64,000 nucleotides of DNA from Chloroflexota bacterium (GTDB taxonomy: Bacteria; Chloroflexota; Anaerolineae; UBA2200; JACIWT01), in assembly GCA_014360825.1 (NCBI GenBank), contig JACIWT010000009.1:1-64000 (forward strand), in the 5' to 3' direction. Positions 1-64,000 of this stretch are shown here, in pieces (the first letter of the stretch is position 1; each line of letters starts with the position of its first letter). The position numbers and the translations under genes were made by a program. The notes beneath the pieces are model-generated. The model was not told the origin of the DNA. It made no database searches and saw only the letters and a program-made list of their open reading frames with translations.

Positions 1-435
<435 letters not shown>

Positions 436-454
436 GTCGTATTGAAGAGCATTT

Positions 455-487
455 AAGGGGGTGGGGTGCGTCTTCCCATCCCCTTTT
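455..487 (+). terminator. Rho-independent terminator after gap
   Basis: An 11-bp stem (455-465 with 475-485, one G-U pair) has a 9-nt loop and is followed by a short T run. It starts 20 bases after the gap stop codon. Confidence 0.75.
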
Positions 488-520
488 AGTGTCTAATATC
501 TTGGTCAACGGTAGGGACGA

Positions 521-1765
521 ATGTATCGTATTGCTATGCTCAGTGTGCATACCTGTCCTCTGGCTGCACTGGGCGGCAAAGAAACCGGCGGGATGAACGT
601 CTACGTGCGCGAACTTAGCCGCCACCTCGGTCCGCGTGGCTTCAGCGTGGATATTTACACGCGTTCGCAAAACCCGGATTTGCCCAAAGTAAGACAGTTA
701 TGGCCCAACGTCCGCGTCATTCATTTGCCGGCCGGACCAGAGAGGCCCTATGACCGGAGGCTTGTCTACGACCATCTACCCGAGTTTCTTCAGAACCTGC
801 GCGATTTCGTGCGCAAGGAAAGCGTACAGTACGACTTGCTACACAGCCATTACTGGCTTTCGGGCTGGGTAGCGCGAGAATTGAGCAGGGAGTGGGTTAG
901 CATTCCAATTATCCATATGTATCACACACTGGGGCGAATGAAAGATCTCGCTGCGCCTGCGGGGACTGAGCCCGAACCTAATATCCGCATTCAAGTTGAG
1001 GAGGAAATCGCCCATTTTGCCGACGTGATTGTGGCCGCGACGCCACTGGACAAAGAACAGATTATTAATTTATGTGGGGCTGACCCTCAAAAGGTGCGTG
1101 TCATCCCGCCGGGCGTGGATCTGGAGCTGTTTCGCCCCATCCCTTGTGCTCGGGCACGGATCGAACTAGGGCTGGAAGAGCCTAATCGACAGATGATCCT
1201 CTTTGTGGGGCGACTTGATCCAATGAAGGGCTTGGAGACACTGCTGGAAGCCATCTGTCTTTTGCGCGAGAGACACAGCGAGGAGGGACCGGCCAGCCCT
1301 TATCTCGCCATTATCGGTGGGGAGGAGGATGAGGGTGAGACACTGAGTGAGGCAATCGAATGTTTGGAGAAACTCAAGCGTGAGGTCGGTGCCGAGGATG
1401 TACTGTCGTTTCTGGGTTCCCGGGCGCAGGATACACTGCCGTACTATTACTCGGCCGCTGCAGTAACTGTGGTACCTTCCCGCTATGAGTCATTTGGGAT
1501 GGTGGCGTTGGAGTCTATGGCCTGCGGCACACCCGTCATTGCCTCCCGGGTCGGCGGCTTGATGCACACAGTCATAGACGGGAAAACAGGATTCCTTGTG
1601 CCAGAGAACGACGCATCCGCTCTAGCGGATAAATTGCAACTTGTGCTCAATGACGCTGCTCTGCGCGAGCGTTTATCTGTGAATGCACTGCAGCATGCAC
1701 AGGGGTTTGGCTGGCCTTTGGTGGCGGATCGGATTGCAGCCTTGTACAGGGATACATTGGTTTGA
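521..1765 (+). CDS. GT4-family glycosyltransferase, MshA / sucrose-phosphate-synthase-like
   Basis: This is a retaining GT-B glycosyltransferase of 414 residues that probably moves a sugar from a nucleotide-sugar donor. The N-terminal domain has the GGMNVYVREL loop (about residues 23-32) seen in MshA and sucrose-phosphate synthases. The C-terminal donor domain has VGRLDPMKGLETLL and the EX7E-type segment PSRYESFGMVALESMACGTP, whose first Glu is the usual catalytic-site residue. The ATG at 521 follows GGTAGGGACG. The acceptor cannot be read from sequence; mycothiol is unlikely in this lineage, so a sucrose-type or lipid/polysaccharide acceptor is equally possible. No signal peptide is visible, so it is cytoplasmic or membrane-associated. 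It stands alone between a terminator and a convergent small gene. Confidence 0.85.
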   Translation: MYRIAMLSVHTCPLAALGGKETGGMNVYVRELSRHLGPRGFSVDIYTRSQNPDLPKVRQLWPNVRVIHLPAGPERPYDRRLVYDHLPEFLQNLRDFVRKESVQYDLLHSHYWLSGWVARELSREWVSIPIIHMYHTLGRMKDLAAPAGTEPEPNIRIQVEEEIAHFADVIVAATPLDKEQIINLCGADPQKVRVIPPGVDLELFRPIPCARARIELGLEEPNRQMILFVGRLDPMKGLETLLEAICLLRERHSEEGPASPYLAIIGGEEDEGETLSEAIECLEKLKREVGAEDVLSFLGSRAQDTLPYYYSAAAVTVVPSRYESFGMVALESMACGTPVIASRVGGLMHTVIDGKTGFLVPENDASALADKLQLVLNDAALRERLSVNALQHAQGFGWPLVADRIAALYRDTLV

Positions 1766-1781
1766 GGGCAGGTCATGGCAC

Positions 1782-2027
1782 TCAAATATCATGAGCGCCC
1801 TTGCTTTTCGTCGGCACTCCGCCCAATTTTTCCAGAGCCGTGGATAAAGCCCGATTCGCTTCTTCCAGAGATTCAGCCGCAAGGTGCATATTCCTCGCGG
1901 CATCGCCTTGATTGACTCGCTGGGCGCGTTCGGCCCATTCCCGAAACTCAGCCGCGTGCTCGGCATTGTGCTCGATCCAATGGGGTAGCAACAGGCGCAA
2001 CTTTTCTATTTCACCTAATCCAGCCAC
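1782..2027 (-). CDS. Small His-rich helical protein (DUF8180-like)
   Basis: This 81-residue protein is predicted to be all-helical. Near the N-terminus it has the block LLPHWIEHNAEHAAEFREWA, which places three histidines (about residues 16, 19 and 23) on one helix with acidic residues, consistent with metal binding. I believe this matches a small family of unknown function catalogued as DUF8180, but the name is from memory. It starts with GTG one base after the stop of the CooT-like gene, so the two are almost certainly co-translated. It is the last gene of the Fur-CooT unit. A role in metal handling is inferred from the neighbours and the His pattern only. Confidence 0.75.
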   Translation of the reverse strand: MAGLGEIEKLRLLLPHWIEHNAEHAAEFREWAERAQRVNQGDAARNMHLAAESLEEANRALSTALEKLGGVPTKSKGAHDI

Positions 2028-2028
2028 T

Positions 2029-2232
2029 TCACCCTCCGTGCTTTTCCAACGCTACCAGAGTGACTGTGTGTTTCAGAAAGTCAACCTGTTGTACCTGTGC
2101 AGGTAGCATCTTAGGTTCCTCGAAGAACGTGTGAAGCCGCACCCCATTTTCGGTGCGCTCCAGCAGGATCACGTCCCGCATAACCTCGCATTCCTGACTT
2201 TCTTGAATCAGGTAGACGGTTGCTTGACACAT
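2029..2232 (-). CDS. CooT-like small metal-binding protein
   Basis: This 67-residue protein begins MCQATVYLI, followed by MRDVILLE and FLKHTVTL. This is the pattern of the CooT family of small beta-sheet proteins. In Rhodospirillum rubrum, CooT binds nickel through Cys2 and helps mature CO dehydrogenase (established for that homologue); Cys2 is present here. AAGGAG precedes the ATG. It lies 30 bases downstream of the Fur-family gene and directly before a His-rich small protein, so a metal-regulated chaperone role is plausible. No CO dehydrogenase gene is in the window, so the client is unknown. Confidence 0.8.
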   Translation of the reverse strand: MCQATVYLIQESQECEVMRDVILLERTENGVRLHTFFEEPKMLPAQVQQVDFLKHTVTLVALEKHGG

Positions 2233-2262
2233 ACCACGCTCCTTGTATTATAGAGCCAATCC

Positions 2263-2724
2263 TCATTGCCCCTTCTGCGAATCCCGGGCATCAGGGGAGG
2301 CGTCTCGACAGGCAGCACAGCGACCGAGGATGCTCAGGCGATCAACCGCTACTCGGAAGCCGTACGTAGCCTCCAGAAGAGATGCTAGGGGTTCGAAATC
2401 CGAACACGTGGCTCTCAACACCTTTCCACAAGACTGACAGACGAGATGAGGATGAGAGGGCTCGACTCCTACAAGTTCATAGCGTCGCTCCTTTGCTCCC
2501 GTCTCGATAGAATTGACGAATCCCATTTCCTGGAGCAGCTCCAAGGTACGGTATACCGTCGCGATATCTACACGTGTACTTATTGTGCGTACCTTCTCGT
2601 GGATCTCTTCCGCAGTCATATAATCGGGCATGTGATGCATGGCCTCGAGGATCATCTCCCGCTGGGGAGTAAATCGAAATCCTCGCGCACGTAGCTCTTT
2701 CACGAGGGCACTTTGGCAGGACAT
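2263..2724 (-). CDS. Fur-family metalloregulator (PerR/Fur/Zur type)
   Basis: This is a metal-sensing transcriptional repressor of 153 residues. It has an N-terminal winged helix (TPQREMILEAM through ATVYRTLELL) and a C-terminal dimerisation domain with HPHLVCQSCGKV and CAAC, the two CxxC pairs that bind structural zinc in many family members. The ATG at 2724 is preceded by GGAGGAGAG. Metal specificity (Fe, Zn or peroxide via Fe) cannot be read. The superoxide reductase and ferritin-like genes 1-2 kb away favour PerR/Fur, while the Znu-type importer 3 kb away allows Zur. A dyad directly downstream of its own promoter suggests autoregulation. Confidence 0.92.
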   Translation of the reverse strand: MSCQSALVKELRARGFRFTPQREMILEAMHHMPDYMTAEEIHEKVRTISTRVDIATVYRTLELLQEMGFVNSIETGAKERRYELVGVEPSHPHLVCQSCGKVLRATCSDFEPLASLLEATYGFRVAVDRLSILGRCAACRDASPDARDSQKGQ

Positions 2725-2740
2725 TGCTCTCCTCCATTTG

Positions 2741-2762
2741 TTGTTGCAACTATAAGCAACAA
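2741..2762. promoter_or_regulatory. Candidate Fur-family operator
   Basis: A perfect 7-bp inverted repeat, TTGTTGC-N8-GCAACAA, sits between the fur-type start codon and its -10 box, covering the first transcribed bases. Position and symmetry suggest an autoregulatory operator. It is not a classical Fur or PerR box. Confidence 0.55.
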
Positions 2763-2764
2763 TA

Positions 2765-2793
2765 ATTTTAGCGCCGTTTCTTGTGCCGTCCAA
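2765..2793 (-). promoter_or_regulatory. Promoter of the fur-type gene
   Basis: Minus strand: TTGGAC (2788-2793), 17-base spacer, TAAAAT (2765-2770). It is in the gap after the MBL-fold gene and gives the regulator its own start, about 35 bases upstream of its ATG. Confidence 0.65.
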
Positions 2794-2809
2794 ATTCTGC
2801 CTTTGGGCC

Positions 2810-3634
2810 TCAACTGAAATGTAACAGCGTGCCTGCCGGGCAGGGCAAGACAGCGTCGCCAAAGGCTGTGGAAAGCGCAACGAAGGCTCGTTCGCCGGTG
2901 CAATGGTTTAAATAGAGCCGTGGGGAACCTAGTTCCTTTAGGATATGGATAACTCGAGCCAGGTGGGCATGATCGGCGGTTTCCAAATGAGTTCCCCCAA
3001 CGATGGCAAAGACCTCGCCAATGAAGGTGCGGCGGACGTGCTCCAGGCTGTTCAATAACCCGGCATGGCAGCAGCCACACAGCACGACTAACCCTATGCT
3101 CGTGGATAATACCAGTGCCATATCGTCACGATAAGGGTCTGGAGTCCAATATTCTCCATCGCGGATTACATGCCGGGCACTGCGCCCTTCGGGCTCTGGG
3201 CGCTCGTAGATCTCCCCCGTAGTCCAAACGCTGGGAAGGACTTCTAGGGGCTGTGTCACCAATTCAAGGTGGGCCATGTTAGCTAGCCAGTTCCGAGAGA
3301 AAGGCATGCCAATGGAGCGCGCTTTCTCTCCATCCCGCGAGAAGCGCTCTTCGAATACGGCAGGGTGCGCAATCAGACGAACCTTGCGAGTGCGATCTAG
3401 AACTTCTCTCAGGCCCCCGGTATGGTCATAGTGGCCGTGGCTGAGGACGATGGCATCCAAGTTAGCCAGGGTTATGCCCATCACGGCCAGGTTATGGCTA
3501 AGAACATTGCCGCTTTGCCCGGCATCGAAGAGTATCTGACCGGCATCCGTTTCGATCAGGAAAGATAGCCCGTGCTCTGCCCAAAGACGGCTACCACGCA
3601 GGGATGCATTGTCCACCAAGCAGGTCACTTTCAC
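2810..3634 (-). CDS. Metallo-beta-lactamase-fold hydrolase, methanopterin-synthase-like family
   Basis: This 274-residue protein has the metal-binding motif LSHGHYDHTGGL (HxHxDH). Further ligands lie in CGCCHAGLLN and VGGTHLE, and LYLNHCTGERA is near the C-terminus. The layout is that of the MBL subgroup annotated as dihydropterin/ribofuranosylaminobenzene phosphate synthase-like. Annotated members in non-methanogens have no proven substrate, so I do not assign one. I chose the GTG at 3634, with AGGGGAAAACCA before it and VTCLVDN as the first strand; a longer upstream extension looks non-coding. It lies between the ferritin-like gene and the Fur regulator, in the oxidative-stress part of the cluster. 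Confidence 0.85.
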   Translation of the reverse strand: MKVTCLVDNASLRGSRLWAEHGLSFLIETDAGQILFDAGQSGNVLSHNLAVMGITLANLDAIVLSHGHYDHTGGLREVLDRTRKVRLIAHPAVFEERFSRDGEKARSIGMPFSRNWLANMAHLELVTQPLEVLPSVWTTGEIYERPEPEGRSARHVIRDGEYWTPDPYRDDMALVLSTSIGLVVLCGCCHAGLLNSLEHVRRTFIGEVFAIVGGTHLETADHAHLARVIHILKELGSPRLYLNHCTGERAFVALSTAFGDAVLPCPAGTLLHFS

Positions 3635-3795
3635 TGGTTTTCCCCTACAACATTTTTGCGAATGTGCGAAGCCGCTTTTGAACAGCATAAGTCGCCTTTT
3701 GCAGGAGCGGCTCGCAAAGGTTATCCCCAATCGCACATGGAGACAACCTCTCCGGATATATCCCGTGGTATGTTTTTGTACGCAGAGATGTGGAA

Positions 3796-4122
3796 TTAGC
3801 CGCGGCTGGCCGCCCTGGTTGTGCCAAGGTCGGTAGCCATTTCTTCTACCTCCTTAGCACCCTCTGCCAACCACTTCTCCTCATCCCCCGTCAGGATGGC
3901 AAGCAGGCGGCTGAATTCCCCAGCGTGGACTCGCTCTTCATTGGCGATATCTATCAACACCTTTTTGGCCAAGGGGTGGTCGGTGGCGTCCGCATGTGCC
4001 ATATAGAGGTGAACTGCCTCATGCTCGGCAGCAAGGTCTAGTCGAATGGCCCGAATCAACTCCTCAGTTGTGAGTTTGCGGTCGGGCAACTTCCCACTGA
4101 AGGGATTGAGGAACTCGGGCAT
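3796..4122 (-). CDS. Small ferritin-like di-iron protein (encapsulated-ferritin type)
   Basis: This 108-residue protein has two predicted helices carrying AAEHEAVHLYMAHADAT and IANEERVHAGEFSRLL. The E/H-rich pattern with ExxxxxY and ANEERVHAGEF matches the half-size ferritin-like proteins that dimerise to build a di-iron ferroxidase centre, including those packed in encapsulin nanocompartments. It is too short for a full four-helix ferritin or a rubrerythrin and has no rubredoxin cysteines. GGAAGGAGCAG precedes the ATG. No encapsulin shell gene is in the window. Upstream is superoxide reductase, so a role in iron storage or peroxide defence is likely (inference). Confidence 0.85.
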   Translation of the reverse strand: MPEFLNPFSGKLPDRKLTTEELIRAIRLDLAAEHEAVHLYMAHADATDHPLAKKVLIDIANEERVHAGEFSRLLAILTGDEEKWLAEGAKEVEEMATDLGTTRAASRG

Positions 4123-4245
4123 CTTTTCTGCTCCTTCCTGTAAGTCGTAGGTAGAGGGGTACTGTGCCAGTAGTTTCGAGGCGCAACCCCGCTAACTCAT
4201 CCATCAGCCCTTTCGGGCATTTGTGCGTTTTTCCCCAAACTGGCG

Positions 4246-4641
4246 TTAGAGCAGCCCAATTTCTTTGGTGCTCTCCCATAGTCCGTGGATGTTGCAGAGA
4301 GCCAGGGCATGAAGCGTACCGGGTTTGCTGATCTTCATCGAGGATGTTACCTCGTGATGCGTGTACACTGGTCCCTCGTTCGGCCCTGCGGTAGACTCAC
4401 CGTGAGCGGAGAACTCAAAGTGGCCCACGTGATAAATGAACTTCTCTCCCTCGGGCTGGTAGAACAGCGAGATCCAACGGATGTGATGTTCCGTTGTGTT
4501 CGGATGGGCGATCTCTTTTCCCAGGCTGACTTTCACTTCAAAAAACTCACCTGGTTTCACCTGGTCTGGGCACTCGATGACCGGAACGTGCTTCTCTTTC
4601 TTCCAGTCGGCGCTTTGAATTCGTTCCCCAAGTGTTGCCAT
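4246..4641 (-). CDS. Superoxide reductase, class II (neelaredoxin type)
   Basis: This enzyme reduces superoxide to hydrogen peroxide without making oxygen, a typical defence of anaerobes. The 131-residue protein shows the iron-site ligands in order: KEKHVPVIECP (Glu, His), the histidines of HPNTTEHHIRW, and ALCNIHGLWES (Cys, His). The N-terminal rubredoxin-like desulforedoxin domain of class I enzymes is absent. The ATG at 4641 follows GGGAGG. It lies between Hsp20 and the ferritin-like gene on the same strand and is likely part of a stress unit. The electron donor is not evident here; no rubredoxin is in the window. Confidence 0.95.
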   Translation of the reverse strand: MATLGERIQSADWKKEKHVPVIECPDQVKPGEFFEVKVSLGKEIAHPNTTEHHIRWISLFYQPEGEKFIYHVGHFEFSAHGESTAGPNEGPVYTHHEVTSSMKISKPGTLHALALCNIHGLWESTKEIGLL

Positions 4642-4726
4642 TTCATTTGCCTCCCTTTCATTTTCATCATGGTTTTTGGAACTCATTGGACTGTCCCATT
4701 CGCAGGGGCGGGACTCCAGTGTGGGG

Positions 4727-5206
4727 CTATTTGATCGTGATGCTGACCTTTTTCGGTTTGATCTCGGGTACTTTGGGCAAGGTGATCTCCAGAATGCCAT
4801 CGGCATAAGTGGCCTCAATTCTATCGGCATCTACCTCCGTGGGCAACTGGATAGCCCGGTAAAAACTGCCACGGAAGCGCTCGCAGCAGTAGTAATCTTC
4901 ATCTCTGACATTTTCTTCGCCTTTGCGCTCTCCTTTGATAGTGAGGACACCACCCACTACCGAGACGTCTATATCCTCCCTCTTGACTCCGGGTAACTCA
5001 ACTTTGACAATCACCTTGTCCTCGCGGTCAAACATATCTACCCGGGGCGTCCACTCCCGTGCCATCAAGGCGCGTCGGGACCAAGGGAATGGAGGTCGTC
5101 CACGGAAGGGCCATTCCTCGAAGAAGCGTTCCATCTCCTCTTCCATTTCTCGGAATGGTTCCCAAGCCCGCAGCGACCACCTGGGTCGCCATCGTTCAAC
5201 AGCCAT
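4727..5206 (-). CDS. Hsp20-family small heat-shock protein
   Basis: This 159-residue ATP-independent chaperone is expected to bind unfolding proteins in the cytoplasm. The N-terminal arm is aromatic and Glu-rich (WEPFREMEEEMERFFEEW). The alpha-crystallin domain runs from PRVDMFDREDKVIVKVELPG to GILEITLPK, with the conserved LPGVKREDIDV and A-x-x-x-G-I-L motifs. An IxI-like tail (VSITIK) ends the protein. The ATG at 5206 is preceded by GGGAGGTGAGAA. The roughly 200-base gap upstream has no clear CIRCE element. The neighbours are stress genes. Confidence 0.95.
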   Translation of the reverse strand: MAVERWRPRWSLRAWEPFREMEEEMERFFEEWPFRGRPPFPWSRRALMAREWTPRVDMFDREDKVIVKVELPGVKREDIDVSVVGGVLTIKGERKGEENVRDEDYYCCERFRGSFYRAIQLPTEVDADRIEATYADGILEITLPKVPEIKPKKVSITIK

Positions 5207-5422
5207 GGTTCTCACCTCCCTTTCCGTAGGATCACAATCCCGCTCCAAAGCCGCTCGATCTGCGTCGTTTCCTTGCAGAGAGTCCCGCCCCGAAATTCTT
5301 TCAGCCAGATGCGACCAGATCAAGGACCGGGAGCACGATCGTGAATATGCAGTCGAAGAAGGAACTATTTCACTCTTGCGTTCCTAACAATGCCAATTTA
5401 TCTAGTCTGGATCAAGATTCCG

Positions 5423-6241
5423 CTACGCTGTTGTCCCCGACTGGCGATGGGGTGAGAAGAGCGCAGCGAGAAAAAACAAGACAGTGGCTGTCAGCACTAT
5501 CGTCGCCCCAGAGGCTGTATTCAGCCAATAGGACAAGAAAAGACCCGCCACCGCCGATAAGTTGCCAATGAGTACGGATAGGCCCATCATTTGGCGAAAG
5601 TCCCGGGTTAGTTGGTGGGCAGCAGCTGCTGGAATGACAATGAGCGCTGAGACGAGAATGATGCCAACTACTTTGATGGAGAGTACGATGCTTAAGGCCA
5701 TCAATGTCAGCAACAAGGTGTGCAAGGCGCCAGCGGGCAAGCCGCTCACCTGGGCCATCTCTGGGTCAAAGGTGATGAATAGGAGTTCTTTAAAGAATAT
5801 CACCACCGTTGTCAGCACGCCTAAGCCCAGAAACCCGCTGATCCAAAGGTCGCTGGTTGTGACAGCCAGGACAGAGCCAAACAGATAGCCAAAGAGATCG
5901 ACGTTGTATTCCCGCATGAGTCCGATTAGCAGAATCCCCAGAGCCATCGTCGCAGCGAAGAAGATGCCAACCGCTGTATCTTCTTTCACCCTGCTTCGCG
6001 AACTGACCCAGGCGATTCCCCAGGCAGTAGCCACGCAGAAGACCACAGCGGTCCACATTGGGTCAATGTCTAACAGGAACCCCAACGCGACTCCACCAAA
6101 ACTGGCGTGGGAAATACCTGCGCCAATAAAGGATAGACCTCTCAAAACAACATAAACCCCGATGGTAGCACATACTGTGCCAATGAGCACCGAGGCCAGT
6201 AGGGCACGTTGCATAAAGGTGTAGGTCAGTATATCGAACAC
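5423..6241 (-). CDS. znuB: Metal ABC transporter permease (ZnuB/TroC family)
   Basis: This is the membrane subunit of a zinc or manganese importer, 272 residues with about eight hydrophobic segments. Family blocks include GLSFIGAGISHASFGGVALG near the N-terminus and LLLTLMALSIVLSIKVVGIILVSALIVIPAAAA in the second half. I chose the GTG at 6241, six bases past the znuC stop and preceded by GGGGAGAATAGA. The order binding protein - ATPase - permease, tightly spaced, is a standard ABC importer operon. Zinc versus manganese cannot be decided from the sequence. Confidence 0.92.
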   Translation of the reverse strand: MFDILTYTFMQRALLASVLIGTVCATIGVYVVLRGLSFIGAGISHASFGGVALGFLLDIDPMWTAVVFCVATAWGIAWVSSRSRVKEDTAVGIFFAATMALGILLIGLMREYNVDLFGYLFGSVLAVTTSDLWISGFLGLGVLTTVVIFFKELLFITFDPEMAQVSGLPAGALHTLLLTLMALSIVLSIKVVGIILVSALIVIPAAAAHQLTRDFRQMMGLSVLIGNLSAVAGLFLSYWLNTASGATIVLTATVLFFLAALFSPHRQSGTTA

Positions 6242-6246
6242 GATCT

Positions 6247-7044
6247 CTATTCTCCCCGCTGGTGGGGTGGTCGGGCCACTACCATATGGGGCACTTGGCC
6301 ATGGCCCAAGAAGGCTGCCTGGGGGCCATACATGCATTCTAACACCTCTCCCCCCAGTACTTCTTCGGGCCTGCCATGGGCAACTAATTGGCGGTTGAGA
6401 CAGGCCACCCGGTCTACGTACTGGGCCACAACCCCCACATCGTGCGAAGCCACTACTATCGTGAGGCCTTCTTTCTGCAGGGACATTAGGAATTCGTACA
6501 AACTCTCGGTGGTTGCCACGTCCACGCCAGTGGTTGGTTCATCCAGCAAAAGCAGTGCAGGCTCGGTAGCCAGCGCTCGGGCGATGAAAACCCGCTGTCG
6601 CTGGCCGCCTGACAGTTGTCCGATAGACCGACGCGCCAGGTGTCTTATTCCCACCCGCTCCAAGGCTCGCCAGGTGGCTTCCAGATCCTCTTTCGCCGGG
6701 CGACGCACCAGCCCGATCCGTCCATAACGCCCCATCAGCACTGCATCGAACACGCGAAGGGGAAAATGGAGATCGATCTGGTGGACTTGCGGCACATATC
6801 CGATCTGCCCGCGTTTATTGCCTAGTTCCCAGGGCGGTACGCCGAACACCCGGACCGTGCCCGAAATCGGGCGGATAAGCCCCACAATGGTCTTTAGGAG
6901 GGTCGTTTTGCCGGAGCCATTGGGTCCAAGTAATGCTAGGTGCTCCCCTGCGTAGACAGTCAGAGTGACGTTTTCTAACGCTGGCTGATCACCATAGGTT
7001 ACGGTTACTTCCCTCAATTCGATGAGCGGTGCAGACGACATCAT
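6247..7044 (-). CDS. znuC: Metal ABC transporter ATP-binding protein (ZnuC family)
   Basis: This 265-residue ATPase powers the metal importer. Walker A is GPNGSGKTT, the Q-loop is GYVPQ, the signature is LSGGQRQRVFIARAL, Walker B is LLLDEPTTGVD and the H-loop is VVASHDVG. All catalytic residues are intact. The segment VHQIDLHFPLRVFDAVLMGR matches the metal-type ATPases. It is co-transcribed with the binding protein 45 bases upstream and the permease 6 bases downstream. Confidence 0.95.
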   Translation of the reverse strand: MMSSAPLIELREVTVTYGDQPALENVTLTVYAGEHLALLGPNGSGKTTLLKTIVGLIRPISGTVRVFGVPPWELGNKRGQIGYVPQVHQIDLHFPLRVFDAVLMGRYGRIGLVRRPAKEDLEATWRALERVGIRHLARRSIGQLSGGQRQRVFIARALATEPALLLLDEPTTGVDVATTESLYEFLMSLQKEGLTIVVASHDVGVVAQYVDRVACLNRQLVAHGRPEEVLGGEVLECMYGPQAAFLGHGQVPHMVVARPPHQRGE

Positions 7045-7088
7045 TTTCTCTTCATTCTTTCCGGCAAGCGCTGGCTCTAAATCCTGCT

Positions 7089-8177
7089 CTATTTCAGCGC
7101 CTGTTCCATCTGCTCTATATTATACCGCATCATGTCCAGATAAGAGACAAATTCTTTCTCCTCTCCCAGTGGGTTGAGGAAGAGCACCTGTGCTCCAGTC
7201 TCCTCGGCGATGGTTTGTGCAGCCTTGGCAGAGAACTGGGGTTCAGCGAAAATGGCTCTGGCTCCGATCTGCCGTGCTGTATTGATAATCTCTGCCAATT
7301 CCGCCGGCGATGGTTCGCGTCCGGGCGTCCGCTCGATGACTGCCACCTGTTTTAGACCGTAACGCTGGGCGAAGTAAATCCAGGCAGGGTGAAAGGCGAT
7401 GAACTGCTTTTGCGACCAGCCGCTCACTCGTGCAGCCAATTCTGTGTCCAAGGCCTCCAACTGGGCAATGTAAGCCGCGGCACGGGCTTCATACTCGGTC
7501 TGGTGCGGGGGATCAGCCTGAATGAGGGCATCCCGAATATGTTCTACTTGAACGATGGCATTTCGCGGGTTCAGCCAGATATGAGGGTTGCCTGTGGGCT
7601 CATGCTCATCCCCCTCTAGGATGTCAATGCCCTGAGATGTGTCCACCACAATCAGGTTGGGATTGCTGGCACTCTGCACCACCTTGTCGGCCCAGAACTC
7701 CAATCCCACGCCGTTGAGCACCAATAACCGGGCCTGGGCAACCTCTTTTACTTGTGCGGGTGTGGGCTCGTAGGTGTGTGGGCTGGCCCCGGGTGGGATC
7801 AGCGTGGTCACTGTAACCCGATCACCTCCCACTTGGGCAACGAAGTCGGCCAAGGGGGCGATGCTCACAACTACGTGCAATTTATCGGTGCCCCTTGGCG
7901 ATGATGGTGCGCAGCCCCCCAATGCACTGTTCAACAGGCATATGGCAAGACAGACAAGCACGCACGATCGAAAGCGTCCCATGTGTTCACTCAACTCACG
8001 CGTCATCTTGCTGCCGCATTTCGGACAAGACACTTTGTAACAGGGTTGACCAGCCTTATGGGGTACTTTTTCACCGCAATTCGGGCAAATACAGTAGCCG
8101 CCTGGGCCAGCCGCTTTGGGTCCACCCATGCGGCCAGGACCACGGCCGCCCCCTGTACCAGATGGTCTACGTGCCAT
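7089..8177 (-). CDS. znuA: Zinc-ribbon domain fused to a ZnuA/TroA-type metal-binding lipoprotein
   Basis: One open frame of 362 residues joins two parts. Residues 1-65 are Gly/Arg-rich, followed by a zinc ribbon with Cys at about 29, 31, 34, 46, 51 and 54; this resembles small stand-alone proteins from NifX/Mrp clusters. From Met66 (base 7982) there is a lipoprotein signal with lipobox SALGGC and a complete SBP_bac_9 metal-binding protein. Candidate metal-ligand histidines are in GASPHTYEP, GNPHIWLNP and FIAFHPAW. The first ATG has GGAGGTGAATACA before it. The internal ATG has no good ribosome site, and no stop separates the parts. The protein may be a true fusion, or the lipoprotein may be made from an internal start. 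The metal-binding domain should act outside the membrane. Confidence 0.85.
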   Translation of the reverse strand: MARRPSGTGGGRGPGRMGGPKAAGPGGYCICPNCGEKVPHKAGQPCYKVSCPKCGSKMTRELSEHMGRFRSCVLVCLAICLLNSALGGCAPSSPRGTDKLHVVVSIAPLADFVAQVGGDRVTVTTLIPPGASPHTYEPTPAQVKEVAQARLLVLNGVGLEFWADKVVQSASNPNLIVVDTSQGIDILEGDEHEPTGNPHIWLNPRNAIVQVEHIRDALIQADPPHQTEYEARAAAYIAQLEALDTELAARVSGWSQKQFIAFHPAWIYFAQRYGLKQVAVIERTPGREPSPAELAEIINTARQIGARAIFAEPQFSAKAAQTIAEETGAQVLFLNPLGEEKEFVSYLDMMRYNIEQMEQALK

Positions 8178-8220
8178 TGTATTCACCTCCTTTGTTTCTT
8201 AATTGCAAGAATCCCTTGTG

Positions 8221-8460
8221 TTAGCCACGCTGACAACTTCCCTCTACGGAGCAGGGCGGTGTCACACAGCGTTCCTCTCGCCCACAACATGTTTTTCCTG
8301 CTTCTCGGTGCATCCGCCCACTTATGAGGTAGGGCGCGGAGAAGACTCTCGTAAGGCGAGAGCCGCCACAGTGTGGACAGATAGGTGTGGCCTCGCCTTG
8401 CTGACATCGAATTTCCACATGCTCCCCGCAGTTGTCACAGCGGTATTCGTAGATTGGCAT
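8221..8460 (-). CDS. FmdB-family zinc-ribbon protein with Cys-rich tail
   Basis: This 79-residue protein begins MPIYEYRCDNCGEHVEI and has a second CPHCGG knuckle, together a single zinc ribbon of the FmdB/CxxC regulatory family. The C-terminal tail GKTCCGREERCVTPPCSVEG adds several cysteines, as often seen in anaerobe homologues, and may bind a second metal. The ATG at 8460 follows GGGAGG. It sits directly downstream of the NifU-like scaffold gene. The family has no firmly established biochemical role. Confidence 0.85.
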   Translation of the reverse strand: MPIYEYRCDNCGEHVEIRCQQGEATPICPHCGGSRLTRVFSAPYLISGRMHREAGKTCCGREERCVTPPCSVEGSCQRG

Positions 8461-8471
8461 TTTGCCTCCCA

Positions 8472-8888
8472 TTATCTCTTCATTCGACGCGTGTACAATG
8501 ATCGCCAGTCATGTAAATCAACCATCTGCCGCCGCCGATAGTCCTCAATCGCGCGGTGTAACACGGTGGCAGCCAGGTTAGAGCAGTGTAACTTCTCGAG
8601 GGGCAATCCGCCCAGTTCCGTTGAGATGTCATCATCGGTTAAGCGCATCGCTTCTTCCAATGTGAGCCCCTTCGCCAGTTCACTCAAAGCGCTGCAGGTA
8701 GCAATGGCAGCCCCGCAACCTTGTACCAGATATTTGATGTCCACCAGGCGATTGTCCTGTACTTTGATGAACATGATGAACACGTCACCACAGGATGCAT
8801 CGCCCAACTGGCCTACACCATCAGCATCCTGTATGACACCTACATTACGAGGCTCTTGGAAGTGAGCCAACACTTTCTCGTTATACAT
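8472..8888 (-). CDS. IscU/NifU-type iron-sulfur scaffold protein
   Basis: This 138-residue U-type scaffold should assemble Fe-S clusters for transfer to apo-proteins. The three cluster-binding cysteines are present in GDASCGDVF, VQGCGAAIATCSAL and KLHCSNLA. The opening MYNEKVLAHFQEPRNVG is the family's N-terminus. The NifU C-terminal domain is absent, so it is the short NifU/IscU form. No cysteine desulfurase is in the window. Its place among NifX, Mrp, MinD-ferredoxin and ferredoxin genes supports an Fe-S or metallocofactor role for the whole cluster. Confidence 0.93.
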   Translation of the reverse strand: MYNEKVLAHFQEPRNVGVIQDADGVGQLGDASCGDVFIMFIKVQDNRLVDIKYLVQGCGAAIATCSALSELAKGLTLEEAMRLTDDDISTELGGLPLEKLHCSNLAATVLHRAIEDYRRRQMVDLHDWRSLYTRRMKR

Positions 8889-8998
8889 ACCTCGATCCCT
8901 CTCGATGTCTCGCTCGTGTTCAGACGTACTTCACTTGCCAGATTCGGGATCCCTGTCGCGCCGCTATCTGGTTCGCTGGGCGATGATACGGGATGACT

Positions 8999-9334
8999 TT
9001 ATCTGCGCAGCGGGATAGCACACAGGAAACGCAATGTCTCTAGTCCGGCATTGCTGAACTGGTGCAATTCGTTAGGCAGTACCAGTGCGGTGTCGCCGAC
9101 CGAGAGAGTTTGCTCTTGGTTCGCGCCTCGTAACTTAGCCTGCCCACTCAGGATGAACACCTGGTGCTCGTAAGGGTGAGCGTGATATGGCGTGGAAGCA
9201 TTGGGCTGCACCTCGAACATGCGCAGAGCAAAAGTGGGTGCGCCATCGGCCTCAGCCCACAGCCAGCGAATTGTTACTCCTGGCACATTCTCGATTGGTT
9301 CGGCCAGGACGTCCATTGCGTGTTTGATTTGCAT
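8999..9334 (-). CDS. Single-domain cupin protein
   Basis: This 111-residue beta-barrel protein has cupin motif 1 TPYHAHPYEHQVFILSG (His, His, Glu, His-type metal ligands) and motif 2 GDTALVLPNELHQFSN. It probably binds a divalent metal; no substrate can be named. It lies between the ferredoxin and NifU genes on the same strand with short gaps, and so is probably part of the same transcription unit. Confidence 0.85.
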   Translation of the reverse strand: MQIKHAMDVLAEPIENVPGVTIRWLWAEADGAPTFALRMFEVQPNASTPYHAHPYEHQVFILSGQAKLRGANQEQTLSVGDTALVLPNELHQFSNAGLETLRFLCAIPLRR

Positions 9335-9387
9335 GCTTCGTCTCCTTAGAAGAATTTATGTACTGACATCTAGGACACCTTAATGAG

Positions 9388-9828
9388 TCACCGGCCTCGA
9401 CGACGCAGGCGGAAACGGTGGCCCGTCTCCGTGGCCGATGGGGGGCCTCCTCCAACTCTGGGGCCTGGATGGCCTAACCGCCGGGCTAGGATATCGAGCA
9501 AGTAAGGACCCAGACGGGGCACGATCTCTCGCCTGACGAGGGAGGCCATTGCGCCCAGGGCGGGCACGATTTTGGCCTGCGGGGAGCGGGAAGTCGGATA
9601 GGATGTGATCTGGATTACCCCAGGGCCAGTCTGTGCCACCGGAAGATGGACCGGTTCAGTTATGACTTGGATGGCTCCCTCTGGACATGCAGTCACACAG
9701 GCTTGGCATTCAGTACACTTCTCCTGTTCGATGGTTGCCACGCCATCCACTAGGTGGATGGCCTCAACCGGGCAGACCTCTATGCAGGTGCTACAGCCAG
9801 CACATTTATCGGGCTGCACATATATCAT
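9388..9828 (-). CDS. 2x[4Fe-4S] ferredoxin with basic C-terminal extension
   Basis: This 146-residue protein has two CxxCxxCxxxC motifs, CAGCSTCIEVCP and CTECQACVTACP, in the first 60 residues, giving a bacterial-type 2[4Fe-4S] electron carrier. The remaining 80 residues form a low-complexity tail rich in Pro, Gly and Arg. The ATG at 9828 is preceded by GAGG about 10 bases upstream and opens directly into the ferredoxin fold; an upstream in-frame extension is unlikely. It may feed electrons to the radical SAM protein or the MinD-ferredoxin ATPases of the cluster (inference). Confidence 0.88.
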   Translation of the reverse strand: MIYVQPDKCAGCSTCIEVCPVEAIHLVDGVATIEQEKCTECQACVTACPEGAIQVITEPVHLPVAQTGPGVIQITSYPTSRSPQAKIVPALGAMASLVRREIVPRLGPYLLDILARRLGHPGPRVGGGPPSATETGHRFRLRRRGR

Positions 9829-9905
9829 TACACGCGTACCTCTCGTTTTGAGTAATTCATTTGGTGCCAAAGCCAAGAAGTAGCCGACATGAGCAATGAC
9901 CCCTA

Positions 9906-10679
9906 TCATTCGACCCTTTCCGCCGGTCGCCTCCGCCGCATTTCCCCCTCATCCAGGGGCATCACCGCCGGCCGCTCTGCTCGGTATACGTTCAGAACTG
10001 GCAATCCTGCAAAGGCCCTCTCAATCTGCTCCATCGCCGCCGGGCTTAAAGGCCGCTCTGGGCTGGGCCGCAGCGGCGTGTTCAGTTGCACCTCATCGGG
10101 TGAAAGCCCCCGCGCGATCTCAGCCATCTCCCTTGCTCGGGTACGGTTGGCTTCGATGAACATCATTTGTAAGGCCAGTTTTCCCCCGAATTCCTCCCGG
10201 AACCGTCTGATACCCAATAGGATATGGGCTAGGTTGTACGGAGCGAAGGGACGATTGATTTGGCGTAACAACGCGTCATCCGGTGCGTCCACTTTCGCGA
10301 CCACAGTGTCAAAGAGGGCTAAATCCCGCCGCACGTCTCTCCGAGGCATTAGAGAGGCGTTCGTCAAGATAGCGATAGGACAGTCGGGCAGGGCCTCTCG
10401 CACTACCGCCACCAGATCCGCCAAGTTAGCAGCAAGAGTGGGCTCCCCTGTCCCCGAAAAGGTCACGTAATCTATAGGTAGGTCATGGATGGCGGATAGT
10501 TCCTCTGCCAATCGGGATGGTTCGACAAATGGCCGCCGCTCTGAGATCCCATGCTTGGTCCGTCCTAACTGGCAGTAGATGCAGTCGAATGAACAGGTCT
10601 TGCCCGAGGCGGAGATTGGGTCCACTCCCAATGAACGCCCCAGTCGCCAGGAAGGCACCGGCCCGTAAAGTAGGCTCAC
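9906..10679 (-). CDS. Radical SAM protein (COG0731-like)
   Basis: This 257-residue enzyme has the radical SAM cluster motif CSFDCIYCQLG near residue 29 (CxxxCxxC), the glycine-rich FSGTGEPTLA segment that contacts S-adenosylmethionine, and the family's MSLLYGPVPSWRLGRSLGVD start. It belongs to the Fe-S oxidoreductase group related to COG0731; the substrate is unknown. The start is GTG, overlapping the stop of the NifX-domain gene as GTGA, so translation is coupled. Members of this group are recurrent neighbours of NifX/Mrp clusters in anaerobes. Confidence 0.88.
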   Translation of the reverse strand: MSLLYGPVPSWRLGRSLGVDPISASGKTCSFDCIYCQLGRTKHGISERRPFVEPSRLAEELSAIHDLPIDYVTFSGTGEPTLAANLADLVAVVREALPDCPIAILTNASLMPRRDVRRDLALFDTVVAKVDAPDDALLRQINRPFAPYNLAHILLGIRRFREEFGGKLALQMMFIEANRTRAREMAEIARGLSPDEVQLNTPLRPSPERPLSPAAMEQIERAFAGLPVLNVYRAERPAVMPLDEGEMRRRRPAERVE

Positions 10680-11248
10680 TGCTTAGACTCCCCTTCCAAT
10701 TTCTTCAGCCGCTCCATGACCTCATCCAGTCGCTTTTGGAGGTCCGAGGCCATTTCTCGCAAGGCGGAGAGTTCTTCCTGGCGGAGGGATGTTGGGGATG
10801 AAGTGAGTGGTGCCGGCGGTGTCATGCCCCCCTCTGTCCCCGCACTCCATCTGCCTCCCATACCGCGTCTCCCGCCCCAGCCCATTCCCATACCCGCGTA
10901 CGGACTGGCTGTGGCTCCACCCAGGGCCTGCAAGCGACCCTCTTTGTAGGCACTGATGGCCTCCTGCACAGTGCCTCCTGCGATCGGGTAAATGGAGACC
11001 CCTGCGGCCTGAAAAACCCCAAAGGCATTCGGTCCCACGTTGCCGGTCAAGACAGCCCGCGCGCCGCGACTGATGACAAATTGGGCTGCCTGGATGCCAG
11101 CACCCCCTGGGGCCGAGACAGTCGGGTTCTGCACAGCCTCGAACTGCATCGTATCTGTATCTACAAACAAGTAGTAGGGACAGCGACCGAACACTGGAGC
11201 AACTTCTGCCCCAAGGTCGGTGCCAGTAGCACTTACGGCGATTTTCAT
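10676..11248 (-). CDS. NifX/NafY-type cofactor-binding protein with C-terminal coiled coil
   Basis: This 190-residue protein has residues 1-110 forming a dinitrogenase iron-molybdenum cofactor domain (MKIAVSATGTDLGAEVAPVFGRCPYYLFVD, then GAGIQAAQFVISRGARAVLTG and a GRLQALGGA end). This is followed by a Gly/Met-rich linker and a C-terminal coiled coil (QEELSALREMASDLQKRLDE) like that of DUF5320 proteins. It is effectively a NifX plus DUF5320 composite. Family members bind Fe-S or Fe-Mo clusters. It overlaps the radical SAM gene by four bases. Confidence 0.85.
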   Translation of the reverse strand: MKIAVSATGTDLGAEVAPVFGRCPYYLFVDTDTMQFEAVQNPTVSAPGGAGIQAAQFVISRGARAVLTGNVGPNAFGVFQAAGVSIYPIAGGTVQEAISAYKEGRLQALGGATASPYAGMGMGWGGRRGMGGRWSAGTEGGMTPPAPLTSSPTSLRQEELSALREMASDLQKRLDEVMERLKKLEGESKQ

Positions 11249-11325
11249 GAAACTCCTCCTTTCCATTGCATGACGGGTTTTCCCTACAGAATCCCCGAAC
11301 TAGCAGACAATTTTCGAGTGGGTGT

Positions 11326-11358
11326 GGGGATGACGGCTGAACAATCACCGTCATCCCC
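11326..11358. other. Perfect 11-bp hairpin inside the metal cluster
   Basis: GGGGATGACGG (11326-11336) and its exact complement (11348-11358) flank an 11-nt loop in the gap between the DUF5320 gene and the second NifX gene. No T run follows on either strand, so it is more likely an RNA-processing or mRNA-stability element than a terminator. Confidence 0.5.
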
Positions 11359-11370
11359 GCCTCTATGGGG

Positions 11371-11679
11371 TTATGTGGCTTGTTTTTCTAATTCCTCGAT
11401 GCGCTTTGTAATGGCATCCAGTTGTGCTTTCAGGGCTTCTGCTTGTGATTTCAGCATCTGGGCCTCTTGCTGTGGCGACATAGCGCCGGGCGCTGGGGCT
11501 GCGAAAGGCCACATCGGTGCCCCCCACGCAGCCATCGCTGGGGTGGGCCAACGACCGGTCATCAAGTACTCAGCGCAGGGTCCCAGGCCACTGGCGCTCC
11601 GTCCCACCCAGCCGGGGCTAAAGCCGAAGCGCATCCAGCCGGGCTGCCCTGTAGCGTAGTACAACCATCGGTGTCGCAC
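11371..11679 (-). CDS. DUF5320-like protein with C-terminal coiled coil
   Basis: This 102-residue protein has an N-terminal half rich in Trp, Gly, Pro and Met (YATGQPGWMRFGFSPGWVG) and a C-terminal helix, SPQQEAQMLKSQAEALKAQL then DAITKRIEELEKQ, the usual DUF5320 coiled coil. It starts with GTG behind AGGAGGG. DUF5320 proteins are found next to NifX and Mrp genes in anaerobes and have no known function. The coiled coil resembles that at the end of the neighbouring NifX protein, so the two may interact (inference). Confidence 0.75.
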   Translation of the reverse strand: MRHRWLYYATGQPGWMRFGFSPGWVGRSASGLGPCAEYLMTGRWPTPAMAAWGAPMWPFAAPAPGAMSPQQEAQMLKSQAEALKAQLDAITKRIEELEKQAT

Positions 11680-11718
11680 GGGTATCCCTCCTTTCTCTTC
11701 TGTTTTTCATTTGCAAAC

Positions 11719-11934
11719 CTATCGCTGGAGAGGCGGGTAACGGAGCGGAGGGTATGGCACTCCAGCATAAGGGCTCATTCCTATGGCCCACCATCGGCGC
11801 GGGAGCCATGGGAAGGAGCGGCAATAGGGATAGGGGTTGCCCATTCCTCGCCCTATGCCGAGCCCACGAGTAAGGCCTGCGCCAGGCCAATACCCTCTTC
11901 CGAACCCTCTGGCCCCTCGACCGAACCTTGCCAT
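11719..11934 (-). CDS. Small Gly/Arg/Trp-rich protein (DUF5320-like)
   Basis: This 71-residue protein begins MARFGRGARGFGRGYW and continues with many Gly, Arg, Pro, Tyr and Trp residues. It is low complexity with a single Cys. It resembles the N-terminal half of DUF5320 proteins without the coiled coil, so together with the next gene it may be a split version. I chose the ATG at 11934, eight bases after GGAGG; two in-frame ATGs slightly upstream sit too close to the ribosome site. Function unknown. Confidence 0.65.
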   Translation of the reverse strand: MARFGRGARGFGRGYWPGAGLTRGLGIGRGMGNPYPYCRSFPWLPRRWWAIGMSPYAGVPYPPLRYPPLQR

Positions 11935-11954
11935 CTTCATCACCTCCTCTTCTC

Positions 11955-12362
11955 TCAGTGCAACAGTTCGGTATGATCCACGATCGTGCCATCTATGTAG
12001 GCTCGGACTGCTGTCTCGACATCCGGGATATCGGTAATGATCGGCGTGATTCCGTACTGCCTCATACTTTCATAGGCCCCCGCCCCCATCCCACGGGCCA
12101 GAAGCACTTGGCAATCGGCGATGGCGGCGGCCATCCGCGTGTGGCGGCTCTGCGCGGCTGCATCAAAGCCGTGACCACGCGGGTCGGCCCTGTGGGCCTC
12201 TTCGGCCTGTGGCTGACCAGCAAACTGGGCATGGCCCATCTTGTCGCGGGTTTCACGGGCAACGATTTTTCCGTCCTCGATGGTCAGGACGAGATAGAAA
12301 GGGGCGCGGCCAAAGTGCTGACTGATAGTCACCCCATCTTCCGTCACAGCGGCGATTTTCAT
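11955..12362 (-). CDS. NifX/NifB-type Fe-Mo cofactor-binding domain protein
   Basis: This 135-residue protein has a single dinitrogenase iron-molybdenum cofactor domain: MKIAAVTEDGVTISQHFGRA at the N-terminus, then IADCQVLLARGMGAGAYESM and AYIDGTIVD at the end. The middle holds a His-rich insert (EEAHRADPRGHGFDAAAQSR) that could add metal ligands. GGAGGGAACT precedes the ATG at 12362. It lies 35 bases after mrp. No nitrogenase structural genes are present, so this is the widespread non-nitrogenase branch (MTH1175-like). Confidence 0.9.
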   Translation of the reverse strand: MKIAAVTEDGVTISQHFGRAPFYLVLTIEDGKIVARETRDKMGHAQFAGQPQAEEAHRADPRGHGFDAAAQSRHTRMAAAIADCQVLLARGMGAGAYESMRQYGITPIITDIPDVETAVRAYIDGTIVDHTELLH

Positions 12363-12397
12363 AGTTCCCTCCTGTTTAGAATTTGCGTTTTCCACTG

Positions 12398-13465
12398 CTA
12401 ACTGAAGAGCGGTGTTGTTTTCCGCTCCGGTATTACCTCGATCAATCGTGCGACGATGGGTGCGAAGGTTTCTGTTGGGTATGCCTCAATCGCCCCCTGG
12501 TCGCATAATTGCGAGAGGCGGGGTTCGATTGGCAACCGACCTAATAAAGGTACTCCCAGCCGCCTGGCGGTCTCTTCGGCGTGGCTGGGGCCGAAGATAT
12601 CGTAAGGCTGGTCGTTGTCCGGGCACTGGAAGTAACTCATGTTCTCAATTAGGCCCAGGATAGGTACCTGTAGCTGCGAGGCCATTTGCGCGGCCTTGCG
12701 GACCACCATGCCCGCCAATTCCTGGGGTGAGGTAACTAACACTACCCCATTCAGCGGCAGGCTTTGCATCACGGTGAGAGGCGCGTCAGCCGTGCCTGGT
12801 GGTAGGTCTACCAGCAGGTAGTCCAGATCACCCCAGAAAACATCGCCCCAGAATTGTTTGATCGCCCCACTGATCAAGGGGCCGCGCCAGATCACGGCAG
12901 CGTCCTCGAAGGGGAGCAACAAGTTGATGGACATGATCCCGATGCCTAGTTTGCTTCGCACCGGGAGGATGCCCAAAGGGCTCTGACTTGGCCTGTCTGC
13001 CAAGCCGAACATTTTTGGAATACTGGGGCCGGTGATGTCGGCATCGAGAATGCCCACTCTATGTCCTTCGTGTCTTAGACCCACAGCCAACAGGGCAGTC
13101 ACCAAAGATTTGCCTACGCCTCCCTTTCCACTCATTACGGCGATCGTGTGGCGAATGTCATTGAGATGTGCTGCCAACGGGGTCGCCTCTTGGGCAGAGA
13201 CAACCTGTTCCCGCTCCTCAGCAGTCATTTCCGTCACTTCGACTTCTACTTCTTGCACACTCTCTAGGGCCAGTACCGCGGCCTTGGCATCCTGGACAAT
13301 TTTGTCCTTAAGAGGGCAGGCCAGTGTGGTCAGTGCTAGGCGAAAGCGCACTTTCCCGTCCTTCACCACAATATCACGCACCATCCCCAACTCGACGATG
13401 CTTTTTCTTAGCTCAGGATCTATCACCCCTTTCAGCGCTTCACGAATTTTTTGCTCAGTGATCAT
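12398..13465 (-). CDS. mrp: Mrp/NBP35-type iron-sulfur carrier ATPase with N-terminal MIP18 domain
   Basis: This 355-residue protein has a MIP18/DUF59 domain at residues 1-85, then a P-loop ATPase with the deviant Walker motif SGKGGVGKS (about 111-119) and DLPPGTADAPLT in the middle. It is expected to carry a bridging Fe-S cluster between two subunits and deliver it to target proteins. The family's C-terminal CxxC is represented by ENMSYFQCPDNDQPYDIFG, in which only the first cysteine remains, so cluster binding could be altered. GGAGGATGC precedes the ATG. Confidence 0.93.
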   Translation of the reverse strand: MITEQKIREALKGVIDPELRKSIVELGMVRDIVVKDGKVRFRLALTTLACPLKDKIVQDAKAAVLALESVQEVEVEVTEMTAEEREQVVSAQEATPLAAHLNDIRHTIAVMSGKGGVGKSLVTALLAVGLRHEGHRVGILDADITGPSIPKMFGLADRPSQSPLGILPVRSKLGIGIMSINLLLPFEDAAVIWRGPLISGAIKQFWGDVFWGDLDYLLVDLPPGTADAPLTVMQSLPLNGVVLVTSPQELAGMVVRKAAQMASQLQVPILGLIENMSYFQCPDNDQPYDIFGPSHAEETARRLGVPLLGRLPIEPRLSQLCDQGAIEAYPTETFAPIVARLIEVIPERKTTPLFS

Positions 13466-13563
13466 GCATCCTCCTTTGTGGATCTTTCAGGTTTAGGAAC
13501 TCGCTCCTTGATCGCAACGACAGCGAGTCCGGGTTGACTAAAAACACAAAACTAAACTCCCTC

Positions 13564-14481
13564 TCAAGGGATATAGCCATTGCTCAGGGTCTCTGCGCTC
13601 CTCACCAAAACATGGTCTTTCACTTGCTGCCATATTCGAATCAGTTCCTGTGTCACGGGTCCATCGGTGTATTCGCTTACTGGGACCCCATGCACCATTG
13701 CCTCAGTAACCACCATATCGTAAGGAAGGCACCCAGCCAGAGGGACGCCCCTTTCTGTGCAGAAGTGAGCCACTTCCTTGGCTCGTCTTGGGTTGATGTC
13801 GGCTTTGTTGATGCACACCAAGGCCTGTATCCTAAAATGCTCTGTCAATGCCAATATACGCGCCAGGTCATGTGCACCTGAGATGGTGGGTTCAGTTATT
13901 AGGAGAGCTAAATCAGCCCCCGTCGCAGCGGCGATGACCGGGCAGCCGATGCCTGGTGGGCCGTCCACGATGAGGAGGTCGCTGTGATCCTCCAGTGCTG
14001 CCAATCGTGCCCGTTGCTTGACCAAACTCACTAGTTTGCCTGAATTCTCGCGGGCCGCAATGAGATGGGCATGGAACAGCAGTCCAAAGCGGGTACGGGA
14101 CTGGAACCAGCGGCCATCCACCGAGTTCTCCATAGAGATGGCATTGGCGGGACACTGGTAGAAACAGGCGGCACATCCCTCGCAGGGAATGCGGTCCACA
14201 CGATAACCGTTTTCCTCTCGCACAACGGCCCCGAAACGACAGACCTCTGCGCAGACGCCACAGGCGATACATGTTTGCGGGTTGATCACCGCCACCTGCC
14301 CTCCAACAAAGTCTTGGCTCTCCTGCACCTCTGGAGCCAGCACCAGTTCCAGGTTGGCTGCGTCCACATCGGCATCGGCCAAGACGATGGACATCTCCCG
14401 GGATGCCAGATGAGCCAGGGCAGCAGCGATGGTGGTTTTCCCAGTCCCACCTTTTCCACTCAGGACAACGATTTGCTTCAC
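13564..14481 (-). CDS. MinD/ParA-type ATPase with inserted 2[4Fe-4S] ferredoxin domain (copy 2)
   Basis: This 305-residue protein opens MKQIVVLSGKGGTGKTT (deviant Walker A). An inserted ferredoxin with CIACGVCAEVC and CEGCAACFYQCP lies at about residues 60-105, and the ATPase resumes with LLIVDGPPGIGCPVI. The architecture is the COG1149 family, found in tandem pairs in anaerobes and of unproven function. I chose the GTG at 14481, which overlaps the stop of the preceding copy as GTGA and leads straight into the P-loop. The pair probably works as a heterodimer in Fe-S or cofactor handling (inference). Confidence 0.92.
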   Translation of the reverse strand: MKQIVVLSGKGGTGKTTIAAALAHLASREMSIVLADADVDAANLELVLAPEVQESQDFVGGQVAVINPQTCIACGVCAEVCRFGAVVREENGYRVDRIPCEGCAACFYQCPANAISMENSVDGRWFQSRTRFGLLFHAHLIAARENSGKLVSLVKQRARLAALEDHSDLLIVDGPPGIGCPVIAAATGADLALLITEPTISGAHDLARILALTEHFRIQALVCINKADINPRRAKEVAHFCTERGVPLAGCLPYDMVVTEAMVHGVPVSEYTDGPVTQELIRIWQQVKDHVLVRSAETLSNGYIP

Positions 14482-15335
14482 CCCAATTGCACCCTCACAA
14501 TCCAGTTGTAGAGATCTTGGAAATGCTCTCGATACGAAGGAAATGCCTCCACCAGGGGCACACCGTCTGAGCATGGGGCTGCGATACGCCTGTCGAGAGG
14601 AATGCGCATTAGGACAGGGATGCCCTCAGCGGTGCAATAATCTTCCACCCCGGTATTACCAACACCGTCACGGTTTATGACCACACCGACGGGCAAGCCC
14701 AACGTGTCGCGCGCCACCTCGACTGCCAGCCGCAGGTCGTGGAGGCCGAATGGCGTGGGCTCGGTGACAAGGAGGGCGAAATCGGCTCCGCGAAGACTTT
14801 CCACTACCGGGCAAGCAGTGCCGGGAGGCGCGTCCAAGATAGAGACAACCCCCGGTTGGCATTCTTGGAGGCGCTTCTTAAGTTGGCGTATAACGGGCGT
14901 GGCCATTGGTTCGCCCACATTTAGGATGCCTTGGGCGAAGGCAATCGGACCTGCCTGACCTTCCTCGATGATGCCAACTGGCCTTGGCTCTTCGTGCATC
15001 GCTTTTTGAGGACAGTTCAGGATGCAACTCCCACAGCCATGGCAGAGTTCCGGGAAGATCAGCAATTTCTGCCCGACCACTGCGATGGCGTGATAGGCAC
15101 AGACCTCCGCACAGCGCCCGCAATAATCGCAGAGAGCAAAATCCACCACTGGGAGAGAGACACCCACCTCCTCTCTTCGCTGGATGGTTGGTCGCAGGTA
15201 CAGGTGGGCGTTCGGGTCCTCTACATCGCAATCCAGAAACTGGACGGCCAGGTGCTCCTGCAAAGCGAGCGCCAGGCTGGTCGCCACAGTCGTCTTGCCA
15301 GTTCCTCCTTTGCCGCTGGCTACAGTGATGATCAT
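14478..15335 (-). CDS. MinD/ParA-type ATPase with inserted 2[4Fe-4S] ferredoxin domain (copy 1)
   Basis: This 285-residue protein has Walker A SGKGGTGKTT at residues 7-16, ferredoxin motifs CDYCGRCAEVC and CHGCGSCILNCP at about 68-110, and a second ATPase half with ILDAPPGTACPVVES and VTEPTPFGLHDL. GGGGGGAAGA precedes the ATG at 15335. It shares the architecture of the following gene and is translationally coupled on both sides: the start overlaps the DUF364 stop and the end overlaps copy 2. Sequence differences between copies are large enough to suggest specialised subunits rather than a recent duplication. Confidence 0.92.
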   Translation of the reverse strand: MIITVASGKGGTGKTTVATSLALALQEHLAVQFLDCDVEDPNAHLYLRPTIQRREEVGVSLPVVDFALCDYCGRCAEVCAYHAIAVVGQKLLIFPELCHGCGSCILNCPQKAMHEEPRPVGIIEEGQAGPIAFAQGILNVGEPMATPVIRQLKKRLQECQPGVVSILDAPPGTACPVVESLRGADFALLVTEPTPFGLHDLRLAVEVARDTLGLPVGVVINRDGVGNTGVEDYCTAEGIPVLMRIPLDRRIAAPCSDGVPLVEAFPSYREHFQDLYNWIVRVQLG

Positions 15336-16108
15336 TCTTCCCCCCGTATGGAACGTTCGCGAGTACAACTGCGAGTTCCTTCTGTCTTTCCTTTTAACAT
15401 CGTCAACAGCCTGACCCCTGCTAACTGGGGAAAGGTGGCTCCCTGGCTGACGCATCTCAGCACAGCCTGATTGTCCATCACCACAGTACCCGCTATTGCG
15501 TGGACTCCGTACTCAAAGAGCAGCGGTGATAATGGCGTGCTGGCTCCGAGGACGACGACAAATGCGTCTGGACGGCAAAGTGCCATCAATTTGTCGAAGG
15601 TATGGTTGATCAGTGAAGTCCCCGTAATGGCAACCACGTCAGCCTGGGGCAATACAGCAGGCGCCTGTTCGGCCGGCAATTCATCGCCGCGCGGCTTCAG
15701 TTCCAGCACCCATAGTTGCCTGGCCCAATCGCGGATCCGCGGCGTGAATGGAAAATGACCTACAATAGCAACCTGTTTGCCCGTCCCACGCTCTCGGATT
15801 AATTCCTCAGCATTTAGTTCGATGCAGAGATTCTCGTCCACCTCCAGCAGTGAATTGATGGCTGCCATGCCGATACTAGCCTCTAGGAGGCTGTTCGAAC
15901 GCACCATAGTTGACAATTCCAAAGCGCTTCGTTCCAGCAGATGGCCGGCTTCTCTGACAGGGCCGCGGTGGCAATGGTCGTCATCGCGCAGTGTCGAGGC
16001 CAAGCCACAGCGACTGCTTACCACCGCCGTCCAGAATGCCCCAATGCAGACGTCCTGCACTGGTCTATCTTCTCGTAAACTAGCAAGCAAGTCTTCAATG
16101 ATAGGCAC
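15332..16108 (-). CDS. DUF4213/DUF364 putative metal-chelation protein
   Basis: This 258-residue protein has an N-terminal DUF4213-like part (PIIEDLLASLREDRPVQDVC, then NSLLEASIGMAAINSLL) and a C-terminal DUF364 Rossmann-like part (KQVAIVGHFPFTPRIRD, VVAITGTSLINHTFDKLMAL, VVVLGASTPLSPLLFEYGVH). Family members are annotated as possible heavy-metal or cofactor chelators; this rests on structural similarity, not on an assayed activity. It starts at a GTG preceded by AGGAGGGAGCAG and overlaps both PadR (14 bases) and the first MinD gene (4 bases), so it belongs to the operon. Confidence 0.88.
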   Translation of the reverse strand: MPIIEDLLASLREDRPVQDVCIGAFWTAVVSSRCGLASTLRDDDHCHRGPVREAGHLLERSALELSTMVRSNSLLEASIGMAAINSLLEVDENLCIELNAEELIRERGTGKQVAIVGHFPFTPRIRDWARQLWVLELKPRGDELPAEQAPAVLPQADVVAITGTSLINHTFDKLMALCRPDAFVVVLGASTPLSPLLFEYGVHAIAGTVVMDNQAVLRCVSQGATFPQLAGVRLLTMLKGKTEGTRSCTRERSIRGEE

Positions 16109-16499
16109 CTGCTCCCTCCTGCATGTGTTCGTCATGGGCGGTGAGGAAGGTGTGCAAGACTCGATCTATTATGCGTAGTTCTTCTATCCAACGCGCGAGG
16201 TGCCGATCGCCTTCCGCAGTAAGACAATACACTCGGCGAGGCGGGCCCTGGCTGTCATCATCCCACATCGAACTGACGAGACCTGCCTCCTCCATGGCTT
16301 GCAGCCGGCGGTACACCACGCTGGGATCCCATGGGCTTTCGCCAAACCCAAATTCGGCAAGCGCCCTCACGAGATCGTACCCATGGGTGCACCCTTGGTG
16401 CAATAGTAACAGGAGACAAGGCTCGACAAAACGATATATCCGACCGCGCTGGAAATGACCTCTTGGTCTGCCTCGCCTGCCATATGCTCTACCAGGCAT
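16095..16499 (-). CDS. PadR-family transcriptional regulator
   Basis: This 134-residue regulator has a basic N-terminal arm (GRAYGRRGRPRGHFQRGRIY), a winged helix (GCTHGYDLVRALAEFG, then SVVYRRLQAMEEAGLV) with the wing PPRRVYCLTAEGDRHL, and a C-terminal dimerisation helix. It is the first gene of the long metal/Fe-S unit, behind a near-consensus promoter with a small dyad at the transcription start, so it probably represses its own operon. The Arg/Gly-rich arm resembles the low-complexity parts of the DUF5320 proteins downstream. The inducer is unknown. Confidence 0.9.
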   Translation of the reverse strand: MPGRAYGRRGRPRGHFQRGRIYRFVEPCLLLLLHQGCTHGYDLVRALAEFGFGESPWDPSVVYRRLQAMEEAGLVSSMWDDDSQGPPRRVYCLTAEGDRHLARWIEELRIIDRVLHTFLTAHDEHMQEGAGAYH

Positions 16500-16527
16500 A
16501 ACTTTCTCCTAAGTGCCTTTGACTATT

Positions 16528-16538
16528 TGCATTGTGCA
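16528..16538. promoter_or_regulatory. Candidate PadR operator
   Basis: TGCA-TTG-TGCA, a short perfect dyad directly downstream of the -10 box of the padR promoter, at the expected transcription start. Short, so it could be chance. Confidence 0.4.
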
Positions 16539-16541
16539 TAT

Positions 16542-16570
16542 AGTATACAACAGAAGTGCTATTTTGTCAA
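16542..16570 (-). promoter_or_regulatory. Promoter of the PadR-led metal/Fe-S operon
   Basis: Minus strand: TTGACA (16565-16570), 17-base spacer, TATACT (16542-16547). Near-consensus housekeeping promoter, about 40 bases upstream of the padR start. Confidence 0.85.
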
Positions 16571-16688
16571 GTCCAAAAACACGCAGACGCCTGAGGGATG
16601 CAAGCGTTCGGAGAACATGGGGATAATCTCGTCCTTATTGGTGGTGGCTGTGTTGCGCTCTTTGCATTGCAGGAGGCTCAAGGAGGAA

Positions 16689-16733
16689 TCAAAAGGCCCG
16701 GTGATTCACAAATCAAAGTACCGGGCCTTTTGA
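16689..16733. terminator. Bidirectional terminator after tRNA-Sec
   Basis: A perfect 14-bp inverted repeat (16689-16702 with 16720-16733) has a 17-nt loop and an A/T-rich outer stem giving T runs on both strands. It lies immediately downstream of the minus-strand tRNA-Sec and insulates the PadR promoter. Confidence 0.8.
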
Positions 16734-16745
16734 TGCAAACAATCA

Positions 16746-16842
16746 CGGGAGTGGATGGGAGTCGAACCCACCGAGGCTGCCTCAGCAGCACCCCCCAGAC
16801 GGTTTTGAAGACCGCGGAGCCCACCGGGACTCAACCACTCCC
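16746..16842 (-). tRNA. selC: Selenocysteine tRNA (anticodon UCA)
   Basis: This tRNA inserts selenocysteine at UGA codons. The minus strand folds with an 8-bp acceptor stem (GGGAGTGG with CCACTCCC), a long 6-bp D stem (GAGTCC with GGGCTC), an anticodon loop CTTCAAA with anticodon TCA (16806-16808 on the plus strand), a long variable arm (GCTGC-TGAG-GCAGC) and a TTCGA T loop. The length is 97 bases. The 3' CCA is not encoded. A UCA anticodon, extended acceptor and D stems and a long variable arm together are diagnostic. The selB gene lies 5 kb away; selA and selD must be elsewhere. Confidence 0.95.
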
Positions 16843-16875
16843 ACGCTCTCTATTATATCCCTTTTGTCTCGCTCG

Positions 16876-17625
16876 TCAAAGTTCCCCTGATTGCGCACGC
16901 ATCCACGATGTCATCGGTACAATGATATACCCAAATTCCAAATCGCCGTAGACTTCGTATCCTTCGGGTCCCCAGTACCAGCAATAATAGGCGATGTAGG
17001 CACAGAAGGCAGCGTCCAGTGTATCCTCATAGGTTTTTAGGGCCCGGCCACGTAACCCCTCAATTGGCCGATCGATCAGATCCATGCCCAGATCTATGGC
17101 TGGTGTGGCCACTTGCAGCCTGCCCAAGTATTTTTGTAATTGCCGGAGCCCTTCGTAACGCCTGGTGTAGTCGCCGCGTTTGTACTTCAGCGTGCGCTCC
17201 AAGCGAAATATGGAGATCATGGCTGGATGGGGATAGACCTCAAATATACGCCGCGATTTTTCCCCGCGCGCCAGGTTCAGCGTCTGGACAAAGCCGTATT
17301 TGGCCAGAGCCTTGGCAATCCGCTCGCCGCGGACGGCACCACCACGTCGCTGTCGATTGGCAGGGTATGTTCCAGCCTGGAATCGTCCGAATTTCTGGGT
17401 GATGAGCCGGTCACAAGGGCGCGTGCCGGTCTGGTTCGGCACGATGAGGGGTGCATCTACCGCTACCCACGCAGGGCCGCTCCCTGCCATCGCTACCACC
17501 GCTGAGACTATTTCTGAGTTTCTTCCTGCTCGAGGAACCACTGCGGCCATGCGTCCCTCTTCGATGGCAACGATGCTTGACTCATTTCGTTCAGACCAAG
17601 CCAGATCAATCCCGATGAATCGCAT
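16876..17625 (-). CDS. DUF429 protein (predicted RNase H-like fold)
   Basis: This 249-residue protein begins MRFIGIDLAWSERNESSIVA, the first acidic strand of the RNase H-like fold. It continues with WVAVDAPLIVPNQTGTRPCD and a C-terminal YEDTLDAAFCAYIAYY helix with the last conserved Asp. These are the hallmarks of DUF429, a family predicted to be nuclease-like but without a shown activity. It starts 34 bases after the 5' end of tRNA-Sec, so the tRNA and this gene may share a transcript. No other functional clue. Confidence 0.85.
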   Translation of the reverse strand: MRFIGIDLAWSERNESSIVAIEEGRMAAVVPRAGRNSEIVSAVVAMAGSGPAWVAVDAPLIVPNQTGTRPCDRLITQKFGRFQAGTYPANRQRRGGAVRGERIAKALAKYGFVQTLNLARGEKSRRIFEVYPHPAMISIFRLERTLKYKRGDYTRRYEGLRQLQKYLGRLQVATPAIDLGMDLIDRPIEGLRGRALKTYEDTLDAAFCAYIAYYCWYWGPEGYEVYGDLEFGYIIVPMTSWMRAQSGEL

Positions 17626-17834
17626 TCCTAGTCCCTTAGTTCTCCATATGGAGGCAGCAGGCGAATGAGCTGCTGTGATTAATGCTCGTCGCTGGTGTAG
17701 ATATTACATTGCTTATCCATGAATTGCTAAATCGTGGGGCGTGGAGTAGTATTAACTAAGACTGCGAGGTGGTATGCGGAGTGATTTGCAAGAGGGATGT
17801 ACTGTACATTAGAAAAATAGCGACGGCTTCGTAA

Positions 17835-18455
17835 ATGAACAAAGTGAATCGCTGTCTAAATCGAGTGGTTTATGTTATTGCCAGCCACTGGCTAGCGATG
17901 GTGAATATAGCGATAGGTCTACTCATTGGGTTGTCCTTTATCGCACCCTTAGCGATGGAATTGGGTCTCAGCCAGCTGGGGCGACTTCTCTACACGGCCT
18001 TCATTCCCTTCTGCCACCAGCAGCCGGAGCGATCCTTTTTCCTTTTTGGCCCACAGTTCACTTACTCTCTGAGAGAACTTGTCAGATTAGTCGGCCCTGA
18101 TGTGCCCAGGCGCTATGTGGGCAACACAGCGATCGGGTTTCGGTTGGCCATTTGCGAACGGGATATCGGCATCTACGGAGGACTCCTCCTGGCAGGCTTG
18201 ATCTTCGCTCTCCTAAGAGAGCGCTTGCGGCCTCTTTCTGTTCGATATTATCTGCTGCTTATCCTGCCAATGGTCATTGATGGATCTGCCCAGTTGCTTG
18301 GTCTGTATGAGAGCACTTGGTGGCTTCGTCTCCTGACGGGGGTTCTTTTCTCTATAGCCACCGTGTGGTTGGTGTACCCAATGGTGGAAGCGGGGATGAG
18401 AGCGGTCCAACGGACGGCGGGAAAATATCTAGCCGCAACTACTGCATATCGGTAG
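17835..18455 (+). CDS. DUF2085 membrane protein
   Basis: This 206-residue integral membrane protein has about five hydrophobic segments. The FIPFCHQQPERSFFLFG block, with Cys-His-Gln-Gln just after the first helices, is the signature of DUF2085, and VIDGSAQLLGLYESTWWLR is its second conserved block. The function is not established. The ATG at 17835 has no clear ribosome site, so the start is uncertain. It is divergent from the DUF429 gene and convergent with the protease gene downstream. Confidence 0.82.
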   Translation: MNKVNRCLNRVVYVIASHWLAMVNIAIGLLIGLSFIAPLAMELGLSQLGRLLYTAFIPFCHQQPERSFFLFGPQFTYSLRELVRLVGPDVPRRYVGNTAIGFRLAICERDIGIYGGLLLAGLIFALLRERLRPLSVRYYLLLILPMVIDGSAQLLGLYESTWWLRLLTGVLFSIATVWLVYPMVEAGMRAVQRTAGKYLAATTAYR

Positions 18456-18482
18456 GAGGCTGCCACCCCAATGCAGTGGAAA

Positions 18483-18510
18483 GCCCCTCCTTATATGCTA
18501 AGGGAGGGGC
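18483..18510. terminator. Hairpin between convergent genes
   Basis: GCCCCTCCTTA and TAAGGGAGGGGC pair with one bulged base around a very short loop. It lies between two converging genes. It lacks a strong T run, so it is only a probable terminator. Confidence 0.4.
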
Positions 18511-18565
18511 ATATGGACTGCTCCTATTATCAGGTAAACGCACTCGAATTTCCCGCGCCTGGGGA

Positions 18566-19600
18566 TCAGCGCGGTACTTCCGCTTTCAAAATCGCGCGAG
18601 AGCGACCCACGTTGAGTCCCATTGACAACATCTCAGGCTCATCTGGGTTAGAGGGGTTGCTCTCAGTGCTGTAATCTTCGGCCTGGAGGGTCACTACTTG
18701 TGGCATTAGCATAGCCTTCGTTTCGTGATGGTCCACCGCAGCGAGTTCCTCTGTGTGATCGGTCATAGCCCAGGCTTCCCAGCCACAGCGTGCGACGTAG
18801 TCGTAGGAAAGGTAGGCGAAGCCTTTCGCTCCCCAGTAGGGCCCCCACGAATTTACGATTTTGAACGCTTGCAACGAATCGTCATAACCAACGACAAAGA
18901 CAACATGGTATCCTAACACCTGTTCATTGGACTGAGGTGGACTAACCAGGGGGTTATTTCGGCTGGCGAAATAGAAAGATGGATATACAGAGATGGTAAG
19001 CACAAAACCATCCCCGCGAGCCAAGTGACGTTTCAGCACATCGATGTTCGCATTGCCTTTTCCTCGGAAGAGGTAACCGTAGCCATCGACTCGGTATTGC
19101 CAGGCCTGGGCCAAGTGCGTCTCAGTAGGACCTGTGCAGATATCGGTGGGCGTGTAAGGGAAGGCATCCAGCGTTGCTGCTCCTCGGGAGCGGATAATTT
19201 CCATGGCGTTGGGGACGGTCATGCCGGCATTGTATTTGCAGTTGCTCGTGGTCCGCTGGTTATATATAAAACTCGGGCTAAATTGATGTTCGGGCCGGGC
19301 GGGGTCCCAACCTCGTTCCTTGTTCTCTTGAAAACCCTTGTAGTAGTACGCCACAGCCCAGGCAGTGCAGTCGGCTCGGCTTCGCTGCCCGGCAACAGGT
19401 GGTAGGTATTTGCTCCAATCCACAGCAGAGGGGAGCATCTCCGTTGCTTGGGGAGCGGGCAAAGCCTCTCCTTCGTTCACAGAAGATAATAGAGACTCCG
19501 TCGGCAGCACATCCGGCCTTTCCGCATAGGCTGGTGAGGCAGGCAGTGCCAGCAGGAGCGTGCAAACTAAGAGTATTGCGAGCGCAATTCGGGTTTTCAT
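18566..19600 (-). CDS. Secreted papain-like (C1A) cysteine peptidase
   Basis: This 344-residue protein has a clear signal peptide (MKTRIALAILLVCTLLLALP, cleavage after SPAYA). The mature enzyme carries the C1A active site in order: the oxyanion-hole Gln and catalytic Cys in AGQRSRADCTAWAVAYY, His in VLGYHVVFVVGYDD, and Asn in IVNSWGPYWGAKGFAYLSYD. The usual GSCW motif is replaced by RADCTAW, as in many bacterial C1A proteins. There is no long inhibitory propeptide. The last 80 residues after the catalytic domain are not recognised. It probably acts in the cell envelope or outside the cell. I chose the ATG at 19600, which begins the signal peptide. Confidence 0.9.
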   Translation of the reverse strand: MKTRIALAILLVCTLLLALPASPAYAERPDVLPTESLLSSVNEGEALPAPQATEMLPSAVDWSKYLPPVAGQRSRADCTAWAVAYYYKGFQENKERGWDPARPEHQFSPSFIYNQRTTSNCKYNAGMTVPNAMEIIRSRGAATLDAFPYTPTDICTGPTETHLAQAWQYRVDGYGYLFRGKGNANIDVLKRHLARGDGFVLTISVYPSFYFASRNNPLVSPPQSNEQVLGYHVVFVVGYDDSLQAFKIVNSWGPYWGAKGFAYLSYDYVARCGWEAWAMTDHTEELAAVDHHETKAMLMPQVVTLQAEDYSTESNPSNPDEPEMLSMGLNVGRSRAILKAEVPR

Positions 19601-19674
19601 CGTCTCACCATCCTGCACGAGAGCCTAATTTGTGTATTAAAATTATACAATAAGTTACATATTAGTAGCGTAAT

Positions 19675-19698
19675 GGTAACGTAAAAGTTAAGTGAAAA
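19675..19698. promoter_or_regulatory. Tandem 12-base direct repeat in the phoU / protease intergenic region
   Basis: GGTAACGTAAAA (19675-19686) is followed directly by GTTAAGTGAAAA (19687-19698), matching at 8 of 12 positions, in an AT-rich divergent region. Direct repeats of this period resemble a Pho-type box, but the match is loose. Confidence 0.25.
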
Positions 19699-19797
19699 GT
19701 ATACGGCCGAATCTGGGGAGCACTCTCCAGTGTAACGAACAGGAGAGGCGAGAGATAAAGAGGGTTAGGAGACGCTGGGTGATTGTTGGGGGATGGC

Positions 19798-19826
19798 TTT
19801 GCGTAACGGTCAATTAGTGATATAAT
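19798..19826 (+). promoter_or_regulatory. Probable phoU promoter
   Basis: TTTGCG (19798-19803), 17-base spacer, perfect TATAAT (19821-19826), 47 bases upstream of the phoU start. The -35 box is weak. Confidence 0.55.
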
Positions 19827-19872
19827 GTGAGGCAAGTGACTTGGCCCAGTGAAAACCGTATGGGAGGTTGTG

Positions 19873-20562
19873 ATGATCAGGGTGGATTTTCAGAAACAAC
19901 TCACCGAAATGCGAGACGACTTGCTCGCGATGGGAAGCCGGGTAGACAGTGCTATTGCGCAGGCAGTTCAGGCACTGGTGGACCGCAACGTGGACTTGGC
20001 CCACGAGGTTATAGCAGGCGATATGCAGATTAACCAGGCACACCGCAATCTGGAGGAGAAGTGCCTGGCACTCATTGCCACCCAGCAGCCGATGGCTGGC
20101 GATTTGCGTTTCATCCTGAGCGTGGTCATCATGGCCTATGAAATGGAGCGCATGGGCGATCACGCCGAGGGAATCGCGGAATTGGCCATTCGTTTAGCCG
20201 ATCAGCCTCATATCAAACCGCTCATTGATATCCCGCGCATGGCAGAGAAAGCCCGTTGGATGCTCAAACAGGAATTGCAAGCCTTTGTGGACCGGGACAT
20301 AACACGTGCCAAAGCCATTGCCGCCGAAGACGACGAGATGGATGCACTCTACGATCAAATATTTCGGGAACTCCTTGTTCTCATGATGGGCGACCCGCGC
20401 ATCATCACTCGTGCGACTTACTTGCTTTGGGTGGCCCACAACCTGGAACGCATCGCGGATCGGGCTACGAATCTGGGAGAGCGGATCGTATTCTTGGTGA
20501 CAGGCGATGTGGCAGAACTGAATCCAGAACGCCAGCGTCACGAAGCGGAAGGGCGAAAATGA
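19873..20562 (+). CDS. phoU: Phosphate-signalling protein PhoU
   Basis: This 229-residue all-helical protein has two PhoU repeats. The metal-binding motifs are EMERMGDHAEGI in the first repeat and LERIADRATNL in the second. PhoU restrains phosphate uptake through Pst and signals phosphate sufficiency to the PhoR kinase in model bacteria. The ATG at 19873 follows GGGAGGTTGTG. Here it is separated from the pst genes by about 23 kb and instead heads a unit with a coiled-coil gene (ATGA overlap) and selB. Whether it controls the Pst transporter in this window is inference. Confidence 0.94.
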   Translation: MIRVDFQKQLTEMRDDLLAMGSRVDSAIAQAVQALVDRNVDLAHEVIAGDMQINQAHRNLEEKCLALIATQQPMAGDLRFILSVVIMAYEMERMGDHAEGIAELAIRLADQPHIKPLIDIPRMAEKARWMLKQELQAFVDRDITRAKAIAAEDDEMDALYDQIFRELLVLMMGDPRIITRATYLLWVAHNLERIADRATNLGERIVFLVTGDVAELNPERQRHEAEGRK

Positions 20563-21818
20563 ACCTCGAAGAAGCCATCCGACTATTAAATTGGCTCGAG
20601 GAAGAGCGACGTAAGGATAAGGCTCTTCTATCCGAGTTGCAGGCCACAGTAAAAAGCCAGTCCATTGTCCTGGAGGAACAGACCCAGAGGCTCCAAAGCC
20701 TCCAAGGGGAAATGACGCGCTTGCAAGGAGAGTTGGCTCGCTATGCTCAGTTCGAGGCTGCGATCCAAAACCTGCGGGCGGAGTTGGCCAATCAGGTAGA
20801 AGGGCTGCGCGAGGAGAGACGCATCTCTGAGGAACAGAAAGCGCGAGAAGCAAAGGCTCTGAATGAGCAGTTCAAACGCACTTTGGCGACGCTTCAGCAC
20901 AAGGTGGATGCGATGCCGGAATTCGAGCGCGCTATCGAACCCATCCGCCTTTCCAATGAGCGACTGATCAACGAGGTGGGACGATTGGCGGCGCAGGCTG
21001 AGGCCTTGGCAAGCCAAAACAGGGAGCAGAACGAACACATCGCGTTGCTATTGGAGTTCCAAGGATCTGTGAACCAGCGGCTCACGAACCTGGAGCAGCG
21101 AGTAGACACTCTGAGTCGTAAAGGCAGCAATCACGACGAGCGCCTGGCTTTCTTGATGGAGACCGTTGGGGGCGCCAACCAGCGACTGGGCGAAGTTCAA
21201 GAGGCGGTTAGGACTTTGCGCGCCAGGGCTGATGCTCTCGAGAGCCGTATGGATAGCCAGAGCACTCGCTATGATCAGCACATTGGGGCTCTTCGCGAGG
21301 CTTTTGATGTGAACAAGCGAGAGCAGGCCCAAGCGCTCGAGTCTATGCAACTTGCGCTCCAGCGGATGAAGACCATGATCACCGAGACGGACGCCACCGT
21401 GGCTGGCTGGCGTGATGAAATGGCGAACTGGCGCAAGCAGTACGAGATGTTCTTGGAACTTTACGAGCGGAACAAGAAGACCTTGTTTGATCTGCTTGAG
21501 ATCGAGAAATCCATGCGCCAGCAACAAGATGAGATGCGCGAACTACAGCGCGTTGCCACAGAGCGCCAAAAGAACGAACTGCTCGAGTGGCAGGACAGGC
21601 AAGCGAAGCTCGATGGTGCACAGGACGAACGCCTCTCACGCTTGGAGCGGGGGTGGCAAGAGATATCAGCGAACCTTGATGGACTTCATGCTGATCTGAA
21701 CGCGCGGGCTGTTGAGTTGTCCGAGGCGATTGCGAAGGTGTGGCAAGCGTGGAGGGGCACGCTCCAAGAGCAAATCGAGTTGTACAACCGATTAATGGAG
21801 GAGAACAGAGAACGTTAA
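20559..21818 (+). CDS. Large coiled-coil protein of unknown function
   Basis: This 419-residue protein is almost wholly predicted coiled coil, with heptads running from about residue 5 to the end (for example EEQTQRLQSLQGEMTRLQGE and TNLEQRVDTLSRKGSNHDER). It has no signal peptide, no membrane segment and no cysteine-rich motif. It is rich in Glu, Arg, Gln and Leu. The ATG overlaps the phoU stop as ATGA, so translation is coupled; selB starts two bases after its stop. It could be a structural or scaffold partner of PhoU, but coiled coils are poor guides to homology and I do not assign a function. Confidence 0.85.
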   Translation: MNLEEAIRLLNWLEEERRKDKALLSELQATVKSQSIVLEEQTQRLQSLQGEMTRLQGELARYAQFEAAIQNLRAELANQVEGLREERRISEEQKAREAKALNEQFKRTLATLQHKVDAMPEFERAIEPIRLSNERLINEVGRLAAQAEALASQNREQNEHIALLLEFQGSVNQRLTNLEQRVDTLSRKGSNHDERLAFLMETVGGANQRLGEVQEAVRTLRARADALESRMDSQSTRYDQHIGALREAFDVNKREQAQALESMQLALQRMKTMITETDATVAGWRDEMANWRKQYEMFLELYERNKKTLFDLLEIEKSMRQQQDEMRELQRVATERQKNELLEWQDRQAKLDGAQDERLSRLERGWQEISANLDGLHADLNARAVELSEAIAKVWQAWRGTLQEQIELYNRLMEENRER

Positions 21819-21819
21819 T

Positions 21820-23703
21820 ATGCATGTCCTTGGTACTGCGGGCCATGTGGACCACGGCAAATCTACCTTGGTAAAGGCTCTGACGGGTATTGACCCGGAC
21901 CGGCTCCGTGAAGAGAAGGAACGGGAGATGACCATTGACCTGGGCTTTGCATGGCTCACTCTGCCCAGCGGCTTGGAAGTCAGCATTGTGGATGTGCCCG
22001 GCCATGAGGATTTCATCAAGAATATGTTGGCTGGTGTGGGTGGAATAGATGTGGCACTATTTGTGATCGCTGCCGATGAGGGAGTGATGCCCCAGACACG
22101 TGAGCACCTGGCCATCCTGGATTTGCTGGGGGTGCACAATGGTGTAGTGGCCCTTACCAAAAGCGACCTTGTAAACGATCCTGAATGGCTGGCTTTAGTA
22201 GAAGCCGATATATCCGAATTGTTTGCGGGGACAACATTGGCAAACGCAGCCATCATCCCGGTTTCAGCGAAAACGGGCTATGGGCTGCCAGAGCTACTGG
22301 CTGAACTGGAACGCATCTTGAGCAATGTGCCGGAGCCTGCGGATTTGGGTCGCCCTCGGTTGCCCATTGACCGCGTTTTCACTGTAGCCGGCTTCGGGAC
22401 AGTGGTCACCGGTACATTGCTGGATGGTCAGTTGCACATCGGGCAGGAAGTCGAGATCCTGCCGCCAGGTATTCATACTCGTATCCGGGGTCTGCAAAGC
22501 CACAAGACGAAAATTGATGTGGCCAAGCCATCCAGTCGTGTGGCTGTGAACCTGACAGGCGTCTCCACTGAGCAGTTGGCACGGGGGCAGGTACTGACTC
22601 TACCTGGCTTGTTTGAGCCGACTCAGTTGGTGGATGCCCGCTTACGGCTGCTCCCGAGTGCTCCGAAGCCGCTGCGCCACGATGCATCTGTGGATCTGTT
22701 TCTCGATGCGGCTGTTGTGTCAGCAAGGGTGCGATTATTAGAGCACCGAGAACTCCTTCCCGGAGAGGAGGGCTGGGTCCAATTGCGCACTGAGGAGCCT
22801 ATCGTGGCCGCCCGTCAGGGCCGATTCATTGTTCGTCAAGCCTCGCCCAGCCTAACCCTTGGGGGTGGCACCATTGTCGATCCTCATCCTTCACGACGAT
22901 ACCGACGCTTTCGTCCGGAGGTGATCGCCCGGCTGGAACAGTTGGTTCATGGGACGCCGCAGGAAATATTGCTTAGCACGCTGGAACGCTTGGGGCCAGT
23001 GGAGGTCGCAGAACTAATGGAGGCGAGTGGGCTGAATCCCGCGGAGGCTGAAGGTGCACTCTCTGCTCTACACCAGAGCGGGCAGATCATCGTCTTTGGG
23101 AATGGCCTGTCCAGTGCCAGCTATGTGGTCACCACGGCCGGTTGGTCAGTGCTGGAGGAACGGCTGAGCGCGGTGTTGGCCAATTATCATCGTCAGTATC
23201 CTTTGCGGGTGGGGATGCCGCGCGAAGAACTCAAAAGCCGGTTAGGCCTGGCTACGCGGCTGTTCCAAGATGTATTGGCAATGGCAGTCTCCAAAGGGAT
23301 AATAGTCGAGGGCCAAGGGACAGTGCGTTTGGCCGATCACCGGGTGCAGTTGAGCCAGGAGCAACAGGCCAGGGTGAACGATTTGTTGGCCGCATTTGAC
23401 CGGGAGCCGTACGCCCCACCTTCTTATGCCGAGTGCGAGCAGGCAGTCGGGCCGGATGTACTGGCCACATTGTTCGAAAACAAGACCTTGATCCGATTGA
23501 GCGATTCTGTGGTTTTCCGCACCGAAGTCTATGAAAGGATGGTCGAGGCCGTTGTGCGTCGCATTCGCACCGAGGGCAAGATCACTTTGGCTCAGGTGCG
23601 CGATATGTTCGGCACGAGCCGGAAATACGCTCAGGCGCTATTAGAATATTTGGACGAGCAGCGGGTTACCCGGCGGGTAGGTGACGAACGGGTGTTGCGA
23701 TGA
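21820..23703 (+). CDS. selB: Selenocysteine-specific translation elongation factor
   Basis: This 627-residue GTPase delivers Sec-tRNA to UGA codons marked by a SECIS hairpin. G motifs are G1 GHVDHGKST (residues 7-15), G3 DVPGHEDF and G4 TKSD. They are followed by EF-Tu-like beta-barrel domains and a C-terminal array of winged helices that bind the SECIS. The start MHVLGTAGHVDHGK and the length are typical of SelB. The C-terminal segment VRRIRTEGKITLAQVRDMFG is the last winged helix. It starts two bases after the coiled-coil gene. Together with tRNA-Sec at 16746, it shows this organism reads UGA as selenocysteine. Confidence 0.95.
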   Translation: MHVLGTAGHVDHGKSTLVKALTGIDPDRLREEKEREMTIDLGFAWLTLPSGLEVSIVDVPGHEDFIKNMLAGVGGIDVALFVIAADEGVMPQTREHLAILDLLGVHNGVVALTKSDLVNDPEWLALVEADISELFAGTTLANAAIIPVSAKTGYGLPELLAELERILSNVPEPADLGRPRLPIDRVFTVAGFGTVVTGTLLDGQLHIGQEVEILPPGIHTRIRGLQSHKTKIDVAKPSSRVAVNLTGVSTEQLARGQVLTLPGLFEPTQLVDARLRLLPSAPKPLRHDASVDLFLDAAVVSARVRLLEHRELLPGEEGWVQLRTEEPIVAARQGRFIVRQASPSLTLGGGTIVDPHPSRRYRRFRPEVIARLEQLVHGTPQEILLSTLERLGPVEVAELMEASGLNPAEAEGALSALHQSGQIIVFGNGLSSASYVVTTAGWSVLEERLSAVLANYHRQYPLRVGMPREELKSRLGLATRLFQDVLAMAVSKGIIVEGQGTVRLADHRVQLSQEQQARVNDLLAAFDREPYAPPSYAECEQAVGPDVLATLFENKTLIRLSDSVVFRTEVYERMVEAVVRRIRTEGKITLAQVRDMFGTSRKYAQALLEYLDEQRVTRRVGDERVLR

Positions 23704-23713
23704 GGGGTGAACG

Positions 23714-24898
23714 GTGCCGCTGAAGTTGGGGGAAATCAGTCAGAGCATTTTGGAAATGGCGCGACAGGCTACCACTCCTGAGCGCCAGGCCTACATAGAG
23801 CGGGCACTGGAACTGTTGCACGCAATAGACCCCGAACTCCTACGTCACAAAATAGACGAACAGAAAGGGACCGCGGAACGCACCCCTTGGCTAGTCGCCC
23901 GGCCTATCGGCACTCTCAATGGCAAGTTCGCTGCTCCTAAGCCGCCACAGGATTTCAGTGTGGTCGCTGCAGATGGCTCTGCTATCCCACCTCAACGTTA
24001 TGGTCTAATGCCCTTCTTTGTTATTAACACCGGCTGCGCGGCACTCACTTATGGCGCGCATCCCGGCGCGGTGCTTGATTCTGAGACAAGGCTGTATTTT
24101 CGTGATGAGGAGCTCTACGCGTTGCCTGAAAGCCGTGACGGACCCATTGAGGCCGCAAGGTTGGGGGCAAAGATGGCGGTTGAAGAATTAGGCTATCTGC
24201 TAAGGGTAGTCCAAGGTGTGGAAAAACCTGCGATCGCACTGTACGACGGCTCCCTGATCCTGTGGCCGATTCAGAACGAGGTGCGAGAGGTACGGCAAAA
24301 GTTCGTGGGAGATTTTCTTGATAGCCTAGATGGGTTCCGAAGTTTGGGCGTCCCAATTGCCAGTTATATCAGTCACACCGATGCCCAAGACTTGGTGAAT
24401 GCCCTGCGCATTTGGCTGTGCGGGCGTCGACCGAGGAACTGCAAGGCTTGTGCGCAAGCCCCAACGGGGGCTCAAGAACTTTGTATGGGCTTGGCGAGCA
24501 TCCGCGATTATGCTCTATTAGCGAACCTGTTGGACCCGGGCGAGCGCACAGACTTGTTCGAGAGCCAGTCGGCGATCTTGCAAGGCTATCGACAACACAG
24601 AGTGCGGTTTTTCTATCTGAATGTGGGGGGAGAGATATCACGGGTAGAAGTGCCTGCCTGGGTGGCTGGCGATGAAGAGATGCTGGATCTCGTGCACGCG
24701 CTGATTGTAGACCAGTGTCGACGCAGCCCAGATCACCCGCCTTATCCACCGGCATTACAGGAGGCTCACGAGCAAGCAGTGATCCACACCGCCGAGCACC
24801 GTTTACTGGAGGAGATGATCGAACGGGCGCTGGCAGAACGGAATATCATACACGCGCGAGGGGCCAAAGATATCAGCAAAAGGAGAAGGGGAGTATGA
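23714..24898 (+). CDS. nurA: NurA-family DNA nuclease
   Basis: This 394-residue nuclease is expected to pair with HerA to resect DNA ends. The two acidic metal-site motifs are FSVVAADGSAIPP (Asp87) and AIALYDGSLILWP (Asp178), as in archaeal NurA. A cysteine set, C236-x6-C243-x2-C246-x10-C257, sits between the conserved parts and could bind zinc or an Fe-S cluster. The start is GTG, preceded by GAGGGGTGA, ten bases after the selB stop. It overlaps the next gene by four bases (ATGA), giving a nurA - HAS-barrel - herA operon. Confidence 0.88.
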   Translation: MPLKLGEISQSILEMARQATTPERQAYIERALELLHAIDPELLRHKIDEQKGTAERTPWLVARPIGTLNGKFAAPKPPQDFSVVAADGSAIPPQRYGLMPFFVINTGCAALTYGAHPGAVLDSETRLYFRDEELYALPESRDGPIEAARLGAKMAVEELGYLLRVVQGVEKPAIALYDGSLILWPIQNEVREVRQKFVGDFLDSLDGFRSLGVPIASYISHTDAQDLVNALRIWLCGRRPRNCKACAQAPTGAQELCMGLASIRDYALLANLLDPGERTDLFESQSAILQGYRQHRVRFFYLNVGGEISRVEVPAWVAGDEEMLDLVHALIVDQCRRSPDHPPYPPALQEAHEQAVIHTAEHRLLEEMIERALAERNIIHARGAKDISKRRRGV

Positions 24899-25494
24899 GA
24901 GTCGGTGAAATCATCGAGACGAGTTCCACCGGCTTGTGGGCTGAAAGTTTTGAGTTGAACCGCCCTCCCGCATTGGGTAGCCTGGTTTCGGTTCGGTTGC
25001 CAGGCGAATCTATAGATATCTATGCCGTTGTGTCACACGGTAGGACAGCGGGTCTAGACCCAAGCCGTCATGCGGTGCGACGAGGAACCGAGGATCTACA
25101 AGACGAGCGCATTTACGCTGCACACCCGGAATTGGAGCACATCTTACGCACAGAATTCGCCGCTGTTTTCGTGGGCTATCGCCGTGAAGGACATGTGTAT
25201 CAGCATTTGCCCCCCCAACCCCCACCGCTCCACTTCTCCGTACACGCATGTGAAGCCGAAGAGGTCAAGCGATTCAGCGCAAATCTCCGTTACCTTCGGT
25301 TGCTGCTTACTGCCACAGGTGAAGTGCCGGTAGAGCAGTTACTTGCCGCCCACATCCGCCAGGTTTACGAGTTGCGAGGGCGCGATAGAAATTGGCTGGA
25401 AGTGGCGGCGCGCGAGGTGGCCGCGTTGCTTAAAACGAATTCCGAATCGCTTATGACCGTTCTATATGCTATTGAGCCAGAGGGTGAAATATGA
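24895..25494 (+). CDS. HAS-barrel-like protein between nurA and herA
   Basis: This 199-residue protein has a first 100 residues that resemble the HAS barrel found at the N-terminus of HerA ATPases: MRVGEIIETSSTGLWAESFE, then GSLVSVRLPGESIDIYAVVSHGR as a beta-rich module. The second half is helical (LRYLRLLLTATGEVPVEQLL onward). It has no nuclease or ATPase motif. It overlaps nurA at its start and herA at its end by four bases each, so the three are made together. It may be an adaptor in the NurA-HerA complex. I infer this from position and the barrel-like pattern only. Confidence 0.8.
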   Translation: MRVGEIIETSSTGLWAESFELNRPPALGSLVSVRLPGESIDIYAVVSHGRTAGLDPSRHAVRRGTEDLQDERIYAAHPELEHILRTEFAAVFVGYRREGHVYQHLPPQPPPLHFSVHACEAEEVKRFSANLRYLRLLLTATGEVPVEQLLAAHIRQVYELRGRDRNWLEVAAREVAALLKTNSESLMTVLYAIEPEGEI

Positions 25495-27116
25495 AAGGTA
25501 CAAGATTGGGCGTGGTAACTTCAGGGGCCTATAATACCGGGTTAACGGTGCGACTGGACCCCGATGTATCCACCGAAAACCTGCGCATTGGCGATTTCGT
25601 CGTTGTGGAAGGTGAGCAGAATCTGTATTTCAGCCTGGTAGAAGACATGGAATTGGCCACTTCCGATCCGCGACTGTTGGTAGACCCACCGCGCGATGCG
25701 TCCTCTCTCGTCAGGAGGGCGTTGGCTGGCACGAATGCCTATGGTACCGTCGTCGTGCGCCCTCTACTAATGATGGAGAAGGTTGATTACGAGAGTTTGA
25801 CATTGCAGCAGGAAGAGACGAGGCCACAGCCTGTGCGTACTATACCGATGCACTTCGCTATTCTGCGCGAGGCAAATGAGGTGGATTTCGCCACAGTTTT
25901 CGGCAATGAGAGCCAGCGCAACTACTTCGCCATGGGAACGCCACTGACTATGGATATCCCGATCTGCCTCCGGCTCGACCGCTTTGCTGAGCGCTCCAGT
26001 GGCATTTTCGGCCAATCGGGCACAGGTAAGAGTTTCCTGGCCAGGCTCCTGCTTTGTGGCATTATCCAATCTGGCGTGGCGGTTAACCTTATCTTTGATA
26101 TGCACGACGAGTACGCTTTCGATAAGCAGACCGAGGACAAGAGGTGGGTGAAAGGCTTACGGCAACTCTTTGGTTCGCGAGTACGAGTTTATTCGCTGGA
26201 TGAGAGGGACCAGGCCCAGCGCGGTCGCAATGTAGATGTGGTGCTGAAGATAGGCTTAAACCAAATTGAGGCTCAGGATGTGGTGCTCCTGGCCGAAGAG
26301 TTGAATCTGCGTCAGACCACAGAAGCCACAATAGGCTTGCTCTCCGATCAGTATAAGGAGTCGTGGCTCCAGCGGTTGCTGAGCATGGAACCTGTGGAGT
26401 TGGAGGAATTCTGCGCGACGAGTGGCGCCCATCCTGGCTCTGTGGCTGCTCTTCAGCGCAATCTGAAACGCATTGGTCGCCAACCGTACATTGTGCCGGA
26501 GGCACCTTTCTCGGTGATAGATGACATGGTGAATACCCTGGATACTGGCCAGCATATTATCCTGACTTTCGGGCGGCATAACAGCGTTCTGGACTACATC
26601 TTGGTGGCGAATCTCATCACTCGCCGGGTACGCAAATTGTACGAAGAGAAGATGCGTAGGTTTGAAGAGACGCGAGACGAAGCCGACCGCCCACGTCAAC
26701 TGATGATCACTATCGAAGAGGCACACAAGTTTTTGAACCCGGCAGTATCACGACAAACCATTTTTGGTACCATCGCCCGTGAAATGCGCAAATATAACGT
26801 CACCCTCCTGGTAATTGACCAACGTCCGAGCGGGATTGATACTGAGGTAATGTCACAATTGGGCACCCGCGTCAGCGGAAAACTCACTGAACAGCGGGAT
26901 ATTGATGCCGTATTGACAGGGGTGGCTAGTCGTGAGACCGTTCGTAGTGCCTTGGCGAGTTTGGATACAAGGCAGGAAGTTGTGATGATCGGCCATGCAG
27001 TGCCGATGCCCGTGGTGGTGCGCACCAGAAACTATGATGAGAACTTTTATGCCACCCTCACAGCCCGCCGTGATGTGAAAGAAGACGTAATGGACCTCTA
27101 TGGACCACAAAAGTGA
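25491..27116 (+). CDS. herA: HerA-family DNA translocase/helicase
   Basis: This 541-residue hexameric ATPase of the HerA-FtsK group has a HAS barrel at residues 1-110, Walker A GQSGTGKS (174-181), Walker B region RQLMITIEEAHKFLNP, and the arginine-rich C-terminal SQLGTRVSGKLTEQRDIDAV. In archaea HerA drives NurA in double-strand break end resection (established there); in bacteria HerA-NurA pairs are less studied and some take part in phage defence. The gene overlaps the HAS-barrel gene by four bases and is followed 19 bases later by an RHH-LysM gene. Confidence 0.93.
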   Translation: MKGTRLGVVTSGAYNTGLTVRLDPDVSTENLRIGDFVVVEGEQNLYFSLVEDMELATSDPRLLVDPPRDASSLVRRALAGTNAYGTVVVRPLLMMEKVDYESLTLQQEETRPQPVRTIPMHFAILREANEVDFATVFGNESQRNYFAMGTPLTMDIPICLRLDRFAERSSGIFGQSGTGKSFLARLLLCGIIQSGVAVNLIFDMHDEYAFDKQTEDKRWVKGLRQLFGSRVRVYSLDERDQAQRGRNVDVVLKIGLNQIEAQDVVLLAEELNLRQTTEATIGLLSDQYKESWLQRLLSMEPVELEEFCATSGAHPGSVAALQRNLKRIGRQPYIVPEAPFSVIDDMVNTLDTGQHIILTFGRHNSVLDYILVANLITRRVRKLYEEKMRRFEETRDEADRPRQLMITIEEAHKFLNPAVSRQTIFGTIAREMRKYNVTLLVIDQRPSGIDTEVMSQLGTRVSGKLTEQRDIDAVLTGVASRETVRSALASLDTRQEVVMIGHAVPMPVVVRTRNYDENFYATLTARRDVKEDVMDLYGPQK

Positions 27117-27134
27117 TGAAAAGGAGCTAGCAAT

Positions 27135-27476
27135 ATGGGAGCAGCACGAGGAAAGGGTAGCAAAGCAGATTATCATCGCTTACTGATCTCGGTGGAAAGG
27201 GAGCAGTTCCGCCGTTTCAAAGCCCGGGCGGCGTTTGAGAACCTCTCCATGAGTGAACTCTCACGCCGATTCATTGACCAATGGCTGGGTGATTGGGGTG
27301 AACGTCTTGTTCCCTACACTGTGCAAGAAGGCGACACCATGGCCAGTATCGCGCGCAAATTCTATGGTGATGCCAAGCGACTCTGGGGCATCCTCTACTT
27401 CAATGGTCTGGACGAGCCCGATGATATCGTCCCGGGCCAGGAACTTCTTATCCCCGAACCAAAGATACAGCCGTAG
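27135..27476 (+). CDS. RHH-like DNA-binding domain fused to a LysM domain
   Basis: This 113-residue protein has two parts. Residues 15-52 (YHRLLISVEREQFRRFKARA to LSMSELSRRFIDQWL) look like a ribbon-helix-helix module: a strand, then two helices. Residues 60-110 are a LysM domain: PYTVQEGDTMASIARKFYG, then DDIVPGQELLIPEP. There is no signal peptide or membrane segment, so the LysM would be cytoplasmic, which is unusual because LysM normally binds peptidoglycan. The ribosome site AAGGAG precedes the ATG and the gene follows herA by 19 bases. It may be a regulator or a structural partner of the HerA complex. Confidence 0.8.
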   Translation: MGAARGKGSKADYHRLLISVEREQFRRFKARAAFENLSMSELSRRFIDQWLGDWGERLVPYTVQEGDTMASIARKFYGDAKRLWGILYFNGLDEPDDIVPGQELLIPEPKIQP

Positions 27477-27630
27477 ATCGCTTTCACCGGACATAAGCGC
27501 GGCAAAAAGGAGGTCTAACTCCAAACAGCCTTGCTGGTCTCTAGTTGTGCATAGAGGGGGTACACAGTTACATACATCTCAAAGGCTTCAAAACCCCATC
27601 TTGGGGGTAATTGTAGGCGTGTAAAATCAG

Positions 27631-27668
27631 AACTGGGGGTATCAATTAATGACGACCCCCAGTTTTCC
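27631..27668. terminator. Terminator between convergent RHH-LysM and subtilase genes
   Basis: AACTGGGGGT (27631-27640) pairs exactly with ACCCCCAGTT (27655-27664), 14-nt loop, followed by T's. The A/T ends allow use from either strand. Confidence 0.75.
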
Positions 27669-27675
27669 TTCTCAA

Positions 27676-28866
27676 TCACAGCCCCAGCGTTCTCAGCAGG
27701 CCAATTAGGCATCCAGGGCCGGGCGGCGTTGGCCCAGGGGGTGGACTCTCGTCCTTATAGGCTAGATACGCATCAGTGCGGCCAGCTCCTTGGCTGTTAG
27801 GGTCCAGACCCAGGTCTACTGCCGCTTTCTTGAGGCGAGCCTTGATATCCGTGGGGCTCAGGGTGGGGTATGCCTGTAATAGTAGTGCTGCGATCCCGGT
27901 GGCGTGGGGGGTTGCCATGCTCGTGCCCGCGGCCTGGGTGTAATTCGCATCTATGGGTGTGCCCATCGTCGTCCCTTTGGCACGGCATGAAATAATAGCA
28001 ACACCGGGTAGGACGATGTCTGGCTTCAAGCGGCCATCACTGGTTGGACCACGGCTGGAAAAACTGGCTAGATTGTCGTTATCATCTGTAGCGCCTACTG
28101 TGATCACATTCTCTGCGGCTCCGGGTGCTCCTATCGTGGAGGCGCCGGGCCCGAAATTGCCTGCCGCCACACAGACGACGATTCCCCTGTTGACCAATTC
28201 GTTGCAGGCAGTGGACAGAGCGTCTGTGCCATCCGAGGGGCCTGGGCTGCCCAGCGAAAGATTGACGACCTTTACACCCTGCTGCCATGCCCAATCGAGC
28301 CCTTGTATCACTTGGCTCATATAGCCTGTGCCGTCGGCAGCCAGTACCTTTGCCGCATAGATGCTTGCTCCAGGTGCGACGCCGCGGTATTTTGCTCCCG
28401 CCCCTGCCGCAATGCCTGCTACGTGGGTGCCGTGGCCGTTGTCGTCATCAGGACTGGGCCCCGCGAAACTGATTTTACCGGCGATGCGCCCAGCGAAATC
28501 CGGGTGCAGTGGGTCAATGCCCGTGTCCACGATAGCAATGGGAATACCGGTACCAGTGAAGCCCGCGGCCCACACCTTCGGCACTTGGATATGGGGCACA
28601 GAAACGTCCAGGCAGGTGTACACAATAAGGTCTTCCCAAATGTATTCGACTGTGGGGTCAGCGGCAATTCGCCTGATCTGTTCGTCTGAGGCCTTCATCG
28701 CTGCCGCTGGGATCAGCTGAAGGTGTTGCACTGCAGCGATGCCTGCTACAAACCTAGCCTGGACTCCCACCTCCGGTCTATATTTCACGATGATGCGTTT
28801 CTTTTCAATGGCCCTGCTGGGTTCCGCCATTGCGGCTACGAGGCCCGGTGAGATTTTCTCATTCAT
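27676..28866 (-). CDS. Subtilisin-family (S8) serine protease without signal peptide
   Basis: This 396-residue protease has its catalytic triad in order: Asp in IAIVDTGIDPLHPDF, His in DDNGHGTHVAGIAAG, and Ser in AAGTSMATPHATGIAAL. Residues 20-100 (RIIVKYRPEVGVQARFVAGI to IRRIAADPTVEYIWED) are an I9-like prodomain. The N-terminus MNEKISPGLVAAMAEPSRAI is not a signal peptide, so the protein would stay in the cytoplasm or use another route. The ATG lies within the end of the small gene upstream (8-base overlap), indicating coupled translation with a separately encoded I9-like protein. Confidence 0.93.
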   Translation of the reverse strand: MNEKISPGLVAAMAEPSRAIEKKRIIVKYRPEVGVQARFVAGIAAVQHLQLIPAAAMKASDEQIRRIAADPTVEYIWEDLIVYTCLDVSVPHIQVPKVWAAGFTGTGIPIAIVDTGIDPLHPDFAGRIAGKISFAGPSPDDDNGHGTHVAGIAAGAGAKYRGVAPGASIYAAKVLAADGTGYMSQVIQGLDWAWQQGVKVVNLSLGSPGPSDGTDALSTACNELVNRGIVVCVAAGNFGPGASTIGAPGAAENVITVGATDDNDNLASFSSRGPTSDGRLKPDIVLPGVAIISCRAKGTTMGTPIDANYTQAAGTSMATPHATGIAALLLQAYPTLSPTDIKARLKKAAVDLGLDPNSQGAGRTDAYLAYKDESPPPGPTPPGPGCLIGLLRTLGL

Positions 28867-29140
28867 AATCGTTCCCTATTCCCCACTCCTGAGCACTGAC
28901 CACTGAGTCCGGCTCAATTCGCTCGACCCAAGGCTCCTCGGCGAGACGAAGTGCCTGGGCGGAAGTACATTCCATTGCCACGGCGTTGATAAGCCACAGG
29001 CGGCTGAGTACATGGCAACCCATTGCTTCTAAACGGGCTGCCTGCTCTTCTATATCCCCCTTGACGCGCACGATAAGCCTCACCGGAAAAGTCCCACCCT
29101 CTTCCAGTTTGCGCACCAGGTTTAGCTCTATTACACCCAT
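28859..29140 (-). CDS. Small I9-like protein coupled to the subtilase
   Basis: This 93-residue protein has the core FPVRLIVRVKGDIEEQAARL, LSRLWLINAVAMECTSAQAL and EEPWVERIEPDSVV. This has the beta-alpha-beta pattern and the closing W-V-E-x-I-E-x-D-x-x-V of peptidase inhibitor I9 / subtilisin propeptides. It may act as a folding chaperone or inhibitor of the protease encoded next, which also has its own I9-like prodomain. I chose the ATG at 29140, preceded by GGGGAGTTGAGA. It starts five bases after the acpS stop, within one operon. Confidence 0.75.
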   Translation of the reverse strand: MGVIELNLVRKLEEGGTFPVRLIVRVKGDIEEQAARLEAMGCHVLSRLWLINAVAMECTSAQALRLAEEPWVERIEPDSVVSAQEWGIGNDYE

Positions 29141-29145
29141 GTATC

Positions 29146-29511
29146 TCAACTCCCCATGGCGACGACCATCGCTACTGCATTCTCGCAGGAATGGGAAAGG
29201 CTGACGTCAAGTTCTGTCAATCCCAGGTATTCGGCGCGCGCCTGCGCTTGTCCATGCAAGCGTACTAGTGGCTTGCCGCGTTCATCACCAAGAATTTCCA
29301 TCTCGCGCCAGGAGATGCCTTGCATCCCTGTGCCCAGGGCTTTGGATACGGCCTCTTTGGCAGCAAAACGTGCTGCCAACTCGGGCACGTGCCCCCGGCT
29401 GTACGCTACCTCCGCGGGTGTGTAAACTCGTTTCAAAAAACGATCTCCCCAGCGGGCGATCACTCGCTCAATGCGCTCTATCTCGATGATGTCCACGCCT
29501 ACACGGACCAT
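29146..29511 (-). CDS. acpS: Holo-[acyl-carrier-protein] synthase
   Basis: This 121-residue enzyme transfers the phosphopantetheine arm of coenzyme A to acyl carrier protein. The family motifs are MVRVGVDIIEIERIE at the N-terminus (metal-binding Asp), ARFAAKEAVSKALGTG in the middle (Glu and Lys) and LDVSLSHSCENAVAMVVA at the end. The length is standard. It sits between the UDP-sugar dehydrogenase and the I9-like gene with gaps of 23 and 5 bases, so it is part of the same unit without an obvious functional link. Confidence 0.94.
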   Translation of the reverse strand: MVRVGVDIIEIERIERVIARWGDRFLKRVYTPAEVAYSRGHVPELAARFAAKEAVSKALGTGMQGISWREMEILGDERGKPLVRLHGQAQARAEYLGLTELDVSLSHSCENAVAMVVAMGS

Positions 29512-29534
29512 TGCGAACCTATTTCTGCACTTGT

Positions 29535-30854
29535 TTACAAAGGTCGCCCATTGGGGTCGTAGCCGCGTCCGATGCAGCGGTAGATGAAGCCCATCTCGCG
29601 CATTCTTTCTGGTTCGTATACATTGCGCGCGTCGAAAAACACCGGTTGTTTCATGCTGTCACGGATGCGTACCAGATCCAGTTGTTTGAACTCATTCCAC
29701 TCGGTAACTAAGATCACTGCATCCGCATTCTCAGCGACCTCATAGGGGTCCTCGCAATAGACCACGTCCTTGAGATAGTGTTTGGCTGTACCCATGGCCT
29801 GAGGGTCGTAGGCCTTGACTGTGCCGCCCTCGTTTTGGATGAGGTGTATTACTTCGATGGATGGGGCATCACGCATATCATCGGTGTTGGGCTTAAAAGC
29901 CAAGCCCCAGATCCCGATGGTTTTACCTCGATAGCCCCCCAAGATGTCGCGCAGTTTGGCGATGACCCGCTTACGTTGATCGTAATTGATGTCCATAACG
30001 GCACGCAACATCTGCGGGTGGCAACCATGGGTGGCGGCAATATGGACCAGCGCCCGCACATCCTTGGGGAAACAACTTCCACCCCAGCCGATTCCTGCGC
30101 CCAGGAAAGCTGGCCCGATGCGCTTGTCAGCGCCCATCCCTCGGGCTACCTCGCGCACATCAGCGCCCACTGCTTCACAGATGTTCGCCATTTCGTTGAT
30201 GAAGGAGATCTTGGTAGCCAGGAAGGCATTGGAAGCGTATTTGATCATCTCCGCTGTTCTCAGGTCGGTGATAATAACCTCGGCATTCAGCGGAGCATAG
30301 AGTTCCGCCACCCTTTTTGCCGCTTGGGGGTTCGTTGAGCCCAGAACAATGCGGTCTGGGTTCATGAAATCGTACACCGCCGAACCCTCTCGCAAAAACT
30401 CGGGATTGGAGACCACAGCGAACTCAACGTCGTTCTGTTTGTGCTCGTTGATGATATCGGATACCAAGTCACCTGTGCCAATGGGGACGGTGCTCTTGTT
30501 GATGATAATAATGGGTCGGGTGAGGCGCTTGGCGATCTCCTGGGCCGAGAAAGCGACATTGGTCAGGTCAGCCTCGCCCTCGCTGCCCGATGGCGTGCCC
30601 ACGGCGATGAAAACGAACTCTGCGTCTTTCATCCCTTCGTCCCAGGAGGTGGTGAAGTCCAAGCGTCTGGCCTCATTGTTGCGGCGGACAATTTCTTCTA
30701 AGCCAGGCTCATAGATGGGCAATATGCCCTTCTTGAGATTGTCGGCCTTCTCCTTGTTGCGGTTCAGGCAAATGACCTTGTTGCCCAAGTCGGCTAGGCA
30801 TGCGCCGGTTACCAGTCCCACATAGCCTACGCCGATCACACAGATATTGCTCAT
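29535..30854 (-). CDS. UDP-glucose/GDP-mannose dehydrogenase-family protein
   Basis: This 439-residue NAD-dependent enzyme oxidises a nucleotide sugar to a uronic acid. It opens with [21 protein letters not shown] (Rossmann fold). It has the catalytic-cysteine loop [20 protein letters not shown], the segment [11 protein letters not shown], and the C-terminal domain [22 protein letters not shown]-glucose is the most likely substrate (Ugd type), but UDP-N-acetyl sugars or GDP-mannose cannot be excluded. The product would feed capsule or glycan synthesis. Confidence 0.92.
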
Positions 30855-31115
30855 TGAATGTGCCTCCGAGTTGAATGTAGTGTACTGCCAAATTAGGCGT
30901 TAAGACCAGCGAGTGAAGAGCAAACCAACTAACTCCTGCAGGTAGAAATCAAATGCCAAGACTGCGTGTTGGGCTGCCATACTTATTTGGGTAATCCTTG
31001 CAGGCCCCCACAAGCAATTGATATTCTACAAACAAAAATTTTATCACAGAGTGGGGTCAGGGCAAAATGAGAGCACAAAAATCGTCGCGATAGCCAATTT
31101 CTCAAAAGGGACATT

Positions 31116-32420
31116 TCATCGGTGACGAATCGCGTCTTCGTGTAATAAACGCGCCACCTCTTGGCCAAGTTCTACAGCGTAATTGCTGCCCCGGTCCCAT
31201 GGGTATACCTGGCTCATGGTGGCTAAGTAGAGGCCAGGGATGGGTGTGCGTATTGAGGGGATCTGCTGCGAGTAGTTCACTGGTACCACAGGCTGAGCAT
31301 AGGGCTCCCGGCAGAGCCAACTATCGCGAATCCAATCGGGAGTGAAAGAAGGGTTGAAGCGCCGCAAGGCTGGGAGATAGAGGTTCAGCAAATCCTCTTT
31401 CGTCATTTGGTAGCGCGGGTCGTCCCGCGACGGGTAATCGCCCAGATAGATGATGTGGTCTCCGCCGTAGTACTCTGAATCTATGTAGTTCGTGTGCTCT
31501 ACCAAGGCCAAGAAGGGAAATTCGCCCAAGGGTAGGTTCAGCCAGTAGAACCCTTCTGTCAGAGGATATTTGAGGGCGAGGATGAGCACCTGGGCGCCTA
31601 CTGTCTCCATGCTGCACACTTTAGTCATATAGTCAGCGGGCAAATCAGGCGCTAAGTCTGCCATCACCGCTGCCGGCACGGTGGCGATCACGCGATCGAA
31701 GCGCATCTCACTGCCGTCTGTTTGGAGGACAATACCGTTTTCCTGCGCCGTGATGCGATGCACAGGTGTGCGCAGGTGGATTTCACCTCCTCGATTGCGG
31801 ACATGCTCGGCTATCTTCTCCATCAGCGCTTGGAAACCACCCACGTAGTATCCCAAAGCCGTGCTGCGTTTATGTACCCGTGCCCAAAACCAGGCCATGT
31901 TCACTCGCTGCCAATCTTTGGGGAATTTGCCCGTCAAAAGGGGTTGCCAGATGATCTCATATATTTCCGGGCCTAGGGCGCGTAATAGCCACTCGTGGGC
32001 CGTCGTTCGCTCCAGCGGTGACCAATTGCGCAGAAGCCGCAGATACAACGTTACCAAGCCGAAACGGAATTTCTGCATCCAGGTGAGGTGGGGGAATCTT
32101 AAGATAGCGGTCGGGCGATCGAAGGGGTAGAGATGGCCTTGATACCAAAGCGCAGTGACGGGGGTGCGGAAGAAGAACTTTGCTCCGACCTCTCTGCTCA
32201 GGTGCTGCACTGCCCAATCCGACTGAAAAAGGTGGTGATAGAAGCGATCCAAATGCCAATCCCAGCCGCTGGCTTTGAAACCCGAGCCCAGCCCACCTAG
32301 TTGGTCGCTCGCTTCGTACACAGTGACGCGATACCTCAGTTTGGTGAGTTCATAAGCAGCGGTCAGTCCCGTCAATCCGCCACCGATAATACCCACTCGT
32401 GGGGCATGACCCTCATCCAT
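31116..32420 (-). CDS. FAD-dependent amine-oxidase-type oxidoreductase
   Basis: This 434-residue flavoprotein has an N-terminal dinucleotide-binding motif, VGIIGGGLTGLTAAYELTKL, followed by VTVYEASDQLGGLGSGF, the usual FAD-binding start of the amine oxidase / phytoene desaturase / protoporphyrinogen oxidase superfamily. The C-terminal FAD contact is IPGLYLATMSQVYPWDRGSN. The substrate is not clear. A link to the adjacent UDP-sugar dehydrogenase could suggest glycan-related redox chemistry, as UDP-galactopyranose mutase shares the fold, but the mutase motifs are not evident. It is in the same direction as the SWIM gene, 93 bases after it. Confidence 0.85.
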   Translation of the reverse strand: MDEGHAPRVGIIGGGLTGLTAAYELTKLRYRVTVYEASDQLGGLGSGFKASGWDWHLDRFYHHLFQSDWAVQHLSREVGAKFFFRTPVTALWYQGHLYPFDRPTAILRFPHLTWMQKFRFGLVTLYLRLLRNWSPLERTTAHEWLLRALGPEIYEIIWQPLLTGKFPKDWQRVNMAWFWARVHKRSTALGYYVGGFQALMEKIAEHVRNRGGEIHLRTPVHRITAQENGIVLQTDGSEMRFDRVIATVPAAVMADLAPDLPADYMTKVCSMETVGAQVLILALKYPLTEGFYWLNLPLGEFPFLALVEHTNYIDSEYYGGDHIIYLGDYPSRDDPRYQMTKEDLLNLYLPALRRFNPSFTPDWIRDSWLCREPYAQPVVPVNYSQQIPSIRTPIPGLYLATMSQVYPWDRGSNYAVELGQEVARLLHEDAIRHR

Positions 32421-32513
32421 GGCTTCACCTTCTCGGTATCAAGAGGAAAACGGAGAGCACTGAGCGCGCAACAGAGGAAATCATTTGGCTCAACAGTATT
32501 TTTGGATGATGCT

Positions 32514-32789
32514 TCAACGTGTCGTTTGGTTCTCTGTAATCCCCGTGGCTGGCACAGGTGCTGATTTCAACATCTTCTCCAGCACTTTCTCCAAAGCCAT
32601 CGTGTGGCTGCATACTCCTCGCTGTGAGAAGAAGCGGCAAGTGCAATTCCAATTTCCGCGGCGATATGTGATGCGGTGAGTATCGTGCTCACCTCGGAAG
32701 GTCACTGCGAATTCCTCGAACTGTATGCGATCCCGCTGTTCGGCGTAAAGTCTGGCTTTCTGAATTTTGCTGATCATCCCGGAGTCCAT
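32514..32789 (-). CDS. SWIM zinc-finger protein
   Basis: This 91-residue protein has WNCTCRFFSQRGVCSHTMALEK, a CxCx(n)CxH SWIM zinc finger, after an N-terminal strand-rich segment (QFEEFAVTFRGEHDTHRITY). SWIM domains bind DNA or proteins. I chose the ATG at 32789, preceded by AAGGAGG seven bases upstream; a second in-frame ATG five codons later is an alternative. It lies about 180 bases downstream of a near-consensus promoter, with a terminator hairpin in the leader. It appears to head the unit with the flavin oxidoreductase and UDP-sugar dehydrogenase. Confidence 0.85.
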   Translation of the reverse strand: MDSGMISKIQKARLYAEQRDRIQFEEFAVTFRGEHDTHRITYRRGNWNCTCRFFSQRGVCSHTMALEKVLEKMLKSAPVPATGITENQTTR

Positions 32790-32851
32790 TTCTACAGCCT
32801 CCTTGTGCTGATCTATATCCACGGGTCGGCGATCCGTGACCCGGATCTCTC

Positions 32852-32892
32852 GTAAATAAAAGAGACACCTCGCCGCGGTGGCCTAGTGTCTC
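32852..32892 (-). terminator. Leader terminator (candidate attenuator) upstream of the SWIM gene
   Basis: On the minus strand GAGACAC (32892-32886) pairs with GTGTCTC (32868-32862) around a GC-rich 17-nt loop and is followed by TTTTATTT. It lies about 80 bases after the predicted transcription start and 60 bases before the SWIM start codon, so transcription of the gene must pass it. An upstream GGTGG in the leader could pair with CCACC in the loop. Confidence 0.55.
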
Positions 32893-32978
32893 CTGCAACC
32901 ACACTGCCATATTTCGTGCACTATCGTCCACCAAGTGCCCTCCTGGGTCTGCCAAAAAGGTCATTCTCCAGTATCCCC

Positions 32979-33007
32979 AGTATAACCGGTTTGACTCCAT
33001 TTGTCAA
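32979..33007 (-). promoter_or_regulatory. Promoter of the SWIM operon
   Basis: Minus strand: TTGACA (33002-33007), 17-base spacer, TATACT (32979-32984). Near consensus. The 380-base gap 32790-33167 holds this promoter, the leader terminator and the divergent promoter for the next operon; I see no gene in it. Confidence 0.8.
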
Positions 33008-33096
33008 TGACGCGTGGCGCGCGGAGTTTCCTAAATGTTCGTCTTAGCGCGACCTTTTCTTCACGCCTGCGTATAGCCAAATGACAGATGCTCTAT

Positions 33097-33124
33097 TTGC
33101 CAAAACTAGAATCTCGTGTAGAAT
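33097..33124 (+). promoter_or_regulatory. Promoter of the zinc-ribbon/SPFH operon
   Basis: TTGCCA (33097-33102), 16-base spacer, TAGAAT (33119-33124), 43 bases upstream of the first start codon. Confidence 0.5.
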
Positions 33125-33167
33125 GCCTATAAGCGAGACGCGGTCATTGCCTTCAGGAGACGCTACT

Positions 33168-33683
33168 ATGCTTGGACAAGGTCGCGCTATCGGTCTTATT
33201 CTTATGGCCTTAGGGTTGGTTATCGGGCTGGCGATCACGGGGTGGCTTTTTTCTGGCCTGGCAGAGGGGCGACTCTACCGCTCTGGTTTCTTGCTGGGCC
33301 TGATTTTGGCGATGGTTATAGCCCTTCCCCTCATAGGTGCGGGGATCTTCCTTTTTGTGCAAGGTCGCTCAGAGGCCCGAGAACTGGCTGAAGTCGCTAA
33401 AGAGAAGAAGTTGCTGAACATGGTGCAGACTCAAGGTAAAATCAGCGTCTCTGAGGCAGCCATTGAACTTGGTCTATCTCGCGATGCAGTGCAAAATTAT
33501 ATCTACGATTTAGTGGGGAAAGGGCTTTTTACTGGATACATCAACTGGAACGACGGCATTCTCTACGCCAAATCGGCGGCCGAGATGCGTACCACGAAGT
33601 GTCCCAACTGCGGCGGAGAACGGGAATTGGTGGGTCAGGGCATTGTGAAGTGCCCCTATTGCGGTTCAGAGTTGTTCTTGTAA
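33168..33683 (+). CDS. Membrane protein with winged-helix-like segment and C-terminal zinc ribbon
   Basis: This 171-residue protein has two transmembrane helices at about residues 7-30 and 40-65. A soluble part follows with a winged-helix-like region (GKISVSEAAIELGLSRDAVQ, NYIYDLVGKGLFTGYI). It ends in a zinc ribbon (KCPNCGGERELVG and KCPYCGSEL). I chose the ATG at 33168, preceded by AGGAGACG; it starts just before the first helix. It heads an operon with an unknown helical protein and an SPFH protein, reminiscent of the Bacillus ydjGHI genes, where YdjG also has a zinc ribbon and membrane helices. The role is probably in envelope stress (inference). Confidence 0.8.
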   Translation: MLGQGRAIGLILMALGLVIGLAITGWLFSGLAEGRLYRSGFLLGLILAMVIALPLIGAGIFLFVQGRSEARELAEVAKEKKLLNMVQTQGKISVSEAAIELGLSRDAVQNYIYDLVGKGLFTGYINWNDGILYAKSAAEMRTTKCPNCGGERELVGQGIVKCPYCGSELFL

Positions 33684-33722
33684 GATGCATATTATCTTGC
33701 TACCAAGGGAGGAAAATTGAAT

Positions 33723-34253
33723 ATGAAGGGCAATCTGCGAGAGAAAATGGAATCGGGGCGCAATGCTCTGGAAAAATTAGTGGCCAATCTGCCAGGATAC
33801 CAGGGTTACAAAGAGAAAGAGTTACGCCGTGAGGCAGATAAACTACTGCGCAACCAACTGGCCGCGGGGTTCGACAAACAACGTCGCCGTCTAAGCAGCA
33901 TCCAATACACATTGACCACCACGGGGCGGTTGGCAGCAGTAGTTATGCTAGAGCGGGCAATGCTGAAGCTCCAATTGCTCACTGACCGCCTGAAGGTGGC
34001 CGCTTATGGCTATGCCGGTTTTTTCGATGCTGTGAAAGTCGAAGAGGCAGAACTGGATGCGTTATACAACTTCGACCTGGGTTTGTGGGACGGAGTGAAG
34101 CAGGTGGAAGATCTGATCAATGAATTGGAGGAAGCGGCATCGAAAGAAGAGGATGTCAGCCAATCTGCCAATGCTTTGATCAAGTTGCTGGAAGAGCTGA
34201 ATGAGACGTTTAACCGTCGCCAAGATGTGATATTGGAAACTAGCAAAACATAG
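33723..34253 (+). CDS. Helical protein of unknown function in SPFH operon
   Basis: This 176-residue, mainly helical protein is rich in charged residues. Recognisable stretches are LEKLVANLPGYQGYKEKELR at the start and LLTDRLKVAAYGYAGFFDAV in the middle, without a known catalytic motif. It is not PspA: it lacks the long continuous coiled coil. Starts are ambiguous: a TTG at 33717 lies four bases after GGAGG and an ATG at 33723 ten bases after; I took the ATG. It lies between the zinc-ribbon membrane protein and the SPFH gene and likely works with them. Confidence 0.8.
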   Translation: MKGNLREKMESGRNALEKLVANLPGYQGYKEKELRREADKLLRNQLAAGFDKQRRRLSSIQYTLTTTGRLAAVVMLERAMLKLQLLTDRLKVAAYGYAGFFDAVKVEEAELDALYNFDLGLWDGVKQVEDLINELEEAASKEEDVSQSANALIKLLEELNETFNRRQDVILETSKT

Positions 34254-34301
34254 TGGGAGGTGCTTAGGAGCGCCTTTCCGCCATTACCGAGGAGGGAGCA
34301 A

Positions 34302-35315
34302 ATGGCACGTGTATTTGATGTTGTGGAATGGCCTGACACTGGCGGTCGTGATATGGTGTACCGCTGGCCGCCTACAGGCTCTGGTGATATCCGTATTGGC
34401 TCGCAACTCGTTGTGCGCGAGAGCCAAGCGGCAGTGTTTTTCCGTGATGGCAAGGCCCTGGATACCTTTGGCCCCGGTCGCCATACCCTGACCACTGCGA
34501 ATATCCCGCTCTTGATTGGCCTGCTGGGCAAACTGTTTAGCGACAAATCCCCCTTCACCACCGAGGTCTATTTTGTGAACCTGCGGGAATTCGTTGATAT
34601 GAAGTGGGGTACGCCGGAACCGATCGCTCTGCGGGATAGCGAGCTGGGTATGGTGCGGCTCGGCGCTTTCGGCACATATTCACTGCAGATCAGCGATCCG
34701 CAACTTTTCGTGAACAAGATCGTCGGCGTGCGAGGTATCTACCAGACTGGCCAGATCGAAAGTTACCTGCGCAGCATCATCGTTACTAGGCTCACCGACC
34801 TCTTGGGTGAGATCAACAAATCGCTGTTTGACCTGCCGCGCCTATACGAGGAAATCGGTGCGGGCGTGCGGGCCAAACTGGCGGATGACTTCGCGGCGCT
34901 GGGCATTGATCTCAAAGCGTTCTTCGTCAATTCTATCAATGCCACAGAAGAGACGGTAAAGGCCATTGACGAGCGTGCGGCCATGGGTGCAATTGGTGAT
35001 ATGCAGAAGTACCTGCAGTTCAAGGCAGCCCAGGCCATGGGCACGGCGGCGGCTGCTGGCGGTGCAGGCGACTTGACTAGCGCGGGTGTGGGGCTTGGCG
35101 CAGGCGTAGGTATGGGAGCGGCAATGGCCAGCGCCATCAGTTCCGCCATTCAGGCAGGAAAGCAGGAAGCCGCAGCGCCAGGTGCTTTGACCAAGGCTCA
35201 AGTTCAGGCCACGCTCGACAATCTGGATATGCGCCTGGCAGCGGGCGAAATATCGGAAGCCACCTACAAAGAACTACGTGCCAAGTGGGAGAAGAAACTG
35301 GCTGAACTGGGATGA
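34302..35315 (+). CDS. SPFH-domain protein (YdjI-like) with C-terminal SHOCT-like tail
   Basis: This 337-residue protein has residues 25-230 forming an SPFH/band-7-like domain (GSQLVVRESQAAVFFRDGKA, FGPGRHTLTTANIPLLIGLL, VYFVNLREFVDMKWGTPEPI). A helical stretch and an Ala/Gly/Met-rich hydrophobic linker (about 245-290) follow. The C-terminal SHOCT-like motif is MRLAAGEISEATYKELRAKW. It matches the virion-core/YdjI group of SPFH proteins, which localise to membrane stress sites with PspA in Bacillus (established there). No pspA is in the window. The ATG is preceded by GAGGAGGG. Confidence 0.85.
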   Translation: MARVFDVVEWPDTGGRDMVYRWPPTGSGDIRIGSQLVVRESQAAVFFRDGKALDTFGPGRHTLTTANIPLLIGLLGKLFSDKSPFTTEVYFVNLREFVDMKWGTPEPIALRDSELGMVRLGAFGTYSLQISDPQLFVNKIVGVRGIYQTGQIESYLRSIIVTRLTDLLGEINKSLFDLPRLYEEIGAGVRAKLADDFAALGIDLKAFFVNSINATEETVKAIDERAAMGAIGDMQKYLQFKAAQAMGTAAAAGGAGDLTSAGVGLGAGVGMGAAMASAISSAIQAGKQEAAAPGALTKAQVQATLDNLDMRLAAGEISEATYKELRAKWEKKLAELG

Positions 35316-35427
35316 ATCAACCAGACCCTACTTGGGGTAAGGACAAAGTTCTTGCTTGGAGAGACGCCCTTCGGCGGCGCTCCTAAGGCGAGGGATAGTA
35401 TACGCTTTTTGAGACGAGAGTGACATC

Positions 35428-35961
35428 ATGTCTGTCCGATTCTTCCGCTATGTCACGAAAGATAAGATCCTGGCCCTGAGCGATCATCTCTCGCTGGATC
35501 CTAAGCGCAACAAAATCGCCATCACATTGTTGGAATATGGGCCAGACAACAAAGCCCGGACCACCCTGCGTCATTTTGTGGACCCTGACGCCTTCAAGGT
35601 CGTCTGCTGGGACATTTTGCTTGGTACGTTCACGGAGTGGAAGGATTACAAGGGCAGTCCCGATAAAGAAGGCAACCTCGTGGCCCGTGTTCTCTCATTA
35701 GTGAAGGATAAGAACTACCGCAATCCCTATGTGCTGCGTCTGGAACAGGGGCCGGGAGAACGTATGGGAGCGGGGGCGGTGAGAATGGTGGGAAAGCCTG
35801 CGGCAGAATTGGCACTGCTCCTGCCGGAATTCGATGCCAGGCGGCTGGCGATCGCAACGCTGGATTACATTCGGGCTTGGGAAATCATTCACTTCCGCGA
35901 GCGGGAGAAGGTCTCGGAGCAAGAGCGAGCCGAGCGTTTGCAAGACCAGGCTCGCTCATGA
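35428..35961 (+). CDS. Conserved-looking protein of unknown function
   Basis: This 177-residue protein has a beta-rich first 110 residues (KRNKIAITLLEYGPDNKART, YRNPYVLRLEQGPGERMGAG) and a C-terminal helix (IIHFREREKVSEQERAERLQ). The pattern would suit a small OB-like or sandwich fold, but I do not recognise the family. It has no signal peptide, no cysteine motif and no membrane segment. It lies between the SPFH gene and rplI on the same strand. A role in single-strand nucleic-acid binding is conceivable from the basic beta-rich part and the rplI neighbour, but this is speculation. Confidence 0.75.
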   Translation: MSVRFFRYVTKDKILALSDHLSLDPKRNKIAITLLEYGPDNKARTTLRHFVDPDAFKVVCWDILLGTFTEWKDYKGSPDKEGNLVARVLSLVKDKNYRNPYVLRLEQGPGERMGAGAVRMVGKPAAELALLLPEFDARRLAIATLDYIRAWEIIHFREREKVSEQERAERLQDQARS

Positions 35962-36019
35962 GCAATGACGAGGCAGGGGTACAGTTCGTAGATTCGTAGT
36001 CATGAGAGGTGAGCGAAGC

Positions 36020-36478
36020 GTGGAAGTCATTCTACTTAAAGATATCAAACGCTTAGGCGAAGCCGGAGAGGTCAAGAAAGTCGCTGACGGATATGCTCGC
36101 AACTATTTGATACCACGCGGGCTGGCCGTGATTGCGACTGAGGGGGTGCTCAAAGACCTGCGGGTGAAGCGGCAAATCGAGGAAGCCAAGGAGGAGCGCA
36201 TCCGCAGCGACGCGACAGCACTGGCAGCGAAATTGGCGGGTATCATGCTAACGTTCAAAGTGAAAGCCGGGGAAACAGGGCGTCTGTATGGCTCGATCAC
36301 GCGGGGCGATATCGCTGCTGAGTTAGAGGCGAAAACCGGCCTACCGTTCGATAAACGCAAGATCATGCTGGAGGAGCCCATCCGACAATTGGGCACACAT
36401 AAAGTGCCGATTCGTTTGCTTTCCACACTGGTTCCCGAGATCACCGTGGTAGTAGAGCAAGAAAGCAGCGAGGCGTAA
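36020..36478 (+). CDS. rplI: Ribosomal protein bL9
   Basis: This 152-residue large-subunit protein has an N-terminal rRNA-binding domain, VEVILLKDIKRLGEAGEVKK then VADGYARNYLIPRGLAV (the L9 signature). A long connecting helix and a C-terminal domain (GRLYGSITRGDIAAEL through VVVEQES) follow. I chose the GTG at 36020, eight bases after GAGGTGA, because it gives the normal L9 start; an in-frame ATG at 36002 would add six unconserved residues. It stands apart from rpsF/rpsR, its usual partners. Confidence 0.95.
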   Translation: MEVILLKDIKRLGEAGEVKKVADGYARNYLIPRGLAVIATEGVLKDLRVKRQIEEAKEERIRSDATALAAKLAGIMLTFKVKAGETGRLYGSITRGDIAAELEAKTGLPFDKRKIMLEEPIRQLGTHKVPIRLLSTLVPEITVVVEQESSEA

Positions 36479-36483
36479 TCTCC

Positions 36484-36512
36484 TTGCGTTTCCTAACGAG
36501 TTGGAGTATAAT
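36484..36512 (+). promoter_or_regulatory. Promoter of the zinc-ribbon gene at 36558
   Basis: TTGCGT (36484-36489), 17-base spacer, TATAAT (36507-36512), directly after rplI. Confidence 0.6.
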
Positions 36513-36557
36513 AACTGCTGAAAGGTGTATCGGCCAAAGTTTGCGGGAGAAGGTAGC

Positions 36558-36929
36558 ATGAGTAAAGAGCAGGAACCTATCCCACCCCTGCTAATCAAAT
36601 ATCTCATCACCAACCTCCAATGTGCCAACTGTGGCCAACACTATTCTCTTAACGACGTGCACATTCTTGGACATCGCAACGATGTGTGGTTCTCGCGGGT
36701 GACATGTAGTAATTGTAATACGCAAGGGTTCATCCTGCTTGCGTTGCGTGAGAGGGATGCGAGCCCGGAAATCATTGCAGACGTTACAGCCGAAGAATGG
36801 GCAGCGTTCCAGGAACGGGCTCCCGTGAGCGCTGACGACGTGTTAGACGTGCACAATTTCTTGGAACAGTTCAACGGTGATTTCGCTTCCCTATGGTCTA
36901 GGGAGGGACCCGATAGTCTATTTGGTTGA
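36558..36929 (+). CDS. Zinc-ribbon protein of unknown function
   Basis: This 123-residue protein has an N-terminal half with LQCANCGQHYSLNDVHILGH and VTCSNCNTQGFILL, two CxxC knuckles making one zinc ribbon. The acidic second half ends in VLDVHNFLEQFNGDFASLW, a pattern shared by small hypothetical proteins of Chloroflexota, in my recollection. The ATG at 36558 follows GAGAAGG. It has its own promoter and a terminator about 65 bases after the stop, so it is monocistronic. Function unknown. Confidence 0.8.
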   Translation: MSKEQEPIPPLLIKYLITNLQCANCGQHYSLNDVHILGHRNDVWFSRVTCSNCNTQGFILLALRERDASPEIIADVTAEEWAAFQERAPVSADDVLDVHNFLEQFNGDFASLWSREGPDSLFG

Positions 36930-36990
36930 GCCTTGGCTTGCCAGCTGTATTCGCCGATAGTGTCTCCAATCTTATCCCTGATCCCTTGCT

Positions 36991-37014
36991 GAGCCCCTGA
37001 GCGGGGCTTTTTCT
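36991..37014 (+). terminator. Terminator after the zinc-ribbon gene
   Basis: AGCCCC-TGAGC-GGGGCT followed by TTTTTC. Classical Rho-independent shape. Confidence 0.8.
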
Positions 37015-37081
37015 TGCTAGCGCTCTCCGGACTGGCGGAAGGACAAGTGTTCGCAAAGAGTGGCAGAATCCCCATTATTAC

Positions 37082-37110
37082 TTGACATCTCTAGGAATGC
37101 ACTTTACCAT
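37082..37110 (+). promoter_or_regulatory. Promoter of the ATP-grasp gene
   Basis: TTGACA (37082-37087), 17-base spacer, TACCAT (37105-37110), 31 bases upstream of the start codon. Confidence 0.6.
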
Positions 37111-37141
37111 ATCCGCTGAGTAGAAATGATCGGAAGCACAG

Positions 37142-38038
37142 ATGCAGAAATTTGATCTAGCGTTCGCCTGGACTTGGGAATACGACGCAGCCTTCGCCAC
37201 TTTCCTTGAAGTAGCCTGTCAGAAGCGAGGGCTGTCCATTTATCAGGTCCGACCGGATAATTTGGGCCTCGTCATGGAGGCCTTAAAAGCAGGTGAACTG
37301 GGATTCCATTGTTTTTTCGATCGATCCTCAGATGCAGACCCGGCTTTCTTGCCTTTAGTGGCGTGGGCCGCCTCACATATCCCGCATCGCTTCAATGACT
37401 TTCCCTTTGCCAGGCGAGCCTGGGACAAAGTGAACATGCACACTGCGTTCCTGGCAGCGGGGTTGCACACGCCCTATACTATTATCTTACCGCCCTTTGT
37501 CCATGCTCCCGCGTTGCCGGAGCCCGATTTGTCGCCGTTAGGGGAGACGTTCGTGATCAAGCCTGCCCATGGTGGCGGTGGTGTGGGCGTGCTGACGGAG
37601 GCGCACACGTGGGCTGAGGTCCTTGCTGCACGGATGCTGTTCCCCGAAGATGCTTATCTAGTTCAGACGCGGATTACACCCGTGCTCCTGGAGGGGCAAC
37701 CGGCTTGGTTTCGCGTCATTCATGTTGTTGACAATGCTCACCCATGTTGGTGGAACCAGCAGACCCACATCTACCGTGAGGTAACAGAGGAAGAGGAGTA
37801 TCGTCTTGGGCTGGGGCCATTGCGAGTTATGACGGAGGTTATTGCTCGGATTTGCCAACTGGACCTTTTCTCTACCGAGATTGCGTGCACTCGGGATGGG
37901 CACTTTTTAGCGGTGGATTATGTAAATGACCCTATTGACCTGCGCCCCCAATCTCTCGCTGTCGAGGGGGTACCAGATTCATTGGTGGCGCAAATCGCAG
38001 CGCGGGTGGCAGACTGGGTGTCAATTCGCATCGGTTGA
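37142..38038 (+). CDS. ATP-grasp-domain protein
   Basis: This 298-residue protein resembles ATP-grasp ligases. ATP-binding strands are seen in ETFVIKPAHGGGGVGVLTEA (about residues 138-157). The C-terminal metal site is LFSTEIACTRDGHFLAVDYV then NDPIDLRPQS, with Glu, Asp and Asn in the right order. The N-terminal 100 residues form the pre-grasp domain. It contains FRVIHVVDNAHPCWWNQQTH in place of the better-known substrate loop. The ligated substrates are unknown; peptide-like or glutathione-type bond formation is the usual chemistry. It is monocistronic, followed directly by the thrS promoter. Confidence 0.82.
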   Translation: MQKFDLAFAWTWEYDAAFATFLEVACQKRGLSIYQVRPDNLGLVMEALKAGELGFHCFFDRSSDADPAFLPLVAWAASHIPHRFNDFPFARRAWDKVNMHTAFLAAGLHTPYTIILPPFVHAPALPEPDLSPLGETFVIKPAHGGGGVGVLTEAHTWAEVLAARMLFPEDAYLVQTRITPVLLEGQPAWFRVIHVVDNAHPCWWNQQTHIYREVTEEEEYRLGLGPLRVMTEVIARICQLDLFSTEIACTRDGHFLAVDYVNDPIDLRPQSLAVEGVPDSLVAQIAARVADWVSIRIG

Positions 38039-38039
38039 C

Positions 38040-38068
38040 TTGTCAAAATGCTCCTTCTGTGCTATAAT
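38040..38068 (+). promoter_or_regulatory. thrS promoter
   Basis: TTGTCA (38040-38045), 17-base spacer, perfect TATAAT (38063-38068). It begins two bases after the ATP-grasp stop codon. Confidence 0.8.
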
Positions 38069-38074
38069 CGCGTT

Positions 38075-38347
38075 GCAAAGAGAACATACCAAAGCGATGA
38101 TTAGGACGAGTACCTGTATGTGCGATGACAGAGAGTGGGGGTCATGGGCTGAAAGCCCTCACCGTACGGCAACAGGGAAAACCGCCTAGGAGCGAGCACC
38201 TCAAAGGCCTTGAAGCCGAGTATGGTGCTCCGGAAGCCATCCGTTAACGGCTGCGATGAGGGGTCCTAGGCTTTGAGCCTCTGGACAACTTGGGTGGAAC
38301 CGCGTGAGTAAGCCTCTCGCCCCATGGGGTGAGAGGCTTTTTCTTTC
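38075..38347 (+). ncRNA. T-box riboswitch leader of thrS
   Basis: This leader of about 270 bases senses uncharged tRNA-Thr. The conserved T-box TGGGTGGAACCGCG is at 38291-38304. A terminator (AGCCTCTC ... GAGAGGCT then TTTTTC, 38311-38344) follows. The AGAGAGTGGGGG segment of stem I is near 38130. The base of stem I can be formed by TAGGACG and CGCCTA, placing AAAACCG in the specifier-loop region, which contains the threonine codon ACC. The specifier assignment is my reading of a hand fold and is less certain than the T-box itself. Confidence 0.92.
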
Positions 38348-38378
38348 CGTAGAGATCTGGTGGATGGAGGTACAAACA

Positions 38379-40118
38379 ATGGCACAAATGAGCAGCGAGC
38401 TGGAGAATATGCGACACTCGACAGCGCACGTCATGGCAGAGGCAGTGCTGGAGATATTTCCCGACGCCAAGTTGGCGATCGGTCCTGCTATTGAGGATGG
38501 GTTTTACTATGACTTTGACCTGCCACGTCCGCTCACACCGGAGGATTTAGTGGAGATCGAAGCACGAATGCGGCGGATTATCGGCGAGAAACAACCCTTC
38601 ATTCGGCAGGAAATTTCGCGCCAAGAGGCCGAACGACTCTTCGCGAACCAGCCCTACAAATTGGAACTCATTGCCGAGATGCCGAGCGATGAAATCATTT
38701 CTATTTACAAAAACGGGTCTTTTACAGACCTGTGCCGGGGCCCACATGTGGAACACACCGGGCAAATCCCAGCCGATGGTTTCCGGCTGCTCAACATCGC
38801 GGGAGCCTATTGGCGTGGGGATGAGAAACGTCCCATGCTACAACGCATCTACGGCACAGTGTGGCCCAGCAAATCGGAATTGGATGCTTACCTCCACCGA
38901 CTTGAGGAAATCGAAAGACGCGACCATCGAAAATTGGGCAGAGAGCTCGATCTTTTCAGCACGCACGAAGAGGCCGGGGCTGGGTTGATCTACTGGCACC
39001 CCAAGGGGGGGCGGATCAGAGCCATCGTGGAGGATTTCTGGCGCCGGGAACACTTCGCTAACGGCTATGATATCCTCTATACACCGCACATCGGGCGCGC
39101 ATGGCTGTGGCGCACATCCGGGCACTTAGAATTCTATCGGGAGAGCATGTATTCGCCAATGGACATTGACAATGTCGATTACTACATCAAGCCGATGAAC
39201 TGCCCCTTTCACATCATGATTTACAAGACGAGAACGCGTTCCTATCGCGATCTCCCTCTACGGTGGGCGGAACTGGGCACGGTGTACCGCTACGAACGCA
39301 GTGGCGTGCTGCACGGTCTCCTACGCGTGCGCGGCTTCACTCAAGACGACGCGCATATCTTCTGCACTCCCGCCCAAATTGAGGACGAAATACTTCGTGT
39401 GCTACGTTTCTCGCTGCACCTGTGGCGCGCTTTTGGATTTACAGATGTGAAAGCATACCTGGCTACGCGACCAGAGCGGGCGGTAGGCGAGCCGGCGCGC
39501 TGGGAGCAAGCTACACAGTCCTTGCGCAAGGCACTGGAAGTGGAAGGTCTGCCTTACCAGGTGGATGAAGGCGGTGGTGCCTTTTATGGACCCAAAATTG
39601 ACTTGAAGATTAAGGATGCACTCGGGCGCGAGTGGCAGATGACAACGATCCAGTTCGATTTCAACCTGCCGGAGCGTTTCGATATGACCTTCGCTGGTGA
39701 AGACGGACAATTATATCGGCCCTATATGGTGCATCGCGCTCTGCTGGGCTCTCTCGAGCGCTTCTTCGGTGTGCTGATCGAGCATTACGCGGGCGCCTTC
39801 CCGCCGTGGCTTGCGCCAGTGCAGGTGAAAGTCATTCCCATCGCTGACCGGCACACGGAATACGCCCACCAGATCAAGCAACGACTGGAAAAAGCAGACC
39901 TGCGTGTTGAGGTAGATGACACCAGCGAGCGGATGAACGCCAAAGTGCGTAATGCCCAGCTCCAGAAGATACCGTACATGTTGGTCGTCGGCGACCGTGA
40001 AGCGAAAGCAGGGACAGTCTCCGTGCGACTGCGCACAGGAGATAACCTGGGCCCACAATCGCTGGACGAGTTCATTGCCATGGTACAGGAGATCGTGGAG
40101 AAAAGGGCAAACGTGTAA
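38379..40118 (+). CDS. thrS: Threonyl-tRNA synthetase lacking the TGS domain
   Basis: This 579-residue class II synthetase charges tRNA-Thr. The protein begins at the editing domain: MRHSTAHVMAEAV (HxxxH) and LCRGPHVEHT (Cys and His of the editing site). The catalytic core (MNCPFHIMIYKTRTRSYRDL, RVRGFTQDDAHIF) and the anticodon-binding domain (PVQVKVIPIADRHTEYAHQI) follow. The N-terminal TGS domain of the longer enzymes is missing. I chose the ATG at 38379, behind GGAGG. Expression is controlled by the T-box leader. Confidence 0.96.
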   Translation: MAQMSSELENMRHSTAHVMAEAVLEIFPDAKLAIGPAIEDGFYYDFDLPRPLTPEDLVEIEARMRRIIGEKQPFIRQEISRQEAERLFANQPYKLELIAEMPSDEIISIYKNGSFTDLCRGPHVEHTGQIPADGFRLLNIAGAYWRGDEKRPMLQRIYGTVWPSKSELDAYLHRLEEIERRDHRKLGRELDLFSTHEEAGAGLIYWHPKGGRIRAIVEDFWRREHFANGYDILYTPHIGRAWLWRTSGHLEFYRESMYSPMDIDNVDYYIKPMNCPFHIMIYKTRTRSYRDLPLRWAELGTVYRYERSGVLHGLLRVRGFTQDDAHIFCTPAQIEDEILRVLRFSLHLWRAFGFTDVKAYLATRPERAVGEPARWEQATQSLRKALEVEGLPYQVDEGGGAFYGPKIDLKIKDALGREWQMTTIQFDFNLPERFDMTFAGEDGQLYRPYMVHRALLGSLERFFGVLIEHYAGAFPPWLAPVQVKVIPIADRHTEYAHQIKQRLEKADLRVEVDDTSERMNAKVRNAQLQKIPYMLVVGDREAKAGTVSVRLRTGDNLGPQSLDEFIAMVQEIVEKRANV

Positions 40119-40299
40119 CGGTTTTTCCGCAGTGCTGTAGTTTTTCGTATACTTCATCTGCCAAAAGAGTGACTCTCTATCCATTATTAGCCTGTTTGCA
40201 TGCTAGGCCGATAAAGTTTCTGCATGCCTTTGGCGAATTATCTCGCCTGATAGTGTTTTACGTTGTGGTTGGAGTCGAATTTCCGAACGGGGAATCCCT

Positions 40300-43098
40300 A
40301 TGTCTAACTGGCACCGCTTAGATGTCGCTGACGTGCTAACGGAATTGAGGAGTGACCCAGATGGCGGACTGAGCCAGGTCGAGGCACAACGCCGGTTGGC
40401 CGAGCACGGCGCTAATGAATTGATCGAGCGGGGCCTCAAGAGCCCCTGGCGCATCCTATGGGAGCAACTGACTGGCACGATGGTAGTCATTCTCATCATC
40501 GCTGCCACGATCTCGGTTGCTCTGGGCGACCATAAAGACGCTGCGGCCATCATAGCCATCGTTGTGCTCAATGCCATTCTTGGCTTCACCCAGGAGTACA
40601 GAGCTGAAAGAGCGATAGCAGCCCTCAAAAAACTGGCTGTGCCCACGGTCAGAGTGCGTCGTGACGGCAAGGTGCTGGAGATCTCAGCGCGGGAGTTAGT
40701 GCCCGGGGATGTTATTTTCTTGGAGGCTGGAAATCTCGTGCCAGCCGATGGGCGGGTGCTGGAAAGCGTGAATTTACGCACCCTGGAAGCAACACTGACT
40801 GGTGAGTCTGTGCCGGTGGAAAAGACCCCTCAGGCCATAGAAGAGGAAGAGATCCCCCTTGGCGAACGGCATAACATGGTTTACATGGGCACAGTAGTTA
40901 CTTATGGACGGGGGCTGGCTGTAGTTACTGAAACCGGGATGAACACTGAACTCGGTAGCATTGCTGAAATGATCCAAGTGGTGGGACAAGAACCCACGCC
41001 TCTGCAGCGGCGTTTGGAGCAGTTAGGGCGGGGCTTGGCAGTGGCTGCCCTGGCTATCGTGACCGTAGTCTTTGTCTTGGGCCTGGCACGCGGCGAGGAT
41101 ATGCGGCTAATGCTTTTGACCGCCATCGGCATGGCTGTGGCCGCTGTGCCCGAGGGGTTGCCAGCTGTGGTTACCATCGCCTTGGCTTTGGGTGCCCAGC
41201 GGATGCTGCGACGGAACGCGCTCATTCGTAAATTGCCGGCTGTGGAAACACTTGGTTCTGTTACGGTCATTTGCTCCGACAAGACCGGCACCTTGACGGA
41301 AAATCGCATGACCGTCACTGTGCTGGATGTGGCCGGACACCCGGCGGTGAACCTGGACGAGCAACTGTACCGGGGACAGCCGGTGTTGCGCCCAGAAAGT
41401 CCACTAACCCTTGTGGGTACTCGCAGCCTTGGTTCGTCCGAAGGTACAGAACCAACCTCCCAGTGTCTGGATCCCACCCTGACTCTGCTGCTAATCGGTG
41501 GTGCTCTATGCAACGATGCGATGTTAGAGCAAGATGTGAACTCCCCGGGACAATTTCGCGCCATAGGAGATCCCACCGAGGGAGCGCTGGTGGTGGCTGC
41601 CGCCCAATTTGGATTGTGGAAAGCCCACTTAGAGCAGATCCTGCCCCGTGTGGCCGAGGTGCCTTTCACGTCGGAGCGCAAGCGGATGACTACAGTTCAT
41701 CAGATCCTTGCTTCAGATAACTCGATTCTGAATGTCTCAATGGATCTTGGACAATGGTCGTTTCTTGCTCTCAGTAAGGGTGCTGTGGATAGCCTATTGG
41801 AAATATCGAACCAGGTGTGGGTTGATTGCCGTGCCGAACCTATGACTAACGGCTGGCGTGGGCGGATCATCACTGCCAATAATCGACTGGCCCAGAACGG
41901 TATGCGAGTGTTAGGGGTTGCCTTCCGGCTTTTGCCAACAATTCCTCGAGAGAACTCTGAGGCTGAACTGGAGCGCGGTATGGTTTTCGTGGGCCTCATC
42001 GGCATGATTGACCCACCACGACCTGAAGTGAAAACAGCCATCGCCACCTGCAAAGAGGCCGGCATCCGAGCCATGATGATCACCGGCGATCACCCTTTAA
42101 CAGCGCTGCACATCGCCCAAGAACTAAAGATCGCTGATGGCACCCAGCGCGTGGTCACAGGGGCAGAGTTGAGTCGCATGTCAGTGGAGGACCTGGAGAA
42201 GATCGTCGAGGGGGTGGCCGTCTACGCTAGGGTCTCGCCAGAGCACAAATTGAAGATAGTACAGGCTTTGCAAAACAGGGGGCATATTACCGCCATGACA
42301 GGCGATGGGGTCAACGACGCCCCAGCGCTCAAAAAGGCCGATATCGGCGTGGCTATGGGCATCACCGGCACCGATGTCTCCAAAGAGGCAGCGGACATGG
42401 TGCTACTAGATGATAATTTTGCCACTATAGTGGCTGCGGTGAAAGAGGGCCGCGTCGTCTATGACAATATCCGCAAGTTCATAAAGTACACTATGACTTC
42501 CAACTCTGGCGAGATTTGGACGATGCTATTAGCGCCCTTCTTGGGCATGCCGTTACCTTTGTTGCCACTACAGATCTTGTGGATCAATCTCGTTACCGAC
42601 GGCCTGCCCGGACTGGCCTTAACCGTTGAACCAGCCGAGCGGGACACCATGCGTCGGCCACCCTATCACCCTCAGGAGAATATCTTCGGCCGCGGTATGG
42701 GCCGGCATATCCTCTGGGTTGGCTTTCTCATGGGGTTAGTATCCTTGGGCTTGGGCTTCTGGGCGTGGCATACGGCGCGTCCCACGTGGCAGACTATGGT
42801 CTTCGTCACCCTCACCCTATCGCAGATGGGACACGTTTTGGCTATCCGCTCAGCGCAAGATTCCCTGTTTCGTATTGGTCTACGATCCAACAAAGCGCTG
42901 TTGGGGGCAGTACTGTTGACGTTCGTCTTGCAACTGCTGGTGGTATATGTGCCCCTTCTTCAAGGTGTGTTCAAAACAGTGGCCCTGCCACTTAGAGACC
43001 TGGCCATCAGCCTGATCCTAAGCATGGTAGTCTTCTGGGCAGTGGAATTGGAGAAGTTCATCTTGCGACGCGCCGGGGGCCGCCAAACTGCCAAATAA
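40300..43098 (+). CDS. Cation-transporting P-type ATPase (Ca2+/SERCA-like, P2A)
   Basis: This 932-residue ion pump has the actuator loop LTGESVPVEK, the phosphorylated Asp in CSDKTGTLTENRMT, the nucleotide-domain segment PFTSERKRMTTVH and the hinge MTGDGVNDAPALKKADIG. M4 carries AAVPEGLPAVVTIALALG, the PEGLPA ion-site motif shared by Ca2+ and Na+/K+ pumps. There are ten predicted membrane helices. The N-terminal domain (SNWHRLDVADVLTELRSDPD) is the usual cation ATPase cap. Ca2+ is the likeliest ion; Na+ cannot be excluded. It stands alone, with the converging pst genes downstream. Confidence 0.93.
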   Translation: MSNWHRLDVADVLTELRSDPDGGLSQVEAQRRLAEHGANELIERGLKSPWRILWEQLTGTMVVILIIAATISVALGDHKDAAAIIAIVVLNAILGFTQEYRAERAIAALKKLAVPTVRVRRDGKVLEISARELVPGDVIFLEAGNLVPADGRVLESVNLRTLEATLTGESVPVEKTPQAIEEEEIPLGERHNMVYMGTVVTYGRGLAVVTETGMNTELGSIAEMIQVVGQEPTPLQRRLEQLGRGLAVAALAIVTVVFVLGLARGEDMRLMLLTAIGMAVAAVPEGLPAVVTIALALGAQRMLRRNALIRKLPAVETLGSVTVICSDKTGTLTENRMTVTVLDVAGHPAVNLDEQLYRGQPVLRPESPLTLVGTRSLGSSEGTEPTSQCLDPTLTLLLIGGALCNDAMLEQDVNSPGQFRAIGDPTEGALVVAAAQFGLWKAHLEQILPRVAEVPFTSERKRMTTVHQILASDNSILNVSMDLGQWSFLALSKGAVDSLLEISNQVWVDCRAEPMTNGWRGRIITANNRLAQNGMRVLGVAFRLLPTIPRENSEAELERGMVFVGLIGMIDPPRPEVKTAIATCKEAGIRAMMITGDHPLTALHIAQELKIADGTQRVVTGAELSRMSVEDLEKIVEGVAVYARVSPEHKLKIVQALQNRGHITAMTGDGVNDAPALKKADIGVAMGITGTDVSKEAADMVLLDDNFATIVAAVKEGRVVYDNIRKFIKYTMTSNSGEIWTMLLAPFLGMPLPLLPLQILWINLVTDGLPGLALTVEPAERDTMRRPPYHPQENIFGRGMGRHILWVGFLMGLVSLGLGFWAWHTARPTWQTMVFVTLTLSQMGHVLAIRSAQDSLFRIGLRSNKALLGAVLLTFVLQLLVVYVPLLQGVFKTVALPLRDLAISLILSMVVFWAVELEKFILRRAGGRQTAK

Positions 43099-43217
43099 CT
43101 TCAGGAGTGGATCTTGGCTTACGTAGAATTTGGCTGATCGCGGCCTTGGAATAACAGTAGTGTAAATATAATCGGACACGTTAAGCAGACGGCAAGTGGG
43201 TCGCAGGCTCTGATGTA

Positions 43218-43991
43218 TTAGCCGAACCTGCCGGTTACGTAATCCTCCGTTCTTCGATCCCGGGGCCGGATGAAAATCCCCTCGCTATCTCCGCATTCTA
43301 CCAGTTCCCCACTCAGCAGGAAGGCCGCTCGGTCGGCCATACGCGCTCCCTGTTGCACACTATGTGGCACGAGGATAATAGTATAGTCGCGCTTCAACTG
43401 GCGCAGCGACTCTTCCACTTTGGCGGTAGAAATAGGATCGAGGCCCGAAGTGGGGTTGTCCAGAAGGATTACTTCGGGCCGGACTGCAAGGACCCTTGCC
43501 AGGCATAACCGTTGCTGCTGTCCACCTGATAATTCAGCGGCGGGGGCATCCAGTCGGTCTTTGACCTCATCCCACAGGGCGGCTGCCTCGAGAGCGGAGC
43601 GCAGGCGCAGTTCCAACTCTACCCGATCATGCACACCACTTAACTTGGGCCCATAGATTATGTTGGCCCGGATGGAGCCCGGCAGCGGGATAGGCAAAGC
43701 GAATACCATACCCACGCGGCGGCGCAATCCCACTACGTCGAAGCCTGGGGCATAAATGTCCTCGTCATCCAGCAAGATTTGACCCGACATCTGGGTGCCA
43801 TATTCTAAATCATTCAGCCTGTTCAACAAGCGCAATAAGGTGGACTTGCCCGCCTGGGCAGGACCGAACAGGACTGTGATCTGCCGCGGGTAGATATCCA
43901 GATTGATGTTCTTTAAGACCAACCCGTTGCCGTACGAATAGGAGAGGTTTTCGATATGAATCTTAGGTTTTGGCGTGATAACGTCCGTCAC
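43218..43991 (-). CDS. pstB: Phosphate ABC transporter ATP-binding protein, degenerate copy
   Basis: This 257-residue PstB-like ATPase keeps Walker A (GPAQAGKST), the signature [16 protein letters not shown] and the H-loop His (ILVPHSVQQGAR). Two catalytic positions differ from the family. The Walker B Glu is Asn (ILLDNPTSGLDP instead of LLMDEPTS), and the Q-loop Gln is Ala (MVFALPIPLPGSI instead of MVFQ.PNPFP.SI). ATP binding may remain but hydrolysis at this site should be poor. It follows pstS-pstC-pstA in the same direction. A second, intact PstB is encoded divergently at 46857, suggesting a heterodimeric ATPase with one active site. Confidence 0.9.
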   Translation of the reverse strand: MTDVITPKPKIHIENLSYSYGNGLVLKNINLDIYPRQITVLFGPAQAGKSTLLRLLNRLNDLEYGTQMSGQILLDDEDIYAPGFDVVGLRRRVGMVFALPIPLPGSIRANIIYGPKLSGVHDRVELELRLRSALEAAALWDEVKDRLDAPAAELSGGQQQRLCLARVLAVRPEVILLDNPTSGLDPISTAKVEESLRQLKRDYTIILVPHSVQQGARMADRAAFLLSGELVECGDSEGIFIRPRDRRTEDYVTGRFG

Positions 43992-44004
43992 CGAGTTGCC
44001 TCTA

Positions 44005-44853
44005 CTACCACTGACGTCGTCTACGGAAGTAACTGCGTACCAGAGTGGCCACTAGGTTCAGAGATAAAACCAAGGCGAGTAGTACCAAAGCAGTCCCATA
44101 TTGGATCTGCAAGGGCATACCAGGCACCTGCGTTGCGATCACGTACAGATGGTAGGGTAGAGCCATCGTTTGATCGAAAAGGGAATGAGGTAGGCGCGGG
44201 AGGTAGAAGGCCGCCACTGTGAATAGGATAGGCGCTGTCTCGCCGGCTGCGCGCTCTAAGCCCAGGATAACCCCTGTTATAATGCCGGGGAGGGCATGTG
44301 GTAAGACCTGGTAGCGGATGGTTTGCCAGCGGGTGCCTCCCAAAGAAATGCTGACCACGCGAAAAGCCTGGGGCACCGAGAGAATTGCTTCCTCCGCCGT
44401 ACTCACTACTACGGGTACGGTCATCAATCCCAAAGTCAATGAGCCAGCGATGATAGAAGTGCCCAGGTTCATGAAAAGTACGAAGAGACCTAAACCAAAG
44501 AGACCATAGACAATGGAAGGGATGCCAGCCAAGTTGATGATGGAGAGGCGAATCAGTCGAGTGAGCCAGTTGTCACGGGCGTATTCAGCCAGATAAATCG
44601 CTGTGGCGATGCCCAGGGGGATGGCGGCGATAGCCGTGCCAAAGGTGAGTATTACTGTGCCTACAATCGCTGGCAAGATGCCGCCTTCCCTCATTCCTGC
44701 GCGAGGCATCGAGGTCAGAAATTCCCAATTAATGGCTGTTGCGCCGTGATAGAAAATGACGCCGATTACCAAGACGATGGGGACGACCACGATTATCGCG
44801 GTCAGGGTCAGCAAAGCAAAAGCAATTTTTTGTGTAGTGTATCGAGATACCAT
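44005..44853 (-). CDS. pstA: Phosphate ABC transporter permease PstA
   Basis: This 282-residue inner-membrane subunit has six predicted helices. The permease coupling segment is GVILGLERAAGETAPILFTV (EAA-type loop). The N-terminal helix is followed by the periplasmic segment YHGATAINWEFLTSMPRAGM and GGILPAIVGTVILTFGTAI. It follows pstC by seven bases. It is a standard member of the Pst importer with no oddities seen. Confidence 0.94.
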   Translation of the reverse strand: MVSRYTTQKIAFALLTLTAIIVVVPIVLVIGVIFYHGATAINWEFLTSMPRAGMREGGILPAIVGTVILTFGTAIAAIPLGIATAIYLAEYARDNWLTRLIRLSIINLAGIPSIVYGLFGLGLFVLFMNLGTSIIAGSLTLGLMTVPVVVSTAEEAILSVPQAFRVVSISLGGTRWQTIRYQVLPHALPGIITGVILGLERAAGETAPILFTVAAFYLPRLPHSLFDQTMALPYHLYVIATQVPGMPLQIQYGTALVLLALVLSLNLVATLVRSYFRRRRQW

Positions 44854-44860
44854 GTTTCCC

Positions 44861-45811
44861 CTAACGCATCAAACGCCCGCCGCGACGCTCCCGCGCACCG
44901 ATGGTCAAGAGCGATGCGATGGCATTGACAATGAATGTGAGCACAAACAAAACCAGTCCGATGACGAAGAGCACGTGGTAATGAGTACTACCTCGGGCCA
45001 CTTCCCCCATTTCGGCAGCGATGGTGGCCGTCATCGTGCGCACTGGGCGCAGGATGGCATCCAGTTCCATTGGCATGCGAGCGGCGTTGCCGGTGACCAT
45101 CATGACGGCCATGGTCTCACCCACCACGCGTCCAATACCCAACATAATGGCGACCAAGATGCCAGAACGCGCTGCTGGCACAATCACTCGCCAGATAGTT
45201 TGCCACTGTGTAGCGCCCAATGCGTAGGCACCATCGCGATAAGTCGTGGGTACGGCGTCCAGAGCATCCTCTGCTATCGTAATGATGGTAGGTAGTGCCA
45301 TGTACGCCAGCATCAAAGAGCCAGTCAGGGCAGTCAGGCCTGTGGGTATACCAAGTTCTTGTCTTATCAAGGGGGCGACCGCCACCATACCCAGGAAGCC
45401 CAGCACCACAGACGGCACTCCCGCTATCACTTCGATGAGCGGCTTGAGTATCTCACGGAGCCAGCGGGGCGCGATCTCTGCGACAAAGATAGCAGTTGCT
45501 AAACCTAAGGGCACGGCGATGACTACTGCCCCAGCGGTTACTAAGAGCGAACCGAGAACCAGTGGCAAGATGCCGTAGATGCCAAAGATGGGGTACCAAC
45601 GCTGGCCCAGGAGTACACGCCACGAGGTTTGCCAAAATGCTGGAGCCCCCTCAAGAAGTAAGAATGCCAGGATCAAGGCAACGAAGCCGATCGTGGAGAC
45701 ACCTGCCACGCGAATCAGCGACTCAATGGCAAATTCGCGCCAGTGAACGGGTAACTGTTTGGCCAAGCGCTGGTTTGGAATATTGCTGTCTGGTTCCAGA
45801 TGCACGGTCAT
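44861..45811 (-). CDS. pstC: Phosphate ABC transporter permease PstC
   Basis: This 316-residue inner-membrane subunit has six predicted helices and the coupling loop IMLGIGRVVGETMAVMMVTG. It has GSLLVTAGAVVIAVPLGLAT and LEVIAGVPSVVLGFLG-type Pst permease blocks. I chose the ATG at 45811, which overlaps the pstS stop as ATGA and gives a short cytoplasmic N-terminus; a longer upstream extension reads through pstS and is not plausible. Confidence 0.94.
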   Translation of the reverse strand: MTVHLEPDSNIPNQRLAKQLPVHWREFAIESLIRVAGVSTIGFVALILAFLLLEGAPAFWQTSWRVLLGQRWYPIFGIYGILPLVLGSLLVTAGAVVIAVPLGLATAIFVAEIAPRWLREILKPLIEVIAGVPSVVLGFLGMVAVAPLIRQELGIPTGLTALTGSLMLAYMALPTIITIAEDALDAVPTTYRDGAYALGATQWQTIWRVIVPAARSGILVAIMLGIGRVVGETMAVMMVTGNAARMPMELDAILRPVRTMTATIAAEMGEVARGSTHYHVLFVIGLVLFVLTFIVNAIASLLTIGARERRGGRLMR

Positions 45812-46704
45812 TCCTTCTCTTCTGCGAGAGGGACAAAGCCCAGTTCTGCTACAATCGCTTGCCCTTCTGGACCACGAATCCAATCCAAATAGTCCCGGAT
45901 AGCGCCAGTTGGTTCGCCCGCCGTATACATATACAAGAAACGGGCGATGGGATAGGACCCATCCTTCACTGTAGTTGCGTTAGGCAGGACGAATGGTCCA
46001 GCCGCTGATACGCCGACGGCAATGACTTTCTGGTCTGGGGTAACATAGCCGAGCCCATCGTAGCCAATAGCGTTGGGGTTTTGACGTATCTCATTGCTGA
46101 TACCTTCGGAAGAGGGCATCAGTAGTGTATCGGGCGAGAACAGGGCATTGTTATCCGGTTGTCCCTTGCGGATCACCGTCTCCAAGAAATAGACGTGTGT
46201 GCCGGAATTCGATTCCCGAGATAGTAGCACGATGGGCCGATTTTCCCCACCTACCTGACTCCAATTGGTGATAGCTCCAGTGAAGATATCGGAGATCTGA
46301 TCAATGGTGAGCCGATCCACAGGATTACTGGGGTGAACAACTACCGCAATGGCATCGCCTGCTACGGTATGTTCCACAGGCTCGATGCCATTGGCCCGCG
46401 CCTCCGCCTTTTCCTCGGGTTTCATCTCTCGGGAAGCGTTGGCGATATCCGCCGTTCGGTTGATGAGTGCTGCAATCCCAGTACCTGACCCGCCGCCGGT
46501 GACGGCGATACGTATCTCAGGGTGTTTGGCAGTGTACGCCTCTGCCCAGGCCAGTGCCAAATTCACCATCGTATCGGAGCCTTTGTTTTGGATGGTTTGA
46601 GCAGCTCCTGGGGTGGGGCTAGTTCCCTCAGGAACACGACAGGCGGAGAGAGCCAGACAAAAGATCATGCAGGCCCATATCCCTCGTATCGGGGTGGATT
46701 TCAT
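45808..46704 (-). CDS. pstS: Phosphate-binding lipoprotein PstS
   Basis: This 298-residue periplasmic/surface binding protein has a lipoprotein signal (MKSTPIRGIWACMIFCLALS with lipobox LSAC). The phosphate-binding loops are IQNKGSDTMVNLALAWAEAY, AVTGGGSGTGIAALINRTAD and LLSRESNSGTHVYFLE. The start is the ATG at 46704, with GGAGG twelve bases upstream. It is the first gene of pstS-C-A-B. A near-consensus promoter with a small dyad overlaps its -35 region, shared with the divergent pstB promoter region. Confidence 0.94.
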   Translation of the reverse strand: MKSTPIRGIWACMIFCLALSACRVPEGTSPTPGAAQTIQNKGSDTMVNLALAWAEAYTAKHPEIRIAVTGGGSGTGIAALINRTADIANASREMKPEEKAEARANGIEPVEHTVAGDAIAVVVHPSNPVDRLTIDQISDIFTGAITNWSQVGGENRPIVLLSRESNSGTHVYFLETVIRKGQPDNNALFSPDTLLMPSSEGISNEIRQNPNAIGYDGLGYVTPDQKVIAVGVSAAGPFVLPNATTVKDGSYPIARFLYMYTAGEPTGAIRDYLDWIRGPEGQAIVAELGFVPLAEEKE

Positions 46705-46744
46705 ACGCTGAGATGGCCTCCGTTGGCTCTGTGGAACTAATACC

Positions 46745-46774
46745 ATTATACCACGCCCCTCCGTTGACGGTCAA
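46745..46774 (-). promoter_or_regulatory. pstS promoter with dyad at -35
   Basis: Minus strand: TTGACC (46769-46774), 18-base spacer, TATAAT (46745-46750). The perfect dyad TTGAC-G-GTCAA covers 46764-46774, overlapping the -35 box, and could be a regulator site. Confidence 0.7.
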
Positions 46775-46809
46775 AGTAGCGGCTGCGCTGCGGAGCCCAG
46801 TTCGCAATG

Positions 46810-46838
46810 TTGCCGATTAAGATGAGCGAGGCTATAAT
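46810..46838 (+). promoter_or_regulatory. Promoter of divergent pstB
   Basis: TTGCCG (46810-46815), 17-base spacer, TATAAT (46833-46838), 18 bases before the start codon. Confidence 0.75.
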
Positions 46839-46856
46839 TAAAGGCCCAGAACACTG

Positions 46857-47627
46857 ATGAACCGACAGCCTATGATTGAGAAAATCCAAGTGTGCCATCT
46901 AAACTTTTATTATGGCAGTTTCCAGGCACTGCGAGATATCAGCATGCCGATTTTGGAACGCCAGATCACTGCTCTGATCGGCCCCTCTGGGTGTGGCAAG
47001 TCCACATTTCTGCGCTGTCTCAACCGGATGAACGATACGATTCCGGGGACGAGAGTCGAGGGCGAGGTTCTCTTAGATGGCAAAAATGTTTATGCCCCCG
47101 ATGTCGATGTAGTGCAATTGCGCCAACGGCTGGGAATGGTATTCCAGCGCCCGAATCCTTTCCCGCAGTCGGTGTTTGATAACGTCGCGTTTGGTCCGCG
47201 GGTGTTGGGCCTGGATCGCCAGGAGAGTTTGGAGGACATCGTGGAGCGTAGCCTGCGAGGGGCGTCCCTCTGGGACGAGGTGAAGGATAACCTTCGCCGC
47301 TCGGCTCTGTCGCTGACCGGCGGGCAACAACAGCGCCTCTGCATCGCCCGGGTTTTGGCAGTAAAGCCCGAGGTAATTTTGATGGACGAGCCTTGCTCGG
47401 CCTTGGACCCCGTTGCCACGTTGCGCATTGAGGAATTGATGCGCGAGTTGGCCCGCGATTACACCATCGTTATCGTTACTCATAATATGCAACAAGCAGC
47501 GCGGGTTTCCGATTGGACTGGTTTCTTCTGGCTGGGGGAACTGGTAGAATACGGACCCACGAAACGGATCTTCACCAATCCCGAAAGGCAGATGACCAGC
47601 GATTACATCACGGGCAGACATGGCTGA
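46857..47627 (+). CDS. pstB: Phosphate ABC transporter ATP-binding protein, intact copy
   Basis: This 256-residue ATPase has all expected motifs: Walker [11 protein letters not shown]-loop [20 protein letters not shown], signature [16 protein letters not shown], Walker [14 protein letters not shown] with catalytic Glu, and H-loop [15 protein letters not shown]. It is transcribed divergently from pstS with its own promoter. Its partner could be itself or the degenerate PstB at 43218; the latter would give an asymmetric ATPase. The start ATG at 46857 is 18 bases from the -10 box, so the leader is very short and no ribosome site is seen. An in-frame ATG at 46872 is possible. Confidence 0.94.
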
Positions 47628-47676
47628 GTCGCCTTGGCAGTAGGCTGAAAAAGGCGGACTCCTGAGTCGTGGGGTT

Positions 47677-48204
47677 TCATTCGTTGCTCAACCAATGCCG
47701 AAAACGTTCGGCCAGGAGTCCTATTTGGCGCAATGCTTTCCACATTGCCTCGTCCCAGATATTGCCGTGCGTCAACTCGCTGATCTCCCGGGCCTGCATC
47801 AATCGCTCCCAGTGGGTAACAATAAAAGTGATGCGCCGCCATTTATCGCTGACAATCGGGTGAGGGAGGCGGCGCAATTCCCCGAGATGCACTTTGTAAT
47901 ACAGATTGTGAGCCCGGGGATGGCTTAGTTCATCCGGGAACAGATCGAGCCTTTTAACGGTTTCCCACATTTGGGCTTCCGCGCAGTAATGAATGGCCCA
48001 CTTTTCGTCCTGAAAGGCGCGGGTGTGGTAGAAAGCAATGATTGGCGCACCTATGGCCCGCCGGGGTACACGCTGTACCGGTATGCGATACCAGTGTTCA
48101 TTGCAGAGGATAGCGAAATCCCGCCAATTGTTCACGACGGCTACGAGAACGGTGTCATACTTGTCGTGTGCATCTGGCGAGATCACCGGGGCATCTTCCC
48201 GCAT
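47677..48204 (-). CDS. Protein of unknown function
   Basis: This 175-residue protein has recognisable blocks HWYRIPVQRVPRRAIGAPII, then AFYHTRAFQDEKWAIHYCAE and LYYKVHLGELRRLPHPIVSD. The last ends a beta-rich core, followed by a helical tail (EAMWKALRQIGLLAERFRHW). This combination looks like a conserved module I have seen only in unassigned proteins, sometimes next to nuclease-like domains. No catalytic residues can be named. It converges on pstB and is divergent from the ABC-F gene. No signal peptide. Confidence 0.8.
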   Translation of the reverse strand: MREDAPVISPDAHDKYDTVLVAVVNNWRDFAILCNEHWYRIPVQRVPRRAIGAPIIAFYHTRAFQDEKWAIHYCAEAQMWETVKRLDLFPDELSHPRAHNLYYKVHLGELRRLPHPIVSDKWRRITFIVTHWERLMQAREISELTHGNIWDEAMWKALRQIGLLAERFRHWLSNE

Positions 48205-48271
48205 ATTTTAGCCGCCCACATTCTTAGCCAGTGATTGCTCGCTCACGTCTATTCTAACTTCGGTACCGTCA

Positions 48272-48302
48272 CTTGTCAATGTGGCGAGGTGTTGTGCTAT
48301 AA
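48272..48302 (+). promoter_or_regulatory. Probable promoter of the ABC-F operon
   Basis: TTGTCA (48272-48277) and TATAAT (48297-48302) with a long 19-base spacer, 43 bases before the TTG start. Confidence 0.5.
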
Positions 48303-48345
48303 TCTATTTACTCCCAGAATATAGCCTCGGATTGAGGGGTACATT

Positions 48346-50226
48346 TTGTCTGTCCTGGTGGCCAACAATCTAGCGAAATACTTTGGTGGTCAGGATGTTT
48401 TCTCTGGACTCAGTTTCCAGATCAGCCGTGGCGACAGAATCGCCTTGGTTGGCACGAATGGTGTTGGTAAGACGACGCTTCTGCGGATTCTAGCCGGCCT
48501 GGAGATGCCCACAGCGGGTACGGTAAGCGTTGCGAGGGGTGTGCGCATAGGTTATTTGTCCCAGCATCCTGAGACCTCCGATACGCGCACGCTCTGGGAC
48601 GATATGCTCACCGTTTTCGAAGACCTGCGGGCCCAACAGGCGGAATTGCATCGCTTAGAGCAAGACATGGCTGACCCGCAACGCCGTGAGACCGCCATGA
48701 AGCGTTATGCGAGCCTCCTCACGCAGTTTGAATTAGCGGGCGGATATACGTATGAGGAGCGTATCCAACGCGTGCTCATGGGCTTGGGTTTTGGTAGAAA
48801 CGATTGGAACAAACCACTCTCCAATCTCAGTGGCGGGCAACTTACACGAGCTCAACTTGGCAGACTGCTCCTCGCTAACCCAGACCTTCTGCTCCTTGAC
48901 GAGCCCACCAATCACCTCGATTTAGCGGCCACTGAGTGGCTGGAGAACTATTTAGCCCAATGGCCTGCGAGTCTGCTCGTCGTGGCCCACGATCGTTACT
49001 TTTTGGATAAAGTTGCTAACCGCGTGTGGGAGTTGGGCTTTGGGCAACTGGATCAGTATACGGGCAACTACACCGCGTATGTACGCCAGCGGGCGGAGCG
49101 CATCGCACGCAGAGAATCGGAGTATGAAGCGCAGCAAAAGCACATCGCCCGCACTGAAGAGTTTATCCGTCGTTATCAGGCTGGCCAGCGCTCAAGAGAG
49201 GCAAGAGGGCGGCAGAAACGCCTCGAGCAGATGCAGCGCGTGGAACGGCCCCAACGTGCTAAGACCATGGCTCTGCGGTTGGAAACCAGACGACGTGCAG
49301 GCGATAATGTGCTCCGCCTATCTGGATTGGTTGTAGGCTACGACAAGCCGCTTTTCTCCTGTCCCGACTTGTTGCTCTCGCGCGGGGAGCGTGTCGCGCT
49401 ACTAGGTCCAAATGGCTGTGGCAAGACAACGTTCCTGAAAACGATCTTGGGTGAGGTACCTCCATTGAAGGGCAAGGTGACCCTGGGCGCAAACGTCCTT
49501 GTCGGCTATTTTGCTCAGGGACATGAGGATCTACACCCAGAGCGGACTATCCTCAGCGAACTTCTCGAGGTGAAAAATCTGTCCATCGGTGAGGCGCGTC
49601 ATCTGTTGGGCCATTTTCTTTTCTCCGGAGACGAGGTGTTCAAGCCTATTTTTGCTCTCAGTGGAGGGGAGCGCGGTCGTGTGGCTCTGGCCAAACTAGC
49701 GGTACTGGGTGCGAATTTCCTTTTGCTGGACGAACCTACCAATCATTTGGACATTCCTTCTCAGGAGGTATTGGAAGAGGTATTAAAGGGCTTCAGTGGC
49801 ACTATCCTTTTTGTCTCGCATGATCGTTACTTTATCAACGGGATTGCCACGCAGGTATGGCTTATTGAGGATAACCGTTTGACTGCTTATGAAGGGGATT
49901 ATTCCGCTTTTTTAGAGCGCCGGACGGCATCTGTCGAGACTCAAACTGGCGCTACTGAGCGCTGTACGCCGCGCACTCGCGTATCCTCTGCAAAAGGTAT
50001 TGAGAGAAAAGAGATCGTCACCAGACGGAAGCGCATCACAGAGTTAGAGTCCGAGATCCTTGCTCTGGAAGAGAGGTTGAATGCGTTATCGGAGATGTTG
50101 TCGGCAGCCAGCGCAGCCCGGGACGTGGATAGCCTGCGAGAGTTAGGCATGACGTATCAGGCGGTCGAAGCAGAGTTGGCGCGACGATTAGAAGAGTGGA
50201 GCATTGAGGAGACAGGCAGCGACTAA
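48346..50226 (+). CDS. ABC-F family ATPase (ribosome-associated type)
   Basis: This 626-residue protein has two ATPase domains and no membrane segments. Domain 1 has GTNGVGKTT, LSGGQLTRAQLG and LLLDEPTNHLDLAATEWLE. Domain 2 has GPNGCGKTT, LSGGERGRVALAKL and LLLDEPTNHLD. Between them is the basic helical linker of the ABC-F family. The C-terminal 80 residues are a coiled coil (RRKRITELESEILALEERLN), as in Uup/YdiF-type members. ABC-F proteins act on translating ribosomes (established for EttA and resistance members). It starts at a TTG behind GAGGGG and overlaps coaE. Confidence 0.93.
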   Translation: MSVLVANNLAKYFGGQDVFSGLSFQISRGDRIALVGTNGVGKTTLLRILAGLEMPTAGTVSVARGVRIGYLSQHPETSDTRTLWDDMLTVFEDLRAQQAELHRLEQDMADPQRRETAMKRYASLLTQFELAGGYTYEERIQRVLMGLGFGRNDWNKPLSNLSGGQLTRAQLGRLLLANPDLLLLDEPTNHLDLAATEWLENYLAQWPASLLVVAHDRYFLDKVANRVWELGFGQLDQYTGNYTAYVRQRAERIARRESEYEAQQKHIARTEEFIRRYQAGQRSREARGRQKRLEQMQRVERPQRAKTMALRLETRRRAGDNVLRLSGLVVGYDKPLFSCPDLLLSRGERVALLGPNGCGKTTFLKTILGEVPPLKGKVTLGANVLVGYFAQGHEDLHPERTILSELLEVKNLSIGEARHLLGHFLFSGDEVFKPIFALSGGERGRVALAKLAVLGANFLLLDEPTNHLDIPSQEVLEEVLKGFSGTILFVSHDRYFINGIATQVWLIEDNRLTAYEGDYSAFLERRTASVETQTGATERCTPRTRVSSAKGIERKEIVTRRKRITELESEILALEERLNALSEMLSAASAARDVDSLRELGMTYQAVEAELARRLEEWSIEETGSD

Positions 50227-50848
50227 GTGCAAAGGTCCTTATATTATCGGGCTTACCGGTAATATTGCTACAGGAAAAAGCCTGGTTGCGGGAATACTGA
50301 ACGAACTCGGTGCGGAAATCATTGATGCTGACAAACTGGCTCACGAGGTCGTGCAGCCTGGCACGGAGGTTTATAGACAGGTCGTTTCCATTTTTGGCAA
50401 ATGTGTCATCCGGTCTGATGGCGAAATTGACAGGGTGAAACTGGGGCAGATCGTCTTTGCGGACCCGGAGGCCATGCGTCGGCTGGAAAAGGTCATCCAC
50501 CCCGCAGTCATCGCTCGGGTGCAGGAGATCTTGGCTACTACAAAGGCAACGGTAGTGGTCATTGAAGCCATCAAGTTACTCGAAACCGGGATGGACAGCA
50601 TCTGCGACGCCATCTGGGTCGTCACTAGCCCGCGGGAAGTGCAAGTGCAGCGCTTAATGGAAGAGCGAGGTCTGACACAGCAGGAAGCCAAGTTGCGCAT
50701 TGATGCACAACCATCCCAGGAAGAGAAGATCCTCCGTGCCGATGTAGTCATTGACAATGGAGGCACTATCGCTGCGACCCGTGACCAGGTATCGCGGTTG
50801 TGGGCTCAAATTCCGGTTTTCGAGCGCACGAGGGAGCGAAGGAGGTAA
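50204..50848 (+). CDS. coaE: Dephospho-CoA kinase
   Basis: This 214-residue kinase performs the last step of coenzyme A synthesis. The P-loop IIGLTGNIATGKSLVAGILN (about residues 14-33), IIDADKLAHEVVQPG and VVVIEAIKLLETGM are typical CoaE segments. It starts at a TTG at 50204 that overlaps the ABC-F stop by 23 bases. No later ATG gives a complete P-loop, so I kept the TTG. The exact start is uncertain by a few codons. Confidence 0.92.
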   Translation: MRRQAATKCKGPYIIGLTGNIATGKSLVAGILNELGAEIIDADKLAHEVVQPGTEVYRQVVSIFGKCVIRSDGEIDRVKLGQIVFADPEAMRRLEKVIHPAVIARVQEILATTKATVVVIEAIKLLETGMDSICDAIWVVTSPREVQVQRLMEERGLTQQEAKLRIDAQPSQEEKILRADVVIDNGGTIAATRDQVSRLWAQIPVFERTRERRR

Positions 50849-50849
50849 T

Positions 50850-51041
50850 ATGGCACGTTGGCGTGAGTTCTGGGAAAAGTATCCCATCCTCTCGATGTGG
50901 GCTATTCTCGCTGTGGGTATGGTGCTCATCTTCCTATGGGCATCGCGGGATGTGGAGTTGACCGCTACGCAGCGCCTATTCCTCGCTTTGAGTTGCGTAG
51001 GCTTGGCTGGAATTTGCTCATGGATTATTTCGTGGGAGTAG
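50850..51041 (+). CDS. Small membrane protein
   Basis: This 63-residue protein has two hydrophobic segments (ILSMWAILAVGMVLIFLWA and RLFLALSCVGLAGICSWII) separated by a short polar turn. GGAGG is four bases upstream of the ATG and the start follows the coaE stop directly. The next gene begins three bases after its stop, so it lies inside an operon. No family recognised. Confidence 0.75.
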   Translation: MARWREFWEKYPILSMWAILAVGMVLIFLWASRDVELTATQRLFLALSCVGLAGICSWIISWE

Positions 51042-51044
51042 GGA

Positions 51045-51776
51045 ATGGGTGATATCCGGGGCATCATCTTTGATCTAGGCGGCACTCTGATGTACCTCGA
51101 TAGCACCTGGGATGTCATCACGTCCTCCAATGCCGCCAGCCTGGAAGCCTATCTGAGGTCGCTGGGTTACTCTATCAACGAGCGGTTTATTGAGGCATTC
51201 CTGCGCCGTAAGCGCGACTACTTTGATCGGGCGCGTGCCGAAGGCGTCGAGTATCTCACTTCCCGCGCCCTGGACGAGACCTTGGCCGAATTCGATATCA
51301 CCTTGGATGAGTTCACGAAAAGACGGGCGGTTGAGGCCTGGTTTGAGCCCGAAAAAGCAGCCTGGAAACCTTTCCCCGAGTCTCTTCCCACTCTGCGCGC
51401 ACTCCACTCTATGGGCTACCGCCTAGGGCTCATCTCCAATGCCACAGATGACGTGTTCATCGAGGAATTGGTGGACCGCTTTGGATTTCGCCCATACTTG
51501 GCCCCTGTCCTGAACTCGGCGGCGGTGGGCATCCGCAAGCCGCGACGCGAGATTTTCGAAATGGTCCTCAAGCCTTGGGGGATGTCCTCTCACCAGGTTG
51601 TCATGGTGGGCGATGATCTGGAAATGGACGTCCAGGGAGCGAAGAATGTTGGGATGCGCAGCATTCTCGTCACGTGGTGTGAGGCTCCGCGTAACGAGCA
51701 GTTCCGCTCAGTTATTGTACCAGATATCGCAATCGGCTCGTTGGCAGAATTGCCGGAATTGATTGTCCAACTCTGA
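51045..51776 (+). CDS. HAD-superfamily hydrolase
   Basis: This 243-residue protein has a HAD Rossmann core with a helical cap. Motif I is GIIFDLGGTLMYLD, where the nucleophile Asp is present but the second Asp (general acid) is Gly; this variant occurs in some HAD-IA proteins and may change activity. Motif II is LGLISNATDD, the Lys is in GIRKPRREIFEM, and motif IV is VMVGDDLEMDVQGAKNVGM. The substrate is unknown. It is in line with the coaE operon. Confidence 0.88.
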   Translation: MGDIRGIIFDLGGTLMYLDSTWDVITSSNAASLEAYLRSLGYSINERFIEAFLRRKRDYFDRARAEGVEYLTSRALDETLAEFDITLDEFTKRRAVEAWFEPEKAAWKPFPESLPTLRALHSMGYRLGLISNATDDVFIEELVDRFGFRPYLAPVLNSAAVGIRKPRREIFEMVLKPWGMSSHQVVMVGDDLEMDVQGAKNVGMRSILVTWCEAPRNEQFRSVIVPDIAIGSLAELPELIVQL

Positions 51777-51849
51777 TCGCTTGCTAACCCAATGACTTGC
51801 GCTACGGTTGATGTTGGTCTGGACTGGCTGTCATAAGGAGTTCCGCTAA

Positions 51850-53358
51850 ATGACTCCAAACGAATCACTGAAAATCCTGTTCCTCTCCGCCGAAGTCGTC
51901 CCCTTTGTTAAGACAGGTGGTCTTGCAGACGTCGCGGGATCGCTTCCAAAGGCTATTAAGGCATTGGGCCATGACATCCGCCTTTGTATGCCCCGCTATG
52001 GGCGTATAAATAGACAGAAGTTCGGGCTGCGGGAGGTTCTCAAAACGTTCCCCGTGCCCATGGATGACCGGACCGAGCCGGCTGCTGTCTGGCAAACCAG
52101 TCTGGATGGCGGTGTGCCCGTGTATATGATTGAAAATGCCAAGTATTACGATCGTGATGGCATCTATATGTATCCTGACGACGCCGAAAGGTTCATCTTT
52201 TGGTGCCGTGCCAGCCTGGAGATGCTCAAACAACTACCCTGGCAACCGGATATCATTCACTGCAACGATTGGCACACGGCTATCATTCCGAACTGGATGA
52301 GGACCATTTATAAAACTGACCCGTTCTTTGCCAATACGGCTACGGTATATACCATCCACAATCTAGCCTATCAAGGTATCTTTGGGTATCGCGTCCTGGA
52401 AATCGCTGGGATTGCAGAATACGGCTTTATGTATCACCCTGAAATGATGGATCTGGCAGAAGTGGTGGATCTAATGGCGCGGGGCATTTTCTTCTCGGAT
52501 GTGATTAGTACAGTGAGTGAGACCTATGCTCAGGAAATACTAACACCTGAATATGGCGAACGACTGGATCCTCTTCTGCGAGATCGCCGGGATCACCTAT
52601 ATGGCATCTTGAATGGCATAGACTACGAGGTCATGGATCCAGCCACAGATCCATACATCGCTGTCAATTTCGATGTGAAGACTTTAGAGAAACGTGCTCA
52701 GAACAAAGCCGCGCTTCAGAAAGAGGCCAACTTAACAGCGAACCCGGATGTGCCGCTCATCGGCATTATTTCACGGCTCACGGACCAAAAGGGTTTCGAT
52801 ATTCTGAGCGATGTCATTGACCATATTCTGGATATGGATGTGCAGTTTGTCCTTTTAGGTACGGGTGACCAGCACTATCACGAAGTGTTTACCAAAGTAG
52901 CCCGCTCCTATGCTGGCAAAGCGGCTGTCTTTCTTACCTTTAACGCTGAATTGGCACAGAAAATCTATGCCGGGACGGATATGTTTCTTATGCCCTCGCG
53001 CCTGGAACCCTGCGGTCTGGGGCAGATGGTCGCCATGCACTATGGTAGCGTGCCCATCGTGCACAAGACCGGCGGCTTGGCTGACACAGTGCAAGATTTC
53101 GAGCCTCGCACAGGCCAAGGGAATGGCTTTGTCTTCGAGCGCTACGATCGTTGGGCGCTTTTTGCCGCTATCGTTCGAGCAGTCGAGAATTACAAATACC
53201 CGGAGTCGTGGCGCAGACTCCAAATCCGGGGCATGACTGCCGATTTCTCCTGGAACGCTTCTGCGAAGAAGTATGTGGAACTATATCACCGGGCCTTGGC
53301 TGCTCACATGCGAGAGAGCAAGCCTGGGCTGGAAGAATATAACGTTATTAAACACTGA
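51850..53358 (+). CDS. glgA: Glycogen/starch synthase (GT5)
   Basis: This 502-residue enzyme extends alpha-1,4-glucan chains with ADP-glucose. The donor-binding N-terminal loop KTGGLADVAGSLPKAIKALG (K-x-G-G-L) is near residue 18. The C-terminal domain has GIISRLTDQKGFDILSDVID and FLMPSRLEPCGLGQMVAMHYG, with the KTGGLADTVQDF loop. AAGGAG precedes the ATG. With malQ 8 kb away, it indicates an alpha-glucan storage or recycling route. No glgB, glgC or glgP is in the window. Confidence 0.95.
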   Translation: MTPNESLKILFLSAEVVPFVKTGGLADVAGSLPKAIKALGHDIRLCMPRYGRINRQKFGLREVLKTFPVPMDDRTEPAAVWQTSLDGGVPVYMIENAKYYDRDGIYMYPDDAERFIFWCRASLEMLKQLPWQPDIIHCNDWHTAIIPNWMRTIYKTDPFFANTATVYTIHNLAYQGIFGYRVLEIAGIAEYGFMYHPEMMDLAEVVDLMARGIFFSDVISTVSETYAQEILTPEYGERLDPLLRDRRDHLYGILNGIDYEVMDPATDPYIAVNFDVKTLEKRAQNKAALQKEANLTANPDVPLIGIISRLTDQKGFDILSDVIDHILDMDVQFVLLGTGDQHYHEVFTKVARSYAGKAAVFLTFNAELAQKIYAGTDMFLMPSRLEPCGLGQMVAMHYGSVPIVHKTGGLADTVQDFEPRTGQGNGFVFERYDRWALFAAIVRAVENYKYPESWRRLQIRGMTADFSWNASAKKYVELYHRALAAHMRESKPGLEEYNVIKH

Positions 53359-53392
53359 GTGAACACATATAAGCCTTTATGGAGATTGAGAA

Positions 53393-54232
53393 GTGAGTGG
53401 AGGACGCAGAAAGTCCGACCGGGAGATAGCAATAGAGCGGAAGTGGCGTGATATTCTGCTTGAGAGGCCAGATGCCAAAGATTTTCAGCGTGCCTACGAT
53501 GAACTGCATGCCTTGTTTCTGGAGGAGCAGGGCGGTGTGGGGGAGATTTATGGTGAGGTCAACCCTCGCAAGCAGGACGCTGGTCGCCAGGCTGTGCTAC
53601 GCCTGGTCGGCCAGGGCCATCGAGTTTTAGAGTTAGGCTGTGGGGATGGTATGACGTCCTACCTGTTGGCCAAGGCAGGCAATTCGGTAGTCTCGATTGA
53701 CATTTCTCAGATTGCATTAGAGCATGCCCGTGCTCGGGTCACCCCAAACTCGACCCTCGACCTTCGCTACGAATATGGCGATGCCCGGAAATTGGATTTC
53801 TCCGACGCCAGTTTCGACTTTGTGATCAGCGAACATCTTATAGAGCACCTTCCACCACAAGATATAGTTCAGCACTTTCGGGAAGTGTGGCGTGTACTAA
53901 TGCCGGGAGGGTGTTACCTGGCCCTAACACCTTCACGTCTGGCTGGCGGGCGGCAGTCGGTAGGGTTTCATCTGCGGGTGTACGTGTTAGAAGAGTTGTG
54001 CCATCTCTTAGAGGGTGTAGGCTTTGAAGTGACATGGGTAGAGCCGAAGTTTTTGCCCAAGTACGGGTTCATGTTTCAGGTGCGCCGACCATTTCTGGTG
54101 GGGGTTTTCTTATATGATCGGGTGATGGAAGCGCTGCGTTTGTGGACCTGGCCCAGTGCGATCAAGTGGCGGATGATGCCGACACTGATGGTAAGCGCAC
54201 GGAAAGTTGAGGAAAGCAACTCATTGCATTGA
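53393..54232 (+). CDS. Class I SAM-dependent methyltransferase
   Basis: This 279-residue protein has the SAM-binding fold: VLELGCGDGMTSYLLAKAG (motif I), VVSIDISQIALEHARARV (motif II) and FDFVISEHLIEHLPPQDIVQ (motif IV). The acceptor is unknown. The N-terminal 55 residues form an extra helical segment (FQRAYDELHALFLEEQGGVG). It starts with GTG. It lies between glgA and the amidase gene, so a role in glycan or envelope modification is possible from position only. Confidence 0.87.
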   Translation: MSGGRRKSDREIAIERKWRDILLERPDAKDFQRAYDELHALFLEEQGGVGEIYGEVNPRKQDAGRQAVLRLVGQGHRVLELGCGDGMTSYLLAKAGNSVVSIDISQIALEHARARVTPNSTLDLRYEYGDARKLDFSDASFDFVISEHLIEHLPPQDIVQHFREVWRVLMPGGCYLALTPSRLAGGRQSVGFHLRVYVLEELCHLLEGVGFEVTWVEPKFLPKYGFMFQVRRPFLVGVFLYDRVMEALRLWTWPSAIKWRMMPTLMVSARKVEESNSLH

Positions 54233-54308
54233 GAAGCCAGTGAGTGAGAAGCCCCCTCGAGACGAAACGTGTGGCAGGGAAAATTGTGCAGGAAGGAGAA
54301 GACGAAAG

Positions 54309-56042
54309 ATGAACAAGTTCGGCATTCACTTACCCAACGGTGGCCAGTATCCCGCCTTCAATCAGATGCTTTCCATGGGTGGCGACAACTACACGCTCTT
54401 GGATGACCCCGGTTGGGTGGACGCCATCAAGCGCATCAAAGAAACCCGACCCAACGCTGTGATATTGGTGCGCTATTATCATCCTGCCTGGTGGACAGTG
54501 CCAGCGGACGAATGGGCGACAATGTGCGCGGCGAAATATGACCAGCACAGAGTTTTCACTCGGCACTGCACTTGGGCTAACGAGCAGAATATCGAGCGGG
54601 AAGCAGGCATAAACGAAAACGACAGCGCCTCCTTCCGTGCCTGGTATCAGCGCATCAACGAGTGGAATCTGGCCTTTATTCGGAACTTTCGCCAACTTCG
54701 GCCTGACGCCATTCTCCATTACCCGGCTTTCGCCTGCGGAAACCAAGACGATTACGACGACAAACGCTGGGGATGGATAGGATTGGAGATATGCCGTCCT
54801 TCGATTGAGGCCAGCGATGTACTGGACTACCATCCCTACTGGCGGGGCGGGGGTTTTGGTTTGTGGGATGACAATGAGATGTGGTATGCCTTTCGCTTTA
54901 CCCTTGGCCATGCCCTGTTCCCCGACAAGCCGATCTATATTTCAGAAACAGGCAATTTCTCGCCCCGAGACTATAACTTCGCGGAACAAATGACCCATTT
55001 CTTCAACAGGCTCTATGAATATCCCTACGTCATTGGGGCAACGCCTTTTATCTGGGCCGACCCTACTGGCCAGCACAAAGTCAACGATTGGCAACAAAAC
55101 CCCAATTTGGGGGAGGTGGTACGCAAAATCAAAGATGCTCCCAAGCCCGATGTGCCTTTCCCCCAACCACCATTTAAAGAGGGCGAAGTATTAGTGATGG
55201 ACAGGCCCTCCATGCACTATCAGGATCGCCGAGGGTACCCACTGTTAAAAGTGGTATTACATGACACGTACTCCCCGGTGAACACCACGCCTGAGGACAC
55301 GCTGAACTATTTGGTGAAAAACAGTGAGGAAGTCTCAACCCACGAGTATATCATGCCTCCCAAAGCGGGCGTGGTGAGGGTAGTGCGTATGGTGGACCCC
55401 AGCCTGGCTTCTAATGCAGTGGGCTGGTCCGTGATACCGGGTTACAATAGCCAACCTTCTCCTGGAGCCAAGCCCACGCCTAATGCCAATTGGTGTACTT
55501 TCAATATCGAAATGTTCAAATCTCAGGCAGATAGCGGTCCGTTCCCCGAAGCACAATACAAGGCCATGCTTGATCGCATCGTGAAAATATGTCGAGATTA
55601 CAAATTGGGTGCCAAAGATGTGCTCCTACATCGCGAGATTGATACACGGGGCAAAATAGATCCGCGAGGGATACTTGCGGAGAAGGTGCGAGCGGATGTT
55701 GCTGCGCTTCTGGGCGAGCCAGTGGGTGGCTACACCAGCCATTACGTGCTCATGGCCCAGAACATCCCCGTTTCTTGGCGGCGGGCGCTGGAAAAATATT
55801 TCGATACTTTCAAATGCACGAACGGCCAGAGTCATGATGATGCAATGGCCTATCGGGGTAAGACCCATTACATCACATTTGTTGGTGCGCCCGATTGTGA
55901 GTACGGCGTCCCGCAGGAGGTGGAGGATTATATCAAAGAGCGGGCTCCCGATGTCCAGACCAACCGTATGATGGCCCGCACGGCGGAGGAATTGGCGGCT
56001 ATCGCCAACGACCGGGCAGAACGTGGCAACCCTTACGCCTGA
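54309..56042 (+). CDS. Glycosidase-like domain fused to a zinc amidase (PGRP/amidase_2) domain
   Basis: This 577-residue protein has residues 1-285 resembling a TIM-barrel glycoside-hydrolase-like module, opening KFGIHLPNGGQYPAFNQMLS and containing FTRHCTWANEQNIEREAGIN and IYISETGNFSPRDYNF with candidate acidic residues. Residues 300-475 are an N-acetylmuramoyl-L-alanine amidase_2 domain: LLKVVLHDTYSPVNTTPEDT (zinc His), VLLHREIDTRGKIDPRG (His and Asp ligands) and the WCTFNIEMFK strand. An uncharacterised C-terminal part of about 100 residues follows. No signal peptide is seen. It may cut cell-wall material or act like a lysin. GGAAGGAGAAGACGAAAG precedes the ATG. Confidence 0.82.
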   Translation: MNKFGIHLPNGGQYPAFNQMLSMGGDNYTLLDDPGWVDAIKRIKETRPNAVILVRYYHPAWWTVPADEWATMCAAKYDQHRVFTRHCTWANEQNIEREAGINENDSASFRAWYQRINEWNLAFIRNFRQLRPDAILHYPAFACGNQDDYDDKRWGWIGLEICRPSIEASDVLDYHPYWRGGGFGLWDDNEMWYAFRFTLGHALFPDKPIYISETGNFSPRDYNFAEQMTHFFNRLYEYPYVIGATPFIWADPTGQHKVNDWQQNPNLGEVVRKIKDAPKPDVPFPQPPFKEGEVLVMDRPSMHYQDRRGYPLLKVVLHDTYSPVNTTPEDTLNYLVKNSEEVSTHEYIMPPKAGVVRVVRMVDPSLASNAVGWSVIPGYNSQPSPGAKPTPNANWCTFNIEMFKSQADSGPFPEAQYKAMLDRIVKICRDYKLGAKDVLLHREIDTRGKIDPRGILAEKVRADVAALLGEPVGGYTSHYVLMAQNIPVSWRRALEKYFDTFKCTNGQSHDDAMAYRGKTHYITFVGAPDCEYGVPQEVEDYIKERAPDVQTNRMMARTAEELAAIANDRAERGNPYA

Positions 56043-56044
56043 AC

Positions 56045-56488
56045 TTATCGCTCAATGATGATGGTGACTGGCCCGTCGTTGTGGATTTCCACAAGCATGT
56101 GAGCCTGGAAGATCCCTGTTGCTACCTGGATGCCAGCGGCTTGCAGGAACTTCACAAACTCTTTGATCAAAGGATCGGCGACCTCTGGTGGAGCGGCCTG
56201 GCTGAAACTGGGGCGGCGACCCTTACGCGCGTCTCCATAAAGGGTGAATTGTGAGACCACGAGTGCCGCGCCGCCGATGTCTTGAAGTGAGCGATCGAAG
56301 TGACTTTTGCCCTGAGGGTCCGGGAAGATGCGCAGGTTGGCGATCTTATTGGCCATCCATAGGGCTGTGGCCGTATCATCCCCTGCTGCAATGCCGAGCA
56401 AGACGACGACGCCTCGACCGATAGCCCCAACAACGCGCCCATCCACTGTAACCTGGGCCTGGGTTACTCGCTGGACGACTGCCCGCAT
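56045..56488 (-). CDS. dtd: D-aminoacyl-tRNA deacylase
   Basis: This 147-residue dimeric enzyme removes D-amino acids from tRNA. The opening [21 protein letters not shown], the central [20 protein letters not shown] (catalytic region) and the C-terminal [15 protein letters not shown] are diagnostic. The gly-cis-Pro is in NDGPVT. I chose the ATG at 56488 over the in-frame GTG two codons upstream, since AAAGAGG is spaced better for it. It converges on the amidase gene with a 2-base gap. Confidence 0.95.
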
Positions 56489-56506
56489 GCGCACCTCTTT
56501 GTCAGT

Positions 56507-56534
56507 TTGCTAATCGCGTTCAAAACATTATAAT
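56507..56534 (+). promoter_or_regulatory. Probable promoter of the small gene at 56579
   Basis: TTGCTA (56507-56512), 16-base spacer, TATAAT (56529-56534). It partly overlaps the divergent dtd upstream region. Confidence 0.5.
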
Positions 56535-56578
56535 GGTATCGCGGTGGTGAAGTGCGAACCCGAGGTTGGGAGACGGCG

Positions 56579-56878
56579 GTGTTCAAACTACTGTTAACCT
56601 GGGATGTGAAACCCGGACAGGAACAAGAATACATTAAATTCCTGACGCAAGAACTAGCACCTAAAGTCATTGCACTGGGTCTGCAACTCACTGATGCCTG
56701 GTATAACATGTACGGTGATGGTCCGCAAGTAATGGCTGGTGGCATTACCGAAGATCTGGCCGCTATGCAGGAAATCCTCTCCAATCCGGAATGGGAAGAA
56801 CTGGAAGCCAAACTTCTAACATTTGTGGACAATTACCGGCGCCGCGTGGTAGAAACTACCGGTGGTTTTCAGCTCTAA
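56579..56878 (+). CDS. Small alpha/beta-barrel-like protein of unknown function
   Basis: This 99-residue protein, MFKLLLTWDVKPGQEQEYIK with EELEAKLLTFVDNYRRRVVE at the end, has the beta-alpha-beta pattern of dimeric ferredoxin-like barrels (NIPSNAP/ABM-like). The start is ambiguous: a GTG at 56579 gives a clean fold start, while an in-frame codon at 56552 would add nine residues. It is followed by a strong terminator. No partner gene. Confidence 0.7.
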   Translation: MFKLLLTWDVKPGQEQEYIKFLTQELAPKVIALGLQLTDAWYNMYGDGPQVMAGGITEDLAAMQEILSNPEWEELEAKLLTFVDNYRRRVVETTGGFQL

Positions 56879-56913
56879 CTAAAAGTACACTCCTCTCCTT
56901 AGTTTCGTGCAGG

Positions 56914-56951
56914 GAGAAGGGGGCAGCCTGCTACTCTGCTGCCCCCTTCTC
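56914..56951. terminator. Terminator shared by the convergent small gene and fmdB
   Basis: A perfect 14-bp stem (GAGAAGGGGGCAGC, 56914-56927, with 56938-56951) and 10-nt loop. It lies 35 bases after the small gene's stop and overlaps the 3' end of the fmdB-type gene. T's follow on the plus strand a few bases later. Confidence 0.6.
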
Positions 56952-57221
56952 GGGTTTAGTTGTTTCGCTTTCCGCAGGTGAATCCCCCTTTTCGCTGTCT
57001 GAGACCCCTTTGGGTTCGTGTCGGGTCGAGGAAAGTGAGGGGCTTTGGCGGTAGTCTGTGGTGTAAAACCCTGAACCTTTGAAAATGATGCCCACCGGCT
57101 GAATGAGACGATGTACTGGTCCGGCGCATTCTGGGCATGTTTTTAAGGGCTCCTCTTTTATACTTTGCCATCGTTCAAACCGGATACCGCAAGTCTCACA
57201 TTGATACTCGTAAATCGGCAT
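56931..57221 (-). CDS. FmdB-family zinc-ribbon protein with acidic tail
   Basis: This 96-residue protein, MPIYEYQCETCGIRFERWQS then TCPECAGPVHRLIQPVGIIF, is the FmdB zinc ribbon. The end of the domain is KGSGFYTTDYR, the standard FmdB close. A 40-residue charged tail follows. It is a second, independent FmdB-type gene, paralogous to that at 8221 but without the Cys-rich tail. Its promoter has two overlapping dyads, suggesting tight control. Confidence 0.92.
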   Translation of the reverse strand: MPIYEYQCETCGIRFERWQSIKEEPLKTCPECAGPVHRLIQPVGIIFKGSGFYTTDYRQSPSLSSTRHEPKGVSDSEKGDSPAESETTKPEKGAAE

Positions 57222-57260
57222 CGCACATCACCTCACATTGCACATCAGATTGGACATAAG

Positions 57261-57291
57261 AAGTGACATTCGCAGTGAGCGGATGTCACTT
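57261..57291. promoter_or_regulatory. Inverted repeat at the fmdB transcription start
   Basis: AAGTGACAT (57261-57269) and ATGTCACTT (57283-57291) form a perfect 9-bp inverted repeat with a 13-base spacer, starting at the expected +1 of the minus-strand promoter. It could be an operator or a 5' hairpin in the mRNA. Confidence 0.55.
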
Positions 57292-57298
57292 CGCAAAA

Positions 57299-57327
57299 AT
57301 TTTAACACAATTCGTGTTAGTTGGCAA
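57299..57327 (-). promoter_or_regulatory. fmdB promoter with internal dyad
   Basis: Minus strand: TTGCCA (57322-57327), 17-base spacer, TAAAAT (57299-57304). The spacer contains a second dyad, AACAC-AATTC-GTGTT (57304-57318). Confidence 0.7.
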
Positions 57328-57350
57328 GTGAACTTGTTATGCGCGGTACG

Positions 57351-58235
57351 CTATTGTGGACGACTGTGCCTAACAGGGTCTCCGTTCGCCCTGCACCTCT
57401 TTACCAACGCCCGGCTTAGGCAGGCCCACTCGTCGAGGGATAAATCTTCAGCCCGATGGGTGGGGTTGATCCCACAATTGTTCAGGAGTTTCACCACCTG
57501 CTCCGTCGTTAGGCCGAGCCCCCGGGCCAGCGAGTTGCGCAGTTGCTTTCTTCGCTGGCCGAATCCTGCACGTACTATATCGAAAAAGATCCCAGGTTCA
57601 GGCACGTCATAAGGTGGGGTTTCGTAGAGATCCAGGCGTACTAAAGCCGAATCTACCTCTGGAGGCGGGTAAAAGGAATGTCGGGAGATGTGCGCTATGA
57701 TTTTGGGTCGGGCGTAAAACTGCACGCTCACAGCCAATAGACTCATATCGCCAGGCTTGGCGATGATGCGCTCAGCCACCTCGCGTTGTAGCATCACCAC
57801 CATGCGTGTCGGTTTCTGTTCTGATTCGAGAAAATGACGCAGGGTGGGTGAGGTAATGTAATAGGGGAGATTGGCAACCACTTTGTAGTAGGGTGGCGAC
57901 TCTGGTGCCAGGAGGGCTACAGGGGAGATGCTCAGGACATCGGCGTGAACGAGTTTGACATTCGTTAAGTCGGAGAGGCGGTGTTCCAGAATGGGAATGA
58001 GCCTCCGATCCACTTCTACTGCCACTACGCGTCTCGCTCGTTCTGCCAGTGCTCGTGTGAGCACACCAAAACCAGCGCCTACCTCGATAATGGTATCGTC
58101 GGGCGAGATCTCCGCAGCAGCCAGAATCCGTGGCAAGAGCCTTTCATCGCGCAAGAAATTTTGGCCTAATGCCTTATCGGGTCTGAATCCGAATTCAGTG
58201 AACAGGGCTCGGAGGCTCTTGCTAAGACCTCCCAC
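57351..58235 (-). CDS. rsmA: 16S rRNA (adenine-1518/1519) dimethyltransferase
   Basis: This 294-residue enzyme dimethylates two adenines in helix 45 of 16S rRNA. It shows KALGQNFLRDERLLPRILAA at the N-terminus, EVGAGFGVLTRALAERA (SAM site), ANLPYYITSPTLRHF (catalytic NLPY) and SFYPPPEVDSALVRLDLY. The ATG at 58235 lies inside the end of the G5/3D gene, a 14-base overlap. The C-terminal small domain is complete. Confidence 0.95.
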   Translation of the reverse strand: MGGLSKSLRALFTEFGFRPDKALGQNFLRDERLLPRILAAAEISPDDTIIEVGAGFGVLTRALAERARRVVAVEVDRRLIPILEHRLSDLTNVKLVHADVLSISPVALLAPESPPYYKVVANLPYYITSPTLRHFLESEQKPTRMVVMLQREVAERIIAKPGDMSLLAVSVQFYARPKIIAHISRHSFYPPPEVDSALVRLDLYETPPYDVPEPGIFFDIVRAGFGQRRKQLRNSLARGLGLTTEQVVKLLNNCGINPTHRAEDLSLDEWACLSRALVKRCRANGDPVRHSRPQ

Positions 58236-59769
58236 GCGCGCGCTCCTGTGGATAGTCTGGCAGAATGTACGGGATCTCGTTTGGTGGCGGGACAGGTTCC
58301 AATAGGTACACGTCTACCCAGCGATACCAGAGTTTGAGGTTTTGTTCATCATAACACAAGTCAATGCGCCTGCCTTTGATTGCACCACCAGTATCGGCTG
58401 CTGTGCCGAAGCCATAGCCCGGCACATACATTTTTGTGCGCAACCGGATGACTGTCGGATCTACGGCGATGACGCCCTGCCTAGCCTGCCAACCCAATCG
58501 CGTGATGCCATAGGCGGGGTGATCAGGGGACTTACCCGAAGTGGCGGCTGTGTACGAGGTTGCTAAGACGCGGAGATGTCGCCAGTAGCGTATAGTACCA
58601 GCCGGTGTTTGTAGATCGCGTAGGACAATTTTCGTGCCGTAAGCGATGATGCGCGGGGTTGGAGGCACCTCCACCCATTCTTCTTCCTGTACTCGTGCGG
58701 TTTCCACGCCGTCTGCGTAGGTGATGCGGATGCGGCGTTTCTTTACGCCCTCTGCTCCTGGCTGGTCCACCCGACGCTGATCGAGTTCTAGGTTAGGGTC
58801 TGGTTTCCATACCGTTTGGTAAGCGATAGGTTCCGCTTCCACGATCCAGTCTTCCATCACCCGCGTCACACGGATAGTCATGTCATTGGTTACTTCAGTG
58901 TCGAGACTGACATCGGTGTAATCCTTGCCTCTCAGGGTAACACCTTCTTCTTGCAGCACGTCACTGACAGTGCTGTCCAAGGTGCGGGTACGGATTTCTC
59001 GTCCATCCACGAGGATGGACACGGGCTTGGACCTTTTGATGTAAACGCGCAAATCCGCCGTGAGAGGTGTTTCTGGTCCCGGGTTGATTTGATCGCCCAA
59101 ATAAAGGGGCACTTTCTGTTCAAGCAAGGCTTCGCCTACTGAGCGGGCTGTGCTGAGGACGGTCGTTGGCAAGCCCTCATCGATGATTGTGATGGGCACA
59201 GCGCGCTGTATGGCGATGCGCACTGGCGGCGGGCTGGTGGCTACGGGGGTGCCTCGCGAGCCACGAGTAGCAACAGTTCTCGTCGTCCGTGCGAGAGTCT
59301 CGTTGCCAAGCGCAGTGCTAAGTTCGGTGGCCTGACCATTGAGGAGAACCCGATCGCGAGAGTTCAGCGGTATGTCTAACTCTCTCAGTAACTCACCGAC
59401 TGTTCGGCTATGCGTCCGGTGCTGGATGCAGTCGCCGTCGGTCTCTACTGTGACTGGCAAAGCCAGGCGAATGTGGATCGTGGCACCAGGGCGAACAGAG
59501 GCCCCCAAGGGAGGATACACCAAATCCACCGGCGCAACCTCAATCCCTATCTCGCGCAGGACGGCTCCTACAGTGGTCTGATGCGTCCGCACGGTGATAG
59601 GCTGCTCATCGAGGAAGATGGTAACCCGGTGGCTGCCCGCTACGTAGTTTCGTATCAGCGCCATGGATATTGCAAGGATGAGCAGCAAAGTTAGGAACCC
59701 TGAGTTTAACCGGGTCTTTTGGTAGATCGCACTGTTGTGTTGTCGGAGTGCCTGGGTATCGGTTACCAA
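58222..59769 (-). CDS. Membrane-anchored DUF348/G5/3D cell-wall protein (YabE-like)
   Basis: This 515-residue protein has a cytoplasmic N-terminus, one membrane anchor (about residues 22-42) and a long extracellular part. Four DUF348 repeats (for example RVTIFLDEQPITVRTHQTTV and KPVSILVDGREIRTRTLDST) are followed by a G5 domain (EAEPIAYQTVWKPDPNLELD onward). A 3D domain follows: VLATSYTAATSGKSPDHPAY, then GTAADTGGAIKGRRIDL with its Asp residues. The architecture is that of YabE and resuscitation-promoting factors, which cut or remodel peptidoglycan. In Bacillus, yabE also lies next to ksgA/rsmA, and here it overlaps rsmA. Confidence 0.93.
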   Translation of the reverse strand: MVTDTQALRQHNSAIYQKTRLNSGFLTLLLILAISMALIRNYVAGSHRVTIFLDEQPITVRTHQTTVGAVLREIGIEVAPVDLVYPPLGASVRPGATIHIRLALPVTVETDGDCIQHRTHSRTVGELLRELDIPLNSRDRVLLNGQATELSTALGNETLARTTRTVATRGSRGTPVATSPPPVRIAIQRAVPITIIDEGLPTTVLSTARSVGEALLEQKVPLYLGDQINPGPETPLTADLRVYIKRSKPVSILVDGREIRTRTLDSTVSDVLQEEGVTLRGKDYTDVSLDTEVTNDMTIRVTRVMEDWIVEAEPIAYQTVWKPDPNLELDQRRVDQPGAEGVKKRRIRITYADGVETARVQEEEWVEVPPTPRIIAYGTKIVLRDLQTPAGTIRYWRHLRVLATSYTAATSGKSPDHPAYGITRLGWQARQGVIAVDPTVIRLRTKMYVPGYGFGTAADTGGAIKGRRIDLCYDEQNLKLWYRWVDVYLLEPVPPPNEIPYILPDYPQERARGRS

Positions 59770-59781
59770 ATAGGCCTCTCG

Positions 59782-61032
59782 TTATTCATGTCGTTCTGAT
59801 ACATAATGTGCTGCTGCTTCGCCTGCCACATAGCCGGTCGAAAAGGCTGCCTGGAGATTATAGCCCCCGGTATCAGCGTCTATGTCTATCACCTCACCGC
59901 AGAAAAACAACCCTTCTACCAGGCGCGAAGCCATGGTACGTGGATCAATTTCCCTCGTGTCCACGCCCCCTGCTGTGACAATGGCTTCGGCGATGGGTCG
60001 GGTGCCCACCACTTTCAGGCGGAAATCCTTAAGCAGACGGTGCAATCGTGCGCGCTCTTCAGCAGTTATTTGGTTCCCCGGCTTGTCCTCGGGTATGCGC
60101 GTCAGATCAACGAAGATATCCACCATCTTGCCGGGCAGCAAATCCCGGAGGAGATTATGATATCGTCGTTTACCGTTACGTTCCAAGCCGCGTCGCAGTC
60201 GCTCGTCCAATTCTTCATCATCCAGCGCTGGTTTCAGGTCTATAGACAGTTCCGCTTTTCCCCGGCTTAAAGACTCATTTGCTCGCTTGCTCAGCGTCAA
60301 GATAATAGGGCCCGAAACGCCGAAATGGGTGAAAAGCATCTCGCCGAATTCGCTGGCCAACGGAGTGCCGTCCAGTAGCAAGGTAGCACGAACATGGCGC
60401 AGACTTAATCCCTGCAATTTCGGCGCAATATCGTCCTCAGTTTCCAGGGGCACCAACGCAGGGCGGATGGGTACAATGTGATGTCCGACCGACCCTGCCA
60501 GCCGATAACCATCACCCGTGGAGCCGGTCGCCGGATAAGAGGCGCCGCCAGTAGCGATAACGACCGCCTTCCCTCGGATACATTCACTCCTCGCCATCAC
60601 GCCACAGAGTCGTCCGTCTTCGATGAGCAGCCGATCTACACGGCTTTTGTAACGAATTTGCACCCCGTTTTCCCGGACGTACTGCGCCAGCACATCGGCT
60701 ACCTGGTGGGCATCGTTCGAGGCAGGGAAAACCCGCCCGCCACGTTCGGTAACGGTGGGCACGCCACGCCGTTCGAAAAAGGTAACCAAGTCACGAGGAG
60801 TGAACCGGGAAAGTGCACCGTACAGGAAACGGCCATTCGGGCCAAAATGAGAGACGAAGTTGTCAATGTCAGTATCGTTGGTCAGATTGCAGCGGCCTTT
60901 TCCAGTAAGGCGGAGCTTGTTCCCCAGACGAGCCATCTTTTCCAGGAGAACTGTGTCGGCACCACACTCTGCGGCTCGTCCAGCGGCTATCATTCCCGAG
61001 GCTCCGCCGCCAACAACGATCACTCGTCTCAA
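59782..61032 (-). CDS. HI0933-family flavoprotein (NAD(P)/FAD-dependent oxidoreductase)
   Basis: This flavoprotein of about 416 residues has the N-terminal VIVVGGGASGMIAAGRAAEC and the family hallmark ARLGNKLRLTGKGRCNLTND. The C-terminal AEAIVTAGGVDTREIDPRTM and ADTGGYNLQAAFSTGYVAGE complete the FAD site. It is the HI0933/YhiN group, some members of which reduce bile-acid or related double bonds. The substrate here is unknown. The start is uncertain: a TTG at 61032 behind GGGGGA is preferred, a GTG at 61023 is possible, and a longer form would run into the SRP RNA end. Confidence 0.9.
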   Translation of the reverse strand: MRRVIVVGGGASGMIAAGRAAECGADTVLLEKMARLGNKLRLTGKGRCNLTNDTDIDNFVSHFGPNGRFLYGALSRFTPRDLVTFFERRGVPTVTERGGRVFPASNDAHQVADVLAQYVRENGVQIRYKSRVDRLLIEDGRLCGVMARSECIRGKAVVIATGGASYPATGSTGDGYRLAGSVGHHIVPIRPALVPLETEDDIAPKLQGLSLRHVRATLLLDGTPLASEFGEMLFTHFGVSGPIILTLSKRANESLSRGKAELSIDLKPALDDEELDERLRRGLERNGKRRYHNLLRDLLPGKMVDIFVDLTRIPEDKPGNQITAEERARLHRLLKDFRLKVVGTRPIAEAIVTAGGVDTREIDPRTMASRLVEGLFFCGEVIDIDADTGGYNLQAAFSTGYVAGEAAAHYVSERHE

Positions 61033-61102
61033 GTTTGTCCCCCACGCCAAGCAAAAAGACGCGAGTTGTGTATAGCCCACACCCCGCGTTTTGCCGTTCG
61101 AT

Positions 61103-61371
61103 GGTCGTGCACCCCCTGTCGTTTCGGACCCACCGGCTTGCTCAGGTCAGCCTGCTCCAACCAGGCGCCCCTGCGGCACCCGAAGATGACCACTTACCGC
61201 TGCTTCCTCCCGGACCTGACGGGGTTTGTGGGTCTCCGCCGCGCAGGACCCAGTTTTCATCGCCACTTGACCCGAACAGTCCCAGCAAATCACGACCCTC
61301 GAGAGGGAATTCGACCCCGCTATAGCGGATTGCGGGTACAGGGCACCGCTAGCTCCCCGTCTAGCACGACC
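61103..61371 (-). ncRNA. ffs: Signal recognition particle RNA, large bacterial type
   Basis: This RNA of about 269 bases forms the scaffold of SRP. The helix 8 core reads CCGTCAGGTCCGGGAGGAAG then CAGC on the minus strand (about 61201-61225). The Alu part contains GCGGTGCCCTGTACCCGCAA then TCCGCTATAGCGGG, as in Bacillus-type SRP RNA. The ends pair through GGTCGTGC and GCACGACC, which sets the limits. A near-consensus promoter ends seven bases before the 5' end. ffh begins 2 kb away on the other strand. Confidence 0.95.
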
Positions 61372-61377
61372 AGTGAA

Positions 61378-61406
61378 ATGTTACCGGAGGAGGGAACTTT
61401 TGTCAA
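61378..61406 (-). promoter_or_regulatory. SRP RNA promoter
   Basis: Minus strand: TTGACA (61401-61406), 17-base spacer, TAACAT (61378-61383). The predicted start matches the paired 5' end of the RNA. The rest of the gap up to malQ (61407-61578) shows no gene. Confidence 0.8.
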
Positions 61407-61578
61407 ACCCACTCGGATTGCGCTGTGAAACGATCATCGGTGATAACGTCATTTAGGAACAGGCTACCGCCTCTTCAACGTGGTTGCTGTGGAGAGTCAT
61501 CCGCCAGGGAATGGGCGTTCGCCGATTCGATCCACAGGAGCAAACATCTTGTGCGCTTTTGTAACAAACAGGTGAGTT

Positions 61579-61607
61579 TTGACAGAGCAAGGGCGATAAC
61601 ATATACT
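61579..61607 (+). promoter_or_regulatory. malQ promoter
   Basis: TTGACA (61579-61584), 17-base spacer, TATACT (61602-61607). Near consensus, 62 bases before the start codon. Confidence 0.8.
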
Positions 61608-61669
61608 GTGGCCCCAGGAACAGAATACAAGTGGGCAAATGAACTATGCAAGGCTTCGAAGGAGACGTT

Positions 61670-63205
61670 ATGGCTTTTCCAAGATCGAGTGGCATTTTGC
61701 TTCACCCAACCTCGCTCCCAGGACGGTTCGGCATAGGAGATTTGGGGCCTGAGGCTTATCGCTTTGTGGATTTCCTGGTCGAGGCCTATCAGCAATTGTG
61801 GCAGGTACTGCCCTTAGGTCCAACGGGGTACGGAGATTCACCCTATCAGTGCTTTTCCGCTTTCGCTGGTAATCCCCTACTCGTCAGCCCAGAGATGCTA
61901 GTCGAGGATGGCTTGCTCTCTCCATCTGATTTGGATGCTGCACCCTCGTTCCCCGAGGACGAAGTAGATTACGGCCTAGTTATCGAATTCAAGACGTCTC
62001 TTCTGAGGAAGTCTTTTGAGAAGTTCGAAACCCAAGCCCCTCAGGTTCTGAAGGAGGATTTCAGCACCTTTTGCCAGCAGAATAGTTTCTGGCTTGAGGA
62101 CTTTACCCTCTTCATGTCTCTCAAGGATGCACATGGTGGGGCTGCTTGGGTCACTTGGGCTTCGGACATTGCTTCTCGCCAACCAGAGGCCGTGAGTCGC
62201 TGGACCCAACACCTTGCCGATTCTATCCGCGCTCACAAATACTTCCAGTGGCTGTTCTTCAGGCAGTGGTGGGCCCTCAAAAAGTACGCAAATGAACGCG
62301 GCGTCCGGATCATTGGTGATGTCCCGATCTTTGTGGCCCATGATAGTGCCGATGTTTGGGCGCATCCTGAATTGTTCTACTTGGACGAACAAGGCAACCC
62401 CACAGTAGTAGCCGGTGTTCCGCCAGATTATTTCAGTGCTACCGGGCAATTGTGGGGCAACCCACTCTATCGTTGGGATGTGATGGCCCAGGATGGATAT
62501 GCCTGGTGGATCGAACGTGTGCGAGCCACGCTTTCCGTAGTGGATATCATCCGATTAGACCATTTCCGTGGCTTTGAGGCCTATTGGGAGGTGCCGGGCA
62601 CGGAAGACACTGCTATTCATGGCCGCTGGGTGAAAGGGCCTGGGGCAGCGCTTTTTGAGGCAATCCAAAAGTCGCTTGGCCAGTTGCCAATCATCGCTGA
62701 GGATCTGGGCGTGATCACGCCGCCGGTGGTGGCCCTGCGAGAGAGATTTGGCTTCCCGGGGATGAAAATTCTCCAGTTCGCATTCGCTACGGGTGTGGCC
62801 AAAATGGATAAGCCTTACTCATACCCTCGCAACTGCGTGGTTTACACTGGCACACATGACAACGACACGGCAATAGGTTGGTTCACTGGTTCTAGTACTC
62901 CTGAGGAAAGAGAAAACGCCTTGAAATACCTGGGCACCGATGGTCGTGAATTCCATTGGGACCTCATTCGCCTGGCATTGAGTTCCGTCGCCGATGTGGC
63001 GATCATTCCGTTGCAGGATGTGCTGGGTCTGGGTACAGAGGCGCGAATGAACTACCCCAGCCGTGCTAGCGGTAACTGGCGGTGGCGTTTTCGCCACCAG
63101 ATGCTGACAGATGAAATTAGGCACCGATTAAAGGAAATGACGGAGATATACGGTCGGGCGCCGGCTGCAGGAAAAGAATCCCTCCCAGCGCAAGGTATCA
63201 GCTGA
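61670..63205 (+). CDS. malQ: 4-alpha-glucanotransferase (amylomaltase, GH77)
   Basis: This 511-residue enzyme moves alpha-1,4-glucan segments between malto-oligosaccharides. Family blocks are SGILLHPTSLPGRFGIGDLG at the N-terminus, RIIGDVPIFVAHDSADVWAH, the nucleophile Asp in DIIRLDHFRGFEAYWEVPG, the acid Glu in PIIAEDLGVITPPV, and GTHDNDTAIGWF. I chose the ATG at 61670, preceded by GAAGGAGA; an in-frame ATG at 61646 lacks a ribosome site. With glgA in the same window, it supports glycogen metabolism. Confidence 0.95.
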   Translation: MAFPRSSGILLHPTSLPGRFGIGDLGPEAYRFVDFLVEAYQQLWQVLPLGPTGYGDSPYQCFSAFAGNPLLVSPEMLVEDGLLSPSDLDAAPSFPEDEVDYGLVIEFKTSLLRKSFEKFETQAPQVLKEDFSTFCQQNSFWLEDFTLFMSLKDAHGGAAWVTWASDIASRQPEAVSRWTQHLADSIRAHKYFQWLFFRQWWALKKYANERGVRIIGDVPIFVAHDSADVWAHPELFYLDEQGNPTVVAGVPPDYFSATGQLWGNPLYRWDVMAQDGYAWWIERVRATLSVVDIIRLDHFRGFEAYWEVPGTEDTAIHGRWVKGPGAALFEAIQKSLGQLPIIAEDLGVITPPVVALRERFGFPGMKILQFAFATGVAKMDKPYSYPRNCVVYTGTHDNDTAIGWFTGSSTPEERENALKYLGTDGREFHWDLIRLALSSVADVAIIPLQDVLGLGTEARMNYPSRASGNWRWRFRHQMLTDEIRHRLKEMTEIYGRAPAAGKESLPAQGIS

Positions 63206-63260
63206 GACCCCTCGTACCGTCTTCGTCTTGTTTGAGAAAGCATGCCCGATTTTTGTCCCA

Positions 63261-63285
63261 GGGCCAAGGCCCGATCCTTTGGCCC
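63261..63285 (+). other. Hairpin after malQ
   Basis: GGGCCAAGG and CCTTTGGCCC form a nearly complete GC-rich stem with a short loop about 55 bases after the malQ stop. It lacks a T run, so it is not a clear intrinsic terminator. Confidence 0.3.
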
Positions 63286-63361
63286 ACTCTCTGGGTGATT
63301 ACATATCGCTCCGCCCTGAAGATGCTGGCTCTCGTGGTCCAGGTGCAAGCGCCGGTCTTGT

Positions 63362-63390
63362 TTGACCATTGCCTTCTTCTCCGCTAAAAT
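63362..63390 (+). promoter_or_regulatory. ffh promoter
   Basis: TTGACC (63362-63367), 17-base spacer, TAAAAT (63385-63390), 32 bases before the start codon. Confidence 0.7.
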
Positions 63391-63422
63391 ACTTCCACTA
63401 TTTCAACTCAGATGTGAGTCTC

Positions 63423-64000
63423 ATGTTCGATAATCTTTCACGCAGACTGCAAGATATTTTGCGCAATCTCTCCCGAAAGGGCCGATTAACCGAAGCCGAT
63501 GTGGACGCGGTTCTTCGCGAGGTGCGGCTTGCCCTTTTGGAGGCCGACGTCAATTTCAGGGTGGTCAAAGAATTCGTCGCCCGTGTCCGCGAAAGAGCCA
63601 TCGGTGCTGATATATTGCATAGTCTTACTCCCGCCCAACAGGTGGTCAAGATCGTCCATGAGGAGATGGTAAGCATGTTGGGTGCACCAGGCAGGCTCAA
63701 CCTCTCCGGTCGACCGCCCCACGTGGTCATGCTTGTGGGTTTGCAGGGCTCGGGCAAGACTACCACTGCGGCCAAATTGGCTCTTGCCTTGCGTAAGTCG
63801 GGACAGCGACCGCTGCTTGTAGCTGCCGATCCACGTCGTCCTGCTGCGGTTACACAACTTCAAGTGTTAGGGCAGGTCCTTGATATCCCAGTGCATACAG
63901 AGAGTGTGGAGATAGACCCGGCCGAGACTTGTGCCAGGGCGGTAGAGCACGCCCGACAGTCAGCCCATAGCGTTGTCCTCTTGGACACTGGTGGGCGACT
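63423..64000 (+). CDS. ffh: Signal recognition particle protein Ffh (SRP54), N-terminal part
   Basis: The first 192 residues of the SRP GTPase are present; the gene runs off the window. MFDNLSRRLQDILRNLSRKG begins the N domain, ALLEADVNFRVVKEFVARV is the ALLEADV motif, and the G domain has G1 GLQGSGKTTTAAKLAL and G2/G3 segments ADPRRPAAVTQL and LLDTGGR. The window ends in the G domain, so the M domain that binds signal peptides and SRP RNA is outside. Its RNA partner is encoded at 61103-61371. Confidence 0.96.
   Translation, partial: MFDNLSRRLQDILRNLSRKGRLTEADVDAVLREVRLALLEADVNFRVVKEFVARVRERAIGADILHSLTPAQQVVKIVHEEMVSMLGAPGRLNLSGRPPHVVMLVGLQGSGKTTTAAKLALALRKSGQRPLLVAADPRRPAAVTQLQVLGQVLDIPVHTESVEIDPAETCARAVEHARQSAHSVVLLDTGGR

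Follow-up and report, generated by a model that had tools for sequence, protein, structure and literature searches.

A free-standing HAS-barrel protein encoded between nurA and herA in Chloroflexota: a probable third subunit of a DNA-end-processing machine

Results

Layout of the locus

The window analysed here is a stretch of 64,000 nucleotides from a Chloroflexota bacterium (positions 1 to 64,000 of contig JACIWT010000009.1), which carries at a chromosomal site a nurA gene, a gene for a 199-residue protein and a herA gene, with the following features and neighbours:

21820..23703, + strand: selB, with Pfam SelB domains; upstream neighbour, given for context only
23714..24898, + strand: nurA, GTG start, 394 aa; Pfam NurA PF09376, 87.1 bits
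24895..24898, + strand: ATGA overlap of the nurA stop with the start of the HAS gene, read in the sequence
24895..25494, + strand: free HAS-barrel gene, ATG start, 199 aa; identified by AlphaFold2 and Foldseek, no family match
25491..25494, + strand: ATGA overlap of the HAS-gene stop with the start of herA, read in the sequence
25491..27116, + strand: herA, ATG start, 541 aa; Pfam DUF87 94.5 bits, HAS-barrel 26.0 bits
27135..27476, + strand: RHH-LysM gene, ATG start, 113 aa; LysM 39.2 bits; downstream neighbour, outside the functional unit

The nurA and herA genes form one operon here, in which they overlap by way of the HAS gene. An earlier reading of the locus from sequence alone had joined the three genes by ATGA overlaps, both of which are seen at the positions listed, and had proposed a core-genome location, with which the chromosomal site agrees. 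It had also described a fourth gene following closely behind herA, which is the case, although the gap that it gave as 19 bases measures 18 between the herA stop and the RHH-LysM start. Ten bases separate the end of selB at 23703 from the start of nurA. A gene for sbcD lies elsewhere on the same contig, and mre11 and rad50 are absent from the window locus itself.

The NurA protein, which is the only NurA match in the whole genome, fits PF09376 over residues 82-357 with 87.1 bits against a cut-off of 21. Residue D87 is invariant in 24 aligned sequences and D178 is conserved in at least 90%; from general knowledge of the family, we take these two to be metal-binding ligands. The protein also has a cluster of four cysteines (C236, C243, C246 and C257). 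In HerA, the central domain matches DUF87, and in the alignment of relatives G174 and G177-K180 of the Walker A motif, which lies around G174-K180, are invariant, as are the Walker B residues E409/E410. HerA possesses an N-terminal HAS barrel of its own (residues 7-92, 26.0 bits against a cut-off of 25.2), and its N-terminus is conserved across 18 relatives. Against the NCBI repair and anti-phage HerA models it scores 76 and 75 bits, short of the cut-off of 800, and on the strength of these scores it is, as far as sequence can tell, a separate HerA lineage.

The fold of the 199-residue protein

No credible match to the 199-residue protein was obtained in Pfam, NCBIfam or PADLOC, nor did the Pfam HAS-barrel model PF09378 match it at E-values up to 1. 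Because the free HAS protein, when compared by profile with the N-terminus of HerA, aligned over the expected region without reaching significance, the assignment of the fold rests on predicted structure. The AlphaFold2 model, built from 38 homologues, has a pLDDT of 93.7 and a pTM of 0.89, and consists of a barrel (residues 1-118) followed by a helical tail (121-193). Strands are predicted at residues 2-9, 13-18, 30-35, 40-53, 84-97, 100-102 and 115-118, with short helices at 71-76 and 80-83 inserted within the barrel; these helices may be set beside the alpha1 helices through which the HAS barrels dock in T. kodakarensis.

When the model was compared with the PDB by Foldseek, the 50 best matches were all HerA-family chains (E about 1e-5, probability 1.00), and they include HerA from Sulfolobus, Deinococcus and Thermococcus, the HerA proteins linked to SIR2 and DUF4297, and TdpA. 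Normalised by the length of the query, the TM-scores reach no more than 0.35-0.46, which is expected if the helical tail is not common to the HerA matches. The predicted structure supports the view that the protein is a free-standing HAS barrel with a helical tail. The sequence-only reading had described the middle gene in these terms and had named structural relatedness beforehand as the test of its description; the two methods agree with it, the PDB matches listed being all of the HerA family. By structure comparison the protein shares the fold of PF09378, from which it differs in that it stands alone, carries a helical tail, has no ATPase and is too distant in sequence for the Pfam model. 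No catalytic signature was recognised in it.

Conservation and co-occurrence

A homologue of the HAS protein is present in 43 of 60 relatives. One relative, L032, is an Ardenticatenaceae genome and hence belongs to the Chloroflexota. In a survey sample of 301 Chloroflexota genomes, drafts included, for which the counts are raw and not corrected for shared ancestry, the window-type HAS protein occurs in 117 genomes, a strong NurA match in 117 and a strong HerA match in 118. All three occur together in 113, which supports the earlier suggestion of an additional partner for NurA-HerA; the mismatches comprise three genomes with HAS and no strong HerA, two with HAS and no strong NurA, and four with a strong HerA and no HAS.

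Across the 117 genomes, drafts included, nurA and the HAS gene are adjacent on the same strand in 80, the HAS gene and herA in 61, and all three in 36; in the remaining genomes herA lies farther away or on a different contig. The first two of these counts argue that the nurA-HAS-herA order is not due to chance, and with 80 of the 117 sampled genomes having nurA next to the HAS gene, the order is not unique to this genome. Since herA is not beside the HAS gene in about half of the genomes, the HAS protein may belong mainly to NurA. Among related loci, nurA and the HAS gene overlap by 4 bases in 8 of 32 and lie within 100 bases of each other in 28 of 32, and a 4-base overlap between the HAS gene and herA is found in 2 of 23. 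The order selB-nurA-HAS-herA recurs in six relatives (L033, L034, L035, L036, L050 and L056), in the last of which selB precedes nurA although the HAS protein is only 29% identical. A long open frame in L065 had suggested a fusion of HAS with HerA; a stop separates the two.

A divergent sister type and its haloarchaeal homologues

Among the 301 genomes, 58 contain a divergent sister type of the HAS protein, not counting one marginal match, and these genomes carry a divergent NurA with weaker NurA matches. Profile comparison places both types in a single family (97.7%, E=1.3e-12), and the model of the sister type, with a pLDDT of 84.0, again matches HerA barrels. The free HAS proteins are a family of their own. 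When both types are counted, a HAS protein is present in 173 of the 301 genomes: HAS and NurA are found together in 169, HAS alone in 4 and NurA alone in 8.

In the five sister-type loci L103, L104, L105, L106 and L118 a protein of HAS size adjoins nurA and precedes herA, with an extra gene between HAS and herA in L103, where it is aldolase-like by Pfam, and in L106. In all five, a large gene lies immediately upstream of nurA, and Pfam identifies its product as an SMC/Rad50-like ATPase in L103, L105 and L118; in L118 a gene for an Mre11-type phosphoesterase precedes the Rad50-like gene. Four plasmids of haloarchaea likewise encode homologues of the sister type (E 3e-17 to 8e-9). Three of the four carry, in a five-gene locus, a metallophosphoesterase, an SMC family ATPase, NurA, a “hypothetical protein” that is the HAS homologue, and a HerA-like ATP-binding protein; upstream of these lies a gene for a helicase or a phospholipase-D protein. 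On the fourth the HAS and HerA genes are adjacent. Pfam confirmed the Rad50-like, Mre11-like, NurA and HerA proteins of the Natrinema plasmid.

Natural losses and the RHH-LysM neighbour

The nurA, HAS and herA genes have been lost together. In genome G006 (locus L108) the RHH-LysM gene lies 0.4 kb behind a coiled-coil gene and selB, with none of nurA, HAS and herA in between, and in genome G001 (locus L107) a C-terminal remnant of herA alone stays beside the RHH-LysM gene. Neither HAS nor NurA was found anywhere in G001, G004 or G006, which are drafts of 82-95% completeness. The retention of the RHH-LysM gene in L108 and L107 after the loss of the other three indicates that it is independent of them, and it was accordingly rejected as a fourth subunit. 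The earlier inclusion of this gene in the unit is therefore not supported, and of the four-gene order whose conservation had been put forward as a check, the nurA-HAS-herA part is conserved.

The fourth protein itself contains a LysM domain (39.2 bits against a cut-off of 20.9) and an RHH region scoring 12-15 bits, below the cut-offs; in its relatives the ParG RHH domain reaches 29-40 bits against a cut-off of 21.4. Close relatives were found only in the sister family and in one other genome, and those of the sister family have a doubled RHH-LysM arrangement and a C-terminal region whose resemblance to DUF5722 is weak and below the cut-off.

Discussion

A proposed three-subunit machine

The free HAS protein accompanies NurA and HerA in most of the Chloroflexota that have them, as well as in some haloarchaea, and it is on this account that the machine is probably a three-part one in these lineages, with the HAS protein as a third subunit dedicated to NurA-HerA end processing. 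A protein that has the docking fold of HerA, and that is made and kept with both enzymes, would most simply act at their junction. We judge it reasonably likely that the locus encodes a three-subunit machine for processing DNA ends, with the HAS protein at the NurA-HerA junction, which probably trims broken chromosome ends. HerA would pump DNA as a hexamer, NurA would be the nuclease, and the 199-residue protein, combining the HerA docking fold with a helical tail, would be the dedicated third subunit; from these relationships we infer its physical binding, its position in the complex and its repair function. It could sit on the ring or on NurA, where it might adapt a 6:2 mismatch or hold and switch NurA, and its helical tail may contact NurA, DNA or another repair factor. 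The trimming of broken chromosome ends would prepare them for recombination.

Known structures show what such a junction may look like. In D. radiodurans the HAS barrels of HerA contact NurA, whose dimer rests on six barrels in a 6:2 arrangement (PMC9960219), and in T. kodakarensis a NurA dimer is likewise seated on six HAS barrels, with the alpha1 helices of HAS making contact (PMC12977600). The host genome has SbcD, and an AddAB/RecB-type nuclease domain (PDDEXK_1), which 12 of 14 control genomes possess, was not found in this draft of an estimated 98% completeness, so the processing of ends may fall to NurA-HerA. The published activities do not all point the same way: for T. kodakarensis, in which HerA-NurA cleaves both strands, the authors express doubt about a role in end resection (PMC12977600), and in Deinococcus and Thermus deletion mutants damage resistance is mildly affected or even improved (PMC9960219). 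Because NurA-HerA functions as two proteins in Deinococcus and Thermus, a third subunit is in principle unneeded.

Repair, defence and other roles

The main question of function is whether the machine acts in repair or in phage defence, and the evidence leans towards repair, which is preferred on account of the Rad50/Mre11-linked sister operons, the core-genome spread, the loss pattern and the failure to find an AddAB/RecB-type nuclease domain. An anti-phage module, in which NurA, HAS and HerA would capture and degrade foreign DNA in the manner of HerA with SIR2 or DUF4297, is unlikely. It would account for the matches of HerA to the PADLOC HerA models, which reach 94 bits and are generic, for the haloarchaeal plasmids on which free HAS, NurA and HerA stand downstream of a helicase or phospholipase-D gene, and for the antiviral role proposed for the T. 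kodakarensis HerA-NurA (PMC12977600). The 75 bits that HerA scores on the NCBI anti-phage models are nevertheless far from 800, PADLOC gives no match for NurA or HAS, and the presence of HAS in 173 of 301 genomes resembles a core gene more than a patchy defence island. No recognised defence gene is adjacent, as the sequence-only reading had noted, and no defence partner (SIR2, DUF4297 or others) was recognised beside herA; Rad50/Mre11 in the sister operons also speaks against defence, as does the lack of any match to the window HAS protein in plasmids or viral contigs. A mobile or viral origin was rejected on this last result, together with the lack of a HerA match in viral contigs and of a significant viral fold match.

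Three further readings concern the HAS protein itself. It might regulate NurA negatively, as a decoy that covers the nuclease or vies with the HerA barrels until cutting is needed, and its fold, which is that of the HerA docking domain, its lack of a recognised catalytic signature and its place on the same message as NurA and ahead of HerA all fit such a role; the strict co-occurrence with NurA and HerA fits a subunit equally well, and we consider a regulator rather improbable. Equally improbable is a DNA-binding or loading factor, which would attach to broken ends through its barrel and tail and recruit the HerA ring to them: HAS barrels have been classed among the small beta-barrel DNA-binding domains (BrxHI, PMC12839542), and Rad50/Mre11, to which the genes are linked, bind ends, but where HerA-NurA structures are known, it is for protein docking that the HAS barrel serves. 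That the free barrel substitutes for a degenerate N-terminal barrel of HerA is very improbable and was rejected; the fold is the same and the HAS gene lies immediately upstream of herA here, but HerA keeps its own barrel, which is above the Pfam cut-off in a conserved N-terminus.

Relation to known systems

Reports of bacterial NurA-HerA come mainly from Deinococcus-Thermus and describe two proteins. In the D. radiodurans complex, reported as two proteins, HAS barrels hold NurA at 6:2 (PMC9960219); the window locus adds a free HAS protein, and the window-type NurA has the cysteine cluster. The archaeal herA-mre11-rad50-nurA operon of Thermococcus and Sulfolobus groups four enzymes for break processing, and the divergent Chloroflexota loci and the haloarchaeal plasmids resemble it in having Rad50-like (and Mre11) proteins beside nurA/herA, whereas the window locus lacks mre11 and rad50. 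No mention of a further gene, for a HAS protein, lying between nurA and herA was found in the literature searched on this operon. The HerA-SIR2 and HerA-DUF4297 defence complexes also have a HerA ring with a docked partner, and the top fold matches of the HAS protein include their chains, but the partner is SIR2 or DUF4297, and neither NurA nor a free HAS protein is present. No description of a free-standing HAS protein in the role of partner was found in the literature searched, the scope of which did not extend to the survey of the FtsK-HerA superfamily by Iyer et al. (2004). NurA, HerA and the HAS barrel are already known, and the free HAS protein as a third partner appears to be the new part.

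Implications

More speculatively, and with clearly less assurance, NurA-HerA in much of the bacteria and some archaea could have an ancient and obligatory free HAS subunit, which, either as a layer that separates the NurA dimer from the HerA ring or in exchange for ring subunits, would gate the nuclease; the arrangement mre11-rad50-nurA-HAS-herA, common to Chloroflexota and Halobacteria, would represent it most completely. In any case, the findings connect a bacterial operon that includes Rad50/Mre11 with the break-repair operon of archaea and with plasmids of haloarchaea. The NurA-HerA pair is widespread in Chloroflexota and is nearly always accompanied by a third protein that has no name in the family libraries searched. 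The cellular role of NurA-HerA is disputed between resection and antiviral degradation, and a missing subunit could explain the conflicting activities.

The cysteine cluster of NurA

The alignment of NurA sequences places a cluster of four cysteines, with the spacing C-x6-C-x2-C-x10-C, at residues 236-257 of the window protein (gene at 23714-24898). All four are kept in nearly all of the 14 sequences closest to the window, two of which each have one cysteine position missing or unreadable, and the set is absent from the 10 more distant sequences in the same alignment. From this pattern, the cluster is possibly a zinc or iron-sulphur site of one NurA clade.

Flanking genes

The following features flank the nurA-HAS-herA genes in the window:

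20565-21818: long coiled-coil protein gene between phoU and selB
about 27627-27665: inverted repeat rich in GC, with a run of T behind it (ctgggggta...cccccagtttt)
27676-28866, minus strand: subtilisin-like protease gene (232 bits)
28859-29149, minus strand: small gene whose product is similar to a peptidase-inhibitor I9 propeptide, at a score of 17.7 bits that does not reach the cut-off

Homologues of the coiled-coil protein also precede selB in three related loci (L034, L036 and L108, the last of which has lost nurA-HAS-herA). The inverted repeat, which was recognised by eye and was not among the matches of the scan, lies in the gap that separates the RHH-LysM gene from the protease gene converging on it, and is a possible terminator. 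The propeptide-like gene is separate from the protease gene, lying upstream of it and overlapping it.

The RHH-LysM gene itself has relatives in three loci with the selB-nurA-HAS-herA order:

L034: 10321-11997
L033: 10321-11970
L036: 4699-6318

These encode proteins of about 550 aa in which the RHH-LysM unit is present twice and the C-terminal region bears a weak likeness to DUF5722. The combination of an RHH domain and LysM in one protein is an odd pairing.

HAS types and plasmid operons

Profile searches of the phylum sample matched both HAS types in two genomes: in G134 a single gene is matched by both profiles, and in G101 the two profiles match two different loci. On haloarchaeal plasmids (L123, L124, L125) the order is mre11-rad50-nurA-HAS-herA, and upstream of it lies a gene for a DEAD/DEAH helicase or a phospholipase D. 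This set may represent a mobile module for repair or for defence.
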